From: Rhizophagus irregularis
Lineage: Eukaryota > Glomeromycota > Glomeromycetes > Glomerales > Glomeraceae
Length of the DNA stretch: 64,000 nucleotides
Direction: 5' to 3'
NCBI RefSeq assembly: GCF_026210795.1
Contig: NC_089432.1
Coordinates: forward strand, 4,898,001-4,962,000
Made by a program: the position numbers and the translations under genes
Part shown: in pieces, positions 1 through 64,000 of the stretch
Position numbering within the stretch: the first letter of the stretch is position 1
Layout of the letters: every line of letters starts with the position of its first letter
The notes under the pieces: generated by a model
What the model was told of the DNA's origin: nothing
Databases searched by the model: none
The model's input: only the letters and a program-made list of their open reading frames with translations

Positions 1-173
1 TTTTTATACAAAATCGTTTTATATGAAATAGGGTCATTATTTTCTAAGCTACCAGAAGCAGTATTAATAGAAGAATTTCCACTCTATTATTATATAAAGT
101 TAGTTTTAATGATATGCAATTAATTAAATTTTAATATTGTTTAAAATAATAATTTACCTGACTTGAACTTCCT

Positions 174-386
174 TCCATATTTTTTTATTACAAAAAGAAG
201 CAAGAAAAAATTTTATTATACTGACCGAATTAAGTAAAATTATAATTACAATCAAGATCTGCATAAACATAATCTAAACAGTACCATATTTTTTATTACA
301 AGAAAAAAATTCATTACACCGACCAAATTAAGTAAATTATCAAAATATAGTACCATCAAGATCTGCATAAACATAACCTAAACAGT
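174..386. repeat. Imperfect ~105-bp tandem duplication
   Basis: Two adjacent copies, about 174-281 and 284-386, each run from an A/T-rich start through a 'gaccgaattaagtaaa' or 'gaccaaattaagtaaa' block to 'atcaagatctgcataaacat' and a common end. No coding content is seen in 1-430. Confidence 0.7.
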
Positions 387-433
387 AATGATTATGTATT
401 TGTGTGATTTAAACTAAAACGCACCCCTTTTTT

Positions 434-830
434 GTGTGCCAGGTTCGTGGCGCAGAAAATTTTTAAAAAAAACATCATTAAGGATTTTTTCTTTGACATA
501 AAGTTTTTAAACTTACATTGTAGATGTAATTTCACTTGCTTTGCAAGTATTCGGGAGAAGGTTATGAATGCCGATTTTGACTTTACATATAAATGATTGA
601 TTCTATCGTCTTTGTCGATCATTTCCAAAAATGGATTTCGTGAAAGAAAAACTTTTGTTAAATAAGTCAATAATGATATTTAAAATCACCTTTGTCGCTC
701 CAAGTAAATTTGGAGAGCAGCCAAAATTACAACTATCTAGTAATTTTTGAAGTTATATGTTATCTGTTTTTAAAAAAATTATGATTTTCGTTGCGCCACA
801 ATCTGCTGGCTGTGCCACGAACCTGGCACA
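434..830. repeat. Inverted pair of ~20-bp arms, possible MITE
   Basis: The left arm at 434-455 holds 'gtgccaggttcgtggc' and the right arm at 811-830 holds its reverse complement 'gccacgaacctggcac'. About 360 bp of AT-rich sequence lies between them. The arms look like terminal inverted repeats of a small non-autonomous element, but no clear target duplication was found. An open frame on the minus strand inside (392-670) looks like chance. Confidence 0.4.
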
Positions 831-898
831 AAAACTATTTATGATGTCATAGATTAGTAATGTTTATTACACCAAATTTTGGCTTTATTTAAACGCAA

Positions 899-1060
899 CT
901 AACGGATTTTGAGTGTGGAAAAGTTATTGGTTTTTACGAAGCTGGTGACTCTGTACAAAGTCACTACGAACCATTTCAGAAGAAACAGGCTATGGTAAAA
1001 CTACTATACATAATATAATAACAAAATATCATATCGGCGGATTTTTCGTTGCCCAAAATT
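899..1060 (+). pseudogene. Tc1/mariner-type transposase N-terminal (HTH) fragment
   Basis: Two frames joined by a frameshift at about 960 read LTDFECGKVIGFYEAGDSV and then SLRTISEETGYGKTTIHNII. This matches the helix-turn-helix start of Tc1/mariner transposases, which bind the terminal repeats. Nothing of the DDE catalytic domain follows, so this is a truncated, frameshifted relic. The open frame at 1135-1347 just downstream has no recognisable similarity and is not called. Confidence 0.65.
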
Positions 1061-1648
1061 GTGTTTGTAATACCAAAAATCACCTGATAGACTATCATTT
1101 GACTAAATAATAAGTTGAATGAAATAACTAATACATGTCACGATACAGAATTACAGATATGGGCAAACAAATAGTCCATGAAAAACAGTTGGTCATTTCA
1201 ATCCATCGGGATATTATCTTACGACATCAAAAAATACATCATCACTTCGGAAAAAGAAAAGATAACCAAAATATTCCACCCATTTTTTACGATTCTAGTT
1301 ACATTACTTTTGTTTTTTGTAATAACATACACACAGAAATAAAGTAATAAAAAATTATTAAGCTCCCATTAGCTATCTTCAGTAAACAAAGAAGATTACT
1401 AGTTCTAATCATAATATATAATTGAATAATTTTATTTATAAAATAATTTATTGATAAGCTATAATATAAAAAATAAAAATAAAAAATAAATTATTTAAAT
1501 TACAAACTAAGAAATATTTAATTTTACTACTCTAGTCCTAGTGTTTAAATAATTTATATAAAAATACTTTGTGTAATAATAATATTACGTAGCAGATAAC
1601 GTTATCATGATTAATTATCTATATCTAAAAATTTATTAAAAAAAGACT

Positions 1649-3907
1649 TTAGTAGTGATTTTTTAAATTAATTAAAAATTTCAAATTTAAAAATAAAGAA
1701 TCCTTACTATCCGGAAGTTCCAATTCATCTTGTTCTTCCGAATGAAGATTTGGATTATTATGTATTTCATCATCATCTACAAATAAAATAATTATTTAGA
1801 AAGTATTAAATTAATTATTATTATAATTATTATAATCAGTTTAAATAATTATATTAAATACCGTCAATATCATCATGATATTTTTTTATTTGTTGTTGCA
1901 TTGATTCTTGAATAACTAAAAATTAAAATAACGTTATGTTCAATTTTTAAACAATTAAATAGATAATATTAAACATTATACTTACCATTTTTTGAATTCC
2001 TTTTGAATATTTTGGATAATTTTTTACTACCAACTAAAAAGTTTAAAATATAAATATTAATTTGTTTGATTATCTACTAAAGGAAATAATAATTAAATAT
2101 GTTTTATAAATTACCTTTAAAAATGCTAATTATTTTTGAATTATTCTTCTGATTATTCAACTTATCAAAATCATCAACTAATAAATAAAAATAAATCAAA
2201 TAAAGTATCTTATTATATTAACATAAATCTAATAAACTTACTGTAATTGGGAATATGAAAGTTGTATGATTTATTACTGTGAAATGCTAATAAAAGAAAA
2301 TAATTTATTATTTAATTATTTAAAATAAAAAAATATATATAAAATTGTATGTTAATTTATACCTTCTTGTTCTTCTGCATTATTATTTAATTAAAAAGGT
2401 AAGATTTTAATTATTGATATCAACCATATATTAAAAATCAAATAACAAATTTCAATAATACCTTCTGTTGCATTTCTTGGTTCAGGGAGATTTTTAAATT
2501 GATGAACTTTACTCGTAAATAATCTGCTACTATTTGTATAGTTTTCTAAATCACCTATTTCCAAACTATTATCTTCATCCAGTTGGGTTAATAATTCATT
2601 TGATTTATTTTGGTAGTCTAAATTAAGTTCTCTTATTCTTTTCCTAAGTATTCCAATGTCTGGTCTATTCGATGGATTAGCATCCCAACATTGTTCCATT
2701 AAATTTTTATATTCTAAAGGAGTTCCTGATACAATTTTTGGTCTTATACCATTAATAATATACATAGCAAGATCATAATTATGTTCGTAATTAATAAATG
2801 GTGGTTGTCCAGATGAAATTTCCCACATAAGTATGCCAATACTATAAATATCAGATTTAAAAGTAGTTACTTTTCCTGCAATAACTTCTGGTGCAATGTA
2901 AGGAAGATTTCCATATTCACTCTTTAATGGTTTATCTGCAGGTCCACAAAATCCAAGATCACTAATATTAAATTTAGTTCTAAATAGTATATTTCCAGAA
3001 TGCAAATCCCTATGAATTGCATTCTCATTATGGACTCGTGAAAGTGCTAATATTATGTCAGCAGCAATTTGAATTCTTTCTTTCCATGTAAGTTGATTAT
3101 GATTTTGTTGTAAATATTTTCTTAAATCTGTATCCAATTTATTCATTAAAAGCATATAATCTCCATTTAATGGATCTTTTGTTAAACCATAACATTGGAC
3201 AATCGCATCTGACAATTTATTACATATATTTAAATGCGAATTAGCCTATAAAATAAAGTAAGTATTATAAAATATCTTGAATGAAAAATTACTATACCAT
3301 TTTTAGATTACAAACCTCTTCAAACCAACGTTTATTTGCACCTTCAACATTTTCTAGTCTTTTAAGTACCACACTACAATTCTCCAATCTTTTTAATTGT
3401 TGTTAATTAGAATCCCATTCATCATAACCTCCATCAACCCATTCTGTTGTATAAATTTCAGAATATCCACCTTTTGTTAAATATTTAATACTTTTTAAAT
3501 TATTATATGGAATCCATTCAACTATGACATTCGGGTCAAGTGTTTTCATCTGACATTCTTGTATTAAATTATCAATAACATCATTTCCAGATGTCCAAAT
3601 TTGAAAAATTATTTTTTAAATAATTTCGAACACAATATTCACAATATAATGTAGCTAAACATTTTTGGTTACAAATTTCACAAACTCCTCTTATTCCTTC
3701 ATTATAAACAAGTTTGCCTCTATCATAAGTTGCAGTCAAAATTCTTATTGCTTCAGATTTTTCATCTTTTGTAAGTGATTCATCAGCAAGAATTGTTTGT
3801 TTACAAAATTCAGTTTGTTTGTGAAAATCATTGTAAATATTATGATCCGTTAGTGCACGTGCTTTATTAAGTGTAGTATAAATTAAATCTTCTCTAATAA
3901 CAGACAT
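1649..3907 (-). pseudogene. Tyrosine-kinase-like protein kinase, 8 exons, two disablements
   Basis: This belongs to the expanded tyrosine-kinase-like family of Rhizophagus-type fungi. The N-terminus carries a cysteine motif (CEICNQKC...CEYC, ~3650-3690). The kinase core follows: HRDLHSGN catalytic loop (~3010), ISDLGFCG in place of DFG, YIAPEV, DIYSIGILMWE and CWDANPSNRPD. Exons by reading: 3907-3316, 3245-2462, 2374-2363 (a 12-base micro-exon), 2286-2242, then four short exons near 2180-2115, 2036-1985, 1916-1862 and 1779-1649. The introns are GT-AG and their phases agree throughout. Exon 1 carries two disablements. One extra T near 3597 shifts the frame just before the WTSGND motif, and a TAA stands at 3403-3405. 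The C-terminal tail (HSNKSYNFHIP, PNLHSEEQDELELP) is polar and probably disordered. The N-terminal half is dead unless these are sequence errors; the catalytic exon alone is open. Confidence 0.85.
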
Positions 3908-5289
3908 GATGAAATATTTTATTGCAAATTTTTTTAAATTTAAATTTAAAAAAAAAAAAATTTCGGAACGGTCTACTTATAAAGTCAACCATGTGTAACA
4001 ATGACTGCGTCTGTACTCCTGTGCTCAAACCTAATTAGTCTAGTCAAATGATTTTGCGATTTTCATTGCTAAGGAAAATTTTTTTCCGATGCATCAAAAA
4101 ATTTAATTTTGACAAAAAGTACGATAATTTTTTATTTAAACTTTGATTTTTTGATTTTAAATTTTTAAATTAATTAATCCAACTTTACCATTTATTTAAA
4201 GGATTTCAAAAGAAAAAAAAAATAATTATTTGTCTGAAGACGCAGGATCATTTAACAAATAACGATGATCGTAAATACTGTAACTATTTTAAAGTATATA
4301 TTAGACAAATTTAATTATAAAATTTGGGATTGATAGAAGAATAAAATAACATTATATATCAGATATGTTAAAATTGTAATATAAAAAATATTCATAATAT
4401 TTCTTTTTTAAGGATGACTAATGACTATCTAAATAATCAAAAGTCGAATGTTTAACTTTCATAAAAAGTTTAACTTATATACGACATGTGTGTCACGACT
4501 GTCACGTCCGCTTTATATACGTTTATATTATTAATTTTATTGGTCAATTAATAAGATATACTCATTTTAATGCCTATAAGAATTTAAGCATTAAAAATAA
4601 TTCTTATTATTCTTAATATTTAAAAAATTTTTTTTTTTGAAGTTTGCTATAAGAAAACTCAATTTTAACGTTATAAATTTATTAGTACAATAATTATTAT
4701 TTACTATTTCTGTTTATTCAATTTATTTTTTTATTTTGCTAATTTTTTCCATTAATTTTTTTATATTATTTTTTTCTTACGTTTTTCTTTATTAGAATGT
4801 GTAAAACAATCGCTAACACTATAAAAGTTATAATCATAATACAAATTGCGATTATCAAAAATTTTTAATCTTAAAAAATTACTTCTTATAATTCGTCATT
4901 TGACTCCTTTTTTCGCAATAAACTGACCGTTTAACATGATGTAGATCGTCCATTCACATAGTTCACTACATAAATATATTTTCTCTTTCATTATATTATG
5001 AGTTTATCAATACTTGAAAAATTTTTTTTTAACAAATTTGCAAATTTTGCCACAAAAAAAAGCTAATATCTATATAATAATTATTTAACTTAAAAAGGTC
5101 TTGTTTAAAATGTTTGTGATATAGAAAATTGATTTTCCTTTTTTATTCTCATTGATCTTTCATTGAATCAACGAATAATCAATATATATTAATAAGCACG
5201 CTAATTAAAACTAAACAAACATGAAACTCCTTTCTTACAAATTTGACATATTCATAATGTTAGTCCGATCCACCTTACACAATAAGGTC
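3908..5289. other. AT-rich intergenic stretch
   Basis: This lies upstream of the minus-strand kinase gene and presumably contains its promoter. It has many A/T homopolymers. I see no gene, repeat array or structured element that I can support. Confidence 0.5.
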
Positions 5290-5355
5290 TTGAAGGATGA
5301 ACCAGTTGGAATAATGATATTGATGAATTTATTGAGAATACAATTTATAATGATG
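5290..5355 (+). pseudogene. Possible kinase-family fragment
   Basis: A short open stretch reads SWNNDIDEFIENTIYNDG. It resembles the SGN-DID-FI segment that precedes the kinase domain in this fungal kinase family, including the WTSGNDVID segment of the gene at 1649-3907. No kinase motif follows and the reading ends within about 40 codons. It is either a small relic or chance similarity. Confidence 0.35.
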
Positions 5356-5924
5356 GGTATATTTACTATTATTTGTTGAAAATAAAAGGATTTATTACTA
5401 CAACTTAGTGACTTAAGTTTTTATAAATTAAAATGGTTTGAAATATTTATTTTAATGATAGTATTGCTTATTTAAAATTTTATTGAATAACTAATTAAAG
5501 AATTTTATGATGATTAATTATGCAATAGACGAACCGAGGTAATTTGGAATGTGTCCTTGCAAGTAATTTTTATAATTTTTCTTTTTGGTTGCAAATCTTA
5601 TATAATATGGCACGGGATTGCCATAACCATGATATCGACAGTCTACGTTCTCGACACAAAAATCTCGATAAGCCCAAATTCTGGTTGAAACAAAATCCTG
5701 ATAGTCACAAATACTGACAGTTAAATTTCTTGATAGTCAAAACCCAAAGTTTTTTTTTAAAAAAAAAATTATATAAATTTTATAAATTTCCAATTAAACA
5801 CTTAATTTTAAAAATGCAGCGGCGCAGTAACGTACAGTATCTTAATTTATCCAATATAATTTTGAATTATTTGATTAGTATTAATTAATATTAATACAAA
5901 TTTACTAACATTACTATCCCTATA
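5356..5924. other. Gene-free stretch with a dispersed repeat
   Basis: Around 5615-5740 there is a degenerate motif family (cgacagtc, tctcgataagccc, cctgatagtc). The piece near 5618-5640, read on the minus strand, resembles 'ctgtcgatatcactatggtt' at about 21169. This suggests a dispersed repeat in opposite orientation on the two sides of the nested element. No coding content is seen. Confidence 0.4.
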
Positions 5925-6279
5925 AAAAAATTGGATACGTTTTTTATAAAGTTTTTATACGATTTTTTTTCCTTAGAAATAACGTATCATAATAGGATAC
6001 GGAAAAATGCACAATTCCGTATCACTAAAAATATGGTTTGGATACGGAATTTGCACGGAATTCATATGGAATTTACATGATTTGATCACTGATTTTATCA
6101 CGAAATTTATACGATTTGGTCACTGAATTTACTATTTGTATTACAGTTTACTATAATTATATTTACATAAATCTAATTTTACTTTATTAAATTAAATAAA
6201 AAATAAAAAATAAACAAAATACAAATACATTATGAAAATTCCACCTATTGCAACCAAAATTATCTATAAGTTCAGGTTC

Positions 6280-6690
6280 ATTTGGAGTCAAACAACCTAA
6301 AAAAAACAAAAAAGAACGTCTAACTTAATTGGAAACAAAACCCCCCTTCATATAGTATCTGCAATCGTCCAAGTCACCAAAGGTCAGCATTCCTACAAAA
6401 AAAGAAAGAGAACTCCAGAATGTCTGACCTACATAAATAAAAAGAATTATGAAGCATCTGATGAAAAAGAAACCAAAACAACAAAATAAATCCAAAACTG
6501 ACCTACAAAAAAAGAAGACTCTGAAGCAACAAAACTGAAACAACCTACAAAAAGAAAAGAATCTGAACCCAACTTACAAAAAAAAAAAAAAGAAAATTTG
6601 AACTGACCTAAAAAAGAAAAAAAAATCCCGAACAATCCTACAAAAAGGAACTCCCAAACTGATCTACAAAAAAACTGAATCTTCTCACAA
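6280..6690. repeat. Degenerate tandem repeat around 'cctacaaaaaaagaa'
   Basis: Units of roughly 30-40 bases repeat 'ctgacctacaaaaaaagaa' with much variation. On the minus strand this produces phenylalanine-rich open frames (6325-6543, 6447-6635), which I regard as translation of low-complexity DNA and not as genes. Confidence 0.55.
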
Positions 6691-7120
6691 AAAAAAATCT
6701 GCTGGCCTATGAAATAAAAAAAAGGGATAAATATAAATAAAAAAGAAAGGGGAATAAAGAATAAATCAAAAAAAAATATTTTTTTAAAAAGAGAGTAACG
6801 AAGTTAGGAGAGTTAAAAAAAATTTTTTTTTTAAAGGGAGGACGTTGTAGCCATAGATACTGAAGTAATCGCATAATATGGAGGAATAATATGGAATAAA
6901 AGATCAAACGATAGAAAGTCACATGATTGGACAAAATTAACCGGAAAGGATAAACTTTTAGGAGAAGGAATGATCTACATGATGTAATGTTTATTAAATG
7001 ATTAACGGAGAACCAATAGATCAAGTGGGGAGTTGATCGATGTGGCTTAGTAACCAGTTTATCAAGTTCAACAATAGGAACAATTAGGAGGAGTAATCAT
7101 AAGCCACAAATGATAAATCA

Positions 7121-7130
7121 TATAAAAAGG
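7121..7130 (+). promoter_or_regulatory. Putative TATA box of the LTR promoter
   Basis: The sequence 'tataaaaagg' is the best TATA match in the LTR and recurs at 18911-18920 in the 3' copy. If it is used, transcription would start near 7150, putting the 69-bp tandem units in the R or U5 part of the transcript. This is inferred from sequence only. Confidence 0.45.
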
Positions 7131-7246
7131 AAGGATAGCGAATTAAAGGAACAAAAAATAGGAACATGTAAAATATTGATGAACTGCAGCCGCAGTAGAA
7201 GAATAGCTGACGAGACGCAGTAGAAAGGATAGCACAGCCACAAAAG

Positions 7247-7660
7247 ATGGATCTTTACGATATAATATTTGAAAGATTATTTTATTTTAAAGAAAAGATA
7301 GCACAGCCACAAAAGATGGATCTTTACGATATAATATTTGAAAGATTATTTTATTTTAAAGAAAAGATAGCACAGCCACAAAAGATGGATCTTTACGATA
7401 TAATATTTGAAAGATTATTTTATTTTAAAGAAAAGATAGCACAGCCACAAAAGATGGATCTTTACGATATAATATTTGAAAGATTATTTTATTTTAAAGA
7501 AAAGATAGCACAGCCACAAAAGATGGATCTTTACAATATAATATTTGAAAGATTATTTTATTTTAAAGAAAAGATAGCACAGCCACAAAAGATGGATCTT
7601 TACGATATAATATTTGAAAGATTATTTTATTTTAAAGAAAAGATAGCACAGCCACAAAAG
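7247..7660 (+). repeat. Six tandem 69-bp units inside the 5' LTR
   Basis: Near-identical units of 69 bp. Because 69 is divisible by three and the unit has no stop, it reads as a repeated 23-residue peptide beginning MDLYDIIFERLF. The fifth unit has one change (GAT to AAT). The open frame (7247-7684) is probably a by-product of the unit length; no evidence shows it is translated. Confidence 0.9.
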
Positions 7661-7941
7661 ATGGATTATATCTTTACGACATAATATGCGAAAGATTATT
7701 TTAAAGAAAAGATAGCATATTAAAATAGTATAACATATTAGAAAAGATAACATATAAAATAGCATATAAGATAGCGCATAAAAGGGAAAACATAACATAA
7801 AATATTAGAAAGAAATAAGAAGTAAGAAAAGAAAGAATAAGAAAGTTGGTTTAAATAGGAGCGGAATGGGAGGTGAATTCCACAGTCGTCAGATACGATG
7901 TAAAACTTTAAGTAAATTAGTTAATTGTGAATTTTATGAAG

Positions 7942-7947
7942 AATAAA
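7942..7947 (+). terminator. Putative polyadenylation signal AATAAA in the LTR
   Basis: The stretch 'gaataaataaaata' carries AATAAA. The equivalent at 19525-19530 in the 3' LTR would end the element's transcript. The assignment rests on the motif and its position in the LTR. Confidence 0.4.
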
Positions 7948-8370
7948 TAAAATACCCTTTATATGAAAATTAATTGTTTCGATTGTTTTTGTTGCTATTT
8001 TCTTATGATGAAAAAGTAATTTTGTTTAATTAATTGTTAGTAAAGCGTAATGTTATTTTAAAGGTAATAGGTTCGCCCTAAACTTTACTGTAATGTTCGC
8101 TTAATTAATTTTAATTGGACAAATTCATGGTGAATTTAATGTCATAACGAGAATTATGAAATGAATAAAATATAAACTTTTGTAAAGAGAACTATCGTAT
8201 TTTTGAAAGAAGATAATGGATGAAATATCGTGGCGAGAGCTATCGCAATTTGAAAGTTAAGTAGTAATAAAACTAAACCAAGCAAGAATATTAATGTATT
8301 CGTGGAGAACGAATATACATTAAAGCAGGGAAGCTTGTTTACCGCTGGGTGGCAGACGGGGGTGACAATT

Positions 8371-8388
8371 TGGTGCATGCTCTGAGAA
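8371..8388 (+). other. Putative primer-binding site
   Basis: TGGTGCATGCTCTGAG begins three bases after the LTR end. PBSs start with TGG because they pair with the CCA end of a tRNA. I cannot name the tRNA from sequence alone. Confidence 0.6.
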
Positions 8389-8935
8389 AGGAAATGTTGA
8401 CTTTGCGTTGACATTTTGACTATCTTCTTATAGTCAAGTACCTATGCGGTATTAAGAAGGAAACGGTTAACAACTAAGTGAATTGATCACTCGCAAAGGG
8501 AAGGATCGTTCCGATCATGGTACCGACGTGGTATTCCGAAGAATCTGAACTCAGAAAAAGAGGTGTTAGAATTAAAATATAATATTGGGGAAAAAGGTTG
8601 TAAGTACCTGAAAAACTTTAAAATGGGAACGGGCAAAATAGCGATATTGTACACCTACCTTAGGAATTATAAAAAGAAGGATGCGGTGATATGATGGAAT
8701 ATAATGAACTCGTTTCAAAATAATAGATTTATTACAGGAAAATCCAGAAAGTATTGTAGTAAGTCACAAAAGTTGTCGTCTTTGAGGTTTTCGCGCTAAT
8801 AATTGTAAAACCGAGAAATTAAGGAAGCCCTCGTAAGATGTGGTATTCTGGGAGGGGCACCATTGTATTTTGCAGATGCCAGAAGTTCCTGGGGATACAA
8901 TGTTGTAACGAAAAGTTGACGAGTAAGCTATAAAC

Positions 8936-9030
8936 TCAAGGGTTACGTGGGAACCTGTTACCAAAACACAAGGGTTGCGTGGGAACCTATTTAAAACACA
9001 AGGGTTACGTGGGAACCTATTACAAAAACA
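8936..9030 (+). repeat. Three ~32-bp tandem repeats in the leader
   Basis: Three copies of 'aagggttacgtgggaacct' spaced about 32 bp apart, with one base change in the middle copy. Confidence 0.8.
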
Positions 9031-9359
9031 CCGGCTGTGAATATAACTTCTTCAGATGGGAATTGAAATAATTGGACTCAGACGTGAGTGAAACATCTCC
9101 CTACTGAAAGCATTTTGAAAATGCGTAATTGAATTCACAAGGCAAAAAGAGAAACCATCGTGAGTATAACTTCTTCAGATAAAACTGAAAGCATTGAGGG
9201 AAATGCGCAACTGAACTCATGAAAAGAAGATAAGTATTATGGGATAAGATGAATAGCAAACCTCGAAACTACTATACTTCATTGTGAAGGTAAAGGCAAG
9301 CCGAGTATAGGTTATTGAATTGTAAAAGATAATAAATAAGAAGAAACACCGTTAAATAA

Positions 9360-9460
9360 GTATAAATGCGTGTGTCGCATAGGTATAAATGCATGTGTCG
9401 CATAAGTATAAATGCGTGTGTCGCATAAGTGTAGATGCGTGTGTCGCATAAAGTATAATA
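9360..9460 (+). repeat. ~24-bp tandem repeats in the leader
   Basis: Four to five copies of 'aaatgcgtgtgtcgcataag' with small changes. The core 'gtgtgtcgcata' could pair weakly with itself. Confidence 0.8.
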
Positions 9461-10318
9461 TGTTGTGTGTCGACATAATGGTTATGATAAGAGTTAGTAC
9501 AAGATTAAACAAAGAAGATATTTTGCGTAATATTAAATATATGGATGTAAAGATTACATATATAATGAAAAAGAACTAAAAAAATTCACGAACTTTAGAA
9601 GTTATGGGAATTTTGAAGTTCGTGAAATGCGAAAATTATAAATTTCGATGATAAAAGAAAATTTTGAGGCGCAGTAAAAACTTAGAAAATTTTTGAAATT
9701 TTTAGAATGCGCAGTAAAAACCTCCGCAGTCTGAGGAGATTGTGGACTTAGAATAATTTTTGAATTAATGGCGCAGTAAAATATATACATGAAATTATGA
9801 AAGATAAGAATAGCAGAAGAAACTTGTGAAGATCAAAAAAAAGAGGATTTAAAGATTGAAAGATTAATATAAGAATATTATGAATAAGTAAAAGATTTAG
9901 AAAAAAAAAATAAGTTGTTAAATGAATATTCATAATGAAAGAAAGATTATACATTCAATATAGGTAATAGGAAAGGACAATATAGTAAAGGATGGTTAGA
10001 AGATCAAAATAGAAGTGATAAAAATGATATATAAGAGAGTGGAATTTCAATTTGAATTCTGGATGAATATTTATAATAATTTAATTGGAGTATACGATGG
10101 AATGGTATCATCAATGGGAAAGTGAATATAGGACACATAAAGAAGAACATGAGTTAAGAACGGGAGAATTAGATGAATGTTTAAATTGTGAATTATGTCA
10201 TCCGATAGAAAATGAACCAATGGTATTCAAGAAATTTTGAGATGCATTATTTAAGTTCGAAGATACAATAATAATATATAATGATGTAACGATCAAGGGA
10301 GTAATAGATTTATTAAGT

Positions 10319-12373
10319 ATGGATAATTCAGAAAGAGAAGATACAATACACAAGGGAAAATGTAGAGACATAATGGATAGAATAACGGAATCAATAAGAT
10401 ATAGGATACAACCAAAAATGAAAGAAAAAGGATTACGAACAATTATATTAGTAATTGTAAGAGATTGTATTGAAGGAGATTTAGAGAATGAAGTATTTGA
10501 TAGATTAATTGGAAATCCTGAATTAATAGAACACAAATATATTTTGGAAGATTGGGATGTTGAAAGAAGGTTTGAAAAATTTTGGCAATGGTACAAGATC
10601 ACATCGAAAGAAGTTGAACCATTACGAGTAAAGATGGGGGCAATAAAGACATTCAGGGAATTACTTTATGAAGAAGAAGGAATAGCTACGAATGAGGAGA
10701 AAGTAAAAGAATTAATGTCCAATATGGAATATGGGAATATAGACATAGAAAATGTTCACGAATATCACAGGAATATGGTACAAAAGATAATAAGAATATT
10801 TATAGATACTAGGGGCTTTACAAAAGAACCAGAAGATTCAGAAAGTGAAGATAGCTTAGAAAGTTATGAAATGAAAAAGAATTTTAACGTGAGTTTATAT
10901 CTTAGATTTGAAAGATTCAGGTACTGGTGGAATGACAAATATGAAGGTAAACGAATACATACATATCATGAAAATGATTCACCAGAATGGTTCGAGAAGA
11001 TGTTATCTGAGAGAGAGAATTTGCAAGAAGATACTGTAAGAAAACTGACAGATAGCATGACATTTAAAGATAGTGAAGATATAGACGCAGGAGATCCTAT
11101 TATATTGGGAATAGATGATGGAGTAATAGAATGGATTGTAACAGATTTAAAAGAAGCGATGGAAAGAACACAAAAATTCAAGTTAGTGGAGATAGAGCAA
11201 GAAGAAGGTAATGAAATATATGATTCCGAAGAGGAAATAGAAATAATAGTGGAAGATGAAACGTGGAAGTTAAGTGAAATAAGGACAGGATTAAGACAAC
11301 TGATAGTAAACCCAAAAGAAAAGCTCATCAGAGAAATAATGAAATTTGGAATAAAAGAAAAGATAGAAACGGGAGTACTGTTGACATATGATTTTATAAG
11401 ATATTATATTTTTCAGGAGGGGAAATTTGATAAGTCTGAAGACATAAAGGAATGGATAGATTTGAGTACAAAAATATGTGGTAGATGCAATAAACAGAAA
11501 TTAGATTATGTGATATCGGAAGAAGACGGCAGATGTGAAGAATGTAATCGGGAAATACGGGAAGATGAACAAGATGAATTAATAGAACTAAAAAACAACT
11601 TAGAAAAATTAGGATACGAAATGGATATATCGGAAATTCAAAGAATAAAGAATTTTGGAGTTAATAATCGAATAATGGTAACAGAAGAATTCATAGAAAG
11701 GTATATGGGAATAATAGAATTAGAAGATAGAGAGTTAAGAAAAGAGATTCATAAGTGGTTAAATGAGAATACAACTTGGTGCGAAAGATGCGAAATAAGA
11801 TGGATGAATGATATGTTTAGATTAGAAGGAACTATATGCAAAGTTTGTGAGGAAGAAGATATTGATGAAATTGATGATCGGGTAAAAAGATTGCAAAAGA
11901 TTTTTGAAGATATTGGAACAATGATAACTGAAGAAGAATTGTTAAGATTAACTAGTATGGGATATACAGATGGAGAAATTTTAGATAAAGAATTCATTGA
12001 AATCTTTCAAGAAAATAAGAATGAGTCGGAAAAAGAATTGAAGAAAAAGTTAGATAAGTTGTTGAAAGAACAAGCAGGAATAATAGATAGTGAAGAAAGT
12101 GGTGAAAAGAGTGATAATGAAGAATCAGAAGAAGATAATACAGATGATTTAGAAAAGACTGGAGAAATATTAAGTCCGGATGAAATATGGGACGGAAGTG
12201 ATGAAGATTTTGAAGAAGAAGAATCTGAAAATGAAATCGAAAATGTTATAAATACAGGAGGTTTTGGTCTGAATCAAAATTCAGATTCGAATAGTTCATT
12301 AAATTTTAAAATTCTGACACAGAAAGTGAAATATCTGATTACAATTTACAAGAATTATTTCAAGAGAATATAG
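10319..12373 (+). CDS. ORF1: large extra ORF before gag, paired zinc-binding modules
   Basis: The product is 684 residues, acidic and lysine-rich, and I recognise no known family. The same frame is open back to an ATG at 10097, giving an N-terminal stretch with CLNCELC, interrupted only by one TGA at 10238-10240. The protein may therefore really start at 10097, with the TGA as a point mutation (CGA to TGA fits). Two similar modules lie in the C-terminal half. Each has a short helix-like lead, then a CxxC pair about 20 residues from a second CxxC pair: CGRC...CEEC (~11479-11540) and CERC...CKVC (~11780-11850). After each comes a region resembling IxxEELxRLxxMG. The tail is very acidic. Near 12310 the gag frame (-1) takes over the natural-looking acidic sequence and runs without a stop into gag, so ORF1 and gag may form one polyprotein split by a one-base slip. 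The 5-bp gap to gag also allows reinitiation. Possible role (inference): nucleic-acid binding or assembly with Gag. Confidence 0.8.
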   Translation: MDNSEREDTIHKGKCRDIMDRITESIRYRIQPKMKEKGLRTIILVIVRDCIEGDLENEVFDRLIGNPELIEHKYILEDWDVERRFEKFWQWYKITSKEVEPLRVKMGAIKTFRELLYEEEGIATNEEKVKELMSNMEYGNIDIENVHEYHRNMVQKIIRIFIDTRGFTKEPEDSESEDSLESYEMKKNFNVSLYLRFERFRYWWNDKYEGKRIHTYHENDSPEWFEKMLSERENLQEDTVRKLTDSMTFKDSEDIDAGDPIILGIDDGVIEWIVTDLKEAMERTQKFKLVEIEQEEGNEIYDSEEEIEIIVEDETWKLSEIRTGLRQLIVNPKEKLIREIMKFGIKEKIETGVLLTYDFIRYYIFQEGKFDKSEDIKEWIDLSTKICGRCNKQKLDYVISEEDGRCEECNREIREDEQDELIELKNNLEKLGYEMDISEIQRIKNFGVNNRIMVTEEFIERYMGIIELEDRELRKEIHKWLNENTTWCERCEIRWMNDMFRLEGTICKVCEEEDIDEIDDRVKRLQKIFEDIGTMITEEELLRLTSMGYTDGEILDKEFIEIFQENKNESEKELKKKLDKLLKEQAGIIDSEESGEKSDNEESEEDNTDDLEKTGEILSPDEIWDGSDEDFEEEESENEIENVINTGGFGLNQNSDSNSSLNFKILTQKVKYLITIYKNYFKRI

Positions 12374-12378
12374 TAAAT

Positions 12379-14001
12379 ATGGCAAATGAAGCACAAATAA
12401 GAAGAATAATGGAGAATGCTATGGGATTGGCACCAAATGCATTAGATAATGCGTTAGGAGCAGGACAGACTTTGGCGGATAGGATTCAGACCGCAGGAAT
12501 GGGGGGAATAGTAGGTATGCCAACTTTTAGTGGAAAAGAGGATGAAGATATTAATGATTGGATTAGACAATTTGAGATAGCATTTACAGTAAGCGGACGA
12601 CCAGAAGGAAATGTTGGAGGAGGTGTATGTAGACAAAATAAGGCAAATATAGCCATAACTTGTTTGAGAGGAATCGCATTACAATGGTATAATGAAGAAA
12701 AAGAAAAGGTAGCAGCTAATTTAGTGAATTGGTGTGATCATAATGAGGACAGAAATTTGAAAAGAAGATTAATCGACAGATTTACTAGGAATGATGTTCA
12801 AAGAAGAAAAATGTTAGAATTAACAAGAATTAAACAGGGAACAAATGAAAGTGTTGAAGAATATACTAGAAGATTTAGGTCAATATTAAGAGTTGCAACT
12901 AGAGGTCATGCGTTAGATGATTTATATCAAGTGAATTATTTTATTCAAGGGTTAGATGCCATGCTAGGTTATCATGTTAGGAGAAGTAATCCGACGAATC
13001 TGAATGATGCAGTTAACGAAGCAAAAAGAGAAGAGGAAGCGAAAGATGAGTTGTTAATGAAAACAATGGGGTTAGATATGAAACGAGTAGGACAAGAGAA
13101 AAACATGGAAGAAATTTTGAAAGAAGAGACAAATAAATATAAAGGAATGAATCCAATTGCGAAAGAATTACAAAATAAAGAAGTTAAAAGTGATGAATGG
13201 GATGAGTTAATTAATGGAATGAAAAGGTTGGAAGCACATGTAATGCAAAGAAATGAGGCATATGTAATGCAAAGGAATGGGAATGATAGGAGACCGATCG
13301 GAAATAATAATGTCCAAAGAAATAATATGAACTGGGATAGAATGACTTGTTATACATGTGGAAGAAAAGGACATACTTCTAGAGTTTGTAGGGAAGGTCA
13401 AAGAAGATCATATGGAGGAAATAATAAAGGGTCATATAGCCAAAATAATCAAGTTAATTACCTTGATGAAGAATATTATGGTGAAGGATATAATGTGTAT
13501 AATATGGAATATAATGATGAATATGATGGATATAATGAGGGTGATGGATATGATAACTATAATAATGGATTTGATGGATACGAAGTGAATAACTATGAAG
13601 ATGAGGAAAGATACGATATGTTCCCAGTACCACCTAGAAAGAGTGAAAGAAATAAAGACAAGGTTATGAATGATGAAAGAGATAGAAGAAGAAATGCACA
13701 ATGGCAAGGACAACAGCAAAAAGCACAGGGGAATAATAAGAGGGGTTTTACAAAAGAACAATTACAGAAAGGATATGAAACTAGAAAGAATAATAATAGG
13801 TGTCACAATTGTGGACAACAAGGACATTTTGCTAGAGAATGTACAAACGAGAAAGTGAAGTTAAATCGAAATATATCAAATGTTGGAGATTTTGATCCAT
13901 TTGAGCAATTTGTAAATTCAAGCGTACCAATTAATTGGGGACAAATGATGAATGAAAGACCAGAAGTAAGGAAGAAATTATTAAATGGTTTGAGATATTG
14001 A
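12379..14001 (+). CDS. gag: Gag (capsid and nucleocapsid) of the Ty3-type element
   Basis: 540 residues. Residues ~45-230 match the retrotransposon capsid domain: PTFSGKEDEDINDWIRQFE at the start and the EYTRRFRSIL region typical of Ty3 capsids. Two CCHC zinc knuckles follow: CYTCGRKGHTSRVC at residues 324-337 and CHNCGQQGHFAREC at 475-488. They are separated by an unusually long Tyr/Asn/Gly/Asp-rich linker (~350-420) that looks disordered. Gag assembles the particle and its knuckles bind the RNA. The stop is TGA followed by CTA, and the same frame continues open into protease, so readthrough would give Gag-Pro. The gag frame is also open upstream of this ATG for about 23 codons. Confidence 0.92.
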   Translation: MANEAQIRRIMENAMGLAPNALDNALGAGQTLADRIQTAGMGGIVGMPTFSGKEDEDINDWIRQFEIAFTVSGRPEGNVGGGVCRQNKANIAITCLRGIALQWYNEEKEKVAANLVNWCDHNEDRNLKRRLIDRFTRNDVQRRKMLELTRIKQGTNESVEEYTRRFRSILRVATRGHALDDLYQVNYFIQGLDAMLGYHVRRSNPTNLNDAVNEAKREEEAKDELLMKTMGLDMKRVGQEKNMEEILKEETNKYKGMNPIAKELQNKEVKSDEWDELINGMKRLEAHVMQRNEAYVMQRNGNDRRPIGNNNVQRNNMNWDRMTCYTCGRKGHTSRVCREGQRRSYGGNNKGSYSQNNQVNYLDEEYYGEGYNVYNMEYNDEYDGYNEGDGYDNYNNGFDGYEVNNYEDEERYDMFPVPPRKSERNKDKVMNDERDRRRNAQWQGQQQKAQGNNKRGFTKEQLQKGYETRKNNNRCHNCGQQGHFARECTNEKVKLNRNISNVGDFDPFEQFVNSSVPINWGQMMNERPEVRKKLLNGLRY

Positions 14002-14085
14002 CTACACTCGGGGGAATTAAAGAATATTAATCAGAAAGAAGAAAAATCACAAGCAACAAGATGTAATATAATAATTGAGGGAAAA

Positions 14086-14607
14086 ATGATCAGAGCATTA
14101 GTTGATACAGGAGCAGGACCTTCAGTAATAACGAATGAATTGAGAAAGGAATTAAATATACCAATAATGAAGAAAAGTGATGTTGTATTGACAATAGCGG
14201 ATGGAAATAACATAGCTTCATTAGGAAGAGTGGAAATTAGAATAGAAATTGACGAAAATTTAGAAATACCTTTGGAGTTCGAAGTAATCGACTCGAGAAG
14301 AAAAGATTTAATATTAGGAACTGATTTATTAAGATATGGGATAATAAATATGAAAGAAGGTCTGTTAACAATAGAATGGGATAATGGAATATATGAAATA
14401 CCAATTGATTTTAGAGGAAAGAAAAATGTTGAATTTGAGGAGTCAGGGAATAGGGGTGAATTTAATGGAGATCCAAAGAATATAGATGATATAGATGGCA
14501 ATTCTAGTGAAGAGTCAGAGGGTGAAGATGAATATGAGGAGATGGAAAAAGAAGAGTTGTTATCGATTGTAAAAACTGATAGAGAAAAGAGGGATGAGGA
14601 AAAATGA
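14086..14607 (+). CDS. Aspartic protease of the element
   Basis: This is a retropepsin-like domain. The active site LVDTGAGPSVI begins near residue 5 from this Met, and a C-terminal LGTDLLRYG matches the second conserved motif of these proteases. The enzyme dimerises and cleaves the Gag and Pol precursors in the particle. The frame is the same as gag and is open from 14002, directly after the gag TGA, so the natural product is more likely a Gag-Pro readthrough protein than one starting at this ATG. Residues after ~110 are an acidic linker. The end overlaps the RT ORF in ATGA (14604-14607), which suggests termination-reinitiation or a -1 shift as the route to RT. Confidence 0.88.
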   Translation: MIRALVDTGAGPSVITNELRKELNIPIMKKSDVVLTIADGNNIASLGRVEIRIEIDENLEIPLEFEVIDSRRKDLILGTDLLRYGIINMKEGLLTIEWDNGIYEIPIDFRGKKNVEFEESGNRGEFNGDPKNIDDIDGNSSEESEGEDEYEEMEKEELLSIVKTDREKRDEEK

Positions 14608-16937
14608 ATGGTCTTGGCTTTCTGAATGAAGGAGAGACGGTAAAGATGCTAAATGAGAGCAAAGAAGAAAAATTTGAAAAGAAAACACATCTGGGAGAAA
14701 TGAGCGATGAGGAGAGAATAGCATTTAAAAAATTGATAAGGGAATATGAAGATATATTCGAATATGACGAAGAGAAACTGGGAAGGATAAATACAGTTAA
14801 ACATGAAATAATAATTGAAGAAAATCAAGGACCAATAGCACAAAAGAGATATAAAGAAACTGATGAAAAAGGAAAGTTTATAAAGAAAGAAATTGAACAA
14901 TTGTTAAAGATGGGGAAGATAAGAGAATCATGGAGTAATTGGGCATCTCCAGTAACGTTAGCAGGAAAGAAAACTGGAAATTATAGATTTTGTATAGATT
15001 ATAGAAAGCTAAATAATGTGACAAAGTCAGATGAATATCCTTTACCCCGGATAGATGAATTGTTAGAAAAATTTAGAAAGGGAAGTTGGTTCACAAGTTT
15101 GGACTTAGCAGCAGGATATCATCAAGTAGAAATGGCAGAAGAAGATAAAGAGAAAACAGCATTCATTTGTTCACAAGGATTATATGAATACAATGTTATG
15201 CCATTTGGATTGAAGAATGCACCAGGAACATTTCAGAGATTAATGGATAAAATATTAAAAGAATATATAGGAGAATTTGTTACAGTGTATTTAGATGATA
15301 TAATGATTTATTCAGAAGATTTTGAGGAACATATAGAACATGTAGATAAAGTATTGAGTAAATTGAGAGAGAATAATATGATTGTGAAATTGAAGAAATG
15401 TCAGTTTGGATTGAGAAATATAAATTTCTTAGGGCATATAGTAGGAAGAGATGGATTGCGACCGGATAAAGAGAAAGTTGAGAAAATAGAAAATATGAGG
15501 AGGCCAAAAACTGTCACAGAAGTAAGATCATTTTTAGGATTATGTTCATATTATAGGAGATTTATGAAAGGTTTTTCGAAGATAGCAAAACCTTTGCTTA
15601 ACTTAACAAGAAAGAATGAAAAGTTTGAATGGAAAGAAGAACAACAAGAAGCATTTGACGTATTAAGGACAAAATTGACAGAAAATCCAATTTTAGTATA
15701 TCCGGATTTCAGCAGAGAATTTATATTGATAACTGATGGATCTAAGATAGGATTAGGAGCAGTGTTAGCTCAAATGAATGAAGAAAATAAAGAGGTTGTA
15801 ATAGCTTACGCAAGTAGGAGTACAGTTGGAGCAGAGAAGAATTATCCACCAACAGAATTGGAATGCTTAGCGGTATTTTGGGGAATACAACATTTTCAGA
15901 AATATTTAGTAGGAAGGAAATTTATAGTGATAACAGATCACGCAGCATTAAAAGGATTAACAGATGGAAAGGAACAAACGGGAAGGAGAGCAAGATGGGT
16001 AATGAAATTACAACAATTTGATTTTAAAATAGTACATAGAAGTGGAAAGAAAATTAAAAATGCAGATGGATTATCAAGACTGAGATTTAAAGAAAAAGAA
16101 ACAGAAAGGAACGAGAATCAAGAAATAACAAAAATAGAAAGTAATAAGGGGAAATTGAGATATATCAAATTTAGGAATAAATGGTATAATGCTAAAAGAT
16201 TCAAAGGGAGATGGGATGATGAAAAATATTTTACCGATAAAGAAGCAATACTTTTGAATTTGGAGGAAAGGACAGAAAAAGAATTATTAAAGAAATTGGG
16301 AAGAGAAAATAAGCCACAAGTTATTATAATCGACGGAGTGGATGGATTAGGAAAAACAAGTATAGTACAGAATTTGATTAAAGAGTGGGAAAAGCAAGGA
16401 TTAAAAGTAAGATTTAATACATTCAAAAGGAGAAGAAAAGACAAAGGTGAATTTCACGAATCAAAATTAGAAACAGAATGGAAATTTAGAAAGGAAGTAG
16501 TAGAACAAATAAACAGAAGAATGTTAGAATATGATGAAGATACGGATATAATAATTCTGGACAAATCGCCATATTGCGAATATTATTATCAGAAGACGAA
16601 AAGTTTCAACAGAGGATTAATTACTCCACATGGGAACCATGAGATGGAAAAAGAAATATTCAGATTAAAAGGAACAATAGATGAATCAATAGTGATATTT
16701 TTGGAAAAAGATGGCGATGTATGTTGGGAAAATTATATTGGAAGAGAAACAAAGAAAATGGAGAAATCGTCATACCCAACATTAAAGAAAAATGAATATT
16801 TGGACATGGTTAAAATGTTTAAAGAAAACCAGGATGTATACAAAGATACCAAAAGATACAGTCAAATTGAAGTTAGGAATGACGATAGTAGTTGGAGAAA
16901 AGTATATAAGGAGATAGAAAAACACCAAAGAGCTTAA
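14604..16937 (+). CDS. pol: Reverse transcriptase-RNase H fused to a thymidylate-kinase-like domain
   Basis: 777 residues. The RT region includes FCIDYRKLNN, FTSLDLAAGYHQV, MPFGLKNAPGTFQRLM and the catalytic YLDD at 229-232, then the FLGLCSYYRRF connection. RNase H follows with TDGS (D378) and TDHAALKGL (D445). After a linker (~500-570) comes a domain not normal for Ty3 pol. It has the P-loop VIIIDGVDGLGKTSIV (Walker A 578-585), ILDKSPYCEYYYQ (D653) resembling the DRX substrate-binding motif of thymidylate kinases, a charged LID-like stretch GRETKKMEKSS, and a C-terminal helix. These resemble dTMP kinase, which makes dTDP from dTMP, though the usual Arg of DRX is Lys here. The position, after RNase H and before integrase, matches that of dUTPase in some lentiviruses. 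Likely role (inference): raising the dNTP supply for reverse transcription. Another P-loop nucleotide kinase is possible. Confidence 0.93.
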   Translation: MNGLGFLNEGETVKMLNESKEEKFEKKTHLGEMSDEERIAFKKLIREYEDIFEYDEEKLGRINTVKHEIIIEENQGPIAQKRYKETDEKGKFIKKEIEQLLKMGKIRESWSNWASPVTLAGKKTGNYRFCIDYRKLNNVTKSDEYPLPRIDELLEKFRKGSWFTSLDLAAGYHQVEMAEEDKEKTAFICSQGLYEYNVMPFGLKNAPGTFQRLMDKILKEYIGEFVTVYLDDIMIYSEDFEEHIEHVDKVLSKLRENNMIVKLKKCQFGLRNINFLGHIVGRDGLRPDKEKVEKIENMRRPKTVTEVRSFLGLCSYYRRFMKGFSKIAKPLLNLTRKNEKFEWKEEQQEAFDVLRTKLTENPILVYPDFSREFILITDGSKIGLGAVLAQMNEENKEVVIAYASRSTVGAEKNYPPTELECLAVFWGIQHFQKYLVGRKFIVITDHAALKGLTDGKEQTGRRARWVMKLQQFDFKIVHRSGKKIKNADGLSRLRFKEKETERNENQEITKIESNKGKLRYIKFRNKWYNAKRFKGRWDDEKYFTDKEAILLNLEERTEKELLKKLGRENKPQVIIIDGVDGLGKTSIVQNLIKEWEKQGLKVRFNTFKRRRKDKGEFHESKLETEWKFRKEVVEQINRRMLEYDEDTDIIILDKSPYCEYYYQKTKSFNRGLITPHGNHEMEKEIFRLKGTIDESIVIFLEKDGDVCWENYIGRETKKMEKSSYPTLKKNEYLDMVKMFKENQDVYKDTKRYSQIEVRNDDSSWRKVYKEIEKHQRA

Positions 16938-16952
16938 AATTATATTTCCAAA

Positions 16953-17294
16953 ATGGTATTAGGAGATTGTTATATGAATTGGTTTCTTATCTATCGAGTA
17001 AAGGTCGATAAGATATGGAAAGTGACCATAAAAGAAGAAGAGAACGAAACAATTATCCATTTAAGGATTGAAGAAGAAGAAGACTTCATACTAGTAGATG
17101 TACACATTATAATAAGACTAAAAGAGAAAAAGGTGAAATTAATTATGGAAGATGGAAACAATATGATAATAGAAGAAAGACCAATAGAAAAAGGATTAGG
17201 ATGGGTACGATCTAAATTGATTATAGGGAATGAAAAATATATAAGAAGGATAGAAATACCAAGGATCAAAAATAAATCAAGAGATAAAAATTAA
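16953..17294 (+). CDS. Small ORF between pol kinase domain and integrase, unknown
   Basis: 113 residues, unrecognised, rich in Glu, Lys and Ile with a strand-like alternating pattern (for example KVTIKEEENETIIHLRIEEE). It is in the same frame as the RT-kinase ORF and is separated from it only by TAA and 15 bases, so it could be a C-terminal extension reached by readthrough or a separate accessory protein. Purine-rich codon use matches the rest of the element. It ends TAA. No membrane segment or zinc motif is seen. Confidence 0.6.
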   Translation: MVLGDCYMNWFLIYRVKVDKIWKVTIKEEENETIIHLRIEEEEDFILVDVHIIIRLKEKKVKLIMEDGNNMIIEERPIEKGLGWVRSKLIIGNEKYIRRIEIPRIKNKSRDKN

Positions 17295-17417
17295 AAATAT
17301 ATGGAACAGTTATCACGACGCTTTATTTTTACAACACCTTAATTTTTACAACACTTCAACCCTTTATAACATTTCAACCTTTTACAACACTTTAGCTTTT
17401 AGAATTACAACATAGAC
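17295..17417 (+). other. Pyrimidine-rich spacer with ACAAC repeats before integrase
   Basis: About 120 bp with stops in the pol frame and several copies of 'ttacaacactt' or 'ataacatttcaacc'. Its C/T- and CAA-rich composition differs sharply from the A/G-rich ORFs on both sides. It looks like an untranslated leader for integrase, or the 3' part of an intron. Confidence 0.5.
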
Positions 17418-18446
17418 ATGGAAGAGGAAGAATATAATAGGATAGCGAGGAATATCAATGACGAACGGGAATATGAAATTATAGGAGGATTAATTTACAA
17501 AATAAAAGATGAGAAAAGACTAAGAGTGATAAGAAAATACGAATTTGAAGGATTAATGTACATAGCTCATGATCATGAATTATCAGGACACTTTGGGATA
17601 GATGCAACGTATAATAGGATCAAGGATGGGTATTATTGGAAAGGGATGAGAAAAGATGTGGAAGCTTATGTCAAATCATGTAATAATTGTCAGAGAAGAG
17701 GAAAACCAATAGGAAAACATGAACTGAATGTAATCAAAGTTATAGAACCATTTTATCGAATTGGGATTGATGTAGTGGGACCATTACCAGTAACAAAGAG
17801 AAATAATAGATATATAGTTACAGCGATGGATTATTTTACAAAATGGCCTGAAGCAAAGGCATTGGAAACAGCAGATGCTAAGGAAATTGCAAGATTTATT
17901 TATGAAGATATAATATGTAGGCATGGATGTCCAAAGAAGATATTAAGTGATAGAGGGAGTCATTTCAATAATAAATTAGTGAAATCATTAATGGAGGAAT
18001 TTCAGATAAAACATAACTTTTCGACGCCTTATCATCCAAAAACTAATGGGTTAATTGAAAGATTTAATAAGACATTATGTGAATCATTAGCAAAGCTAAG
18101 TAATATCGAAGATTGGGATTTGAAAGTACCAGGAGTATTGTTCGTGTATCGAACTAAAAGGAATGATTCAACGAAAATGGAACCAGGATATTTAATATAT
18201 GGGAGACAAATGAAGACATTGTTAGATTTAGAAGATAAGGAAATTACCATGGCAGAGAGAGTTAATGGGTTGATCGAAGGATTACCAAACATTAGGAATC
18301 AAGCTAAAGAAAATGTCAGGAAATCTCAGGAAAAACAAAAATCGTACCATGATAAAAAGAATAGAATAAAGCAGAAATTACAAATCGGAGATAAAGTACT
18401 ATATTATGACGCAGCAAAAGAAAAACAATGGTCTGGAAAGTTATAA
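17418..18446 (+). CDS. Integrase of the element, C-terminal module cut off by a stop
   Basis: 342 residues as read. The N-terminal HHCC zinc domain (HDHELSGHFG, then CNNCQ) is followed by the catalytic core: D118 (GIDVVGP), D178 (LSDRGSHF) and E214 (NGLIERFNK). The spacing between the last two is exactly 35, the classic DDE pattern. It inserts the cDNA into the genome. A TAA at 18444-18446 interrupts the frame. Beyond it the same frame continues to TGA at 18603-18605 and encodes the GPY/F module (KWKGPYYVHE) usual for Ty3 integrases. This copy therefore probably makes a truncated integrase; a GAA or AAA to TAA change fits. No chromodomain is seen. The ORF has its own ATG after the spacer and is not fused to RT. 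Confidence 0.9.
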   Translation: MEEEEYNRIARNINDEREYEIIGGLIYKIKDEKRLRVIRKYEFEGLMYIAHDHELSGHFGIDATYNRIKDGYYWKGMRKDVEAYVKSCNNCQRRGKPIGKHELNVIKVIEPFYRIGIDVVGPLPVTKRNNRYIVTAMDYFTKWPEAKALETADAKEIARFIYEDIICRHGCPKKILSDRGSHFNNKLVKSLMEEFQIKHNFSTPYHPKTNGLIERFNKTLCESLAKLSNIEDWDLKVPGVLFVYRTKRNDSTKMEPGYLIYGRQMKTLLDLEDKEITMAERVNGLIEGLPNIRNQAKENVRKSQEKQKSYHDKKNRIKQKLQIGDKVLYYDAAKEKQWSGKL

Positions 18447-18620
18447 GAAAAATGGAAAGGACCTTATTATGTACATGAGATAATTTCTAAAGGATCATAC
18501 AGGATTAAAACTATGGAAGGGAAGATATTGAAAACACCAGTAAATGGTGAATTACTGAAAGAATATATTGATAGGACAAATTTTGAAGTAATAGTTCGAA
18601 TTTGATGGGACTCAAATTTT

Positions 18621-18635
18621 AGGTGGGGGGCAAAC
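18621..18635 (+). other. Putative polypurine tract
   Basis: 'aggtgggggg' lies five bases before the 3' LTR. Such G-rich tracts prime plus-strand DNA synthesis. The 5-base offset (caaac) is a little unusual. Confidence 0.55.
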
Positions 18636-19950
18636 TGTAGCCATAGATACTGAAGTAATCGCATAATATGGAGGAATAATATGGAATAAAAGATCAAACG
18701 ATAGAAAGTCACATGATTGGACAAAATTAACCGGAAAGGATAAACTTTTAGGAGAAGGAATGATCTACATGATGTAATGTTTATTAAATGATTAACGGAG
18801 AACCAATAGATCAAGTGGGGAGTTGATCGATGTGGCTTAGTAACCAGTTTATCAAGTTCAACAATAGGAACAATTAGGAGGAGTAATCATAAGCCACAAA
18901 TGATAAATCATATAAAAAGGAAGGATAGCGAATTAAAGGAACAAAAAATAGGAACATGTAAAATATTGATGAACTGCAGCCGCAGTAGAAGAATAGCTGA
19001 CGAGACGCAGTAGAAAGGATAGCACAGCCACAAAAGATGGATCTTTACGATATAATATTTGAAAGATTATTTTATTTTAAAGAAAAGATAGCACAGCTAC
19101 AAAAGATGGATCTTTACGATATAATATTTGAAAGATTATTTTATTTTAAAGAAAAGATAGCACAGCCACAAAAGATGGATCTTTACGATATAATATTTGA
19201 AAGATTATTTTATTTTAAAGAAAAGATAGCACAGCCACAAAAGATGGATTATATCTTTACGACATAATATGCGAAAGATTATTTTAAAGAAAAGATAGCA
19301 TATTAAAATAGTATAACATATTAGAAAAGATAACATATAAAATAGCATATAAGATAGCGCATAAAAGGGAAAACATAACATAAAATATTAGAAAGAAATA
19401 AGAAGTAAGAAAAGAAAGAATAAGAAAGTTGGTTTAAATAGGAGCGGAATGGGAGGTGAATTCCACAGTCGTCAGATACGATGTAAAACTTTAAGTAAAT
19501 TAGTTAATTGTGAATTTTATGAAGAATAAATAAAATACCCTTTATATGAAAATTAATTGTTTCGATTGTTTTTGTTGCTATTTTCTTATGATGAAAAAGT
19601 AATTTTGTTTAATTAATTGTTAGTAAAGCGTAATGTTATTTTAAAGGTAATAGGTTCGCCCTAAACTTTACTGTAATGTTCGCTTAATTAATTTTAATTG
19701 GACAAATTCATGGTGAATTTAATGTCATAACGAGAATTATGAAATGAATAAAATATAAACTTTTGTAAAGAGAACTATCGTATTTTTGAAAGAAGATAAT
19801 GGATGAAATATCGTGGCGAGAGCTATCGCAATTTGAAAGTTAAGTAGTAATAAAACTAAACCAAGCAAGAATATTAATGTATTCGTGGAGAACGAATATA
19901 CATTAAAGCAGGGAAGCTTGTTTACCGCCGGGTGGCAGACGGGGGTGACA
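18636..19950 (+). repeat. 3' LTR (1315 bp)
   Basis: It matches the 5' LTR throughout except for three fewer 69-bp units and a few point changes (for example accgcc versus accgct near its end). The 69-bp units are at 19037-19243. It is followed by ACGT, the target duplication. Confidence 0.95.
19037..19243 (+). repeat. Three tandem 69-bp units in the 3' LTR
   Basis: The same unit occurs six times in the 5' LTR. The first unit here ends 'cagctaca' where the others have 'cagccaca'. Confidence 0.9.
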
Positions 19951-19959
19951 ACGTCAAAG

Positions 19960-20190
19960 TTAGTAAAATAAAAAATTTTTTATAAAGAGGAAATAGAAAT
20001 AGAAAGAAGAAAATTTTTAGAAGAGTGGGAATAAAAGAGTAAAATCAAAAAAATTTTTTTTTTTTTAAGGGAGTGACGAAAAAAAATTTTTTTTTTAAAG
20101 GAGAGTGATGAAAAAGAAAAATTTTTAAAGTGAGGTACGAAAAAAAAAATTTTTTTTTAAAAGGGGGGTGACGAAAAAAGAAGAAAAATT
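19960..20190. repeat. A/T homopolymer satellite flanking the LTR element
   Basis: Several degenerate units of about 35-40 bp: a G-rich step such as 'gggagtgacg', then a run of A, then a run of T. The same pattern lies at about 6770-6841, so the LTR element inserted into this repeat. Frames read here are low complexity. Confidence 0.65.
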
Positions 20191-20302
20191 TAGAAAAAAT
20201 AACAAAAATAAGACAAGAGAAAAGAGAAAAGAGAAGAAAAGGAAAGACAGAAAGGAAGATCAGAAGATCAAACTCATCAAAGTAAGGGTTTATATAAAAA
20301 AA

Positions 20303-20368
20303 CAAAAATCGTATCATAACAAAACAATAAACAATCACGTGATCTCATGTTATGATACGAGATTTTTG
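20303..20368. repeat. Hairpin with 18-20 bp arms
   Basis: 'caaaaatcgtatcataac' at 20303-20320 pairs with 'gttatgatacgagatttttg' at 20349-20368, with a two-base bulge. The spacer of about 28 bp contains 'atcacgtgat'. Confidence 0.7.
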
Positions 20369-20439
20369 TAAAATTATTTTCTAAAAAATTAAGTTTAAAA
20401 ATTCCGTATACATTCCGTATGATTAATTTTTTCCGTATA

Positions 20440-20867
20440 CAGTCGACTCTGGTTATAACGAACCTGTTTGTACCGAAACCTCGCTATACCGAATCATAAT
20501 TTCCAGAACTGATTTTTTATAAATAATTTCACTGGATATAACGAACTTTTATAATAAAACACTATATAACGCATCCGAACCAAACTTAACCAGCCCCTAT
20601 ATATCAGCTATATAATAACTTTATACTTTCTATAACGAACGGTCATGTGATTATATAGTAGTCCAGGCCAATTTTATAGTGCTGGCCAGAATTACTAGTA
20701 ATTTTTTCGAAAATTTATGTTAAAAGAAATTATAATTTTGGCCAGCATTACAAATTTGGCCTAAATTACCTATAAAGAAAACTAGTTCGGTATATTATAT
20801 AACGAATTCACTATATACTGAACTAAACCTCCTGGAACGGAGGGTTCGTTATATCCAGAGTTGACTG
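20440..20867. mobile_element. Pogo-like MITE, 428 bp
   Basis: Terminal inverted repeats start CAGTCGACTCTGGTTATAAC and CAGTCAACTCTGGATATAAC, about 27 bp matching with three changes. The element is flanked by TA on both sides (20438-20439 and 20868-20869), the target duplication of the Tc1/mariner/pogo group. Subterminal copies of 'tataacgaac' recur several times inside. It has no coding capacity, so it would depend on a pogo-type transposase elsewhere. Confidence 0.8.
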
Positions 20868-20869
20868 TA

Positions 20870-21391
20870 CATTAGTTTTTTTAAAAAATGTTCAAAAATG
20901 AATTGCTTATTAAATATACGGAATTTGTATACGGAATCTATAGAAACGTACATAAAATGTATACAAAACGTATCCTTTCCGTATACATATTTCTTATAGG
21001 GTATATTATTAATGAAAAATTTTTATTTTAATTAAAAGGACTATATACAGTATATTACTAGATTAGAAATTAGAAACAATCGCATTAAAAAATTAACTAA
21101 TCTCAAACTCATCCCAGTCTGGTTCAATCGGGATATTGCATTTATCAGGATTTTGATGTTAGCTGTCGATATCACTATGGTTTGCCAGGATTTTTTGGAG
21201 ATCCAAACAAAAGGTGTATTTGCTGGTATTAATTATAAAAAATTATTTAAAAAAATATCAATGGTTAGTTTTTTATGAAAAGATGTTAAAAATTAAAATA
21301 TCTTGATTAAAAATTTAATATTTTCGAATATTTTGCATTAAAATCTTTAGGACAGAATATAATAAGATCCTTTAAAATTGAGTGATGATAT
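20870..21391. other. Gene-free stretch with right end of the TIR element
   Basis: Up to 21003 this is the inner right part of the CCCTATAA element ('gtatacggaat' motifs). 21004-21391 holds a degenerate dispersed repeat (about 21110-21210) and no gene. Confidence 0.45.
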
Positions 21392-21780
21392 TGCCCTATA
21401 AAAAATATGCACACTGTTTATATACTGTATATTCGCATCTTTGATACTGTTCGCAATTTTATATACTGCACATCAGTATTATGTATACTGTTCGCAAAAT
21501 GCCAATAATAAAAAATGTAACAAAGTATACGGTGAATAGACTGTATGATACGGTATTTTAATTTCATACATTTGTAACGTATATTGTATAAATATCTTTC
21601 TACTGTATATCGGTATTTTGTATACTGTTCGCAAAATATGGATACGGTATATTAAATTCATACGTCTATAACGTATCATTCATTTCTGCTATAGATACGG
21701 TATATTAAATCATACGTTTATAACGTATTTTACTGTGAATAATAGATACGGTATATTAAAATCCTTATATTCTACTACTT
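21392..21780. repeat. Left end of a second CCCTATAA-type element
   Basis: It starts CCCTATAAAAAATATG at 21392 and continues with repeats of 'tatactgttcgcaa' and 'gatacggtatatta...acgtttataacgtat'. The mirror-image right end of the same family is at 45769-45784. No right end belonging to this copy was found, so it is probably broken. Confidence 0.5.
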
Positions 21781-21950
21781 GATCTACCATTGCGCGAACT
21801 TTTCTTGCTATTGTTCGAAGTAGTCATCAGCAAATTTAATCGGGCATAATATTACGTAAGTTACGATGTCCGTAAATTTACGGAGTAAACATACGTAAGT
21901 TTACGGGTATCGTAAACTTCCGGAATATTATAGCATATACTTTTGCAAAT

Positions 21951-22300
21951 TTTACGTACCGTAATCGTTGCGGAATATTACGCTCGAAATCCTTCGAAAA
22001 TTTACGTACCAGAATCGTTACGAAATATTACGCTCGAAATCCTTCGAAAATTTACGTACCGTAATCGTTGCGAAATATTACGCTCGAAACCTTCGAAAAT
22101 TTACGTACCGGAATCGTTACAAAATATTACGCTCGAAATCCTTCGAAAATTTACGTACCGTAATCGTTGCGAAATATTACGCTCGAAATCCTTCGAAAAT
22201 TTACGTACCGGAATCGTTACAAAATATTACGCTCGAAATCCTTCGCAAGTTTTACGTACCGGAATCGTTACGAAATATTACGCTCGAAATCCTTCGCACC
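21951..22300 (+). repeat. ~50-bp tandem repeat, seven units, two alternating types
   Basis: Units run from 'tttacgtacc' through 'gtaatcgttgcgaaat' or 'ggaatcgttacaaaat' to 'acgctcgaaatccttcg'. The two variants alternate, giving a 100-bp higher-order repeat. Unit length varies 49-51, so plus-strand open frames (21943-22401, 21968-22303) pass through the repeat in mixed phases and are not believable genes. Confidence 0.85.
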
Positions 22301-22380
22301 TAGAGTTTCAAACCGGATTTATTTTTAAATCCGGATTAGATATGAATAAACCGGATGCCTTCGGATTTTTCAAAAAGGTT
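22301..22380 (+). mobile_element. 5' end of a hAT element (relic)
   Basis: 'tagagtttcaaaccggattt' at 22301 and the following 70 bp match the start of the complete hAT element at 59270. The match fades after about 22375 and no right end was seen. Confidence 0.6.
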
Positions 22381-22569
22381 GGGACACTTAGCAAAATTTA
22401 AAGAACTCGGAAATATTCGGTAAAGTTAAAATTATACGCTAATTCTGCGGCTTATATGAAAAGTGTTATGCTCAGTTATACATGCGCCATGTTGTGCGCA
22501 TAAATCGGGTATAGTTCATGATAATCTTAATCTTTGAATCTTACCTGTCTTTACTAATAAAAAAATTTT

Positions 22570-22830
22570 TTTTTCAGCGAGACTTTTCCCAATTTAACAT
22601 CTAAAAAGCTTTCTGCAAGATATAAAGAACGTTTTTGTTAATGCTCCTACACGAAGACGTACACAGTTCACTTAAAAGAACATGGAATTGCATCACCACG
22701 TAAAATTCCGTTACCTAATGCAACACGGTGGAATTCTTAGTTTCGACTGATTTTTTATGCTAAAGATTATATGAAGCTGAATTGCGAGTTAATACCAGAA
22801 ATGAAAAAAATAGCGAAAATTCATGCTATT
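22570..22830 (+). pseudogene. hAT-type transposase fragment
   Basis: Broken frames read FPNLTSKKLSARYKERF and, with stops and a slip, KIPLPNATRWNS followed by FRLIFYAKDYMK. The P-x-x-TRWNSW-F pattern is a conserved part of many hAT-like transposases. A TAG replaces the second Trp. Only about 85 codons survive and the catalytic Asp motifs are absent. Confidence 0.5.
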
Positions 22831-22839
22831 TTACAAGAT

Positions 22840-23130
22840 AATCAACAAAGGGGTAATTACCATCAGGGTAGTAATTACTACCATTTTTCATTTTATTTCA
22901 CCTTTTTCAAAAGAATTTGTTCATACTCTCGATTTTTTCAACAAAAAAATTTGCCTATTTTCCCCTTTATTGACCACGACTTCAGCATCTTGATTCTTAC
23001 TTACAGCTAGTTTTTTGTTAATTTAGTTTTTTTTTCATATTTTTTGCTTTATTAAGCTAATTAACCAACAAAATATCACCAATAAACAAAATCAAAATAC
23101 TAGTTTATTACAAACATATTTTATAAATTT
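22840..23130. other. AT-rich stretch without gene
   Basis: It contains a short imperfect repeat 'ggtaattaccatcagggtagtaattaccat' (about 22852-22884, read here as two similar halves) and phenylalanine-rich noise frames. Nothing else is supported. Confidence 0.4.
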
Positions 23131-24310
23131 TATCACAACAAAAAATCATCGTCCCTGGTACGTATATGTGATATCTGCTTCGAATTTTACTGAATAACTA
23201 CATATGTATACTTTTTTAGTATTCGCATCAGGATTTAATCAGATTTATCAAAAAATTTGCCGACGGGCTTTAATTTATTGGTTTTTATATTTTATGTTTA
23301 TTTTACTGAAAATTTTTGGATACTTTTAAAATATATCGTGTTTTTCTGCGGTTTCGATCTTTGTTCCACGTACCATTTTAGACCCTGATCGATATTTGTT
23401 TCACGTACTATTTTAGACCCTGATCGATATTTGTTTCACGTACTATTTTAGACTCTAATCCACATACATTGATATTGGTTCCACGTAGGTACATTTATAA
23501 TAACCCGAGTATGATTAATACTTTTTCTTAGATTTTTTTTATATCCACATATGTAGACCCGAATCCACGTGTTCTTCTCCACATACATCGATATTGGTTC
23601 CACGTAGGTACATTTATAATAACCCGAGTATGATTAATACTTTTTCTTAGATTTTTTTTATATCCACATATGTAGACCCAAATCCACGTGTCCTTCTCCA
23701 CATACATCGATTTGATTCCACGTAGGTACAAAAAATTTGCTGACGGGCTTTAATTTATTGGTTTTTATATATTATGTTTATTTTACTGAAAATTTTTGGA
23801 TACTTTTTAAATATATCGTATTTTTCTGGGGTTTCGATCTTTGTTCCACGTACCATTTTAGACCCTGATCGATATTTGTTCCACGTACTATTTTAGACCC
23901 TGATCCACATACATTGATATTGGTTCCACGTAGGCACATTTAATAACTTCTGGGTATGATTTATACTTCTTCTTAGATTTTTTTATATCCACATATATAT
24001 TTAATAATTCGTAACCATTAGTATTGATTGAGCTCAGGGGATTGTTTTTATTTTTTATATTGGCATTAACAGGTCGCAGGAAAAATGAAAATTTTCGTAT
24101 ATTTTCAAAATTTATCGTTTTTTCCGACTTTTACAGTACTATTTTAGTCCCTGATCCACGTATGTACATTCATAATAATTCATAACCATTAAATATTATT
24201 AAGCTTTTCCACATACATCGATATTGGTTCCACGTGGATACATTTATAGCAACTTCTAAGTTTTTCCTAATTTAGATTTTTTTATATCCACGTATGTACA
24301 TTTAATATTC
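23130..24310 (+). repeat. Complex satellite-like repeat region
   Basis: A block beginning 'gacgggctttaatttattgg' at ~23263 recurs at ~23742 and runs in parallel for over 200 bp. Inside, a ~118-bp tandem pair (about 23467 and 23584) carries 'gatattggttccacgtaggt'. Further degenerate copies lie at ~23915, 24050-24170 and 24205-24300. 'ttccacgta' is the recurring core. The minus-strand open frame 23528-23731 is a read of this repeat. Confidence 0.75.
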
Positions 24311-24411
24311 ATAAATACCGTAAAATAAAGACTTGCTCAATATTTTTTTTCGTGAGGATTCTTACCTTATCATAAATTTTATAATTCTCTATTATCATCA
24401 ACATTACAAAC

Positions 24412-25568
24412 ATGTCCGGAGATAGATCAGAATTTCGAAATAAAATTCAAAAACTTCTATCGGCGGGTGAAGAAACATCAAACAAACGCCGAGGTATTGA
24501 AAGTAGTATGAGTAGCACGAGTAGCATGAGCGAAGTTTTTAATGGTATGCAAATATTTGAATATTATCGTTTTTTAAAATTATGATAATTTATATTTTAT
24601 AACAAAAATTTATTTTATTAGAACAACTCGATAATATGATAGAACAAAATAAACAGTTCAACACTAAATTAATCGAGGAGAACGTAAAAACCAATAAACA
24701 TTTGGAATTTTTATGCAATAGAATGAAGCATATTGAGGAGATGGTCGAATCTGATAATTCCGGTGATAATAACTTCATAAAGGTTAGTCTAGCTTTTTTA
24801 AATTTTAAAGTCATATACATATTATAACTCAAATTATATTTCTTTAGACCATAATAAAAGATGTTGCTAAAGCAACATTTAATATAAGTATATACCCTAC
24901 CAAAGAAGAATTACGAGAAGCAACTGAGGAATTTCTCAAAATTCGACATCAAGACTTTTACAACAAATTCACTACTAAAACGCAGTGGATTTCATATTTT
25001 AACAACAAAATTTGTCCAGAAGTAAATTTTTTATATTTAATATTTACGTTTTAGAAAACTAATAAATAATAATAATCTTTTTTTTTTAATAAAAGCTTCT
25101 ATCAAAACAAAGATCCCTACGAAGTTGCTTGACAACTAAAGCTAGAGATGCTTTATTCAGCTATTTTGGAGAAGTAATTTTGCCACCCATCAATACTAAC
25201 ACTTCATCAGCAGGGATAATTGAATGGAAAAATCATCCTGCAGTGGCTGAATGTTACAATAAACTTTTTAATCAAAATGGAAGTTTGGGCGTGCTTACGC
25301 GAATACTTGAAAGAGTATTCGCTGGAGAATATCCATCTTCTTTGCATCTCGCCTTCGTAACAGCCACGTTCGCAGTATTATTGGACCCAAAGTCTAAAAC
25401 AATACAAACAAATGAAAATACAATGAAAAATAAAATAGAATATTATATGGTAAATTTCATAATTTTGAACTTAAATTGTAATAATGGTATCTATTTATTA
25501 ACTAATTTATTTAAATTATTAACGGTCAGAAATTATTAGATGATGATAGAACAGACGGCAAAAACTAA
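24412..25568 (+). CDS. Five-exon protein of unknown function
   Basis: Exons 24412-24544, 24622-24782, 24848-25021, 25096-25449 and 25530-25568 join in frame to 286 residues. All introns are GT-AG and 65-80 bases. The protein starts MSGDRSEFRNKIQKLLSAGE, has a Ser-rich stretch, then a predicted coiled coil in exon 2 (QLDNMIEQNKQFNTKLIEEN). A C-terminal globular part follows with KARDALFSYFGE, WKNHPAVAECYNKLFN and FVTATFAVLLDP. From general knowledge it resembles a multicopy protein family in arbuscular mycorrhizal fungi, but I know of no assigned function. No signal peptide, membrane segment or catalytic motif is visible. All five exons are intact, which contrasts with the decayed genes around it. 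It lies between a satellite region and a palindromic array. Confidence 0.75.
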
Positions 25569-26246
25569 AAAATATATTGATTCCGTAAGTAAAAAAATTC
25601 TTCTTTTTCGATAATATTATATCCTTTTTCCTTTAAAGGTTCTGACTAATTAATATAATTCTTTTCTATATTACTAAATTTAACAAGTGTGCATGTTTTT
25701 CAATTTTGAATGGGGGAGGTGCTGATGGAAATATGTTTTTTTTAAAGTAAAGGGCTTAGCAAGAATTTTATATATAAAAATTTGCAAATTTTTTGTAACA
25801 AACCAAATAAAATTTTCAATTCAATAATAAATTTAAGGCAAATTTGACTTTTTACTTCATGTGCCGATCTCTGGAAATAATCGAAATATGATCGGCTTTT
25901 ATCGGCCGATCATTTATCCAATTCTAGTAAAATTTTATTCAATTCGGCTGATCCGGGACCAAAGATTTTTAAAGAAAACTTCAATAAAATAAAAACAATA
26001 AAATAAAAACGTATTTTGTGGTGAAAAAACATATTTTTTATTAATTACGTGCAAAAAAAAAGATCAAAGTAACAAATTTTTGTGGATCGGCTGATCTTAA
26101 TGAGATTCACGGCCGTATGATAAATAATTTTATATGTAAATATGGCCATTTTTACTGAAGGAAATAAAAATTTGCGTATAAATACGGTCATTTTTACCAA
26201 AGGCAATAGCAAGTAAATAATTCAAATCCTATACAAATACCTTAAA
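25569..26246. other. Gene-free stretch with 'gatcggc' repeats
   Basis: Around 25860-26100 short palindromic pieces ('gatcggctttt...atcggccgatc', 'ggatcggctgatc') suggest a decayed repeat. A small duplication of 'taaatatggccatttttac' or 'taaatacggtcatttttac' lies at ~26135 and 26177. Confidence 0.4.
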
Positions 26247-26390
26247 ATGATACCCCAGGAATGCCCATATTGCTCAAGAACATTTTCCTCCAAATCTGGA
26301 TATACTCAACATGTTAAACATTGTGTTCCTCCTGTAATTGTTAGTGATAGTGAATCGGATCTCGTAACTGATATTAATATGTTTATTTAA
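26247..26390 (+). CDS. Short C2H2-type zinc finger ORF (47 aa)
   Basis: It starts MIPQECPYCSRTFSSKSGY and continues TQHVKHC. This is a single finger of pattern C-x2-C with a TQHxxHC end, then a short acidic tail. Such single fingers open the N-terminus of several fungal transposases (Plavaka-like group) and related orphan genes. No continuation exon is evident because the palindromic array starts at its stop codon. It could be a truncated transposase start or a real micro-protein. Confidence 0.45.
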   Translation: MIPQECPYCSRTFSSKSGYTQHVKHCVPPVIVSDSESDLVTDINMFI

Positions 26391-27240
26391 AGCAATTGAT
26401 TAAACAATGGTAAGAAAATTTCGAGCGAATTTTTCTTGCCATTGTTCAAAGTATACAATTGTTTATTTTTAAAGCAATTGATTAAACAATGGCAAGAAAA
26501 GTTCGCTCGAAATTTTCTTGCCATTGTTCAAAGTATACAATTGTTTTTTTTTCAAAGTAATTGATTAAACAATGGCAAGAAAAATTCGCTCGAACATTTC
26601 TTGCCATTGTTTAACTCAAGTCTATTGTTTTTTTTTAAAGCAATCGATTAAACAATGGCAAGAAAAATTCGCGCGAATTTTTCTTGCCATTGTTCGAAGT
26701 ATATCATTGTTTATTTTTAAAGCAATTGATTAAACAATGGCAAGAAAATTTCGCTCGAACTTTTCTTGCCATTGTTCAAAGTATACCATTGTTTTTTTTT
26801 TCAAAGTAATTGATTAAACAATGGCAAGAAAAATTCGCTCGAACATTTCTTGCCATTGTTTAACTCAAGTCTATTATTGTTTTTTTTTAAAGCAATTGAT
26901 TAAACAATGGCAAGAAAAATTCGCGCGAACTTTTCTTGCTATTGTTCGAAGCATACCATTGTTTTTTTTTAAAGCAATCGATTAAACAATGACAAGAAAA
27001 ATTCGCGCGAACTTTTCTTGCTATTGTTCAAAGTATACCATTGTTTTTTTTAAAGCAATTGATTAAACAATGGTAAGAAAAATTCGCTTGAACTTTTCTT
27101 CTTGCTATTGTTCAAAGTATATCATTGTTTTTTTTTAAAGCAATTGATTAAACAATGGCAAGAAAAGTTCGCGCGAACTTTTCTTGCCATTGTTCAAAGT
27201 ATACCATTGTTTATTTTTAAAGCAATTAATTAAACAATGA
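26391..27240. repeat. Palindromic hairpin array 1 (about 10 units of ~83 bp)
   Basis: Each unit has a T-run, 'aaagcaattgatta', then a near-perfect palindrome with arms 'aacaatggcaagaaaa' and 'ttttcttgccattgtt' around a TTCGCGCGAA-like centre, then 'caaagtataccattg'. The copy at 27151-27194 is a perfect 44-bp palindrome. Centres vary (gcgcg, gctcg) while the arms stay mostly complementary. No coding content. Confidence 0.95.
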
Positions 27241-27724
27241 CAAAGAAATATTTATTGAATAAATAAAACATAAATTTGTTAACAAGATATCCATTATCTC
27301 AATTAATTTAACGAAATTTGGCCAAAAACCAAAATTTTTACCATTATCAGACACGCAAATTTAATGATTACATATTTATATCTGTGTACCCGCCGTAACG
27401 TATACCTATATGTATAAAATCGATAACATTTAACCGTAGTACCGATCACGTGTATGTTTATCGCAACTGGTTCAATTACGTCAAAAAAATTATTATTTTA
27501 CGACAAAAAAAAATTTGAAATTCTCGTTTATTTATTATGAAACCAATATAAAGATTTATTGAACTTGAAAATATTAGCGATTGAAACTTAATTTTCCTTA
27601 AATTTAGGCCTTTATAAAGTTAAAAGTAAATTGACATTCCCGATCATCAAAATAAATAAAAATTTACGAAAACTTTATTCTTATAAAGATGAAAAAATGT
27701 TATTTTATTATCAGCTTGCAGTTA
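27241..27724. other. Gene-free stretch downstream of tnp2-type gene
   Basis: AT-rich; it would hold the 3' end of the minus-strand transposase transcript. No terminal inverted repeat of that element was identified here. Confidence 0.4.
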
Positions 27725-30700
27725 TTACCAGTTTGCATATTTGTCTATTATATAATAATTTTTTTTATCATACACTTCAAAAAATCCAACAGTTCTATCA
27801 ATACCAATTACTTCCACATATTGTAGAGGACCGAAGCAATCAAAAAATTTTAAATTTCCAATATTTTTCTCCAATTTTTTGATTTTTCGAATATATGCAA
27901 ACATTCGTTCTTGATTTTGCATATTATGGAGCATGAAATATTCAACTTGTCCAAAAGTCTCCTCTTCTTGTTCATCAATAGTTAAGTTAATCTATAATAA
28001 AATTTTCTGTTTAATATTTGAATGATATTTATAATAATTATAAAATCTAATTATCAATTTCTTACAGCGACACAATAATCATTTCGACTACTATCATTTT
28101 CTTTTTTCCACCATTTAGAAGATACAATATTGCCATCTTTTGTACGAAGTTTCCCATACTTCATATAACTTTCTTCAATGTCCTAAATAATAAATAATGA
28201 TATTACATCTGTAAAAGTATTCAAAAATAAATAAATATACAATGCAAAGTAGTTATAATTAAAAATTACTCTAATATCCCTGGCATTTTTTTGGAATATA
28301 GCTGCATAGCATTGCTTTAATTTTATAGCCTCATTTTTTGTTAGTTTACAATTAACACACGGAGAATAAAATTCATACTGATTATCATATACAATACTAG
28401 ACTTTACCCTATGCGATGGCCATGCTTTTTCCTTTTCTTTGAAATTGGAAAAAACTTTTTCATCATACGTTGGTAAAAATTGTAGATACTTAAACCTTTC
28501 TTGCAGCAACACATTATTAATTAAATTCACATATGGAAGTTTTCGAGAGCTAATAAGTGGAATTAACATTCCACAATACCTTTCCATCGGAAATTGCCAA
28601 AATCCACGACAAGGACCAAGATCTTCAATACAATCTCCTATATGCAGAGAGTAATGAAAAGAAATTAAATACACCGGCAATCTTTCTCCTTCTAACCCGT
28701 ATGAACTATTATTATAAAAAGACATGTTAATTAATGTATAAAATATTATTATATAATTCCATAAAGATGATACCTTGCATAATGATTATAAAATTGTATC
28801 AATAAATTTCGGATTTTATCTAGATCTTCAAAATCTATTCGAGGTTGAATACATAACTGAACAGCTTCAACAAAATTTGACCATCCTAAGAAGTAACTAT
28901 TATTTTAAATTATTTAAATAAGCTTTCCTATATTATCAATTTTTTAACAATTAACTCTTTTTATTTATTATTACCTTTGTGGCAGCCTTCCTTTTAATAA
29001 TGGTAAAGAAAATAAAATAATCCAATTTGCCCATTCCACAGCTTTAAACCCAGCCGAATGTTTAATGATATTGCGTGGAGGACGTCCAATATCAGATGGC
29101 ATATTAGATCTATTTTTTTCCATGATTTCACCAATTTCAATCCATGTTTTAGAACTTATTGTATAATTATTTGAATTCCGTTCATCATTTTTTGGATAGA
29201 ATTTTCCTATCCAATGTCGAAACATGTGAGGTGCAATGTTTTCAAAAAAAAGGTGCATTATATCCACTGGAAATGAACGCGGAAATTTTATAGAAGATAA
29301 CTCAAATAATATACTCTTTCCTTTAATTCCTAATTTTTTTTTATTAAACAAGAATTTTAAAAATTCAGAAAATATATTAATCAATTTTACTATGAGTTTA
29401 TTTAAAATATTGAACTAACCGCAGTTACGTATATAAGTTTCTCTACGATCTCCTTTCAGATGTTCTATTTGATTTATGCTAGTCAGCATCTCATCATGTG
29501 TTCGAATTGGTAATCGTATAGGATCAATATTTTGTTGTAATGGATAATATACATGTCTATTCATTTCATTTAAAGTTCCTCGAAGATTACAGAATCTGCA
29601 ACCTGAATATGAATTATGTCCCGTTAAATATAAAATTTTTGAAAGAGCAGGAAGATCTCCAGTCCAAGCTAATATGTGAGCACGTAAAGTAAAATATTCT
29701 TTTTTGTTTCCATCATAGCATAATATTCCATCTGTAAATACAAAAATATGATTAATAAATATTATATTAATTATTATTTTTCATATTTTTTAATATACCT
29801 TGTAACAATTTCATCTCTTGAATTAATGGATAGAGAAATGAATTAAAATCTTGAGGTTGTTTTGGCCCTGGGATTATTAATGTTACCATTAAATTTTCTT
29901 TTTTTACCCTTAATTCTTGAGGCAAATTATTATTTATAAAAAGAAATACCCAACAGTCATCAGTTTTTTGTCGAAATATTTGATAACCGTCACAAGATGC
30001 AGTAAATGCAACATCTCTAGGATCGGGAAAATATGCATCATTTAATAACTCTTTATAAATCAGCCCATCAAAAATATCACCTATGTCCCTATGAACAAGA
30101 TCTCCTATATTATTAGTATAGTTATGCCTATATAATAATTCTTTGGATCTTTTAGAGTTTTTAAATTGAAGCTTTAAACGCTCAATTATAGAGACAAAAG
30201 GTAAATTTTTTCTTGATTTACCATTACTATAATATCGGTCCTCTTTACAAAATTTACACTTTCTTTCATTTTCTAAAACTCCTACGAACGCACAACATGA
30301 ATTGACACACATATCGTATATTTTTGGTTCAATTCCTACTATCGAACCAAGTATTTTTTTTATTTTATTTAAGCTCATTTTATTTCTATTGAAAGCTTTA
30401 TATATATTATTAAATGCAGCTTCAGAAAAATTAAAATTTGATTTCACATATAAAAGCCTTAATCCTTCAAGCAATTCATCAGAAATAATTGTATTATCTA
30501 AAAAATTTATCATTATTGTTAATAAATAGTTAATGTATTTAAATACTATTAATAATTTATTTTGGAATTCACCTTCTTCATTATCAGCATTAGAATTTAT
30601 GTTATCAGATTCTGATTCATTTTGAGAATCAGAAATTGAATCATCATTTTCATAATAATAATAATGATCATTTTCATAATTATTAGTTTTCTCATTTTCT

Positions 30701-31038
30701 TCATTTTGGAAACTAAAATCATCATTAGTTTCTTCTGGAATTTCTTCATTATCACACATTTCCATATATGATCGTTCATTTTCTTCTTCATTATCACTTG
30801 TCACCATAAATGATCGTTCATTTTCTTCATACAAGTCTTCTTCACGTAAGTTTTCTTCGTATAAATTTTCCTCTTCAGAATGATAAAAATTTTCTTCAGG
30901 ATGAAGTCTTTGGTATTCATCTTCTAGAGCTTGTGCCTCTTTTTCTTCTAATAAATGTCGAGCTACTGTTGTCCTATGAAGTACTCTTCCCCTACCATTT
31001 GATAAATTTAAACAATGTTTACATTCACACTTAGGCAT
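27725..31038 (-). pseudogene. tnp2/CACTA (Plavaka-like) transposase, 8 exons, one frameshift
   Basis: Exons by reading (minus): 31038-30573, 30497-29799, 29731-29420, 29329-28975, 28896-28774, 28705-28270, 28182-28066 and 27992-27725. Phases agree across all introns. The product is about 925 residues. It starts MPKCECKHCLNLSNGRG, then an acidic Glu/Asn region. A CxxC motif (CKFCKED) follows, then SCDGYQIFRQ, VTLIIPGPKQPQDFNSFLYP, LRAHILAWTGDLPALSKI, SGCRFCNLRGT and FPVDIMHLFFENIAPHMF. The IPGPK...FLYPL and ALSKI...C-x2-C segments are the hallmark of tnp2-type transposases of the EnSpm/CACTA and Plavaka group, which cut and paste DNA elements. The last exon carries one extra base near 27962, so the C-terminal ~75 residues are out of frame. 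No terminal repeats were found. It may be a mobile element, or a gene family derived from one. Confidence 0.8.
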
Positions 31039-31758
31039 AATTTCAATTAGGAAAAAAATATATTTATTTAATGGTTTTTTAATTTAATAAAGTTTATTAT
31101 ATGTATTTGGAGAGTTTTATCACATATAATTTGTTAGTACTTTCTTTGAATTCGCTTTCTTTATATATATATTCGAGAGTTTGGTATATTATCCCGACAC
31201 TCTAAATCCCGACATTTCATAAGCCCGACACTTAATAAGCTCGAAATACAAATATCGAAATGAAAAATCTTGAAATTTATTATAACTGATTTCATAATGT
31301 ACGGGACTTAGCAAATTTTAAAGAACTCGAAAATATTCGGTAATATTCGGTAAAGCTCAAAATAAACTCTAAAATTAACGTATAACATAATTACATTATA
31401 TAGTATATACAATTATACTTTATACTACGCCATCATATATATGTGTATATGTCCCGTGTTATATATCTTTTCTACAATAACCCGACTAGCCGAGTAACCC
31501 GAGTACCCGACAATCCCGACAATAAATGATGGGCTGAGATCCGTCCTTTTAAAGTGTTTGTGCCCCTATGATCGCTACATATAGGCAGGTCATGTTTCAC
31601 ATTGTTTCACGTATCTGTTTACACGGGGGACGTACGCGATTTTAATTTATCACCTGATGTTAATAAACCCTAGTCATCATAAAAATCCACGTATTTTTCC
31701 TACTTTTTTCTCTTTAACATTTATACGTTTACGATACGTTCGATACTTTTACGTGACT
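31039..31758. other. Gene-free stretch between divergent genes
   Basis: It holds 'cccgacactct', 'cccgacattt', 'cccgacactt' repeats (31192-31245) and a second cluster near 31482-31530. A ~50-bp segment (31313-31365, 'cttagcaaattttaaagaac') recurs at 22388-22430. It is the shared upstream region of the minus-strand transposase and the plus-strand gene at 31759. Confidence 0.5.
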
Positions 31759-33514
31759 ATGAGCAATAATAATGATCTCCAAGAACAATTGGACCTTATC
31801 AAGAAACAAAATGAAGCTTTATTGGAAAAAATAAAGTATGTGTATGAAAAATAAGGATTTTTATGCAACTCTTCATAAATTTTATTAAAAAAAAATTTAT
31901 TTTCAGTTCTCTGGATAGTACTTTTTCGTTTCCCACAACAATAACAAGTTATAATAGACCTTCTACAGCGTTAAGTTTCCAAAGGCCTTCCTCCACAGCG
32001 AGTACGCGAAGACCCTCCACGTCATTCACAGCGAGTACGCGAAGACCCTCCACGTCGTCATCCATAACTTCTGTTGCTGTAAGCCCTTCCACATCATTCA
32101 CAGCGAGTACGCGAAGACCCTCCCCGTCGTCGTCCATAACTTCTGTTGTTGTAAGCCCTTATTATTATTACTGTATTTAATTATTTAAGTTATTTATTTA
32201 TTTTTTAAATATATCATTAAAAGACACATAGTTTTATACAAAGGCCAAAAAAGAAGTATATTTCAAAAGCTGATATGTTAAACGCGTTAAATATTTCGAA
32301 TGAAGTGTATACGACATGTGTGGTGCGTATATACATAAATAATTTGGTTATACAAAACAAGACTTTAATAATCAATAAAACTAGGCTGCAATGCGCATAT
32401 GCGCTGATTATCAGCTTGAATACAATTATGCCTATAAAGACATTCCTAAGAACATTTTATTCAAAATAATCGAAAAGGTAATTTTTATTTGTTTTATAGA
32501 TTTTTTTTTATAAATATAATGAAATAATAACCTTTTCTTAGTTTAAATTAAGAACGAAAGACTTACATATACCGTTCGGCTTTAATGATTGGTTTGCGTA
32601 TGAATTGTTAAAAAAACACGTCCAACATGTCCGTGAGTATATTTGTTTTTTCTTTTTTTTTTAAAAAAAAAAGAAAAGATCAAAAATCTAATTTATATTT
32701 AATTTATATTAATGAAAGGCGATCATAAAGCCAAGAATAGAAACGGATATTTTAAGAAAAGGAATCAAGACGAGGAAGAAGAAGAAGTTAGAAATGAGGA
32801 ACAAGAAGAAGAGGAAGAAGTTAGAAATGAGGAACAAGAAGTAGAGGAAGAGGAAGAAGTTAGAAATGAGGAACAAGAAGAAGAGGAAGAGGAAGAAGTT
32901 AGAAATGAGGAACAAGAAGAAGAGGAAGAGGAAGAAGTTAGAAATGAGGAACAAGAAGAAGAGGAAGAGGAAGTTAGGAATGAGGAACAAGAAGAGGAGA
33001 TTAGAACTGTAATAATCAGAATTGAAGGAAACGAAGAAATCCGAAATAGAAATGAAGAAAATGATGTTGAAGACGAAGATCAAGGTATAATTATATTGTA
33101 ACAAATCAACCATAGGAAATGACTTAATTTAATGTTTGTGATTAATGTTTGTGATTTTTATTATTTAGCAAAAAAACGAACCGGAGAACCTATGAAAAGT
33201 AAAATTTTTTTTTTATAAAATGATTATATTTTAATTTAAATAAAAATAATTAAATGTATTTTTTTTTCTATTAATAGAGGATTCAAACAACAAACGATTG
33301 AAAGTTACAAGTAAAATTACAAGTAAAAAAATTTTTTATAATTAATTAATTTAAATAAAATAACTTTTAATATTTTTTCTTATTTATTACATTAGACGGA
33401 CGAAGCCTGCGTAGAAGACCTATGGCCGTTAATAAAGAAGAGGTCAATCGTAGTGCCAGTGGGGTTGTTAGTACCAGTAATAAGAACAATAAAAAGAAAA
33501 CCAAGAAAAAATAA
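31759..33514 (+). pseudogene. Eight-exon basic, repeat-rich protein with one frameshift
   Basis: Exons 31759-31835, 31907-32150, 32224-32477, 32542-32632, 32719-33084, 33169-33198, 33278-33310 and 33396-33514. All junction phases agree. The order is: a short coiled-coil start (LQEQLDLIKKQNEALLEKI); a Ser/Thr/Pro/Arg repeat (ASTRRPSTS units); a conserved block RPKKKYISKADMLNALNISN; LQCAYAL; FGFNDWFAYELLKKHVQHVR; six Glu-rich units (EVRNEEQEEEEE); and a Lys/Arg-rich tail. It resembles an orphan multigene family of these fungi; function is unknown, though the basic tail suggests a nucleic-acid or chromatin context. Exon 3 is out of frame by one base around 32400-32410, after which the expected frame (YNYAYKDIPKNI) resumes. 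Exon 2's repeat unit includes the splice-donor sequence, so a second donor-like GTAAGC lies inside the exon at ~32080. Confidence 0.75.
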
Positions 33515-33995
33515 TCATTTACTTTTTTTTATAAACTAAAATAAAAAATGTTTTAAATTTGTAATGTTCGCAAATAATCACCAGCCTCTATAAAAAATTT
33601 CATACGTTATAGCGTATTTTCTATAGATACGGTATTTTTTTATATTATTTTTATTATAAATTTTACAACTTTATGAACTTTATATTAAATACTACATTTT
33701 AAACCCATATGTTTATAATGTATACTTCGACACTAGTATGCACTACCCAAAAATTTACTGATGTAAAGAAAAATTCACAAGAATTTTCATTAATACTGTT
33801 TAATTTTTAAGTTCAAAGTCCGATTGATAATACTGTTATACTGTTTAATTTTTAAAGCTCAATTATAAATCAAATTTAATAAATTAGTATTAAGATTTTA
33901 ATTTAAAGATTAAGCAGTATCAAGGAATATTCTCGCGAATTTTTCTTGATACTGCTTAATTCTAATTAGCTAATTTAGTACTAATGTTTTAATTT
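33515..33995. other. Gene-free stretch with 'gttcgcaaataatcaccag' relic
   Basis: 33563-33640 matches the flank and unit of the 54-bp array at 44.8 kb ('gttcgcaaataatcaccag...catacgttatagcgtat'). At 33913-33958 a single palindrome has arms 'taagcagtatcaag' and 'cttgatactgctta'. No gene is seen. Confidence 0.5.
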
Positions 33996-34002
33996 AAAAA
34001 TT

Positions 34003-34960
34003 AAGCAGTATCAAGAAAAATTCGCTCGAACTTTTCTTGCCATTGTTCGAAGTATACCATTGTTTTTTTTTAAAGCAATTGATTAAACAATGGCAAGAAA
34101 AATTCGCTCGAACTTTCTTGCTATTGTTCAAAGTATATCATTGTTTTTTTTTAAAAGCAATTGATTAAATAATGGCAAGAAAAATTCGCGCGAACTTTTC
34201 TTGCTATTGTTCAAAGTATATCATTGTTTATTTAAAGCAATTGATTAAACAATGGTAAGAAAAATTCGCTCGAACTTTTCTTGCTATTGTTCAAAGTATA
34301 CCATTGTTTTTTTTCAAAGTAATTGATTAAACAATGGCAAGAAAAATTAGTTCGAATATTTCTTGCCATTGTTTAACTCAAGTCTATTATTGTTTTTTTT
34401 AAAGCAATTAATTAAACAATGGAAAGAAAAATTCGCTCGAACTTTTCTTGCTATTGTTCAAAGTATATCATTGTTTTTTTTTAAAAGCAATTGATTAAAT
34501 AATGGCAAGAAAAATTCACGCGAACTTTTCTTGCTATTGTTCAAAGTATATCATTGTTTATTTAAAGCAATTGATTAAACAATGGTAAGAAAAATTCGCT
34601 CGAACTTTTCTTGCTATTGTTCAAAGTATACCATTGTTTTTTTTCAAAGTAATTGATTAAACAATGGCAAGAAAAATTCGCTCGAACATTTCTTGCCATT
34701 GTTTAACTCAAGTCTATTATTGTTTTTTTTAAAGCAATTGATTAAACAATGGCAAGAAAAATTCGCTCGAACTTTTCTTGCCATTTTTCAAAGTAGCATT
34801 TTTTTTTTAAAGCAATTGATTAAACAATGGCAAGAAAAGTTCGCGGCTCGAACTTTTCTTGCTATTGTTCGAAGTATAGCATTGTTTTTTTTAAAGCAAT
34901 TGATTAAACAATGGCAAGAAAAATTCGCTCGAATTTTTCTTGCCATTGTTCAAAGTATAT
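34003..34960. repeat. Palindromic hairpin array 2 (about 12 units)
   Basis: The same unit as array 1. The first hairpin is a chimera: its left arm is 'ttaagcagtatcaag' and its right arm 'cttgccattgtt', so the arms only pair in the core. A four-unit block (about 34081-34400) is repeated almost exactly at about 34415-34730, a higher-order duplication. The open frame 34693-34986 is a read of the repeat. Confidence 0.93.
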
Positions 34961-35218
34961 TTTTTGCAAAAACCGAAGCCCTTTAAAACGAAATATAGCC
35001 AAAGCGCAATTAATCCGCAGTACTGTGATACCACAATTAATTGCATTATTGCGGAATTGCGAATATCTGATATATGAACTTTAAACTCCGTAATATCTGC
35101 AATCAATACCCAGAACAAATGTTATGCCAATTACTGTAAGCCAAAGATACCGCGGTTCTATATGATCACGTGAAATTTATTTTTGAAATTTATTTATACA
35201 TACAGTTTACAGTAGGAT
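34961..35218. other. Gene-free spacer
   Basis: It contains 'gcgcaattaatccgcagtac' and 'ccacaattaattgcattatt', two loosely similar pieces, and no ORF of note. Confidence 0.35.
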
Positions 35219-35400
35219 CGGGGAATTAGAAACCGTGCCCAGAAAACGGGGCTGCTTAAAAACCGCGCTCAGAAAACGGGGCTGCTTCTTTTGTGCCATT
35301 AATTTGGGGCTGCTTAAAAACCGCGCCCAGAAAACGGGGCTGCTTCTTTTGTGCCATTAATTTGGGGCTGCTTAAAAACCGCCCCAGAAACGGAGCTGCT
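35219..35400 (+). repeat. GC-rich ~57-bp tandem repeat
   Basis: Units combine 'aaaaccgcgcccagaaaacg', 'gggctgcttcttttgtgcc' and 'attaatttggggctgctt'. About three copies are present, with the first and last incomplete. It is much richer in G+C than its surroundings. Confidence 0.85.
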
Positions 35401-35559
35401 TAAAAGGAAACCTATTACATCATGATTTAAACAAATTATGTATATATATATTCTTTGTGCCATTAAAAATTAATAACAACTTTCGAACAATACATACGCT
35501 CAATACAATACATTCTTTTGCTATTTAAACTGTCTTCCTGGAAATAATTAAATAATTTT

Positions 35560-35910
35560 CTTTTTTCATAATTTTTCATAAATTTTCCTCTATCATAAAA
35601 TTTTCCTCCATCATAATCATAAATTTTCCTCTATCATAATCATAAATTTTCCTCTATCATAATCATAAATTTTCCTCTATCATAATCATAAATTTCCCTC
35701 GTTCATAAATTTTCCTCCATCATAATCATAAATTTTCCTCTATCATAATCATAAATTTTCCTCTATCATAAATATAAATTTTCCTCTATCATAAATTTTC
35801 CCCTTTCATAAATTTTCCCCTTCATAAATTTTCCTCTTTCATAAATAAATTTTCCTTTTTCATAAATTTTTCTCTTTCATAAATAAATTTTCCTCTTTCA
35901 TAAATTTTCT
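35560..35910 (+). repeat. ~23-bp tandem repeat 'cataaattttcctctatcat'
   Basis: Roughly fourteen units decaying toward the 3' side ('ctctttcataaataaattttc'). It ends about 25 bp before the start codon of the gene at 35932, so it occupies its promoter or 5' UTR. Confidence 0.9.
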
Positions 35911-35931
35911 TCTGAACATTCTTACTTACAA

Positions 35932-37276
35932 ATGATGAATGTTAATCAAGAAGTCGATCAAGAAGTAGCAACAAGTCAACATCAAGAGGTGAATGTTCAA
36001 GAAGTAACATCAAGCCAAAATAGTATGTAGAATCATATATATAATTTTTATAATTATTAAATAAAATTTTTATTAAGAATAAACGTTTATTTCTGTTTCA
36101 ATTCTAGAATCGAACATTGTAAAATTTGTTGTAGATATAAATAAAAATATGGAAAGCCTTGGTATAAATTCTCTTAATATATCATCAAACCAAGAAGCAA
36201 TTTTAGATAGTAAAGAATTCAGAATTTTTAAAATACTTTTCAATAAAGAAGAAAATACAATTTTACAAGCAGCAAATGTAGCCCCGGGATCTAGTTCAGT
36301 AAGTTCATCAACAGCAAGAACCACTGATTTAAGATCATTCTTAACCGCGCCGGCAATCGAAATGGCAAAAAATCTACACAAACTCCTATTATATTTTGAT
36401 AATCTACCAACTATTCCTCCTACAATGAATCCAAACAATATTGACGTTAAATTGTATATTAAAAAGTTGTTAGAAAAGTTAAGTACTTTAACAAAGGAGG
36501 AGTTTGAAGCTGAAATTGAGAATCAAAATAACAAGGATTTTTTAAAAGTTTATTATTCAGAGGAGGAAGAAGAGAAAGTAGTAATTGATTTTCAGAATGA
36601 ACTAAATTTTCCTGAAATCATTTCAGAAACAAACCTCTTAAAGCTTGATTCAGATTTTGATATTATAAAAGAAAATACTATAAAAACGTTAGTTAATCAT
36701 TTAATAAAAGTTTATGACAAGATTCTTGAAGAGCATATCGAAACGGAAATAAGAAGAAGAAGAAAGTTTAGGGGATATGTAAATTTTCTTATGATATATC
36801 AAAAAATAGAGGTTTATTGTAATTTATATAAGACTAGAGCTAGGGGAGAGACGATTAAAAATCAAACGAATAAAAAAATAATTGAATATAGCAGTTCTAG
36901 CAAATTTAAAACTCAAGATATATCAATTTTTATAAAAACAGGAAAGAGAATTGAAAAGTTAATTAGTCTTTCAAATCGTGAATGGGGAATTATTGACGCT
37001 TTTCCAAATTTAGACATAAATTTTTTCAAATCTACAACAAGTAATGCCGCGTATGAAGTTTGGCTCAAACTCATTGAGACTGGACTCATTATGACCAAAG
37101 AAGAGGGACAAACAATTTATAATTATAAAAAAATTGAAGAGAATTATTTAAGGGAATATAAGCTTCAGAGAATATATAAATCGATTCAAGCGAGCGATCA
37201 TGATGATACTGGTTCTCCGAGATACTACTTCAACGAAGATGACGACGGTGATAATGATGAAATGATGATTGACTAG
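35932..37276 (+). CDS. Two-exon protein of unknown function (419 aa)
   Basis: Exon 1 is 35932-36022 (MMNVNQEVDQEVATSQHQEV), a GT-AG intron spans 36023-36107, and exon 2 is 36108-37276. The junction keeps the frame (KSNIVKFVVDIN). The protein is mostly helical in appearance, Lys/Glu/Ile-rich. It has a low-complexity start, an acidic segment YYSEEEEEKVVIDFQ, a basic patch EIRRRRKFRGYVNFL, a conserved-looking REWGIIDAFPNLDINFF and an Asp-rich C-terminus (DEDDDG-like). I do not recognise a domain and see no signal peptide or membrane segment. The reading frame is intact. It lies just after the 23-bp promoter repeat, with about 900 bp of empty DNA downstream. Confidence 0.75.
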
Positions 37277-38188
37277 TGATTTCATTTTTTTTTCTTCTAT
37301 TTTCGTTTTTTTTTGGTTTTTTGAATATCTCTATCTATTAGAGATCCTTTTTTTTTTATAATTCTAATAATTTCAACTGGGTTTTGTCGGGCGATTTTTT
37401 TTTTGGAAAAATCTATTGTGTTATAGTTAAGGTCAGTGTGCGTTGGCATTATAATTGCGTTTAGGGACAGTACGTTGAATTATAATTACGTTAGGATTAG
37501 GGTCAAGATGTTTGGTTTATGGGATTATGTAATAAAATCATTGTATTTTAACAGTTAGATAATTTCTTTATTAATATATAATAAAATACATTGCTATAGT
37601 TGAAATTTTATAGTGACAAATAGTTATTCATCACCATCTGATTATGGTGATAAATGGTAATTTATATAAATGACGTGATATAGAATTTGTTTATTTTATT
37701 TTATTTTATTTTAAGGATTTTAAGGTAAGCCAGGAGAATACATTGATAATTTTAAGCTAATAAATTATAAAAACACACAATGTAGAATCGTCGCCCAATA
37801 AATCGAGCCCTGACTAGAACTATATAAAAACTATTCTAAAACCCAACCGAAGTAGAATAGGTAATAAAAGTAATAAAACGCACAAATAAACAATCGAACA
37901 ACAAGTGCAGACCCGTATTTTCCTTTCAACCCATAAGATAAGGTTGCCACCTGTGAATACTGTAAAAGGTGGAGTGGTTAACGCTATTTTAAGTTGTTAA
38001 ATTTGTAAAAACAAAAAGAGAACAAATCACATAATAGTGAAAAAAAAGAAAAACCTAAGTTATTATATAACTATAATACTATATATATAAAAATACGAAA
38101 AATTTCAATACTATAAAGTGGTGAAAAAAGAGGACCAATATATCTATAAATATAAAAAAGAGGGAGAGCATCTAATAAAATGAAATTA
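37277..38188. other. AT-rich gene-free stretch
   Basis: A near-repeat 'cattataattgcgtttaggg' and 'gaattataattacgttagga' (about 37448-37500) and 'ttattttattttattttaag' are the only patterns noted. The rest is unremarkable. Confidence 0.4.
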
Positions 38189-39573
38189 TTAGTTCGAACA
38201 AAAATTAGTAACCAAGGCTGAATCTTCAGTAAAATGATGAAACCTTTTCCTCATATGGAGATTGTAATGCAAGTCCGAATTAAAATTCCTAGTGGCTGAC
38301 CGTTTAAGTTGACGAGGCGCCTGATGAGTAACATATTCCGGTTCATATAGTTTATTATGCCGTACTGTGAGAGCAAGATGGAGACCGCTTTCGTCCATTG
38401 TTTCTTCTAAAATTTGTAACTGTTTGATATTGAAATCAGGGTCGGTAGCGCGACCTTTTTGTTTCTTTTTTCCTTTTGTCGGAGGTAAGGAAGATGATGC
38501 AATAGGAGAATGTTGTCGTCTCAAGTATGTGTGATAATCATAACAAACGTTTTGATAATGAGTAAGAGCGATAGTCAAATTATCGCGATAGAGAGCGATT
38601 TCAGTAGTAGTCTTCCCATTGAACTTTCAAATCATCGATGCGTGTCGCAAGTTGAGTTTCGCGATCTCGTGTAGCTTTATAGCTCTTATTGCAGCAATCC
38701 ACTGTTTACTACCCACTGTTTACTACCCACTTGTCTTGTAAGGGTCGAAGGGTTTTCTTTTCATTATGAGATAACGAAGAATGTAGCTTGCCATCCTTAT
38801 ACATGGGCTCTTCGGGAACAAACGGATAGGAACGGGATTAGAAACCGTATTAGCTTTATCCGATTTTTTTTAGATTTCTTGGTCGTGGTGGCTTTAATGG
38901 CCTCAATTTCAATAATCTACTGTTTGCTACCAACTTTCAACGGTTGAAGATTTTTCTTATCTTTCTTAGATAATTTAGAATATGTAAGACCACCCTTGTA
39001 GATAGGTTCATCAGGGATAAATGGGATAAGATGGAGGGGAAATTGACCATCTTTCGAAGTAGTATTAGATGAAGAAGAACCAGAGGGATCAGCAAAAGCA
39101 ACTGAAGTATTGACGACAGGTGTTGAATTATTGTCGTCCGTTGGAGATTTAATAATGTTGTCCTCGATCGATGATGATGCCATTTTGTTATCTCATAAGA
39201 CGGATCAAATATAGATCCATGGACATTTGAATCGAAGTATTTAGCAATATAGTAGTACTTCTCGTTGCACTTCGGGTAGTGTTGAGGATTCAAGGAACGG
39301 TAGCTGAAAAGTATAGTAACGCTGTAGTGGAACCTGAAATTTCTTCTTATATTTCAAATGCATAATCGGCTTTCTGAAATTTTGTGATTGTTGAAATAGG
39401 AAACCTTTTCTTTTTGACGCTAAAAGTTTATCTTCAAGTGAGGCGTCAGCTGTAAGATCAGACTTATGAAAAACTTGCCTACATTTGCGTTCAAATCGTG
39501 CTTGTTGTCTTTTCCGGACATTTGGATTGTCGCTGTTTTGAAGATTAAAGTTGAAAAAACGACCTTTTTTCAT
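38189..39573 (-). pseudogene. Decayed gene of an orphan family (three open pieces)
   Basis: Minus-strand pieces in changing frames: 39573-39241 (MKKGRFFNFNLQNSDNPNV, basic), 39183-38917 (MASSSIEDNIIKSPTDD, then FIPDEPIYKGGLTYSKLSKK) and 38578-38189 (ALTHYQNVCYDYHTYLRRQH, ending near RSATRNFNSDLHYN). A second broken copy of the FIPDEPIYK block lies at about 38830-38740 (read FVPEEPMYKDGKLHSSLS), so that segment is duplicated. Stops and frame changes separate all parts. The function is not recognisable. Confidence 0.55.
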
Positions 39574-40299
39574 GATATTGTCGATACTGTTAGCGCAATA
39601 TTGCGATTGAAAAGAAATAAAATCCTTTTAACTCCATAATGTCCGTATTCGTTTCATTTTCCACATCTGCTATTTCTTCTCTAGTTTCTCGATTGATTGT
39701 ACCCTTATTTCACTTTATTTTATATTGAATACCTTCGAGTAATTTTTGAATTTATGAATTGTACAATCGTACAATCGTTATTTTTGTTCGTTTCTCTCTT
39801 TTCTATCTTCTCTTTTGCATAATGCAAGGTCGCCTCGTCCTTGAAACATAAAAACATTCTATCTATTGTAATGATTTAATAAAACTATATATTTTTGTGA
39901 AAATTTTACTATTACGTTTCGAATCAGCTCTAACGTTCTTTATACTCGGCATTTTTGATCACATGTTTTATTGTTGGTGTAACCCGATCAGCAAATCAAT
40001 CAATCAATTCACTCCACTCCGCCACAATGCATATAGGCGCTGTGAAACAAAAATAGCCATTTGCTTACATGCATCACCCCCAACTTCTGGCGTTGCTATG
40101 CTCCAACATATCATTTAAAAGAGCAGTAAAAGGCATATTCTTATGCATATTCTTATGCTTCGACCCAACATATCATTATGCTCGACCCAACATATCATTT
40201 AAAAGAGCAGTAAAAGGAGCTTCGGTGACTTTTAATTGTTTACTGTATTCATATTGTATATCTTATATATCAATACGTTTTTCTCTAATAGTTTTTATA
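39574..40299. other. Upstream region of the 40300 gene
   Basis: A ~28-bp direct repeat 'aacatatcatttaaaagagc' plus 'agtaaaagg' occurs at about 40107 and 40190. No gene. The short plus frame at 39897-40118 has no support. Confidence 0.5.
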
Positions 40300-42355
40300 A
40301 TGTCATGTTTAGTAACAGCTAAGGTTGAAAAACTTTTACTAGAAGGACCTCTTGATGCTATATGTTCTGCTACCGTTATATACCAGACAATGAACAGAAA
40401 TGACTTACTTCCATATGAAGAAGTTATAAAAATAGTAGAAAGTGCGGTTAAATCATCGTTAAAAAGAATAAGAGATTTCCAACGAAAAGAAAGTGTGATG
40501 GAGGTTTTAACGGAGGTTAGTAATAATAGGCGCATTAATATTCGTTATTGTGCAAACTGATGAATTTACGGCAGTGTAATGTGTTATAGTAGTTTTGGTT
40601 GTCACTGCTGAAGGTTGGGGGATGCCGGCCCAGAAGAGCGATGTTGTTAGGAACAAATCCTTTAGATGTCGAGGGTTTCTGCTCTCCTCTAGCTGTGCGT
40701 GACTATCTTAGCTATTACATGATTGTGCACGTGCAGCAAAATTTAATATTCATAAAATTAATGTGGTCACTAACTTATATTATATCGATATTTGCTAATT
40801 AACTGTCGTAGATAAAAAGCGGATATAAAAGCATATTAGGATTAAATAAGATCAAGGTGTTGGATACGGTACAGTATTTCTTAATATATATATATATATG
40901 GATTGGAAAATCTTATCACGATCTAATCAATCATAATTTCAGAATAAGGAATCAACGCCAGATACTACGGAGGAAGAAATAAAGAAAAATATTGAGATGT
41001 TAAATGAAAAGCTTAAAGTATGTGTTTTTCTATTTTTTATAATCATACGTACCAATACTTATAAAGGTATTCTCTATATAGCATCCTTTGGGTGATGATG
41101 ATGGGCCTCTCTATAGCGCCCTTAAGAAAACAGTTGAGAATATCGTTCTTTCAGATCTTACGTGGCGAGATCCTGTAGCAAACATGGTTCTAAGCGATAA
41201 CTCGTATATAGTAACAGGATTACATCGCAAATTAAAACCAATCTTTATGGTGAGAAGCAATTTAGTGTTATTGGATGAATTGCATTCATACTCATTCTTT
41301 TTCATTATAACAACAGGAACCATGCAATAAAATGAAATGTACTCCCCCCAAATTAGTTGTAAAAAAATGTGAGGATTTCTTAGAAAATTTTGAAGTATTG
41401 TCTACTCATAAAATCGTGGAAAATGCCAAACACGATAATAAATGGAAAGAAGATGATTCTGATCTATTAAAAATAACAGGTCGAATTTTAGATGTACTGT
41501 AAGTTTTTCAATAATAACTTCATTATATAAATAGTAATTGTATGATAACATTTTCCGATATTTATTTTACCTAGTGGCGAAATATGGAGTAGTCCAATTT
41601 ATGCGACAAGTACTTCCCGTAATAAACAGAGCGAAGGAACTTATATTACCGATGTTATAGTCCCTTTACTTCGTGCAAGCCTGGCGAACCTACCAAATGG
41701 TTATATCTGTACAAGCATGTAAGTAGTCACGTGATTACTATTTTAACCATGGCTCAGATACTTAGTGTGTATTTTTATCAAATTTCAGTGCAGAACGTCA
41801 GAGTATTGCAAGCAAGATTCGAAAAAATAAAGGGATCGATGGAGAACGAATCGGTAAAAAACCCGATATTATGGGAATAATGAAGCAAGACACAAATGAT
41901 ATCGAGTTGATTTATGTTGAAAGCTCTCGCATTACATGTAGCGAAAAAAAAAAGATGATTATGATGTAAAATTGTGGAGAGAAATGATAGACGGGACAAG
42001 TGCTATAAACGCATTATGTAGACCGGTCGGTAATGAATTTGGAGTTGTTGGTATTCAAATTGCTGGTTTAGATATGCGATTAAATGTTTTGGTAAAGGAT
42101 CTAGGTGGTATACCGCGATATTTCCATCTTGATCATGCTGAAATCCCAATATCGCCACATTTAACAAACACTAAATCCCTTATACGTGTTTTATTGAACC
42201 TAAGGAACGTTATGATTGTAAATAAAAGTTTAATAACGCAGGCGTTATTAGAAAACCCACCTCGTAATACTAGTCAAAGTACTACTGTCAGTACACCAGA
42301 TAATTCCATGTATTATAATAGTAATTCCGTGTATTATAATAGTAATAATAACTAG
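40300..42355 (+). pseudogene. Six-exon orphan-family protein, frameshift at an A10 run
   Basis: Exons 40300-40515, 40943-41017, 41082-41249, 41317-41498, 41575-41718 and 41789-42355, with agreeing phases and GT-AG introns. It starts MSCLVTAKVEKLLLEGPLDA. Later conserved-looking blocks are ITGRILDVLG, GTYITDVIVPLLRASLANLP, KKPDIMGIMKQ, IELIYVESSR, KLWREMIDGTSAINALCRP, FGVVGIQIAGLDMRLNVLV and IPRYFHL. I recognise this as a multigene family of these fungi with no known function. The PDIMG...IELIYVESSR spacing loosely recalls PD-(D/E)xK nuclease folds, a weak inference. In exon 6 ten A residues at 41944-41953 put the following DDYDVKLWREM one base out of frame. One more or two fewer A would restore it, so this may be a sequencing slip or a true lesion. 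Confidence 0.75.
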
Positions 42356-42935
42356 TATTAAACCTTAATTAATAAATGAAAATCACATTACATACAATGC
42401 TGGTATATATGAAATGAGTAAAAAAGTCTCAATAAACTTCCTTTTAGGTTTTTTTTTTCGTTTTATTTCTTTTAGAATAAAATACACTAAGCCATCGTGT
42501 CCTGATGTCGAATGTTTGATTGACGTCGAATCAACGCTCGTCCGATGTCATCTCGATTCGCATAATGTTTGTGTGACGTCAAATAGACACCTGTTCGATG
42601 TCATTTCGATGTTTACTTAATGTACACAAGGCGGGAAAAATAAACATTTTTCGACATTAACTTAATATTGAAACAATGTAAGTGCGATGTTATTATTCGA
42701 TGTCTATTCGTTTACTAATCGTAGTTATTCGATGTCGAATCGATATCACTACGATTAGTAAACGAATAGACATCGAATCAACGTATTTAAGTTCAACTTA
42801 AAGATGTCGAATCGATTTTCATCACGACATCATGGTGACGTCTGATCAATATAGAATCGACATTGATTTTATATCGACCGTAACTCTAACTGAAATTTCT
42901 GTAAAGTAATTTACTAAGGTTTTAATTTAAAGATT
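42356..42935. other. Gene-free stretch rich in 'gatgtcgaatcgat' motifs
   Basis: From about 42505 to 42870, variants of 'cgatgtc' and 'gacatcg' or 'gacgtcgaatc' recur on both strands. The region contains the inverted repeat given separately. Confidence 0.6.
42695..42778. repeat. Perfect 30-bp inverted repeat, 24-base loop
   Basis: Arms 42695-42724 and 42749-42778 are exact reverse complements (attcgatgtctattcg... and ...cgaatagacatcgaat). The loop itself contains 'attcgatgtcgaat'. It is probably the core of a small fold-back element. Confidence 0.92.
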
Positions 42936-43750
42936 AAGCGGTATCAAGAAAAATTCGCGCGAACTTTTCTTGCCATTGTTCAAAGTATATCATTGTTTTT
43001 TTTAAAGCAATTGATTAAACAATGGCAAGAAAAGTTCGCACGAACTTTTCTTGCCATTGTTCAAAGTAGCATTTTTTTTTTTAAAGCAATTGATTAAACA
43101 ATGGCAAGAAAAATTCGCGCGAACTTTTCTTGCTATTGTTCGAAGCATACCATTGTTTTTTTTTAAAGCAATTGATTAAACAATGGCAAGAAAAATTCGC
43201 TCGAACTTTTCTTGCTATTGTTCGAAGCATACCATTGTTTTTTTTTAAAGCAATCGATTAAACAATGACAAGAAAAATTCGCGCGAACTTTTCTTGCTAT
43301 TGTTCAAAGTATATCATTGTTTTTTTAAAGCAATTGATTAAACAATGGCAAGAAAAATTCGCTCGAACTTTTCTTGCTATTGTTCGAAGCATACCATTGT
43401 TTTTTTTAAAGCAATTGATTAAACAATAGCAAGTAAAATTCGCGCGAACTTTTCTTGCTATTATTCGAAGTATATCATTGTTTATTTAAAGCAATCGATT
43501 AAACAATGGCAAGAAAAATTCGCTCGAACTTTTCTTCTTGCTATTATTCAAAGTATACCATTGTTTTTTTTTTTTAAAGCAATTGATTAAACAATGGCAA
43601 GAAAAATTCGCGCGAACTTTTCTTGGATTGTTCAAAGTATACCATTGTTTTTTTCAAAGCAATCGATTAAACAATGACAAGAAAAGTTCGCGAATTTTCT
43701 TGATACTGCTTAAAAATTAAAAAAATTAAGCAGTACCAAGGAAAATTCGC
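42936..43750. repeat. Palindromic hairpin array 3 (about 10 units)
   Basis: The same unit as arrays 1 and 2. The first hairpin has left arm 'ttaagcggtatcaag' and right arm 'cttgccattgtt'. The last (43670-43712) has left arm 'aacaatgacaag' and right arm 'cttgatactgctta'. The outer arms of the whole array therefore match each other and not the inner unit. A further hairpin 'ttaagcagtaccaag...cttgtcattgtt' follows at about 43726-43772. Confidence 0.93.
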
Positions 43751-43774
43751 GAACTTTTCTTGTCATTGTTTAAT

Positions 43775-44829
43775 TTATCGATCATGCTTTCAACTATACA
43801 GTTAAAAAGTTAAACTGTTAAAGTTGAGCGGTATCTTAACAATCGTAATTATCGGACTTAGAACTTTTTAATCATATTTCTGATCAAATTATGCACATTT
43901 GTGGTTATTGTATAGATTATTGTATAGGACTATAGGCTATTTACCGTCTTTTTCCGGGTTAATTAAATCTATAATGTAAGAACAAAATTATTGGCTGATC
44001 AGTGTTGATTACCACGTGAAAATTAGCCAATAGATGATTGCAGATCATTTGTTTTTGTAACGTGAATAATATAAGTTTGAAAAATACAAACTTTTTCTTT
44101 TATTTTGTTTTTACTTTTTTACTCAAGTTATTATTATCTCAGATATTACATTTATTTGTTTCTTTTTATCATTGCTTTTTTACTCAAGTTATTATTATTT
44201 CAGATATTACATTTATTTGTTTTATTTTTATTATTTAAGAAGAATTGTGAAGTTATAATAGTTTTTTATATTGGTTAACTTTCAGTTATTACTAATTATT
44301 TATTTTGACTTCTTGAACTTTTCTAATATAGACATGTTTATATACTTAATAAAGTAGGTACAGTCATTTATTTTCTTTTCTTTTTTTTGTCTTTATTTAT
44401 CCTTTTCTTTTATTACTACTAGTTTTGTCTTCTTTTAATCATTACTAATTTTATTTTACTAATTTTATCTTTTTATTACTACTAATTGTATCTCCTTTTT
44501 ATTGCTACTAATTTTATCGCTACTAATCTAATCTTTAATAATTTCATTCTTTTGTTACTACTAATTCATCTTTAATTACTACTAACTACATCTTTTTATT
44601 ACTACTAATTTCATCTTTTATTAATTTTTTATTACTACTAATTTTATTTTTTTATCTTTTTTATCACTATTAAAATTGTACCTTCTAACTTTTCTATATC
44701 TGATTATAGTATTTTTAATTTAATAATAAAATTTAATAATTATAAGGACAAATTTTCATGTTAAATATATAAATATTATATATAAAAATACCGTAGTAAT
44801 AATACTTGCAAATATGATAAAATATGCGT
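43775..44829. repeat. Simple-repeat-rich gene-free stretch
   Basis: A ~63-bp direct repeat with 'actcaagttattattat' and 'tcagatattacatttatttg' lies at 44118 and 44181. From 44400 to 44690 a loose repeat 'tttttattactactaatttt' dominates. No gene. Confidence 0.6.
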
Positions 44830-45590
44830 ATATTATGCTGTTAGCAAATAACCACCAGTATAAAACATACGTTGTACACTGAGACATAATACTGTTCGCA
44901 AATAACCACCAGTGTAAAACATACGTTATTCGCAAATAACAACAAGTATAAAACATACGTTATAAACTGAGGCATCATGCTGTTCGCAAATAACCACCAG
45001 TATGAAACATACGTTATAAGCTGAGGTATAATACTGTTCGCAAATAATAACAAGTATAAAACATACGCTATAAACTGAGGCATCATGCTGTTCGCAAATA
45101 ACCACCAGTGTAAAACATACGTTATTCGCAAATAACAACAAGTATAAAACATACGTTATAAACTGAGGCATCATGCTGTTCGCAAATAATAACAAGTATA
45201 AAACATACGCTATAAACTGAGGCATCATGCTGTTCGTAAATAACCACCAGTATAAAACATACGTTATAAGCTGAGGTATAATACTGTTCGCAAATAATAA
45301 CAAGTATAAAACATACGCTATAAACTGAGGCATCATGCTGTTCGCAAATAACAACAAGTATAAAACGTACGTTATAAACTGAGGCATAATACTGTTCGCA
45401 AATAACCACCAGTGTAAAACATACGCTATAAACTGAGGCATCATGCTGTTCGCAAATAACCACCAGTATAAAACATACGTTATAAGCTGAGGTATAATAC
45501 TGTTCGCAAATAACAACAAGTATAAAACGTACGTTATAAACTGGAATACCATGCTGTTCGCAAATAATCACATACGTTATAAACCGAGAT
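44830..45590. repeat. 54-bp tandem array (about 14 units)
   Basis: The unit contains 'ctgttcgcaaataaccacca', 'gtataaaacatacgttataa' and 'actgaggcat', with two main variant types (accacca or acaacaa; ataata or catcatg) in mixed order, and a few shortened units. Because 54 is divisible by three, long minus-strand frames appear (44926-45552, 45122-45571), repeating ITYVLYLLLFANS-like text. I read these as repeat artefacts. The array runs into the right end of a CCCTATAA-type element at 45784. Confidence 0.9.
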
Positions 45591-45785
45591 ATAATACTGT
45601 ATATAAGTATAAAGTATACAAATCTTCACTATTTAAAAATACCGTGTATATAATACGGTGTGCAAAATACCGAATGTATATCGTATGTGAAAATACTGTT
45701 AAAATACTTTAATGATACTGTAATGATACTGTTCGCAAAATACGGTAATACCGTATGTTAACAGTATCCATATTTTTTATAGGGT

Positions 45786-46643
45786 TGAAATAATTCATGA
45801 ATTAAAACGTATCAAATTTTTATTGGATCCGAAAATTCAATTTATTATAATAATAAAGGTGATATCTCGGAAGAAATTAGTATGTCTGAAGAAAGTTCAA
45901 ATTATGATGATAATATAAGTATTTCGGTTCTCTCACAAAAAATTTGGGAGAAATAAAATTTATACATGTCATACAGACGGCGAATCTTTTTAATATTATT
46001 GAACAACTTTGAGAATTTTTGAACTTTGTAATTGCACTTATTTGCTAATCCAAGTAATTTCAGATTTTATTAATTTAACAGGATAAAAATATGTTTTTAT
46101 AGTTTTTAATATGATATTAAATGATAATAATTTATAAGGAATTTTTTTACCAAAACTTGAAATTCTTTCTTTACTAAATTTTAGAGAGAAGAATTTAATA
46201 TTTATTGCAAAATTACTAATAGAAACCACAAAAGAATTATTAATATTCGTTCTCATACAAACAATGCAACAGTTGAAGTTATAACAAAACCTTAGAATTT
46301 TTCTCAAAAATAACATTTATTAAATTCATATTAAATCAAGTTATATTTTTTAAATGATATAAAAATAAACTTTGTAATGATACTTTTGATAAATTAAAAC
46401 ATTCTTATTTTCATCTTAAAACAACATATTTTAATAATGGCTGTGATCAGGATTATTTATTCAATTTCAACATTACGATACTTTTAAAATTCTTTTTACA
46501 GTACGACATTTGATGATAATTTTAATGATGATGTCATGATAAATACTATGCATGAAATTACTGCGTACTGCGTACCATGGCTGATTGACTTTTTTGTTTG
46601 TTCTGAGGTAGTACTAAATGCCTGTATGACTAACATCGGAGAA
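45786..46643. other. Gene-free stretch
   Basis: A small plus frame reading GDISEEISMSEESSNYDDN (about 45850-45950) could be an exon relic, but no partner is seen. The minus frame at 46038-46316 lacks any recognisable feature. Confidence 0.35.
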
Positions 46644-47351
46644 TAGTGCTTCGATCCAGATGAAATCCGTCATCCGGATTACACAAAAAAAAAATCCAGA
46701 TTATATCCAGTTTGATCCGGATTGAAATCCGGGTCAGAAATCCAGGTGAAATCCGGAATCCGGATCAGATTTCATATATAAAATTTTTTAGATTGCATAT
46801 GACAATCCATATTAAAGATAATGGTACTTATTAATACAATTTGGTAGGTTTTTTTTAATTTTTGTAGCCTTTTTTCTGATTTGATTATTGAATTTGAATT
46901 AGCTTATTTTATCGTAATTCGGGCTGGCACTATTAATTTGGCCTGAGTTACAAATTTTGATAAAATCAGGCTTAAAAAACAATATCGCGTCTTAAATTAT
47001 GATTTTACTTAATAAGATTAATAAAAATGTAAAAATAATTTTCACTTTAATTATATTAAATAAATTAATAATAAATAAATAATTTTTTACTAATCATCAA
47101 TTTATCATTGTTCATGACAAAATTTATATATTACAAAATTATTTATCAGTTGCGAAACTAATAGACTATTTATTTATTACAAAATCTATAAAAAATATTA
47201 GAAAAAAATTTTTTTTTCTATCCGGATTCCGGATGAATCCGGATATTTTTCATCCGGATCAAAATCCGGATCAAAACCGGATATCCAGATGAAAAAAAAT
47301 CCGGATTCATCCAGATTCATCCGGATGGACTAGAAACGGATCAAAGCACTA
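46644..47351. mobile_element. Non-autonomous hAT element, 708 bp
   Basis: Ends TAGTGCTTCGATCC and its inverse GGATCAAAGCACTA are flanked by a perfect 8-bp duplication TCGGAGAA (46636-46643 and 47352-47359), the size made by hAT transposases. Subterminal 'atccggat' motifs cluster at both ends. The interior is AT-rich and non-coding. Confidence 0.88.
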
Positions 47352-47466
47352 TCGGAGAAAAAATATATAAAATAGGCGTACAAGTTACACTTTAACGATT
47401 TTTTTTTACTTTCCATTTTTTTAAACTTCACTGTTAACATTATTCAATACATTCAATAATATCAAT

Positions 47467-47616
47467 ATGCAAGATACAAATGAATGGGTTAATTGGATTG
47501 AGGAATCAGTAGATAAAGAATTTTCTAAATCATTTGAATATAAAGAATTTAATAATATTCAACATATTGGTACCGGAGGTTTTGGAAATGTATTTCGTGC
47601 AAAATTGGAAAAATAA
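47467..47616 (+). pseudogene. Kinase first-exon fragment with glycine loop
   Basis: 49 codons starting MQDTNEWVNWIEESVDKEFS and including IGTGGFGNVF, the ATP-binding glycine loop, before TAA. It closely parallels the first exon of the kinase-Sel1 gene at 55696. The continuing exons are not on this strand but lie just beyond in opposite orientation. Confidence 0.75.
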
Positions 47617-47703
47617 TAAAAAAAAAATAATTAATAAAATGAACTTTGTGAAATCTTGCAATCAAAAGAATATTATATTTATTAAGGTGACTTTTATAAA
47701 TAC

Positions 47704-47950
47704 CTGACCCAATTTTTGTTATTCCATAGCAACGAATAATATTATCATGAAAATCAACTTCGCGTTGAATTTTTAACTGAATAAAATATAAAATATTTGA
47801 AATAAATATATTTGATAAAATTTTATAGACGAAAAAAAATGTATTATATATTAAAATACCTCACGAATGATTTCTTTCATGATGATGTTATCAAGATTAA
47901 AAAAAGATTTTAACGCAAATTGCTTTTCTGAATATTTCGTAAAATATTCT
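47704..47950 (-). pseudogene. Kinase exon fragments, inverted relative to 47467
   Basis: The minus strand reads KYSEKQFALKSFFNLDNI then MKEIIRE before a GT donor (~47859). A second exon from 47776 reads LKIQREVDFHDNIIRCYGIT. These are the segments that should directly follow the glycine loop (catalytic Lys in ALKSFF). Compared with 55696-53390 the order is normal, but the strand is flipped against the fragment at 47467, which marks a local inversion. Confidence 0.7.
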
Positions 47951-49052
47951 ACCAATAGTAGTTAAAAAAAGTTCATCAATATTAATTGCTTCATGGAAGA
48001 ATATCATGATTTTTATAGAAACCCAATAATATTTGAACAATATCATCAAAATCATTTTGATATTTTTGTTATCTGTTATTTTAAGGTTTAGATATTTATT
48101 AAGGTGTCAATTATGTTATTATAACAAGAAAGTTATTCAACTTAATTGGTTGTTTAACATACCCACCCCCTTTAAATAATCTAAATTTTGATAAACAATT
48201 CACTTTTAATCAAAGGTTAAAAATTTTCAAATTTCTCAAAATTCCAAAATTTTATTGTTTGCTTATTGTAAATCTTACTCTCTCAAACTTTTCAGAAAAA
48301 TAATTAAGTTAAAACATTCTAATAAAACAATATCAAAATGATGATATTTCAGGAAATAAATATAACTTATGTCATGTTTTCATATCAAATAAATTATTTT
48401 CTTTTTCCCACAAATTTCATATAAGTCCTATTATTTCTGCACATTTATTTTTCTATAACCTTTTATTTTTTTTTCAAACAAAAAAAAAATTAATAATACC
48501 TTGTTTTTTTTATAAAAAATATTTTAACTAAAATTTCTACATTAAAAACAAACATAACTTATACAATATCTACTCTTAACAAATAATCATATTTGTATTT
48601 ATGGTTTTAATATACCATTTGTTGGTCATATTACTCATATATAATATATTTGTCTTTAAACTTTAAACCAACCCCATTATTATCACCAACATTTACAGCC
48701 TTGGCAAATTAAAAATGCTGTAATCAAGTGGCCACACGAATGATTTCTACTCATTTACTTAATTGTTACTTTCTAAAGTATTGGATTAATATTCATTCAT
48801 ATCAGATCTTTGGCCTTATATTGTTCTTAATAATGTGAATGAAGCAAGCCTATCTATTCTTTTAGATCTTATCAATCATCACAGAGAGATAAAATAAAAG
48901 ATCATTCAAACAATTTTACATTTGAAGACTGCTTGTGATCCACTATCACTTCAGTTCAGGACATGGCATTGAGAAAAGAATTTTGGGATTTATATGGATT
49001 CAAGAAATCAGGAGGTGTACTTCTCTTTTTAGAAATGAATTTCATTTAATGT
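47951..49052. other. AT-rich gene-free stretch
   Basis: No repeat array or ORF that I can support. 48820-49015 has somewhat more complex sequence, but no recognisable coding frame. Confidence 0.35.
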
Positions 49053-49060
49053 CAAAGAAA

Positions 49061-50288
49061 TAGTGTTTTGATCCGTTGCCGGGTTCAACCGGATAAACCC
49101 GGATAATTTTTTTTTTTAGGTATCCGGATAATTACGGTTTTTACCCGGATAAATATCCGGATAAAAAATGGTCGGATTGACCCGGAATCCGGATAAAAAA
49201 TAAAAAAAAATTTTAAAAAAATTTAAATCATAACATTTCATATATTTTCAGATGAGTTAAAATATTATATATGATTACTTTAAATATTTTTTTTTATTGT
49301 TTTAATTATTCGTTAACCACAAGGAAAAATTTTAAGTTATGTCACAAGATTTGTCACATAATTTGAATTTAATATATTAAATTTGTGGCATTTATTATTG
49401 ATTTGTTTTCAGATATAATGTGTTCTGTGGGTGGTGTTATTCCATGCTTAACAACAGATCCATCATATTTATAACTTTTTGTACATTTTCTCCATTATCT
49501 GATATAAACTGACAATATGCACGTATTTCTCCATTTTCACTTTGTTTTCTAACAAAATATTCCCATACCCAACTCACTTTTGTTTGTGGTTTAGTCATTG
49601 TAGTAGTTAGTTTAAAGGGATTTGGATTATTTGATATTTGACTTGTTAATTCAAGTACAGTTAACTTATTTTACTAGCACTTATCATCCTTTATTTTCCA
49701 AGTGTCCTAGATAATTTTTTAGGTCATCCTCTTTTTAGTATTAGAGCAATTTCTGTAACTTCATCACTGGACTCTTCATTTTCACTTAGAGTAATATAAT
49801 CTTGAACGTTACTGTTTTCCATAATTTTATGAATTATTTTCCACTATTCAAAAATATGTTTCAAGTGAAATTACAAAAAAATCCAAGAAAATGATTACAG
49901 TATTTATTTATTTTGGTTAGGGCTTAGGACTACATTAACTAACTGTACTTAAATTTATAAATAAAAAAATAAACGCTATAAATAAATTTTTATATCAATC
50001 CCACGAAATTTAATTGTCATAAATTTAATAAATGCCACGAATTTAGTAGTTAATTAAATGCCATATATTTAATTAATTAAATGCCACATTAAATTAAATG
50101 AATGCCACGAATTTTATTTATTAAAAATAAAAATGATCTACAGTAAAAAAAATTTATATAATTTTATCCGGATTTCGGTTTCTACCCGGATATATCCGGA
50201 TTTTTATCCGAGTCGGATAATCCGGATAGAAACTGGATATTTTTTTTAATTTATCCGGATGACGGTTTCTGCCCGGATCGAAACACTA
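49061..50288. mobile_element. Defective hAT element, 1228 bp
   Basis: Ends TAGTGTTTTGATCCG and CGGATCGAAACACTA are flanked by a perfect 8-bp duplication CAAAGAAA (49053-49060 and 50289-50296). Subterminal 'ccggat' repeats are dense. It carries a fragment of a transposase start on the minus strand, so it is an internal-deletion derivative. It is related to the element at 46644 by its TIR (TAGTGYTTYGATCC). Confidence 0.88.
49330..49822 (-). pseudogene. hAT transposase N-terminus: AT-hook and BED finger relic
   Basis: From ATG at 49822 it reads MENSNVQDYITLSENEESSD, then KRG-stop-PKKL. The stop (minus strand of 49724-49726) sits where an AT-hook KRGRPKK would have Arg, so CGA to TGA fits. After further breaks, SWVWEYFVRKQSENGEIRAY and, in another frame, YDGSVVKHGI match the two halves of a BED zinc finger, the DNA-binding domain of hAT transposases. 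The catalytic part is deleted. Confidence 0.65.
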
Positions 50289-50323
50289 CAAAGAAATAAT
50301 AATAAAATAATTAAAGGAGAAAA

Positions 50324-50548
50324 ATGATATGTTTTTTTATCTCTGATGGGGTGACTTTAAATTGCACACATGGATTTCCAGACAGAAGAAACATTCGAGC
50401 AGCATTAATATTAATTTTGTGCAATATCCCTGCTGCAAGGAAAATATGCGGACATATTTCAGCAGTATTTCAGCCTTGGTTTCTTGTCATTGGTGTTGTA
50501 CAAAAGTATTTCAACATTAATGAAATTAATGAATCTTATATACTATAG
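50324..50548 (+). pseudogene. tnp2-type transposase fragment
   Basis: The frame includes RRNIRAALILILCNIPAARK followed by ICGHISA. This matches the segment of tnp2/Plavaka transposases around 'R-ALI-VCDLPA-RK--GFLGHSA'. Only ~55 codons are similar and no neighbouring exons were found. Confidence 0.6.
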
Positions 50549-51959
50549 TGAGGACATTTCCTATTCTGCACTCAAGTTATAGCACATGGTTCTGTAATAG
50601 TGGTTTTGATACTTGTACTTTTTGCTTCATCACAATACTGGAGTACTATGCTATTGCAATTGGTAATCTTTTAAAAAACATCAGATTCAAACATGATAAA
50701 ATATTAATTCTTGACTTGTCATATTAACAGTAAATTGACAATAAAGTCAAAGTACAAGAAGTCTTAAATCCAAGGGTATTTAATTTTAAATTCTTACTTC
50801 AGTTTATAATGATTTGAATTTAATGTATTCAATAACTTAATGTAAATAATTGACATTTTGTATATGGTAATTAATTCACAATAACCTTATTCAATTATAT
50901 GTTACTTTTTACTTTTTCTAATAAAAGAATTGACAGAAATCATCATTGCATTTATGTTTCTTACCCATAAGAATATATTCTTGTTCTTTATTGTAGTATA
51001 AATAATGATCTCAAGATTTTATCATATAGTAAAGGATATACAATGGTTAATTATGAGATTAATGAAAGCTTGCTCCATAAGACAAAGGAGAAGACTCAGA
51101 AGATTCATGGCTGTGTCTTCATAAGAAATGCACCATGAATCCTATGTATTATATTTATAACACATCATTTGTCCATTAACTTTTATATACTAGCTAAACT
51201 ATAAAACTAATAATGATTTTTTAAAAATATTATATTCTAGTTTAATAAATAATCATTTTTAGCACTCAAGTACTATCTAATGCTGAAACAATCATATATT
51301 TCACTCCAACTTGATATTAATTCAATCCAGATTTTGAACTGTTAATTAAACCTAATAAAAGTTTCTAATTGTTTTATATTTTAGAAATGAATTGTACATA
51401 TTTCCAAATGAAATATTTGAAAAATATTTTTTATGTTTTTTTTTCATGATTTGTTTTAACATGTATAAGTAATGATAAGTAAGTATTTAGTCATTCAAGA
51501 AATTCTACTTCAATTTATGATAGATAAGCTGCATATTATACTAAAAATGCATTTTTTATCATAGACAATCTTTAAAAACAAAGATAGAACTTATGAATTA
51601 TCTTCATAAATATTATAATCAAAATAAACATGATTTTCAGTATCTCACATTTTATCACTTAATTTGAAAATAATGCTTATTAGTTTTATACATTACTAAT
51701 AATTTAATTAGAAAAAGAATACTTTAGCAATAACTTGAGAATGAACTTTCTCAATGAAAAAATCAATATTAATCAGATGATCAAAAATTGAATTATTATA
51801 CTATTAAAGAAAATTATTATTGGTATGCTTATTTTGAAGCTGACGAAGAATTTTTCATCAGAAAGAATTGATAAGTTTGATAATGAACTTCTTGTATGGA
51901 TTAAATCAGAAATTCATATGGATTTAATATATACTACTATATATGTATATATCCAGCAG
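50549..51959. other. AT-rich gene-free stretch
   Basis: No supported features. Composition is uniform and lacks tandem repeats. Confidence 0.35.
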
Positions 51960-52125
51960 AAAAAGATACTTGTCAATGTCTACATAAGGTAATACATGTA
52001 AACATTTACATGCAGCAATTTTATGTAATAATTGGATGCGTCAACAACCTGGTAATTTTCATCCGCCTGAAATTAAATTACCAACATGAGAAGAAATTCA
52101 ATATTTCGAAAAAAAAATCTTAATA
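51960..52125 (+). pseudogene. SWIM zinc-finger relic (MULE transposase C-terminus)
   Basis: Two frames with a slip read KDTCQCLHK and then CKHLHAAILCNNWMRQQPG. The pattern CxC...CxH is the SWIM zinc finger found at the C-terminus of many MULE transposases. It is followed by a stop in LPT-stop-EEIQYFEKK. Confidence 0.5.
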
Positions 52126-52533
52126 AATGTTAATTTATTTAAATTGATTAATTTATAAATATCATAATTTCAATTCAATGAATCTAATACTGAAAAGGTG
52201 GATTATTTCAGCAGAGATATCCGATTTTAATGATCACATTCTGGATTGGTTGGAAGGATTCGTGACTGTATTTAATAGAGCGTGCAAAAAAATATATACA
52301 GTAGGTTATTTCGTTATTTGTTAAAACGTTTTTCTGGCAAGCTTTTTGGATTTGATCTAAGTTAATATTTACAGAATGTGTATTTTTTCCGATGCACGCA
52401 TATTATACATATTATACATGTAGCCGGAATTTTCCGAAAATATGGCCGAATTCGAAAGGTTCAAATTTATTGAATGAGGAAATTTGTAAGCTTTATTAGT
52501 GAATGTTAATCTATAAAATGTTTAAATCCAGAT
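52126..52533. other. Gene-free stretch
   Basis: An open run reading EISDFNDHILDWLEGFVTVF (about 52220-52300) after a 'tttcag' acceptor-like site might be an exon relic. I cannot name it. Confidence 0.3.
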
Positions 52534-52960
52534 ATGAATATTTCAATATTCAGGAGCAAATATTTTCTCTTTCAAATATATACGAGCTATATTGTTATCG
52601 TACAATTAATTGATCAAAATTATTATCATGAGTTGGCACAAATATGCAGTTCAATAGAAAAAATTTATGTAAGAATTGGTTATAGAGAAATTCACGGAAT
52701 TGTTGAATTAGTTGAAATGAAAAAAACCAATTAAATACATATTTATGGATGGATCTTATGAATGCAAAGAAATTATTCAGGCTTTAGAAAAATATTTAAA
52801 TTCAATTATTCATTTAGAAACAACTAGGTATGCATTTTTCCTACACTTTCTCATTCCAAAATTAATTAAAGTTGCAAATAGTTTACTTTTATTTGGCGCC
52901 ACACCAGATTCTCATTTCTGCGGATCCTTTGCAAGATGACTCATTAAAGTAAATAAAATC
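52534..52960 (+). pseudogene. F-box/LRR-type protein fragment
   Basis: The first frame reads NYYHELAQICSSIEKIYVRI then HGIVELVEMKK. At an A-run near 52723 the sense moves to another frame: PIKYIFMDGSYECKEIIQAL, NSIIHLETTRYAF and PKLIKVANSLLLFG. This resembles the leucine-rich region of the large F-box protein family of Rhizophagus-type fungi, which act as substrate adaptors of SCF ubiquitin ligases. The F-box itself is missing, so it is a 3' fragment with a frameshift. Confidence 0.55.
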
Positions 52961-53389
52961 ATAATTTCACAAACAACTTTTTGTATAACAAGTAGATATC
53001 CTTATCAACCATTTCTAACCCACTCCTCATTTTATTTTTTTTAAAAAATTTCTTATTTTATCCTATTTTAAAAAGGTCTAAAAGGGTTAGACAATAAGTT
53101 TTAATCAAAATAAATAACCTCAACGTAAGTTATACACAAAAAAATTTTTTTATTATTTTAAATAATCTTTATACTAAAATTTAAATTATAAAATCTGTAA
53201 CTCGCACATCAATCTAATCTAGTTTAATAACAAGAAAAAAACATTTACTAAAAGAAAGATTATTAAATTTATTATAAGACTTTTAATAAAACATTCTAGA
53301 CTCTAGAGTACTATATTCTACTAAAATGATATACAAATTTATTTTATTACATTTTATAATTTAATAAAAAAAAAGAATTGGTTATAAAA
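52961..53389. other. AT-rich spacer downstream of the kinase-Sel1 gene
   Basis: It should include the 3' UTR of the minus-strand gene at 53390-55696. Nothing else is seen. Confidence 0.4.
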
Positions 53390-55696
53390 TTATTGATTTT
53401 TCTGAAGTACTTTCAATCTATATTGTGCTTTTTGATATCCTTGATTTGCAGATTTTTCATACCAATAAACTGCTTTATCTATATCTTTTGTAATTCTTCT
53501 TCCATATTCATACATAATACCAAGATTATATGACGCTACAATATTTCCTAAATTTGCTGATCGTTGAAATAATTCGAATGCTTTTTGATTATTAATGTTA
53601 GTTCCAATTCCACAAATATAACAATATCCTAACATTGTCATTCCATCTAAATCTCCTCCTTCAGCTGATTCCTTGAACAATTTGAAAGATTTATTATAAT
53701 CTTTTTCGACACCTACTCCATCTTTATAACAAATACCTAAATTATATATAGCTATTATATTTTCATTATTTGCGGCTTTTTCATACCAATAAAAAGCCAT
53801 TTTTAAATCTTTTTTAATACCTATTCCATCTTCATAACAACAACCAAGAAATATTTGTCCTGCAGTATAATTTTTATTTGCTACTTTTTCAAAATATTCA
53901 AAAGCTAATTTTTCATTTTTTGAAATTCCACGCCCATATAAATAACAAATACCAACATAATATTGAGCTAAAATTTGATCTTTTTCTGATGCATCAATAA
54001 ATAAATAAAATGCTTTTTCATGATTTTCATTTGTTTCAATACCAAGATAGTTAAAAAATCCAAATAAAAAAATAGAATTTGAATTATTTTGATTATCATT
54101 TAACGTTAATAACCAATTATAAATTTCTTGTGAATTGATATTATGATTATTAAAAAAGCTAATAGTTTTCTGTCTTACCAATTTTGATACAATCCCTCTA
54201 TTTAATAATTTAAAAATAAAATCATTAATTTCAGTAATTATTTCATTATAAACTTCTTCAAATGATGGTACTTCTATAGTATTAATTTCTTTTGAATTCA
54301 TGTTGCCAAAATTTTGCATAAGTTGAGATAATTCTCCATGTGGACCTGAATTATTATTACTTATAGGAGCCTCGTTAAGTTCTTGATTGCCAAATAATTG
54401 TTGATCTTCTATTTCTTCTATTATTACATCAATGTTTGTAACGATCGCTCTCAACCAATCAACTACTTGAAATATGTTAGGACGATTATCTGGTTCACTA
54501 TCCCAACATTCTAAAAAATAATTCAAGATTAACTAACTAAATAACATAATCAATTTTATAATTAAATTTCAAATTCTACTTACTAGTATAAATTTTTACA
54601 TAATTTTCAGGTGTATCAGGAACAATAGTTTCTCTAAGGCCTTGACAAATTTCCAAAGCCAAGCCAACATCATATTCACCTTCAGTACAGAAAGGAGGTC
54701 GACCACTAGACATCTCCCATAATAATACGCCAATACTGTAAATATCACTTTTTTTATTTAATGAATACATTGGTATTTTTTGGTTATAACTATTTCTTCG
54801 AGTGTTAAAGCTTTTTGGGTCAACATAAGGAACCATTCCAAATAATTTAGATTGAAAATTGGATGATGCTCCAATCCTTTTTGATAGTCCGAAATCTGCT
54901 AATTTGATTATATTTTGATGGACTAATATATTATTGGAATGCTATTAGTTAGAAAAAGCAAATGAGATGAATAATGAAATAAAATATTATTAATAAATAA
55001 ATAGTTATAGATGATTTATAAATTACCAAATCACGATGAACAATCCCCTCGTTATGTAAGCATGATACAGCGCTAGCTAACTGGTATGCCATATTGAATT
55101 TATCGTTCCAAGTGAGATTATCAAAGTTTTTTTCAAAATAGTTTCGGAGGCTACCACTATCAGCATACTCCATTACTAACCAATAATTTTGTAAGTGTTT
55201 ATTCTCATTATCTAATAAAAAAATAATTACTTATTAGAACATATTTTTGCAATACTGAGATTTATATTCATTATTACAAGATATCTTTATAATACCTAGC
55301 TCATATTTTGTTATTCCATAGCAACGAATGATATTATCATGAAAATCAACTTTACGTTGAATTTTCAACTACATAATATTAATTTATGAAATGTAATAAG
55401 GTAAAATAAAAATCATACATGGATAAAAAAAAAATAAAATAAATAAAATTACCTCACGAACAATTTCTTTAACAGTAACATTATTAAGACTAAAAAAAGA
55501 TTTTAACGCAAAACATTTTTTTAATTTTTTCAAATTTGCACGGTACACTTCCGAAACCTCCGGTACCAATTTCTTGAAAGTCGCTAAATTGGTTGTATTC
55601 GAAATAATTTAAGAGTTCTTTATCAATAGCTTCCTCAATCCATTTAATCCATTCATTTGCATTCTCAGTATCATGCATTTTGATGTTATCAAACAT
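53390..55696 (-). pseudogene. Protein kinase fused to Sel1 repeats, frameshift in the glycine loop
   Basis: Exons (minus): 55696-55453, 55368-55296, 55211-55027, 54941-54584 and 54510-53390, with introns in consistent phase; about 660 residues. The start MFDNIKMHDTENANEWIKW leads to the glycine loop GTGGFGS. Two bases are missing near 55551 (between the GFGSV and YRANL frames), then ALKSFF holds the catalytic Lys. Next come [31 protein letters not shown] in the activation segment, [17 protein letters not shown] and CWDSEPDNRP. The C-terminal ~200 residues hold about five Sel1-like repeats (AFYWYEKAANN, LGICYKDGVG), helical hairpins that serve as protein scaffolds. Kinase-Sel1 fusions are expanded in arbuscular mycorrhizal fungi and are presumed to act in signalling. 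Everything downstream of the slip is open, so the lesion is recent or a sequence error. Confidence 0.88.
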
Positions 55697-58600
55697 AGTG
55701 AATTTAATGGATAATATTAAAGACGATGAATTGAACGTTCAAATAAAGTACTGTCGTAACTCTATTATCGACGCTGGTTTTTGAGAATAAAATAGATAAA
55801 GTCTTCGGTGAAACTAGCAAACCTACTAAATTTTCAAGTCAAAATACTAGATTAAACGCAGAAATTGTTGATCTTTTAAATAAAAGTTGCACAGAAATAG
55901 CATACAACATATATAAAAGGTATTTTGTTACCTTCGCAATTGGCTTCGTGAGGCGCAGCAAAAGAACAAAGAACACTCGTTGAGTCTTTCGAGAAAGGAA
56001 ACGGAGCTTAAATAGAAAGGAACAAATCATTTTACAGAAAGATAAGAAAATAAGGAAATCGACGAAAGAAGTAGGGATTTTTACGGGATCAACCTGATAA
56101 GGCTAATATAAAATACGAAAAAAGTAATGATAATACAAAAGGAAACTCAATCAAAAAAAAAAATAGAAAGATTGTCGAATTTCCAGTACCTTCCATTGAT
56201 GATTAGCGAAGCAAATCACGTGACATTTTTTAATGACGTGAATGAAAATGTTAAAAAATTGTTTCAAAATTCTAACATTAATTTTGATAGCCTATGCCAA
56301 GAACTTTTAAACTTATCAGCTTATCAGTTTAAGGATAGAGTACACACTATAATTGATTTTAATAATCACGTGATGGCATATCAATTTTAAAGTAATACAA
56401 GAGAAGATCGGTCTAATAAAAAATAGGCAACATGTGCCAAACCCTTTTCATACTTTTTGTGTAAGCTCTTTGAAACCAATAATATACGTTGTATAAAAAT
56501 CAAAGTTCATTTCATTTTGTCAAAATACTTTAACGTTCGTATGAAGTTTAAGAAAACTGCCAATTTTTCAAAAAGTCTGCCAATTTTTTAGTTTGTTCTA
56601 AGTAACCATAACTAAAACTCTTATATTATATTAAAAACTATAAAAAGTAAGTCTATTTTTTATTGTTTATTTCTTTAAAATGAAAAAAAAAGAAAAAAAT
56701 ATAAATATAAATTATATAATATTATATATATAAGCCATATTATAAAAATAATTTTCTAAGTTAATAATATTGTTTTTTTAAATATATTAGATTGTGAAAT
56801 ACTATTTTAACGTGTTAAAACTGCTGGATCAATATATATAAATTTCAATATTAGTTTTAGGTTCTTTATTTTTATTTATAATAAAACTATTGATTATAGA
56901 TATTAATTTACTATAAGAAAGGTTTATCAAAGAAGTAAATTAATTTTTATGGTATTTTTTGTGAGGGAAATTTAGAGAATTAATAAATTTAGGTTAAAAT
57001 TTTGTTTTTAAGTTCTTTCGTCAAATTGCCGATCACTTGCCAATGACAATAATTAGTCACGTTAACTAATAAAAAAATGATTATATGGTGTACTCTATCC
57101 TTAAGTTTAAAAAATTTGATTTTTACCAGTGTTACATAAATTTAAAGATGATATAATTTACTATAATTAAAAAATTGAGAATAAGTAAATTTTGCACATA
57201 TGCTTACATAATCTTTATAATTTGAGAATTTTTTTTTATTTATAAAAAAATTTTTTTTTTTACTTGGAAATTGTGCTATCAAAATATATAATTTGTTATG
57301 ATTTGTATTGCACATTAGATTTTTAGGTGATAACTGAAAATTACAGGCACAAAGGGATAATTGGAGAAGATATACTCAAAAAATTGTTTTTATTTTTTTT
57401 TTATTTATTTTTTTGGTAAACGCATTTCTTTATTGTCCGGGGAATGATGACCAATCACGTGAGTTTCTCTATCTTCTCATATGACGTCATCCACGTTAGC
57501 CAAACTTACGGTGCTTTGCAAATTAAGTTTCAGTGTAACCAAAATATCAGTATATATTCTTATACTAAAGTTACAATAAAGATTACAAAGAAACTACATA
57601 ATACAATCAAAAGTAATACAAAAATAAACTGCTAACCAAGTCATCATTAAAGACTAAAGACCACTTCACTCTGGTGGTAAAAAAGGAAAAATGACGGAAG
57701 GGTAACACATTATTATAAACGATATCATGAAATTATATATAATATCGGTATAATGAGGTTTTTTTAGTGGAAAAGGAAATTCATTGATATATGTCAATTA
57801 TCGATATATAAACTAGAGGTTAACTTAAATAAATAAAGAAAAAAGGAGAGTCAGTTAGTAATAGTCGAAATAAAAAAAAGAAGAAATAAAAAACAATATT
57901 ATCGAAACATTGTCACTTGCCTGCAGTGTTTTGTTCGTTCCGTTTAAATTAAAAAAAAATGGGCAAAAATCAATGGATAACAGAACATTGTCACCTACCC
58001 GTGGTGTTTCTTATCGACGGATCCTTCCGTTTTGAAGTAAAGGCTAAAAAAAATAAGGATAGAAAAAAGAGTCCGATGGTCATAACTGATTTTAATAAAA
58101 AAATATTGTAACGATTTTTTTTGATATAATTACAGGTATAAAAAATCTATTTTAATTCTTTTTTTTAAAAGAAAGCATAAAAATTTTTTTTTTTAGTAGG
58201 AATTTATAAATTGCGAAAATTAAAAAGGTTGAATTTACAAATTAAAGATCAAAAAAAATTTTTTAAATTTTAAGTAAATGGAACGTTAAATAGTATATGA
58301 TTCGAGAGTAAAACTATGACTTGACAAGATTGATCATATTTTTATTTATTCACCGGTATTAAAATAAAAATTATTTTTAGCGGAGTAGAAATTTTGAAAT
58401 CATTTTTTTTTTTTGTCTTTTTTTTATAATAAAAACAGGAAAATGTATTAAAATGTCATGACGAGTTTTTATTTAATTTAAAATTGAAAAGCGATAGTTT
58501 TAAAAGATGCAAACATTTCATGGTCTGTAAGGAAGCATAAAATTAATTGAGACTTACCAAAAGGCAATTTTTTTTGGTATCCATAGCAACTGTGCATGTA

Positions 58601-59261
58601 GTTCATTATCAAAAGCGGAATAGAGAATTTCAATAAATTATAGCCGGCGAAAATCCGTTCAAATTGAGAAATAAATTTATTGAAAAACTTGCCATAAAAG
58701 TGGATGACCAACATTACCCCAAAATTTAAAAATCCACAGTAACAGAAAAATTAAAATTTGTTTTTTTGTTTTATACAGTTTTTTTTTCGCTCAAAGGTTT
58801 TTAAGGAGTAGTGTTGGAGGGTTTCAGACTCCTTTTATAAACAAATCAGCTTTTTTATGGTCACTATTTCTTAACTTTGATTCAGTAAAACCTTCGGCCT
58901 CTTTATAAAATGGCCGGACTCAATTGAAAACTAAGTGCAATGAAACAAGCGGGAAAAAACAAAGACACTGCCCTGGAAGATGCATGAGTGGGAAAAATAT
59001 AAAAATGTATTAATATCATGAATTGTGTAATTATATATGAGTTTATTAGATCCAGCGAAAATCTTCTTTGGAAAGCGAGTGATCATATCACGTGATGATC
59101 TATCAGACTGGTTCAAAAAGGGAAAGAAATATACGTTAATTGTATGGATTTTTGTAAATTACTCCACCGGTATAAAAAAGTATAAAAAAGTATAAAATCA
59201 ATTAGTGTATACGTCATACATAACGAGATAAACCTGTTATTCCTTAGGTATCTTTGAGGGC
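55697..59261. other. Long AT-rich stretch with few features
   Basis: A small ORF at 56127-56390 (87 aa, ERLSNFQYLPLMISEANHV...) has no recognisable family; it could be a gene fragment. A ~38-bp near-repeat 'gaacattgtcacttgcctgc' and 'gaacattgtcacctacccgt' occurs at 57906 and 57985. Other frames (58478-58714, 58931-59116) look like noise. The kinase promoter should lie just after 55697. Confidence 0.4.
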
Positions 59262-59659
59262 CTCAAGGCTAGAGTTTCGAACCGGATTTATTTTTTAAAT
59301 CCGAATTAGATACGAATAAATCCGAATTCCTTCGGTTCAATTCAGATATAATAAATCCGGTTTCCTTCAGTTGATCTGGATATAATAAATCCGGTTTCCT
59401 TTGGTTAATCCGGATATAATAAATCCAGTTTCCTTCGGTTAATCCAGATATAGTAAATTCATAGTAATAAATCCGGTTTCCTTCGGTTAATCCAAATATA
59501 TGAAATCCGATTTCTTTTCTGGTGCAATTGTGTACCGAATCAAATGAAATATGGAAATCATTCAGGTTCATTGATTTCACAAGGTCTAAATTTTAAATTT
59601 ACGATAAAAAAAAATGTCTTGCTTTTTTTCATTTCCTTTTCCTTTGGTTTAAAGTTGCT

Positions 59660-62600
59660 ATGTCTGAGACAGACTCAACAGTTACCCATTCAAGCACTTT
59701 TTCTAATGATCGCAGAAAGCGTAAAAGAAATGCTACATCTCCAGAAATCGCCAAGCCAATTGATAGAACAAACAAAAGCCACACTACCTACTTTTTTCGC
59801 AAAGACACTGATGATAATGAAATTGCTTACTGTATACTATGTGAACGAAAACTTGCAGCCAATAGAAAACCATATCCTTATAGCCGAAAGGGGGGATCAA
59901 CATCAAACCTGGCAGTTCACTTACGGGATAAACATGGTGTAACAAAGAATAATTATTTAGGAATATTTGGACGTAAACAATGAGGTAAGACATGAAGAAG
60001 TTGTACTTAAGTATTCATAATACTAAAAATATTTTTGATTTTTTTATATTAGCCAAAAGAAAATGATGCACAAATAACAAATTATCGATGTAGTGAAACC
60101 CGGCAGCAAGAACTAATGCGCCTCCTAATAATATTTATAATTAAATTCGTTCAACCTCTCTACATCCTCCAAAATGATGCATTTCGTAATTTTGTTCATA
60201 GCTGTGAACCTGGGTTCCAAATTCCATGCGAAAAAACTGCAAAAAACTTAATACACGAAGCTTATATTTGGAGCAAAGATCAATTGTTGAACTTGCTTGG
60301 CAGTACCATCATGTCTGTTCATTTAACCACAGATCTCTGGACAGCAAGAAGCAAACATGGGTACATTGGAGTTACGGCAACCTGGCTTTCTTCAGATTTT
60401 ACCTTTTATGAAGTTTTGCTCACTTGCAGTCATTTGGAGTATCCACATACAGGTGAAACCATCAGTGATGAACTATACCGAATTATTGATCAATGGCGCC
60501 TAAAAAATACAATATTTAAAATTTCTACCGATAATGGTTCAAATATGGTCAAAGCTGTAAGTACTTTAGGCAAATCACTACCTGGCATTAAAAGACACCC
60601 TTGTGCGGTGCATACCTTGCAGCTGTCTGTAAAACAAGAATTGAAGCATTGTAAAGACATTCACCGGCGAATTAAAAGTCTACAAAATTTTTTTCGGTTA
60701 CCAAAACAGGCGCAAAGGTTGAGAGAGTCACAATTTGAGATCAATAACTAAGATGTGTCAATTATTGAAGAATCCCAAATACAAACTAGTCCCTTGGATG
60801 TTCTAAGTGATACAAAAACTCGATGGAACTCAACGTTAATTGCATGGAAAAGGGTTCTCGAGCTGCATAATGCTATGCGCTATGTTGCAACGAAATTATT
60901 ATCAGAAAGAGATCGTATATTAAATAAAGAAGGTGAAAAATTGGAAAGCTTATGCCTGACACATGATGAGAAAATGCAAGTCAAATTTAAAATTATTTTA
61001 ATTTGTATTTTCTAAAAAAAGCTTACTATGATCAAATTTTAACAGTTTTTTTATTACAATTTTACAAATTTTTTTATGAATTCACATCAAATTTCCTTAC
61101 AAATTTTTATGGATTTTTTTATGAATTTTTTTTACAAATTTACGTTGACATAATTTTTTATGGCAATAATTTATGCTTATGAATTTTTTTATGGATTATT
61201 TTATGGACAAATTTTTTACAAATTCACATTAAATTTCCTTACAAATTTTATGGATTTTTTTATGATTTTTTTACTAACAAATTTTAACAAATTTTTTATG
61301 AATTTTTTTTATGTATTTACGCTGATATAATTTTTTATGGCAATAATTTATACTTATGAATTTTTTATGGATTATTTTATGGATTTTTAATTAATGAATT
61401 TTAACGATTTTTTTTTATGATTTATTTTTATTTTTGCTTTTTTACAATTTATTTACAAATTATCGTTATACTAATTTTTCTTATGAATTTTTATACGAAT
61501 TTTTTAACTTTTTATTACAAATTTTTTTTTGCTTTTTATAATTTATTTATGAACTTTTCTTATGGATTTTTTTACAAATTTTTTATGAATTTTTTATTAC
61601 CAAATTTTAATAAATGAATTATAATGGATTAATTTTTTTTCATTGATGAATTTTAATTTTTTTTTACAAAATTTACATTGAACGAAACTTTTTTTTGGAA
61701 ATTTTAATTTACATTTATTTTATGAATTTTTATGAATTTTTTTATTAATGAATTTAACAATTTTTTTTATGATTTTTATGGTTTTTTTTTTCTTTTACAA
61801 TTCATTTATTTATTTCCAAATTTTGACTTACAAATTTATTCTTAAAAAATAGTTTTGTTCAAGAAATGATTAAATTGTTGGAACCATTTGAAACTATTAC
61901 ACGACGATTATCAGGTGGCAAATTTCTGACACTTAATATGGTACATCCATACATGTGTATGCTTAAGCGGATGTTTGCTCCAAGAGCCAATGAAAATGAA
62001 ACTGTAGAAAGTTATTTAGAACTTATATATGGGCCTTTAATACCTGAGAATGAAGAAGAGAATGCTGAAGATAATATAAGTGATTCAAGTTCTGTTAGTA
62101 GTGATGATGATATTCCAACTGCTGGAAATCAACATTGGCAACATACACAAAGCCAGAGTCAAGGACGAGGATGAGGACGAGAACAAGGACGAGGTCGTGG
62201 TCGTGGTCTTGGTCGTGGTCGTGGTCGTGGTTGCGGCCATAGTCATGGTGGACATGGTCATATTTTGCAAAGACCAAATAATGAAGTTGAAGACATAAAT
62301 CAAGTCGAATATCTTCCTCCGGTGAATAATCTTGAAGGTATTCTCAAGAAAGTTCGTGCAGCTATTTACCTTTCTTTAGAGACACATTGGAATGTGCCAA
62401 GCGAATTATCATTGGTTGCAACAATATTAGATCCCAGAATGAAAAGCTTCCTATATGTGGAAGACTTACATCGTGAGGAACAAAAAACACAAGCTGAATC
62501 TCTTTTAAGTAACCTCTATACTCAGCTCAAGCATGATTTGGAACTTCCAGAGGAAGTTAGATCACCCATTTTGGATGATGATGATGATATATTTGAAAGG

Positions 62601-62933
62601 ATGTGGGCCAGTAACCAACAGTTAACACAAACAGGTAATAATGATAATAATGAAATTATGTGTTACTTGCGGTGTCCTGATGAACCGAAAAGTACAGATC
62701 CTTTGGTATGGTGGAGGGATCATAGATCAAGTTATCCCATTCTATCAAAATTAGCTCAAAAATATCTCTCAATTCCCTCTACATCTGTACCAAGCGAACG
62801 GCTCTTCTCTGACGCTGGTAATCACGTTTCTGCAAAAAGAACACGATTGGCTCCCGATTTAGTTGATCGAATTTTATTTTTAAAACGTAATAGTACATAT
62901 TTTCCCATATTTCCACCTTTAGAGAACAAATGA
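59660..62933 (+). pseudogene. hAT (BED-type) transposase, inactivated
   Basis: Pieces in order: 59660-59983 BED zinc finger (CILCERKL...VHLRDKHG); 60051-61015 catalytic region with TTDLWTARSKHGY (first Asp), ISTDNGSNMVK (second Asp), HTLQL and TKTRWNSTL; 61866-62933 with LLEPFETITRRLSGGK and LVATILDPRMKSF, and the hAT dimerisation motif LSIPSTSVPSERLFSDAG. Breaks seen: TGA at 59981 at the end of the BED exon, TAA at 60749-60751, an 850-bp T-rich stretch (61016-61865) that is either a bloated intron or an insertion, and TGA at 62172-62174 inside an Arg-Gly repeat. The Arg-Gly run (~62160-62240) comes from an expanded 'ggtcgt' repeat and is unusual for a hAT transposase. The protein would bind the subterminal repeats and excise the element. 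Confidence 0.88.
61016..61865. repeat. T-rich degenerate repeat within the hAT gene
   Basis: Dense variants of 'tttttttatgaattttttta' and 'acaaatttt'. A ~160-bp segment beginning near 61040 is echoed near 61210 ('ttcacattaaatttccttac'). It separates two coding blocks of the transposase. Confidence 0.75.
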
Positions 62934-63366
62934 TTGATTTTAGTATAATATAATTAGGAAAACTTAGTATAAATAACATATATAATATGAACAATGTATA
63001 TACTATATGAATAATATAAATAAAATTTCATTGCGTTTATGGTCTAATCACAAAAGGTGCCAATTCGGGCAAATTTTTAGTTAATAAACTTCCGAACGAA
63101 ACGAATGAAACCGGATATAATAAATCTGGATGAAACGAATGAAACCGGATATAATAAATCTGGATGAAACGAATGAAACCGGATATAATAAATCCGGATG
63201 AAACGAATGAAACCGGATATAATAAATCTGGATGAACGAATGAAACCGGATATAATAAATTCGGATGAAGCCGAAGCAACTGAATCTCTCCGGTGTTAAA
63301 TCTGAATCGGGAGAATCTGGATTTAAATCCGAATGTCGAAGGTCGGATCCAAACCCTACTCAAGGC

Positions 63367-64000
63367 AGATTTATTCATTGATACTGTCAATCGAATAATC
63401 ATGTGACCGACGATCATGTTACGAATGTTGCAAATGTTACGAATGTTTAATATGTTAAACATGTTTAACATATGCAACATATTTAACATATATAACATAT
63501 GCAACATATAACACATATTTAACATATTACATTTGTTAAATATATAGCATTTATTTAATATGTTTAACATGATTAGCATAGTTATTTTTGTTATAAATAT
63601 ATGTGTTCCAAGCCAATGTAAAAGACAGATAATTCTGTTATATTTTAATAAAAGCATTTATTAAATAAATTATCTCATTTTTTTATTTTTATAGTTTGTT
63701 ATATTTGTGAGTCATATTTGCGTCTGAGTGTATATGCCCGTGTGTGCAATACCGTATTCGCATTTGACTGAAATTTCATTTTATTTTATTGTGTAACCTT
63801 CGTAAATTGATCGACAGTGATATATTTACTAATATTTACATATAGCTATTTTCACTTTGCGTTCATTAATATTATTTAATATTTATTTTATTCAATTATC
63901 CTTCTGCTTACCATACACCCATACGCTTATTTTTATAAGCATACAAGAACTGGCTTAACAATACCCATGGAATAACAAGTATTTATCAATTTATCTCTAA
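63367..64000. other. Gene-free end of window with 'aacatatgcaacatat' repeat
   Basis: 63430-63560 is a loose repeat of 'gttaaacatg', 'aacatatgcaacat' and 'atttaacatat' with dyad symmetry. The rest is AT-rich without features. The long minus-strand frame 63037-63657 is a read of this repeat and of the hAT subterminal repeats. Confidence 0.6.

Follow-up and report, generated by a model that had tools for sequence, protein, structure and literature searches.

A putative nucleotide or nucleoside kinase domain in the pol region of Rhizophagus Ty3 elements

Does a Ty3 retrotransposon carry an enzyme of nucleotide metabolism within its pol region, and what might such an enzyme do for the element? The question is raised by a 13.1-kb Ty3-type LTR element at positions 6846-19950 of the window, the 64,000-nucleotide stretch of the Rhizophagus irregularis genome that was analysed. 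A first-pass annotation, made from the letters alone, placed a thymidylate kinase-like domain after the reverse transcriptase (RT) and RNase H, in the same ORF. This arrangement is indeed found: a single open frame, 14598-16937, spans RT, RNase H and kinase, and Pfam recognizes RVT_1 and RNase H upstream of the kinase.

Layout of the element

The TG...CA LTRs with a target-site duplication and the gene order gag, PR, RT, RNase H, integrase, which mark membership of Ty3/Gypsy, are both present (Table 1). Each LTR begins with TGTAG and ends with TGACA, and the target-site duplication, ACGT, flanks the element on each side. The LTRs had been described as nearly identical, and they differ by 2 mismatches in 1315 aligned bases (1313 identical), though the 5' LTR has 207 extra bases, equal to three 69-bp units. 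As the LTRs are near-identical save for these three units, the tandem array was altered during or after the last insertion. Within a few bases 3' of the 5' LTR lies TGGTGCATGCTC, in the region for a candidate tRNA primer-binding site.

Table 1. Features of the Ty3-type element and of its kinase domain, in window coordinates
Feature	Position	Strand	Remarks
5' LTR	6846..8367	+	1522 bp, TG...CA, about 7 copies of a 69-bp tandem unit
pre-gag ORF	10241..12373	+	710 codons stop to stop; repeated CxxC motifs
gag	12379..14001	+	Retrotrans_gag and CCHC zinc knuckles; terminal TGA, then CTA
Aspartic protease ORF	14002..14607	+	same frame as gag
RVT_1 reverse transcriptase domain of ORF 14598-16937	14967..15443	+	Pfam, residues 124-282, E 1.6e-41
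RNase H domain (RT_RNaseH_2 and RT_RNaseH together)	15630..16019	+	Pfam, residues 370-474, E 3.1e-36
Linker, RNase H to kinase	16101..16307	+	found in the compared element of family C and lacking in that of family B
Kinase core, predicted TMPK/dNK superfamily	16308..16934	+	about 210 residues; stop 16935-16937
Walker A, GVDGLGKT	16335..16358	+	residues 578-585
DKSPYCEYYYQ	16560..16592	+	from residue 653; in place of the TMPK DRX motif
YIGRETKK, LID-like basic segment	16734..16757	+	R-E invariant in 30 aligned rows; putative role
118-codon ORF	16938..17294	+	no assigned function; directly after the kinase ORF
Integrase ORF	17403..18446	+	H2C2 zinc finger and rve core
3' LTR	18636..19950	+	1315 bp, about 4 copies of the 69-bp unit

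The pre-gag ORF has no Pfam match below E 0.2, and pieces of it are matched in the RT-less elements described below. Gag and protease share one frame and are separated by a single TGA followed by CTA (13999-14004), a context that we take to resemble that of programmed stop readthrough. The stop codon is TGA at all 22 places found with a pattern in which it was left as NNN, CTA was included and up to 3 mismatches were allowed. In the window element the protease stop overlaps the first Met of the RT ORF in the letters ATGA (14604-14607); this junction reads differently in the loci of families B, C and D that were looked at. The 118-codon ORF is matched in family A only, and has no match in the loci of families B-E that were laid out. 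A pyrimidine-rich tract (17290-17420), ending in ACATAG-ACATG directly before the integrase start, is possibly a 3' splice site for integrase expression.

The kinase domain had been placed at 16320-16930. Its presence is borne out, and its limits have to be moved, with the core starting from about 16308 and a linker, shared with a sister family, occupying 16101-16307 between RNase H and kinase. Numbering residues from the first Met, which lies two codons inside the frame 14598-16937, puts the Walker A motif and DKSPYCEYYYQ where the first-pass annotation had them.

The kinase in related elements

A search of the genome (146.7 Mb in 32 contigs, the window being C4:4898001-4962000) gives at least 145 matches to the kinase region, fragments included, and 150 RT matches are listed of at least 151. 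Among the related RTs listed (66% identity or more), 120 of 122 have a kinase within 6 kb downstream on the same strand: 22/22 at 99% identity or more, 12/12 at 85-89%, 74/76 at 71-74% and 12/12 at 66-70%. In the two exceptions, C25:3505767 and C13:674007, a same-strand kinase match lies about 9 and about 16 kb downstream, as if something had been inserted between. None of the 28 RTs listed at 60-64% identity has a kinase within 6 kb downstream, and in the element opened from each of two such types (L048 and L049) the order goes from RNase H to integrase and a kinase match is absent.

The kinase lies between RNase H, or its tail, and integrase in all 17 loci laid out, a count that leaves out the decayed L033. 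It is joined either to RNase H or to integrase. Family A, to which the window element belongs, and family C have RNase H, linker and kinase in one ORF, followed by the integrase ORF, and in family B the kinase is joined directly to RNase H. In families D and E an RT-RNase H ORF is followed by a kinase fused to the N end of integrase. In the decayed element L041 the kinase pieces are separate, about 2 kb downstream of RNase H, and no integrase was found within the 9-kb stretch.

For 25 kinase matches, the RT listing has no entry in the 6 kb upstream. These include fragments and second pieces, and at L022 the RT is present in two pieces though absent from the RT listing. Five other loci (L025-L028 and L039) lack an RT at its expected place, have only the tail of RNase H, and keep an open kinase and an integrase. 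L025-L028 have identical kinase codons but, in L025 and L028, different integrases, which points to template switching.

The closest database proteins are Rhizophagus irregularis polyproteins, of which P0001 is 97% identical over 95% of the kinase region, and 37 of the 38 longer proteins that match this region also contain a stretch of RT, RNase H or integrase. A number of proteins from metagenomes, each about 264 residues long, start with Met and consist of linker and kinase alone. The homologues that bear an organism name come from Rhizophagus irregularis, R. clarus, R. diaphanus and Glomus cerebriforme; the remainder have no such name, and most are metagenomic. Within one clade of Rhizophagus Ty3 elements, the kinase has become a regular component of pol.

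The kinase is clearly under purifying selection, as had been supposed. At unsaturated dS, omega is 0.10 between families A and B (dS 0.65) and 0.13 between D and E (dS 0.43). In 21 copies of family A, some of them partial, pN/pS of the kinase is 0.21 from pair sums or 0.26 from segregating changes (37 N and 30 S, with 1 stop). Elsewhere in this family RT has a ratio of 0.06-0.08, RNase H 0.09-0.14, the linker 0.22 and integrase 0.16-0.22; at 0.38-0.41, the 118-codon ORF is under weaker purifying selection. A 209-codon kinase stretch is open in 11/11 loci of family B, the RT-less loci included, a count biased towards intact copies by drawing the loci from the best-scoring matches. In simulations with equal rates, an unconstrained frame of the length of the kinase was open in 1.8% of 2000 runs at 0.1 changes per site and in 0.1% of 2000 runs at 0.2.

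These observations bear on the explanation that a host or viral kinase was trapped in pol and rides there without function, open through its frame position alone. The kinase is in the RT frame in families A-C, as this would have it, and pol can be broken up, as seen in the RT-less copies. However, the kinase is C-terminal in these families, so that stops in it would be free for the RT, yet omega is about 0.1; the simulated frame is hardly ever open at 0.2 changes per site; and in families D and E the kinase is on the integrase ORF instead. We therefore regard a functionless passenger as very improbable. The first-pass annotation had named, as the outcome that would speak against it, a domain found in no other copy and with neutrally evolving codons; the survey of related elements and dN/dS that it proposed gives the opposite, namely five families, A-E, with the kinase, a kinase beside nearly every related RT listed, and selection on its codons.

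In protein sequence, the kinase changes about 4 times as fast as RT (dN 0.054 vs 0.014 between D and E, 0.25 vs 0.066 between A and C), a rate that suits an accessory enzyme.

The kinase of family A has a history of its own. In amino-acid identity, A and B share 74% in RT, 87% in kinase and 63% in integrase, and A and C share 87%, 63% and 85%, respectively, so that RT and integrase of A are nearest to C and its kinase is nearest to B. Along the ORF, the upstream switch falls where the kinase core begins, near 16308. Quick trees of RT and kinase disagree in line with these identities, and an AU test rejects the grouping of the A and C-lineage kinases as one clade apart from B (p 2.4e-6), a group that was named only after the quick tree had been inspected. 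Family A is a mosaic, with a kinase from another lineage than its RT and integrase. The switch in identity, the conflict between the trees and the AU rejection together mean that the kinase moved between lineages. The trees are silent on the direction, and given the faster clock of the kinase, A could also have been the donor to B.

Family and motifs of the kinase domain

The domain almost certainly belongs to the thymidylate kinase (TMPK)/deoxynucleoside kinase (dNK) superfamily, as judged from profiles and AlphaFold evidence. The best whole-domain family profile is that of thymidylate kinase: PHROG_761, named thymidylate kinase, matches residues 50-261 of a 265-residue piece with E 5.1e-15, and Thymidylate_kin (PF02223) matches 29 of 30 members at E<=0.01. 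The window copy reaches 21.5 bits, below the Pfam cut-off of 27, and its relative P0116 reaches 27.4 bits, above it; the family therefore straddles the cut-off. With the whole ORF as Pfam query, NB-ARC (E 9.8e-4) and others rank above Thymidylate_kin (E 0.013), and all of these are below their cut-offs.

A best profile hit to a non-kinase P-loop family had been set as another outcome that would tell against the kinase assignment. FtsY/SRP does come first in the NCBIfam and PDB sequence searches (NCBIfam FtsY E 1.5e-5, dTMP kinase E 1.8e-4). This match is confined to the P-loop region, the FtsY/SRP profile comparison spanning just 34 columns, and the family was set aside as a candidate. The profile search against kinase families, also proposed in the first-pass annotation, gives nucleotide and nucleoside kinases as the whole-domain matches, with TMPK and dNK profiles and structures matching throughout.

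The invariant residues of a 30-row alignment include G46, D48 and K52 of the P-loop (alignment numbering), N73, R77 and R79 after strand 2, an Asp-Lys pair (121-122) and the Arg-Glu of the LID-like part (182-183). Compared with nine columns that are invariant in an 8-row TMPK set, the domain differs at two. The first is the Glu before the P-loop Gly, which is mostly Asp here and also Glu, Cys or Asn. The second is the Arg of DRX, which is Lys in all 30 rows, so that the Lys remarked upon in the window copy is shared by every member aligned. The core is covered by 115 sequences, counting homologues, locus ORFs and near-identical copies. Of these, 112 have DKSPY, 1 has DKLLY and 2 have neither; YxxRE is present in 113 and the strict pattern GxGK[ST] in 106.

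These counts are the ground on which to weigh a nucleotide-binding domain that has lost catalysis and has a structural or regulatory part in pol, such as in assembly or in countering host silencing. The nine sequences that fail the strict P-loop pattern and the faster evolution of the kinase relative to RT would agree with it, but all 30 aligned rows have the Walker A Lys, the Asp-Lys pair and the LID-like Arg, a constancy difficult to account for if there is no ATP-dependent chemistry. The probability of this alternative is thus low.

Which acceptor an active kinase would use is less clear. The predicted fold agrees with both the TMPK fold and the dNK fold, and TMPK and dCK/dGK structures tie in a comparison of AlphaFold evidence made by VIA-align from Foldseek's own ranking. 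The kinase assignment of the first-pass annotation has held up; these comparisons do not single out dTMP as the substrate, as dNK-type structures match equally. With hhalign, a single fungal dNK (97.1%, 75.3, 174 columns, DRTP over DKSP) is placed above three single TMPKs (87.7-94.5%, 45-55). The alignment with the fungal dNK sets HETIEEWR opposite FNTFKRRR of the kinase domain. The Glu of this dNK after strand 2, presumably the dNK catalytic base, aligns with the Asn that is invariant in 30 rows, and EEW aligns with Arg and Lys; the Arg cluster FKRRR in place of EEW would, we assume, suit a phosphorylated acceptor. Read from sequence, the Asn and the Arg/Lys cluster favour a phosphorylated acceptor, without proof.

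These data are also relevant to a kinase of the same superfamily that acts on another acceptor, such as a deoxynucleoside, a nucleic-acid end or a small molecule, for example in cDNA or RNA end repair. The tie with dCK/dGK, the long fungal dNK match with DRTP on DKSP and the invariant Lys in DRX all speak for it, as does a weak match of the relative P0132 to a polynucleotide-kinase PHROG (E 2.6e-4). Against it are the Asn and Arg cluster at the presumed catalytic site of dNK and the behaviour of PF01712 (deoxynucleoside kinase), which at E<=0.01 matches only 6 of 30 members (best 1.6e-4; the window member is absent from these matches), compared with 29 for Thymidylate_kin. We consider such an acceptor unlikely, though less so than lost catalysis.

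Possible role and origin of the kinase

Host dNTP supply limits reverse transcription, and retroelement dUTPases keep dUTP out of the cDNA. Analogous to these dUTPases, the kinase is most likely a dNMP or dN kinase that would supply dNTP precursors for reverse transcription, and we give an active dNMP/dN kinase serving reverse transcription a probability of roughly 0.6. In families A-C the kinase would be made as part of the RT-RNase H protein and in D and E as part of the integrase protein, and it could then be packaged into the particle with RT or integrase. There it would phosphorylate a dNMP, dTMP being the single likeliest and another dNMP or a deoxynucleoside being possible, and might raise the local dNTP supply for reverse transcription where host pools are low. 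In its widest form, which is tentative, the proposal is that a Ty3 clade carries and exchanges a new dNMP-kinase subfamily, borne in the particle with RT or integrase and making dNTP precursors on the spot, perhaps suited to mycorrhizal spores and hyphae at rest, where dNTP pools are low.

Several findings count against parts of this picture. The host has its own TMPK-like exons and a dNK, and the supply is therefore not obviously lacking. The sub-cut-off Pfam score, the rank of FtsY above dTMP kinase in NCBIfam, the Lys in DRX, the rank of the fungal dNK above three TMPKs and the fourfold faster evolution relative to RT all weaken the TMPK/dNMP reading. dTMP is not established as the substrate because of the invariant Lys, the Pfam score of the window copy and the tie between TMPK and dCK/dGK structures; as the particular substrate it is somewhat doubtful.

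The nearest known counterparts are retroelements with a dUTPase. Non-primate lentiviruses have theirs between RNase H and integrase, and it is important in cells that do not divide (PMC4531489). Fungal Ty3 elements, PosPlaTy3 among them, have a dUTPase at differing places in Pol, seemingly captured independently (PMC2864245), and the bdelloid rotifer elements Juno, Vesta and TelKA have one between PR and RT (PMC5408684). The lentiviral parallel drawn at the outset is correct: in both cases an enzyme of nucleotide metabolism was captured inside pol, and at the same place. The dUTPase differs in being an unrelated enzyme that removes dUTP, whereas the kinase has a P-loop and would add phosphate. 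None of these three papers uses the word kinase in its main text. In passages of two papers on R. irregularis transposable elements (PMC8647823, PMC11075540), kinases appear as expanded host gene families and not as parts of retroelements. Judged by titles and abstract openings of the matches listed in the open-licence PMC literature, no nucleotide kinase borne by a retroelement was found. No open-licence PMC paper was found that joins thymidylate kinase with retrotransposon and Rhizophagus, or with retrotransposon and integrase; thymidylate kinase with reverse transcriptase and retroelement, or with arbuscular mycorrhizal, gave unrelated papers only, again by titles and abstract openings. What is new here is a Ty3 element with a new accessory enzyme, accessories of the dUTPase type being known already.

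The kinase resembles thymidylate kinase (PF02223; PHROG_761, phage Tmk) in fold, in the P-loop GxDGxGK, in the place of D(R/K) and in the C-terminal LID-like Arg. It differs in the Lys of DRX, in the score of the window copy and in the FKRRR cluster after strand 2, and, unlike thymidylate kinase, it is fused to a retroelement RT or integrase. Deoxynucleoside kinases (PF01712; dCK, dGK and viral dNKs) are set apart by the Glu after strand 2, which faces an Asn in the fungal dNK alignment, and by the few members that PF01712 matches. If the kinase makes dNTP precursors, a mobile element would have here a new means of becoming less dependent on the dNTP supply of its host, with a retroelement enzyme building, rather than cleaning, the nucleotide pool. 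As the kinase is kept in all five families in differing fusion contexts, it is open to comparative study, and metagenome proteins named thymidylate kinase and Rhizophagus entries named enzymatic polyprotein gain a context.

Of the relatives found whose architecture differs from that of the retroelement set, two metagenome NUDIX-kinase proteins, P0119 and P0132, are the nearest, with 43 and 37% identity. They share the corresponding motifs, in the form GVDGCGKT and DKSPYSE. By Pfam they differ in that a NUDIX domain stands at the N terminus and retroelement domains are absent. The linker was considered as a remnant of the NUDIX protein's domain and this is not supported, as the linker profile scores at best 3.5 bits in P0119 and -1.5 in P0132. 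The TMPK-like exons of the host have a DRY motif. A recent capture from a host TMPK gene was rejected, tblastn of the window kinase against L031 and L032 giving nothing better than E 1.8; this rejection covers recent capture, an ancient origin lying outside it.

A phage or viral donor was not found in 50,697 phage records or in scans of viral and genome contigs. By tblastn of the phage records, the window domain has no match at E<=0.01 and P0132 none at E<=0.001. Three of four viral-contig scans gave no relative; the fourth gave 3 loci and the genome-contig scan at least 3. Six contig-scan loci were dismissed as donors, as they are mainly P-loop matches to the kinase profile and look like ordinary TMPK-type proteins. 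A 336-codon ORF of the Rhizophagus genome, at L086:485-1495 (- strand), contains a deoxynucleoside-kinase domain (PF01712, E 1.2e-31). Elsewhere in the window, self-comparison reveals tandem arrays at 26382-27252, 33880-34965 and 42912-43715; these dispersed arrays consist of one related repeat and are about 85-93% similar.
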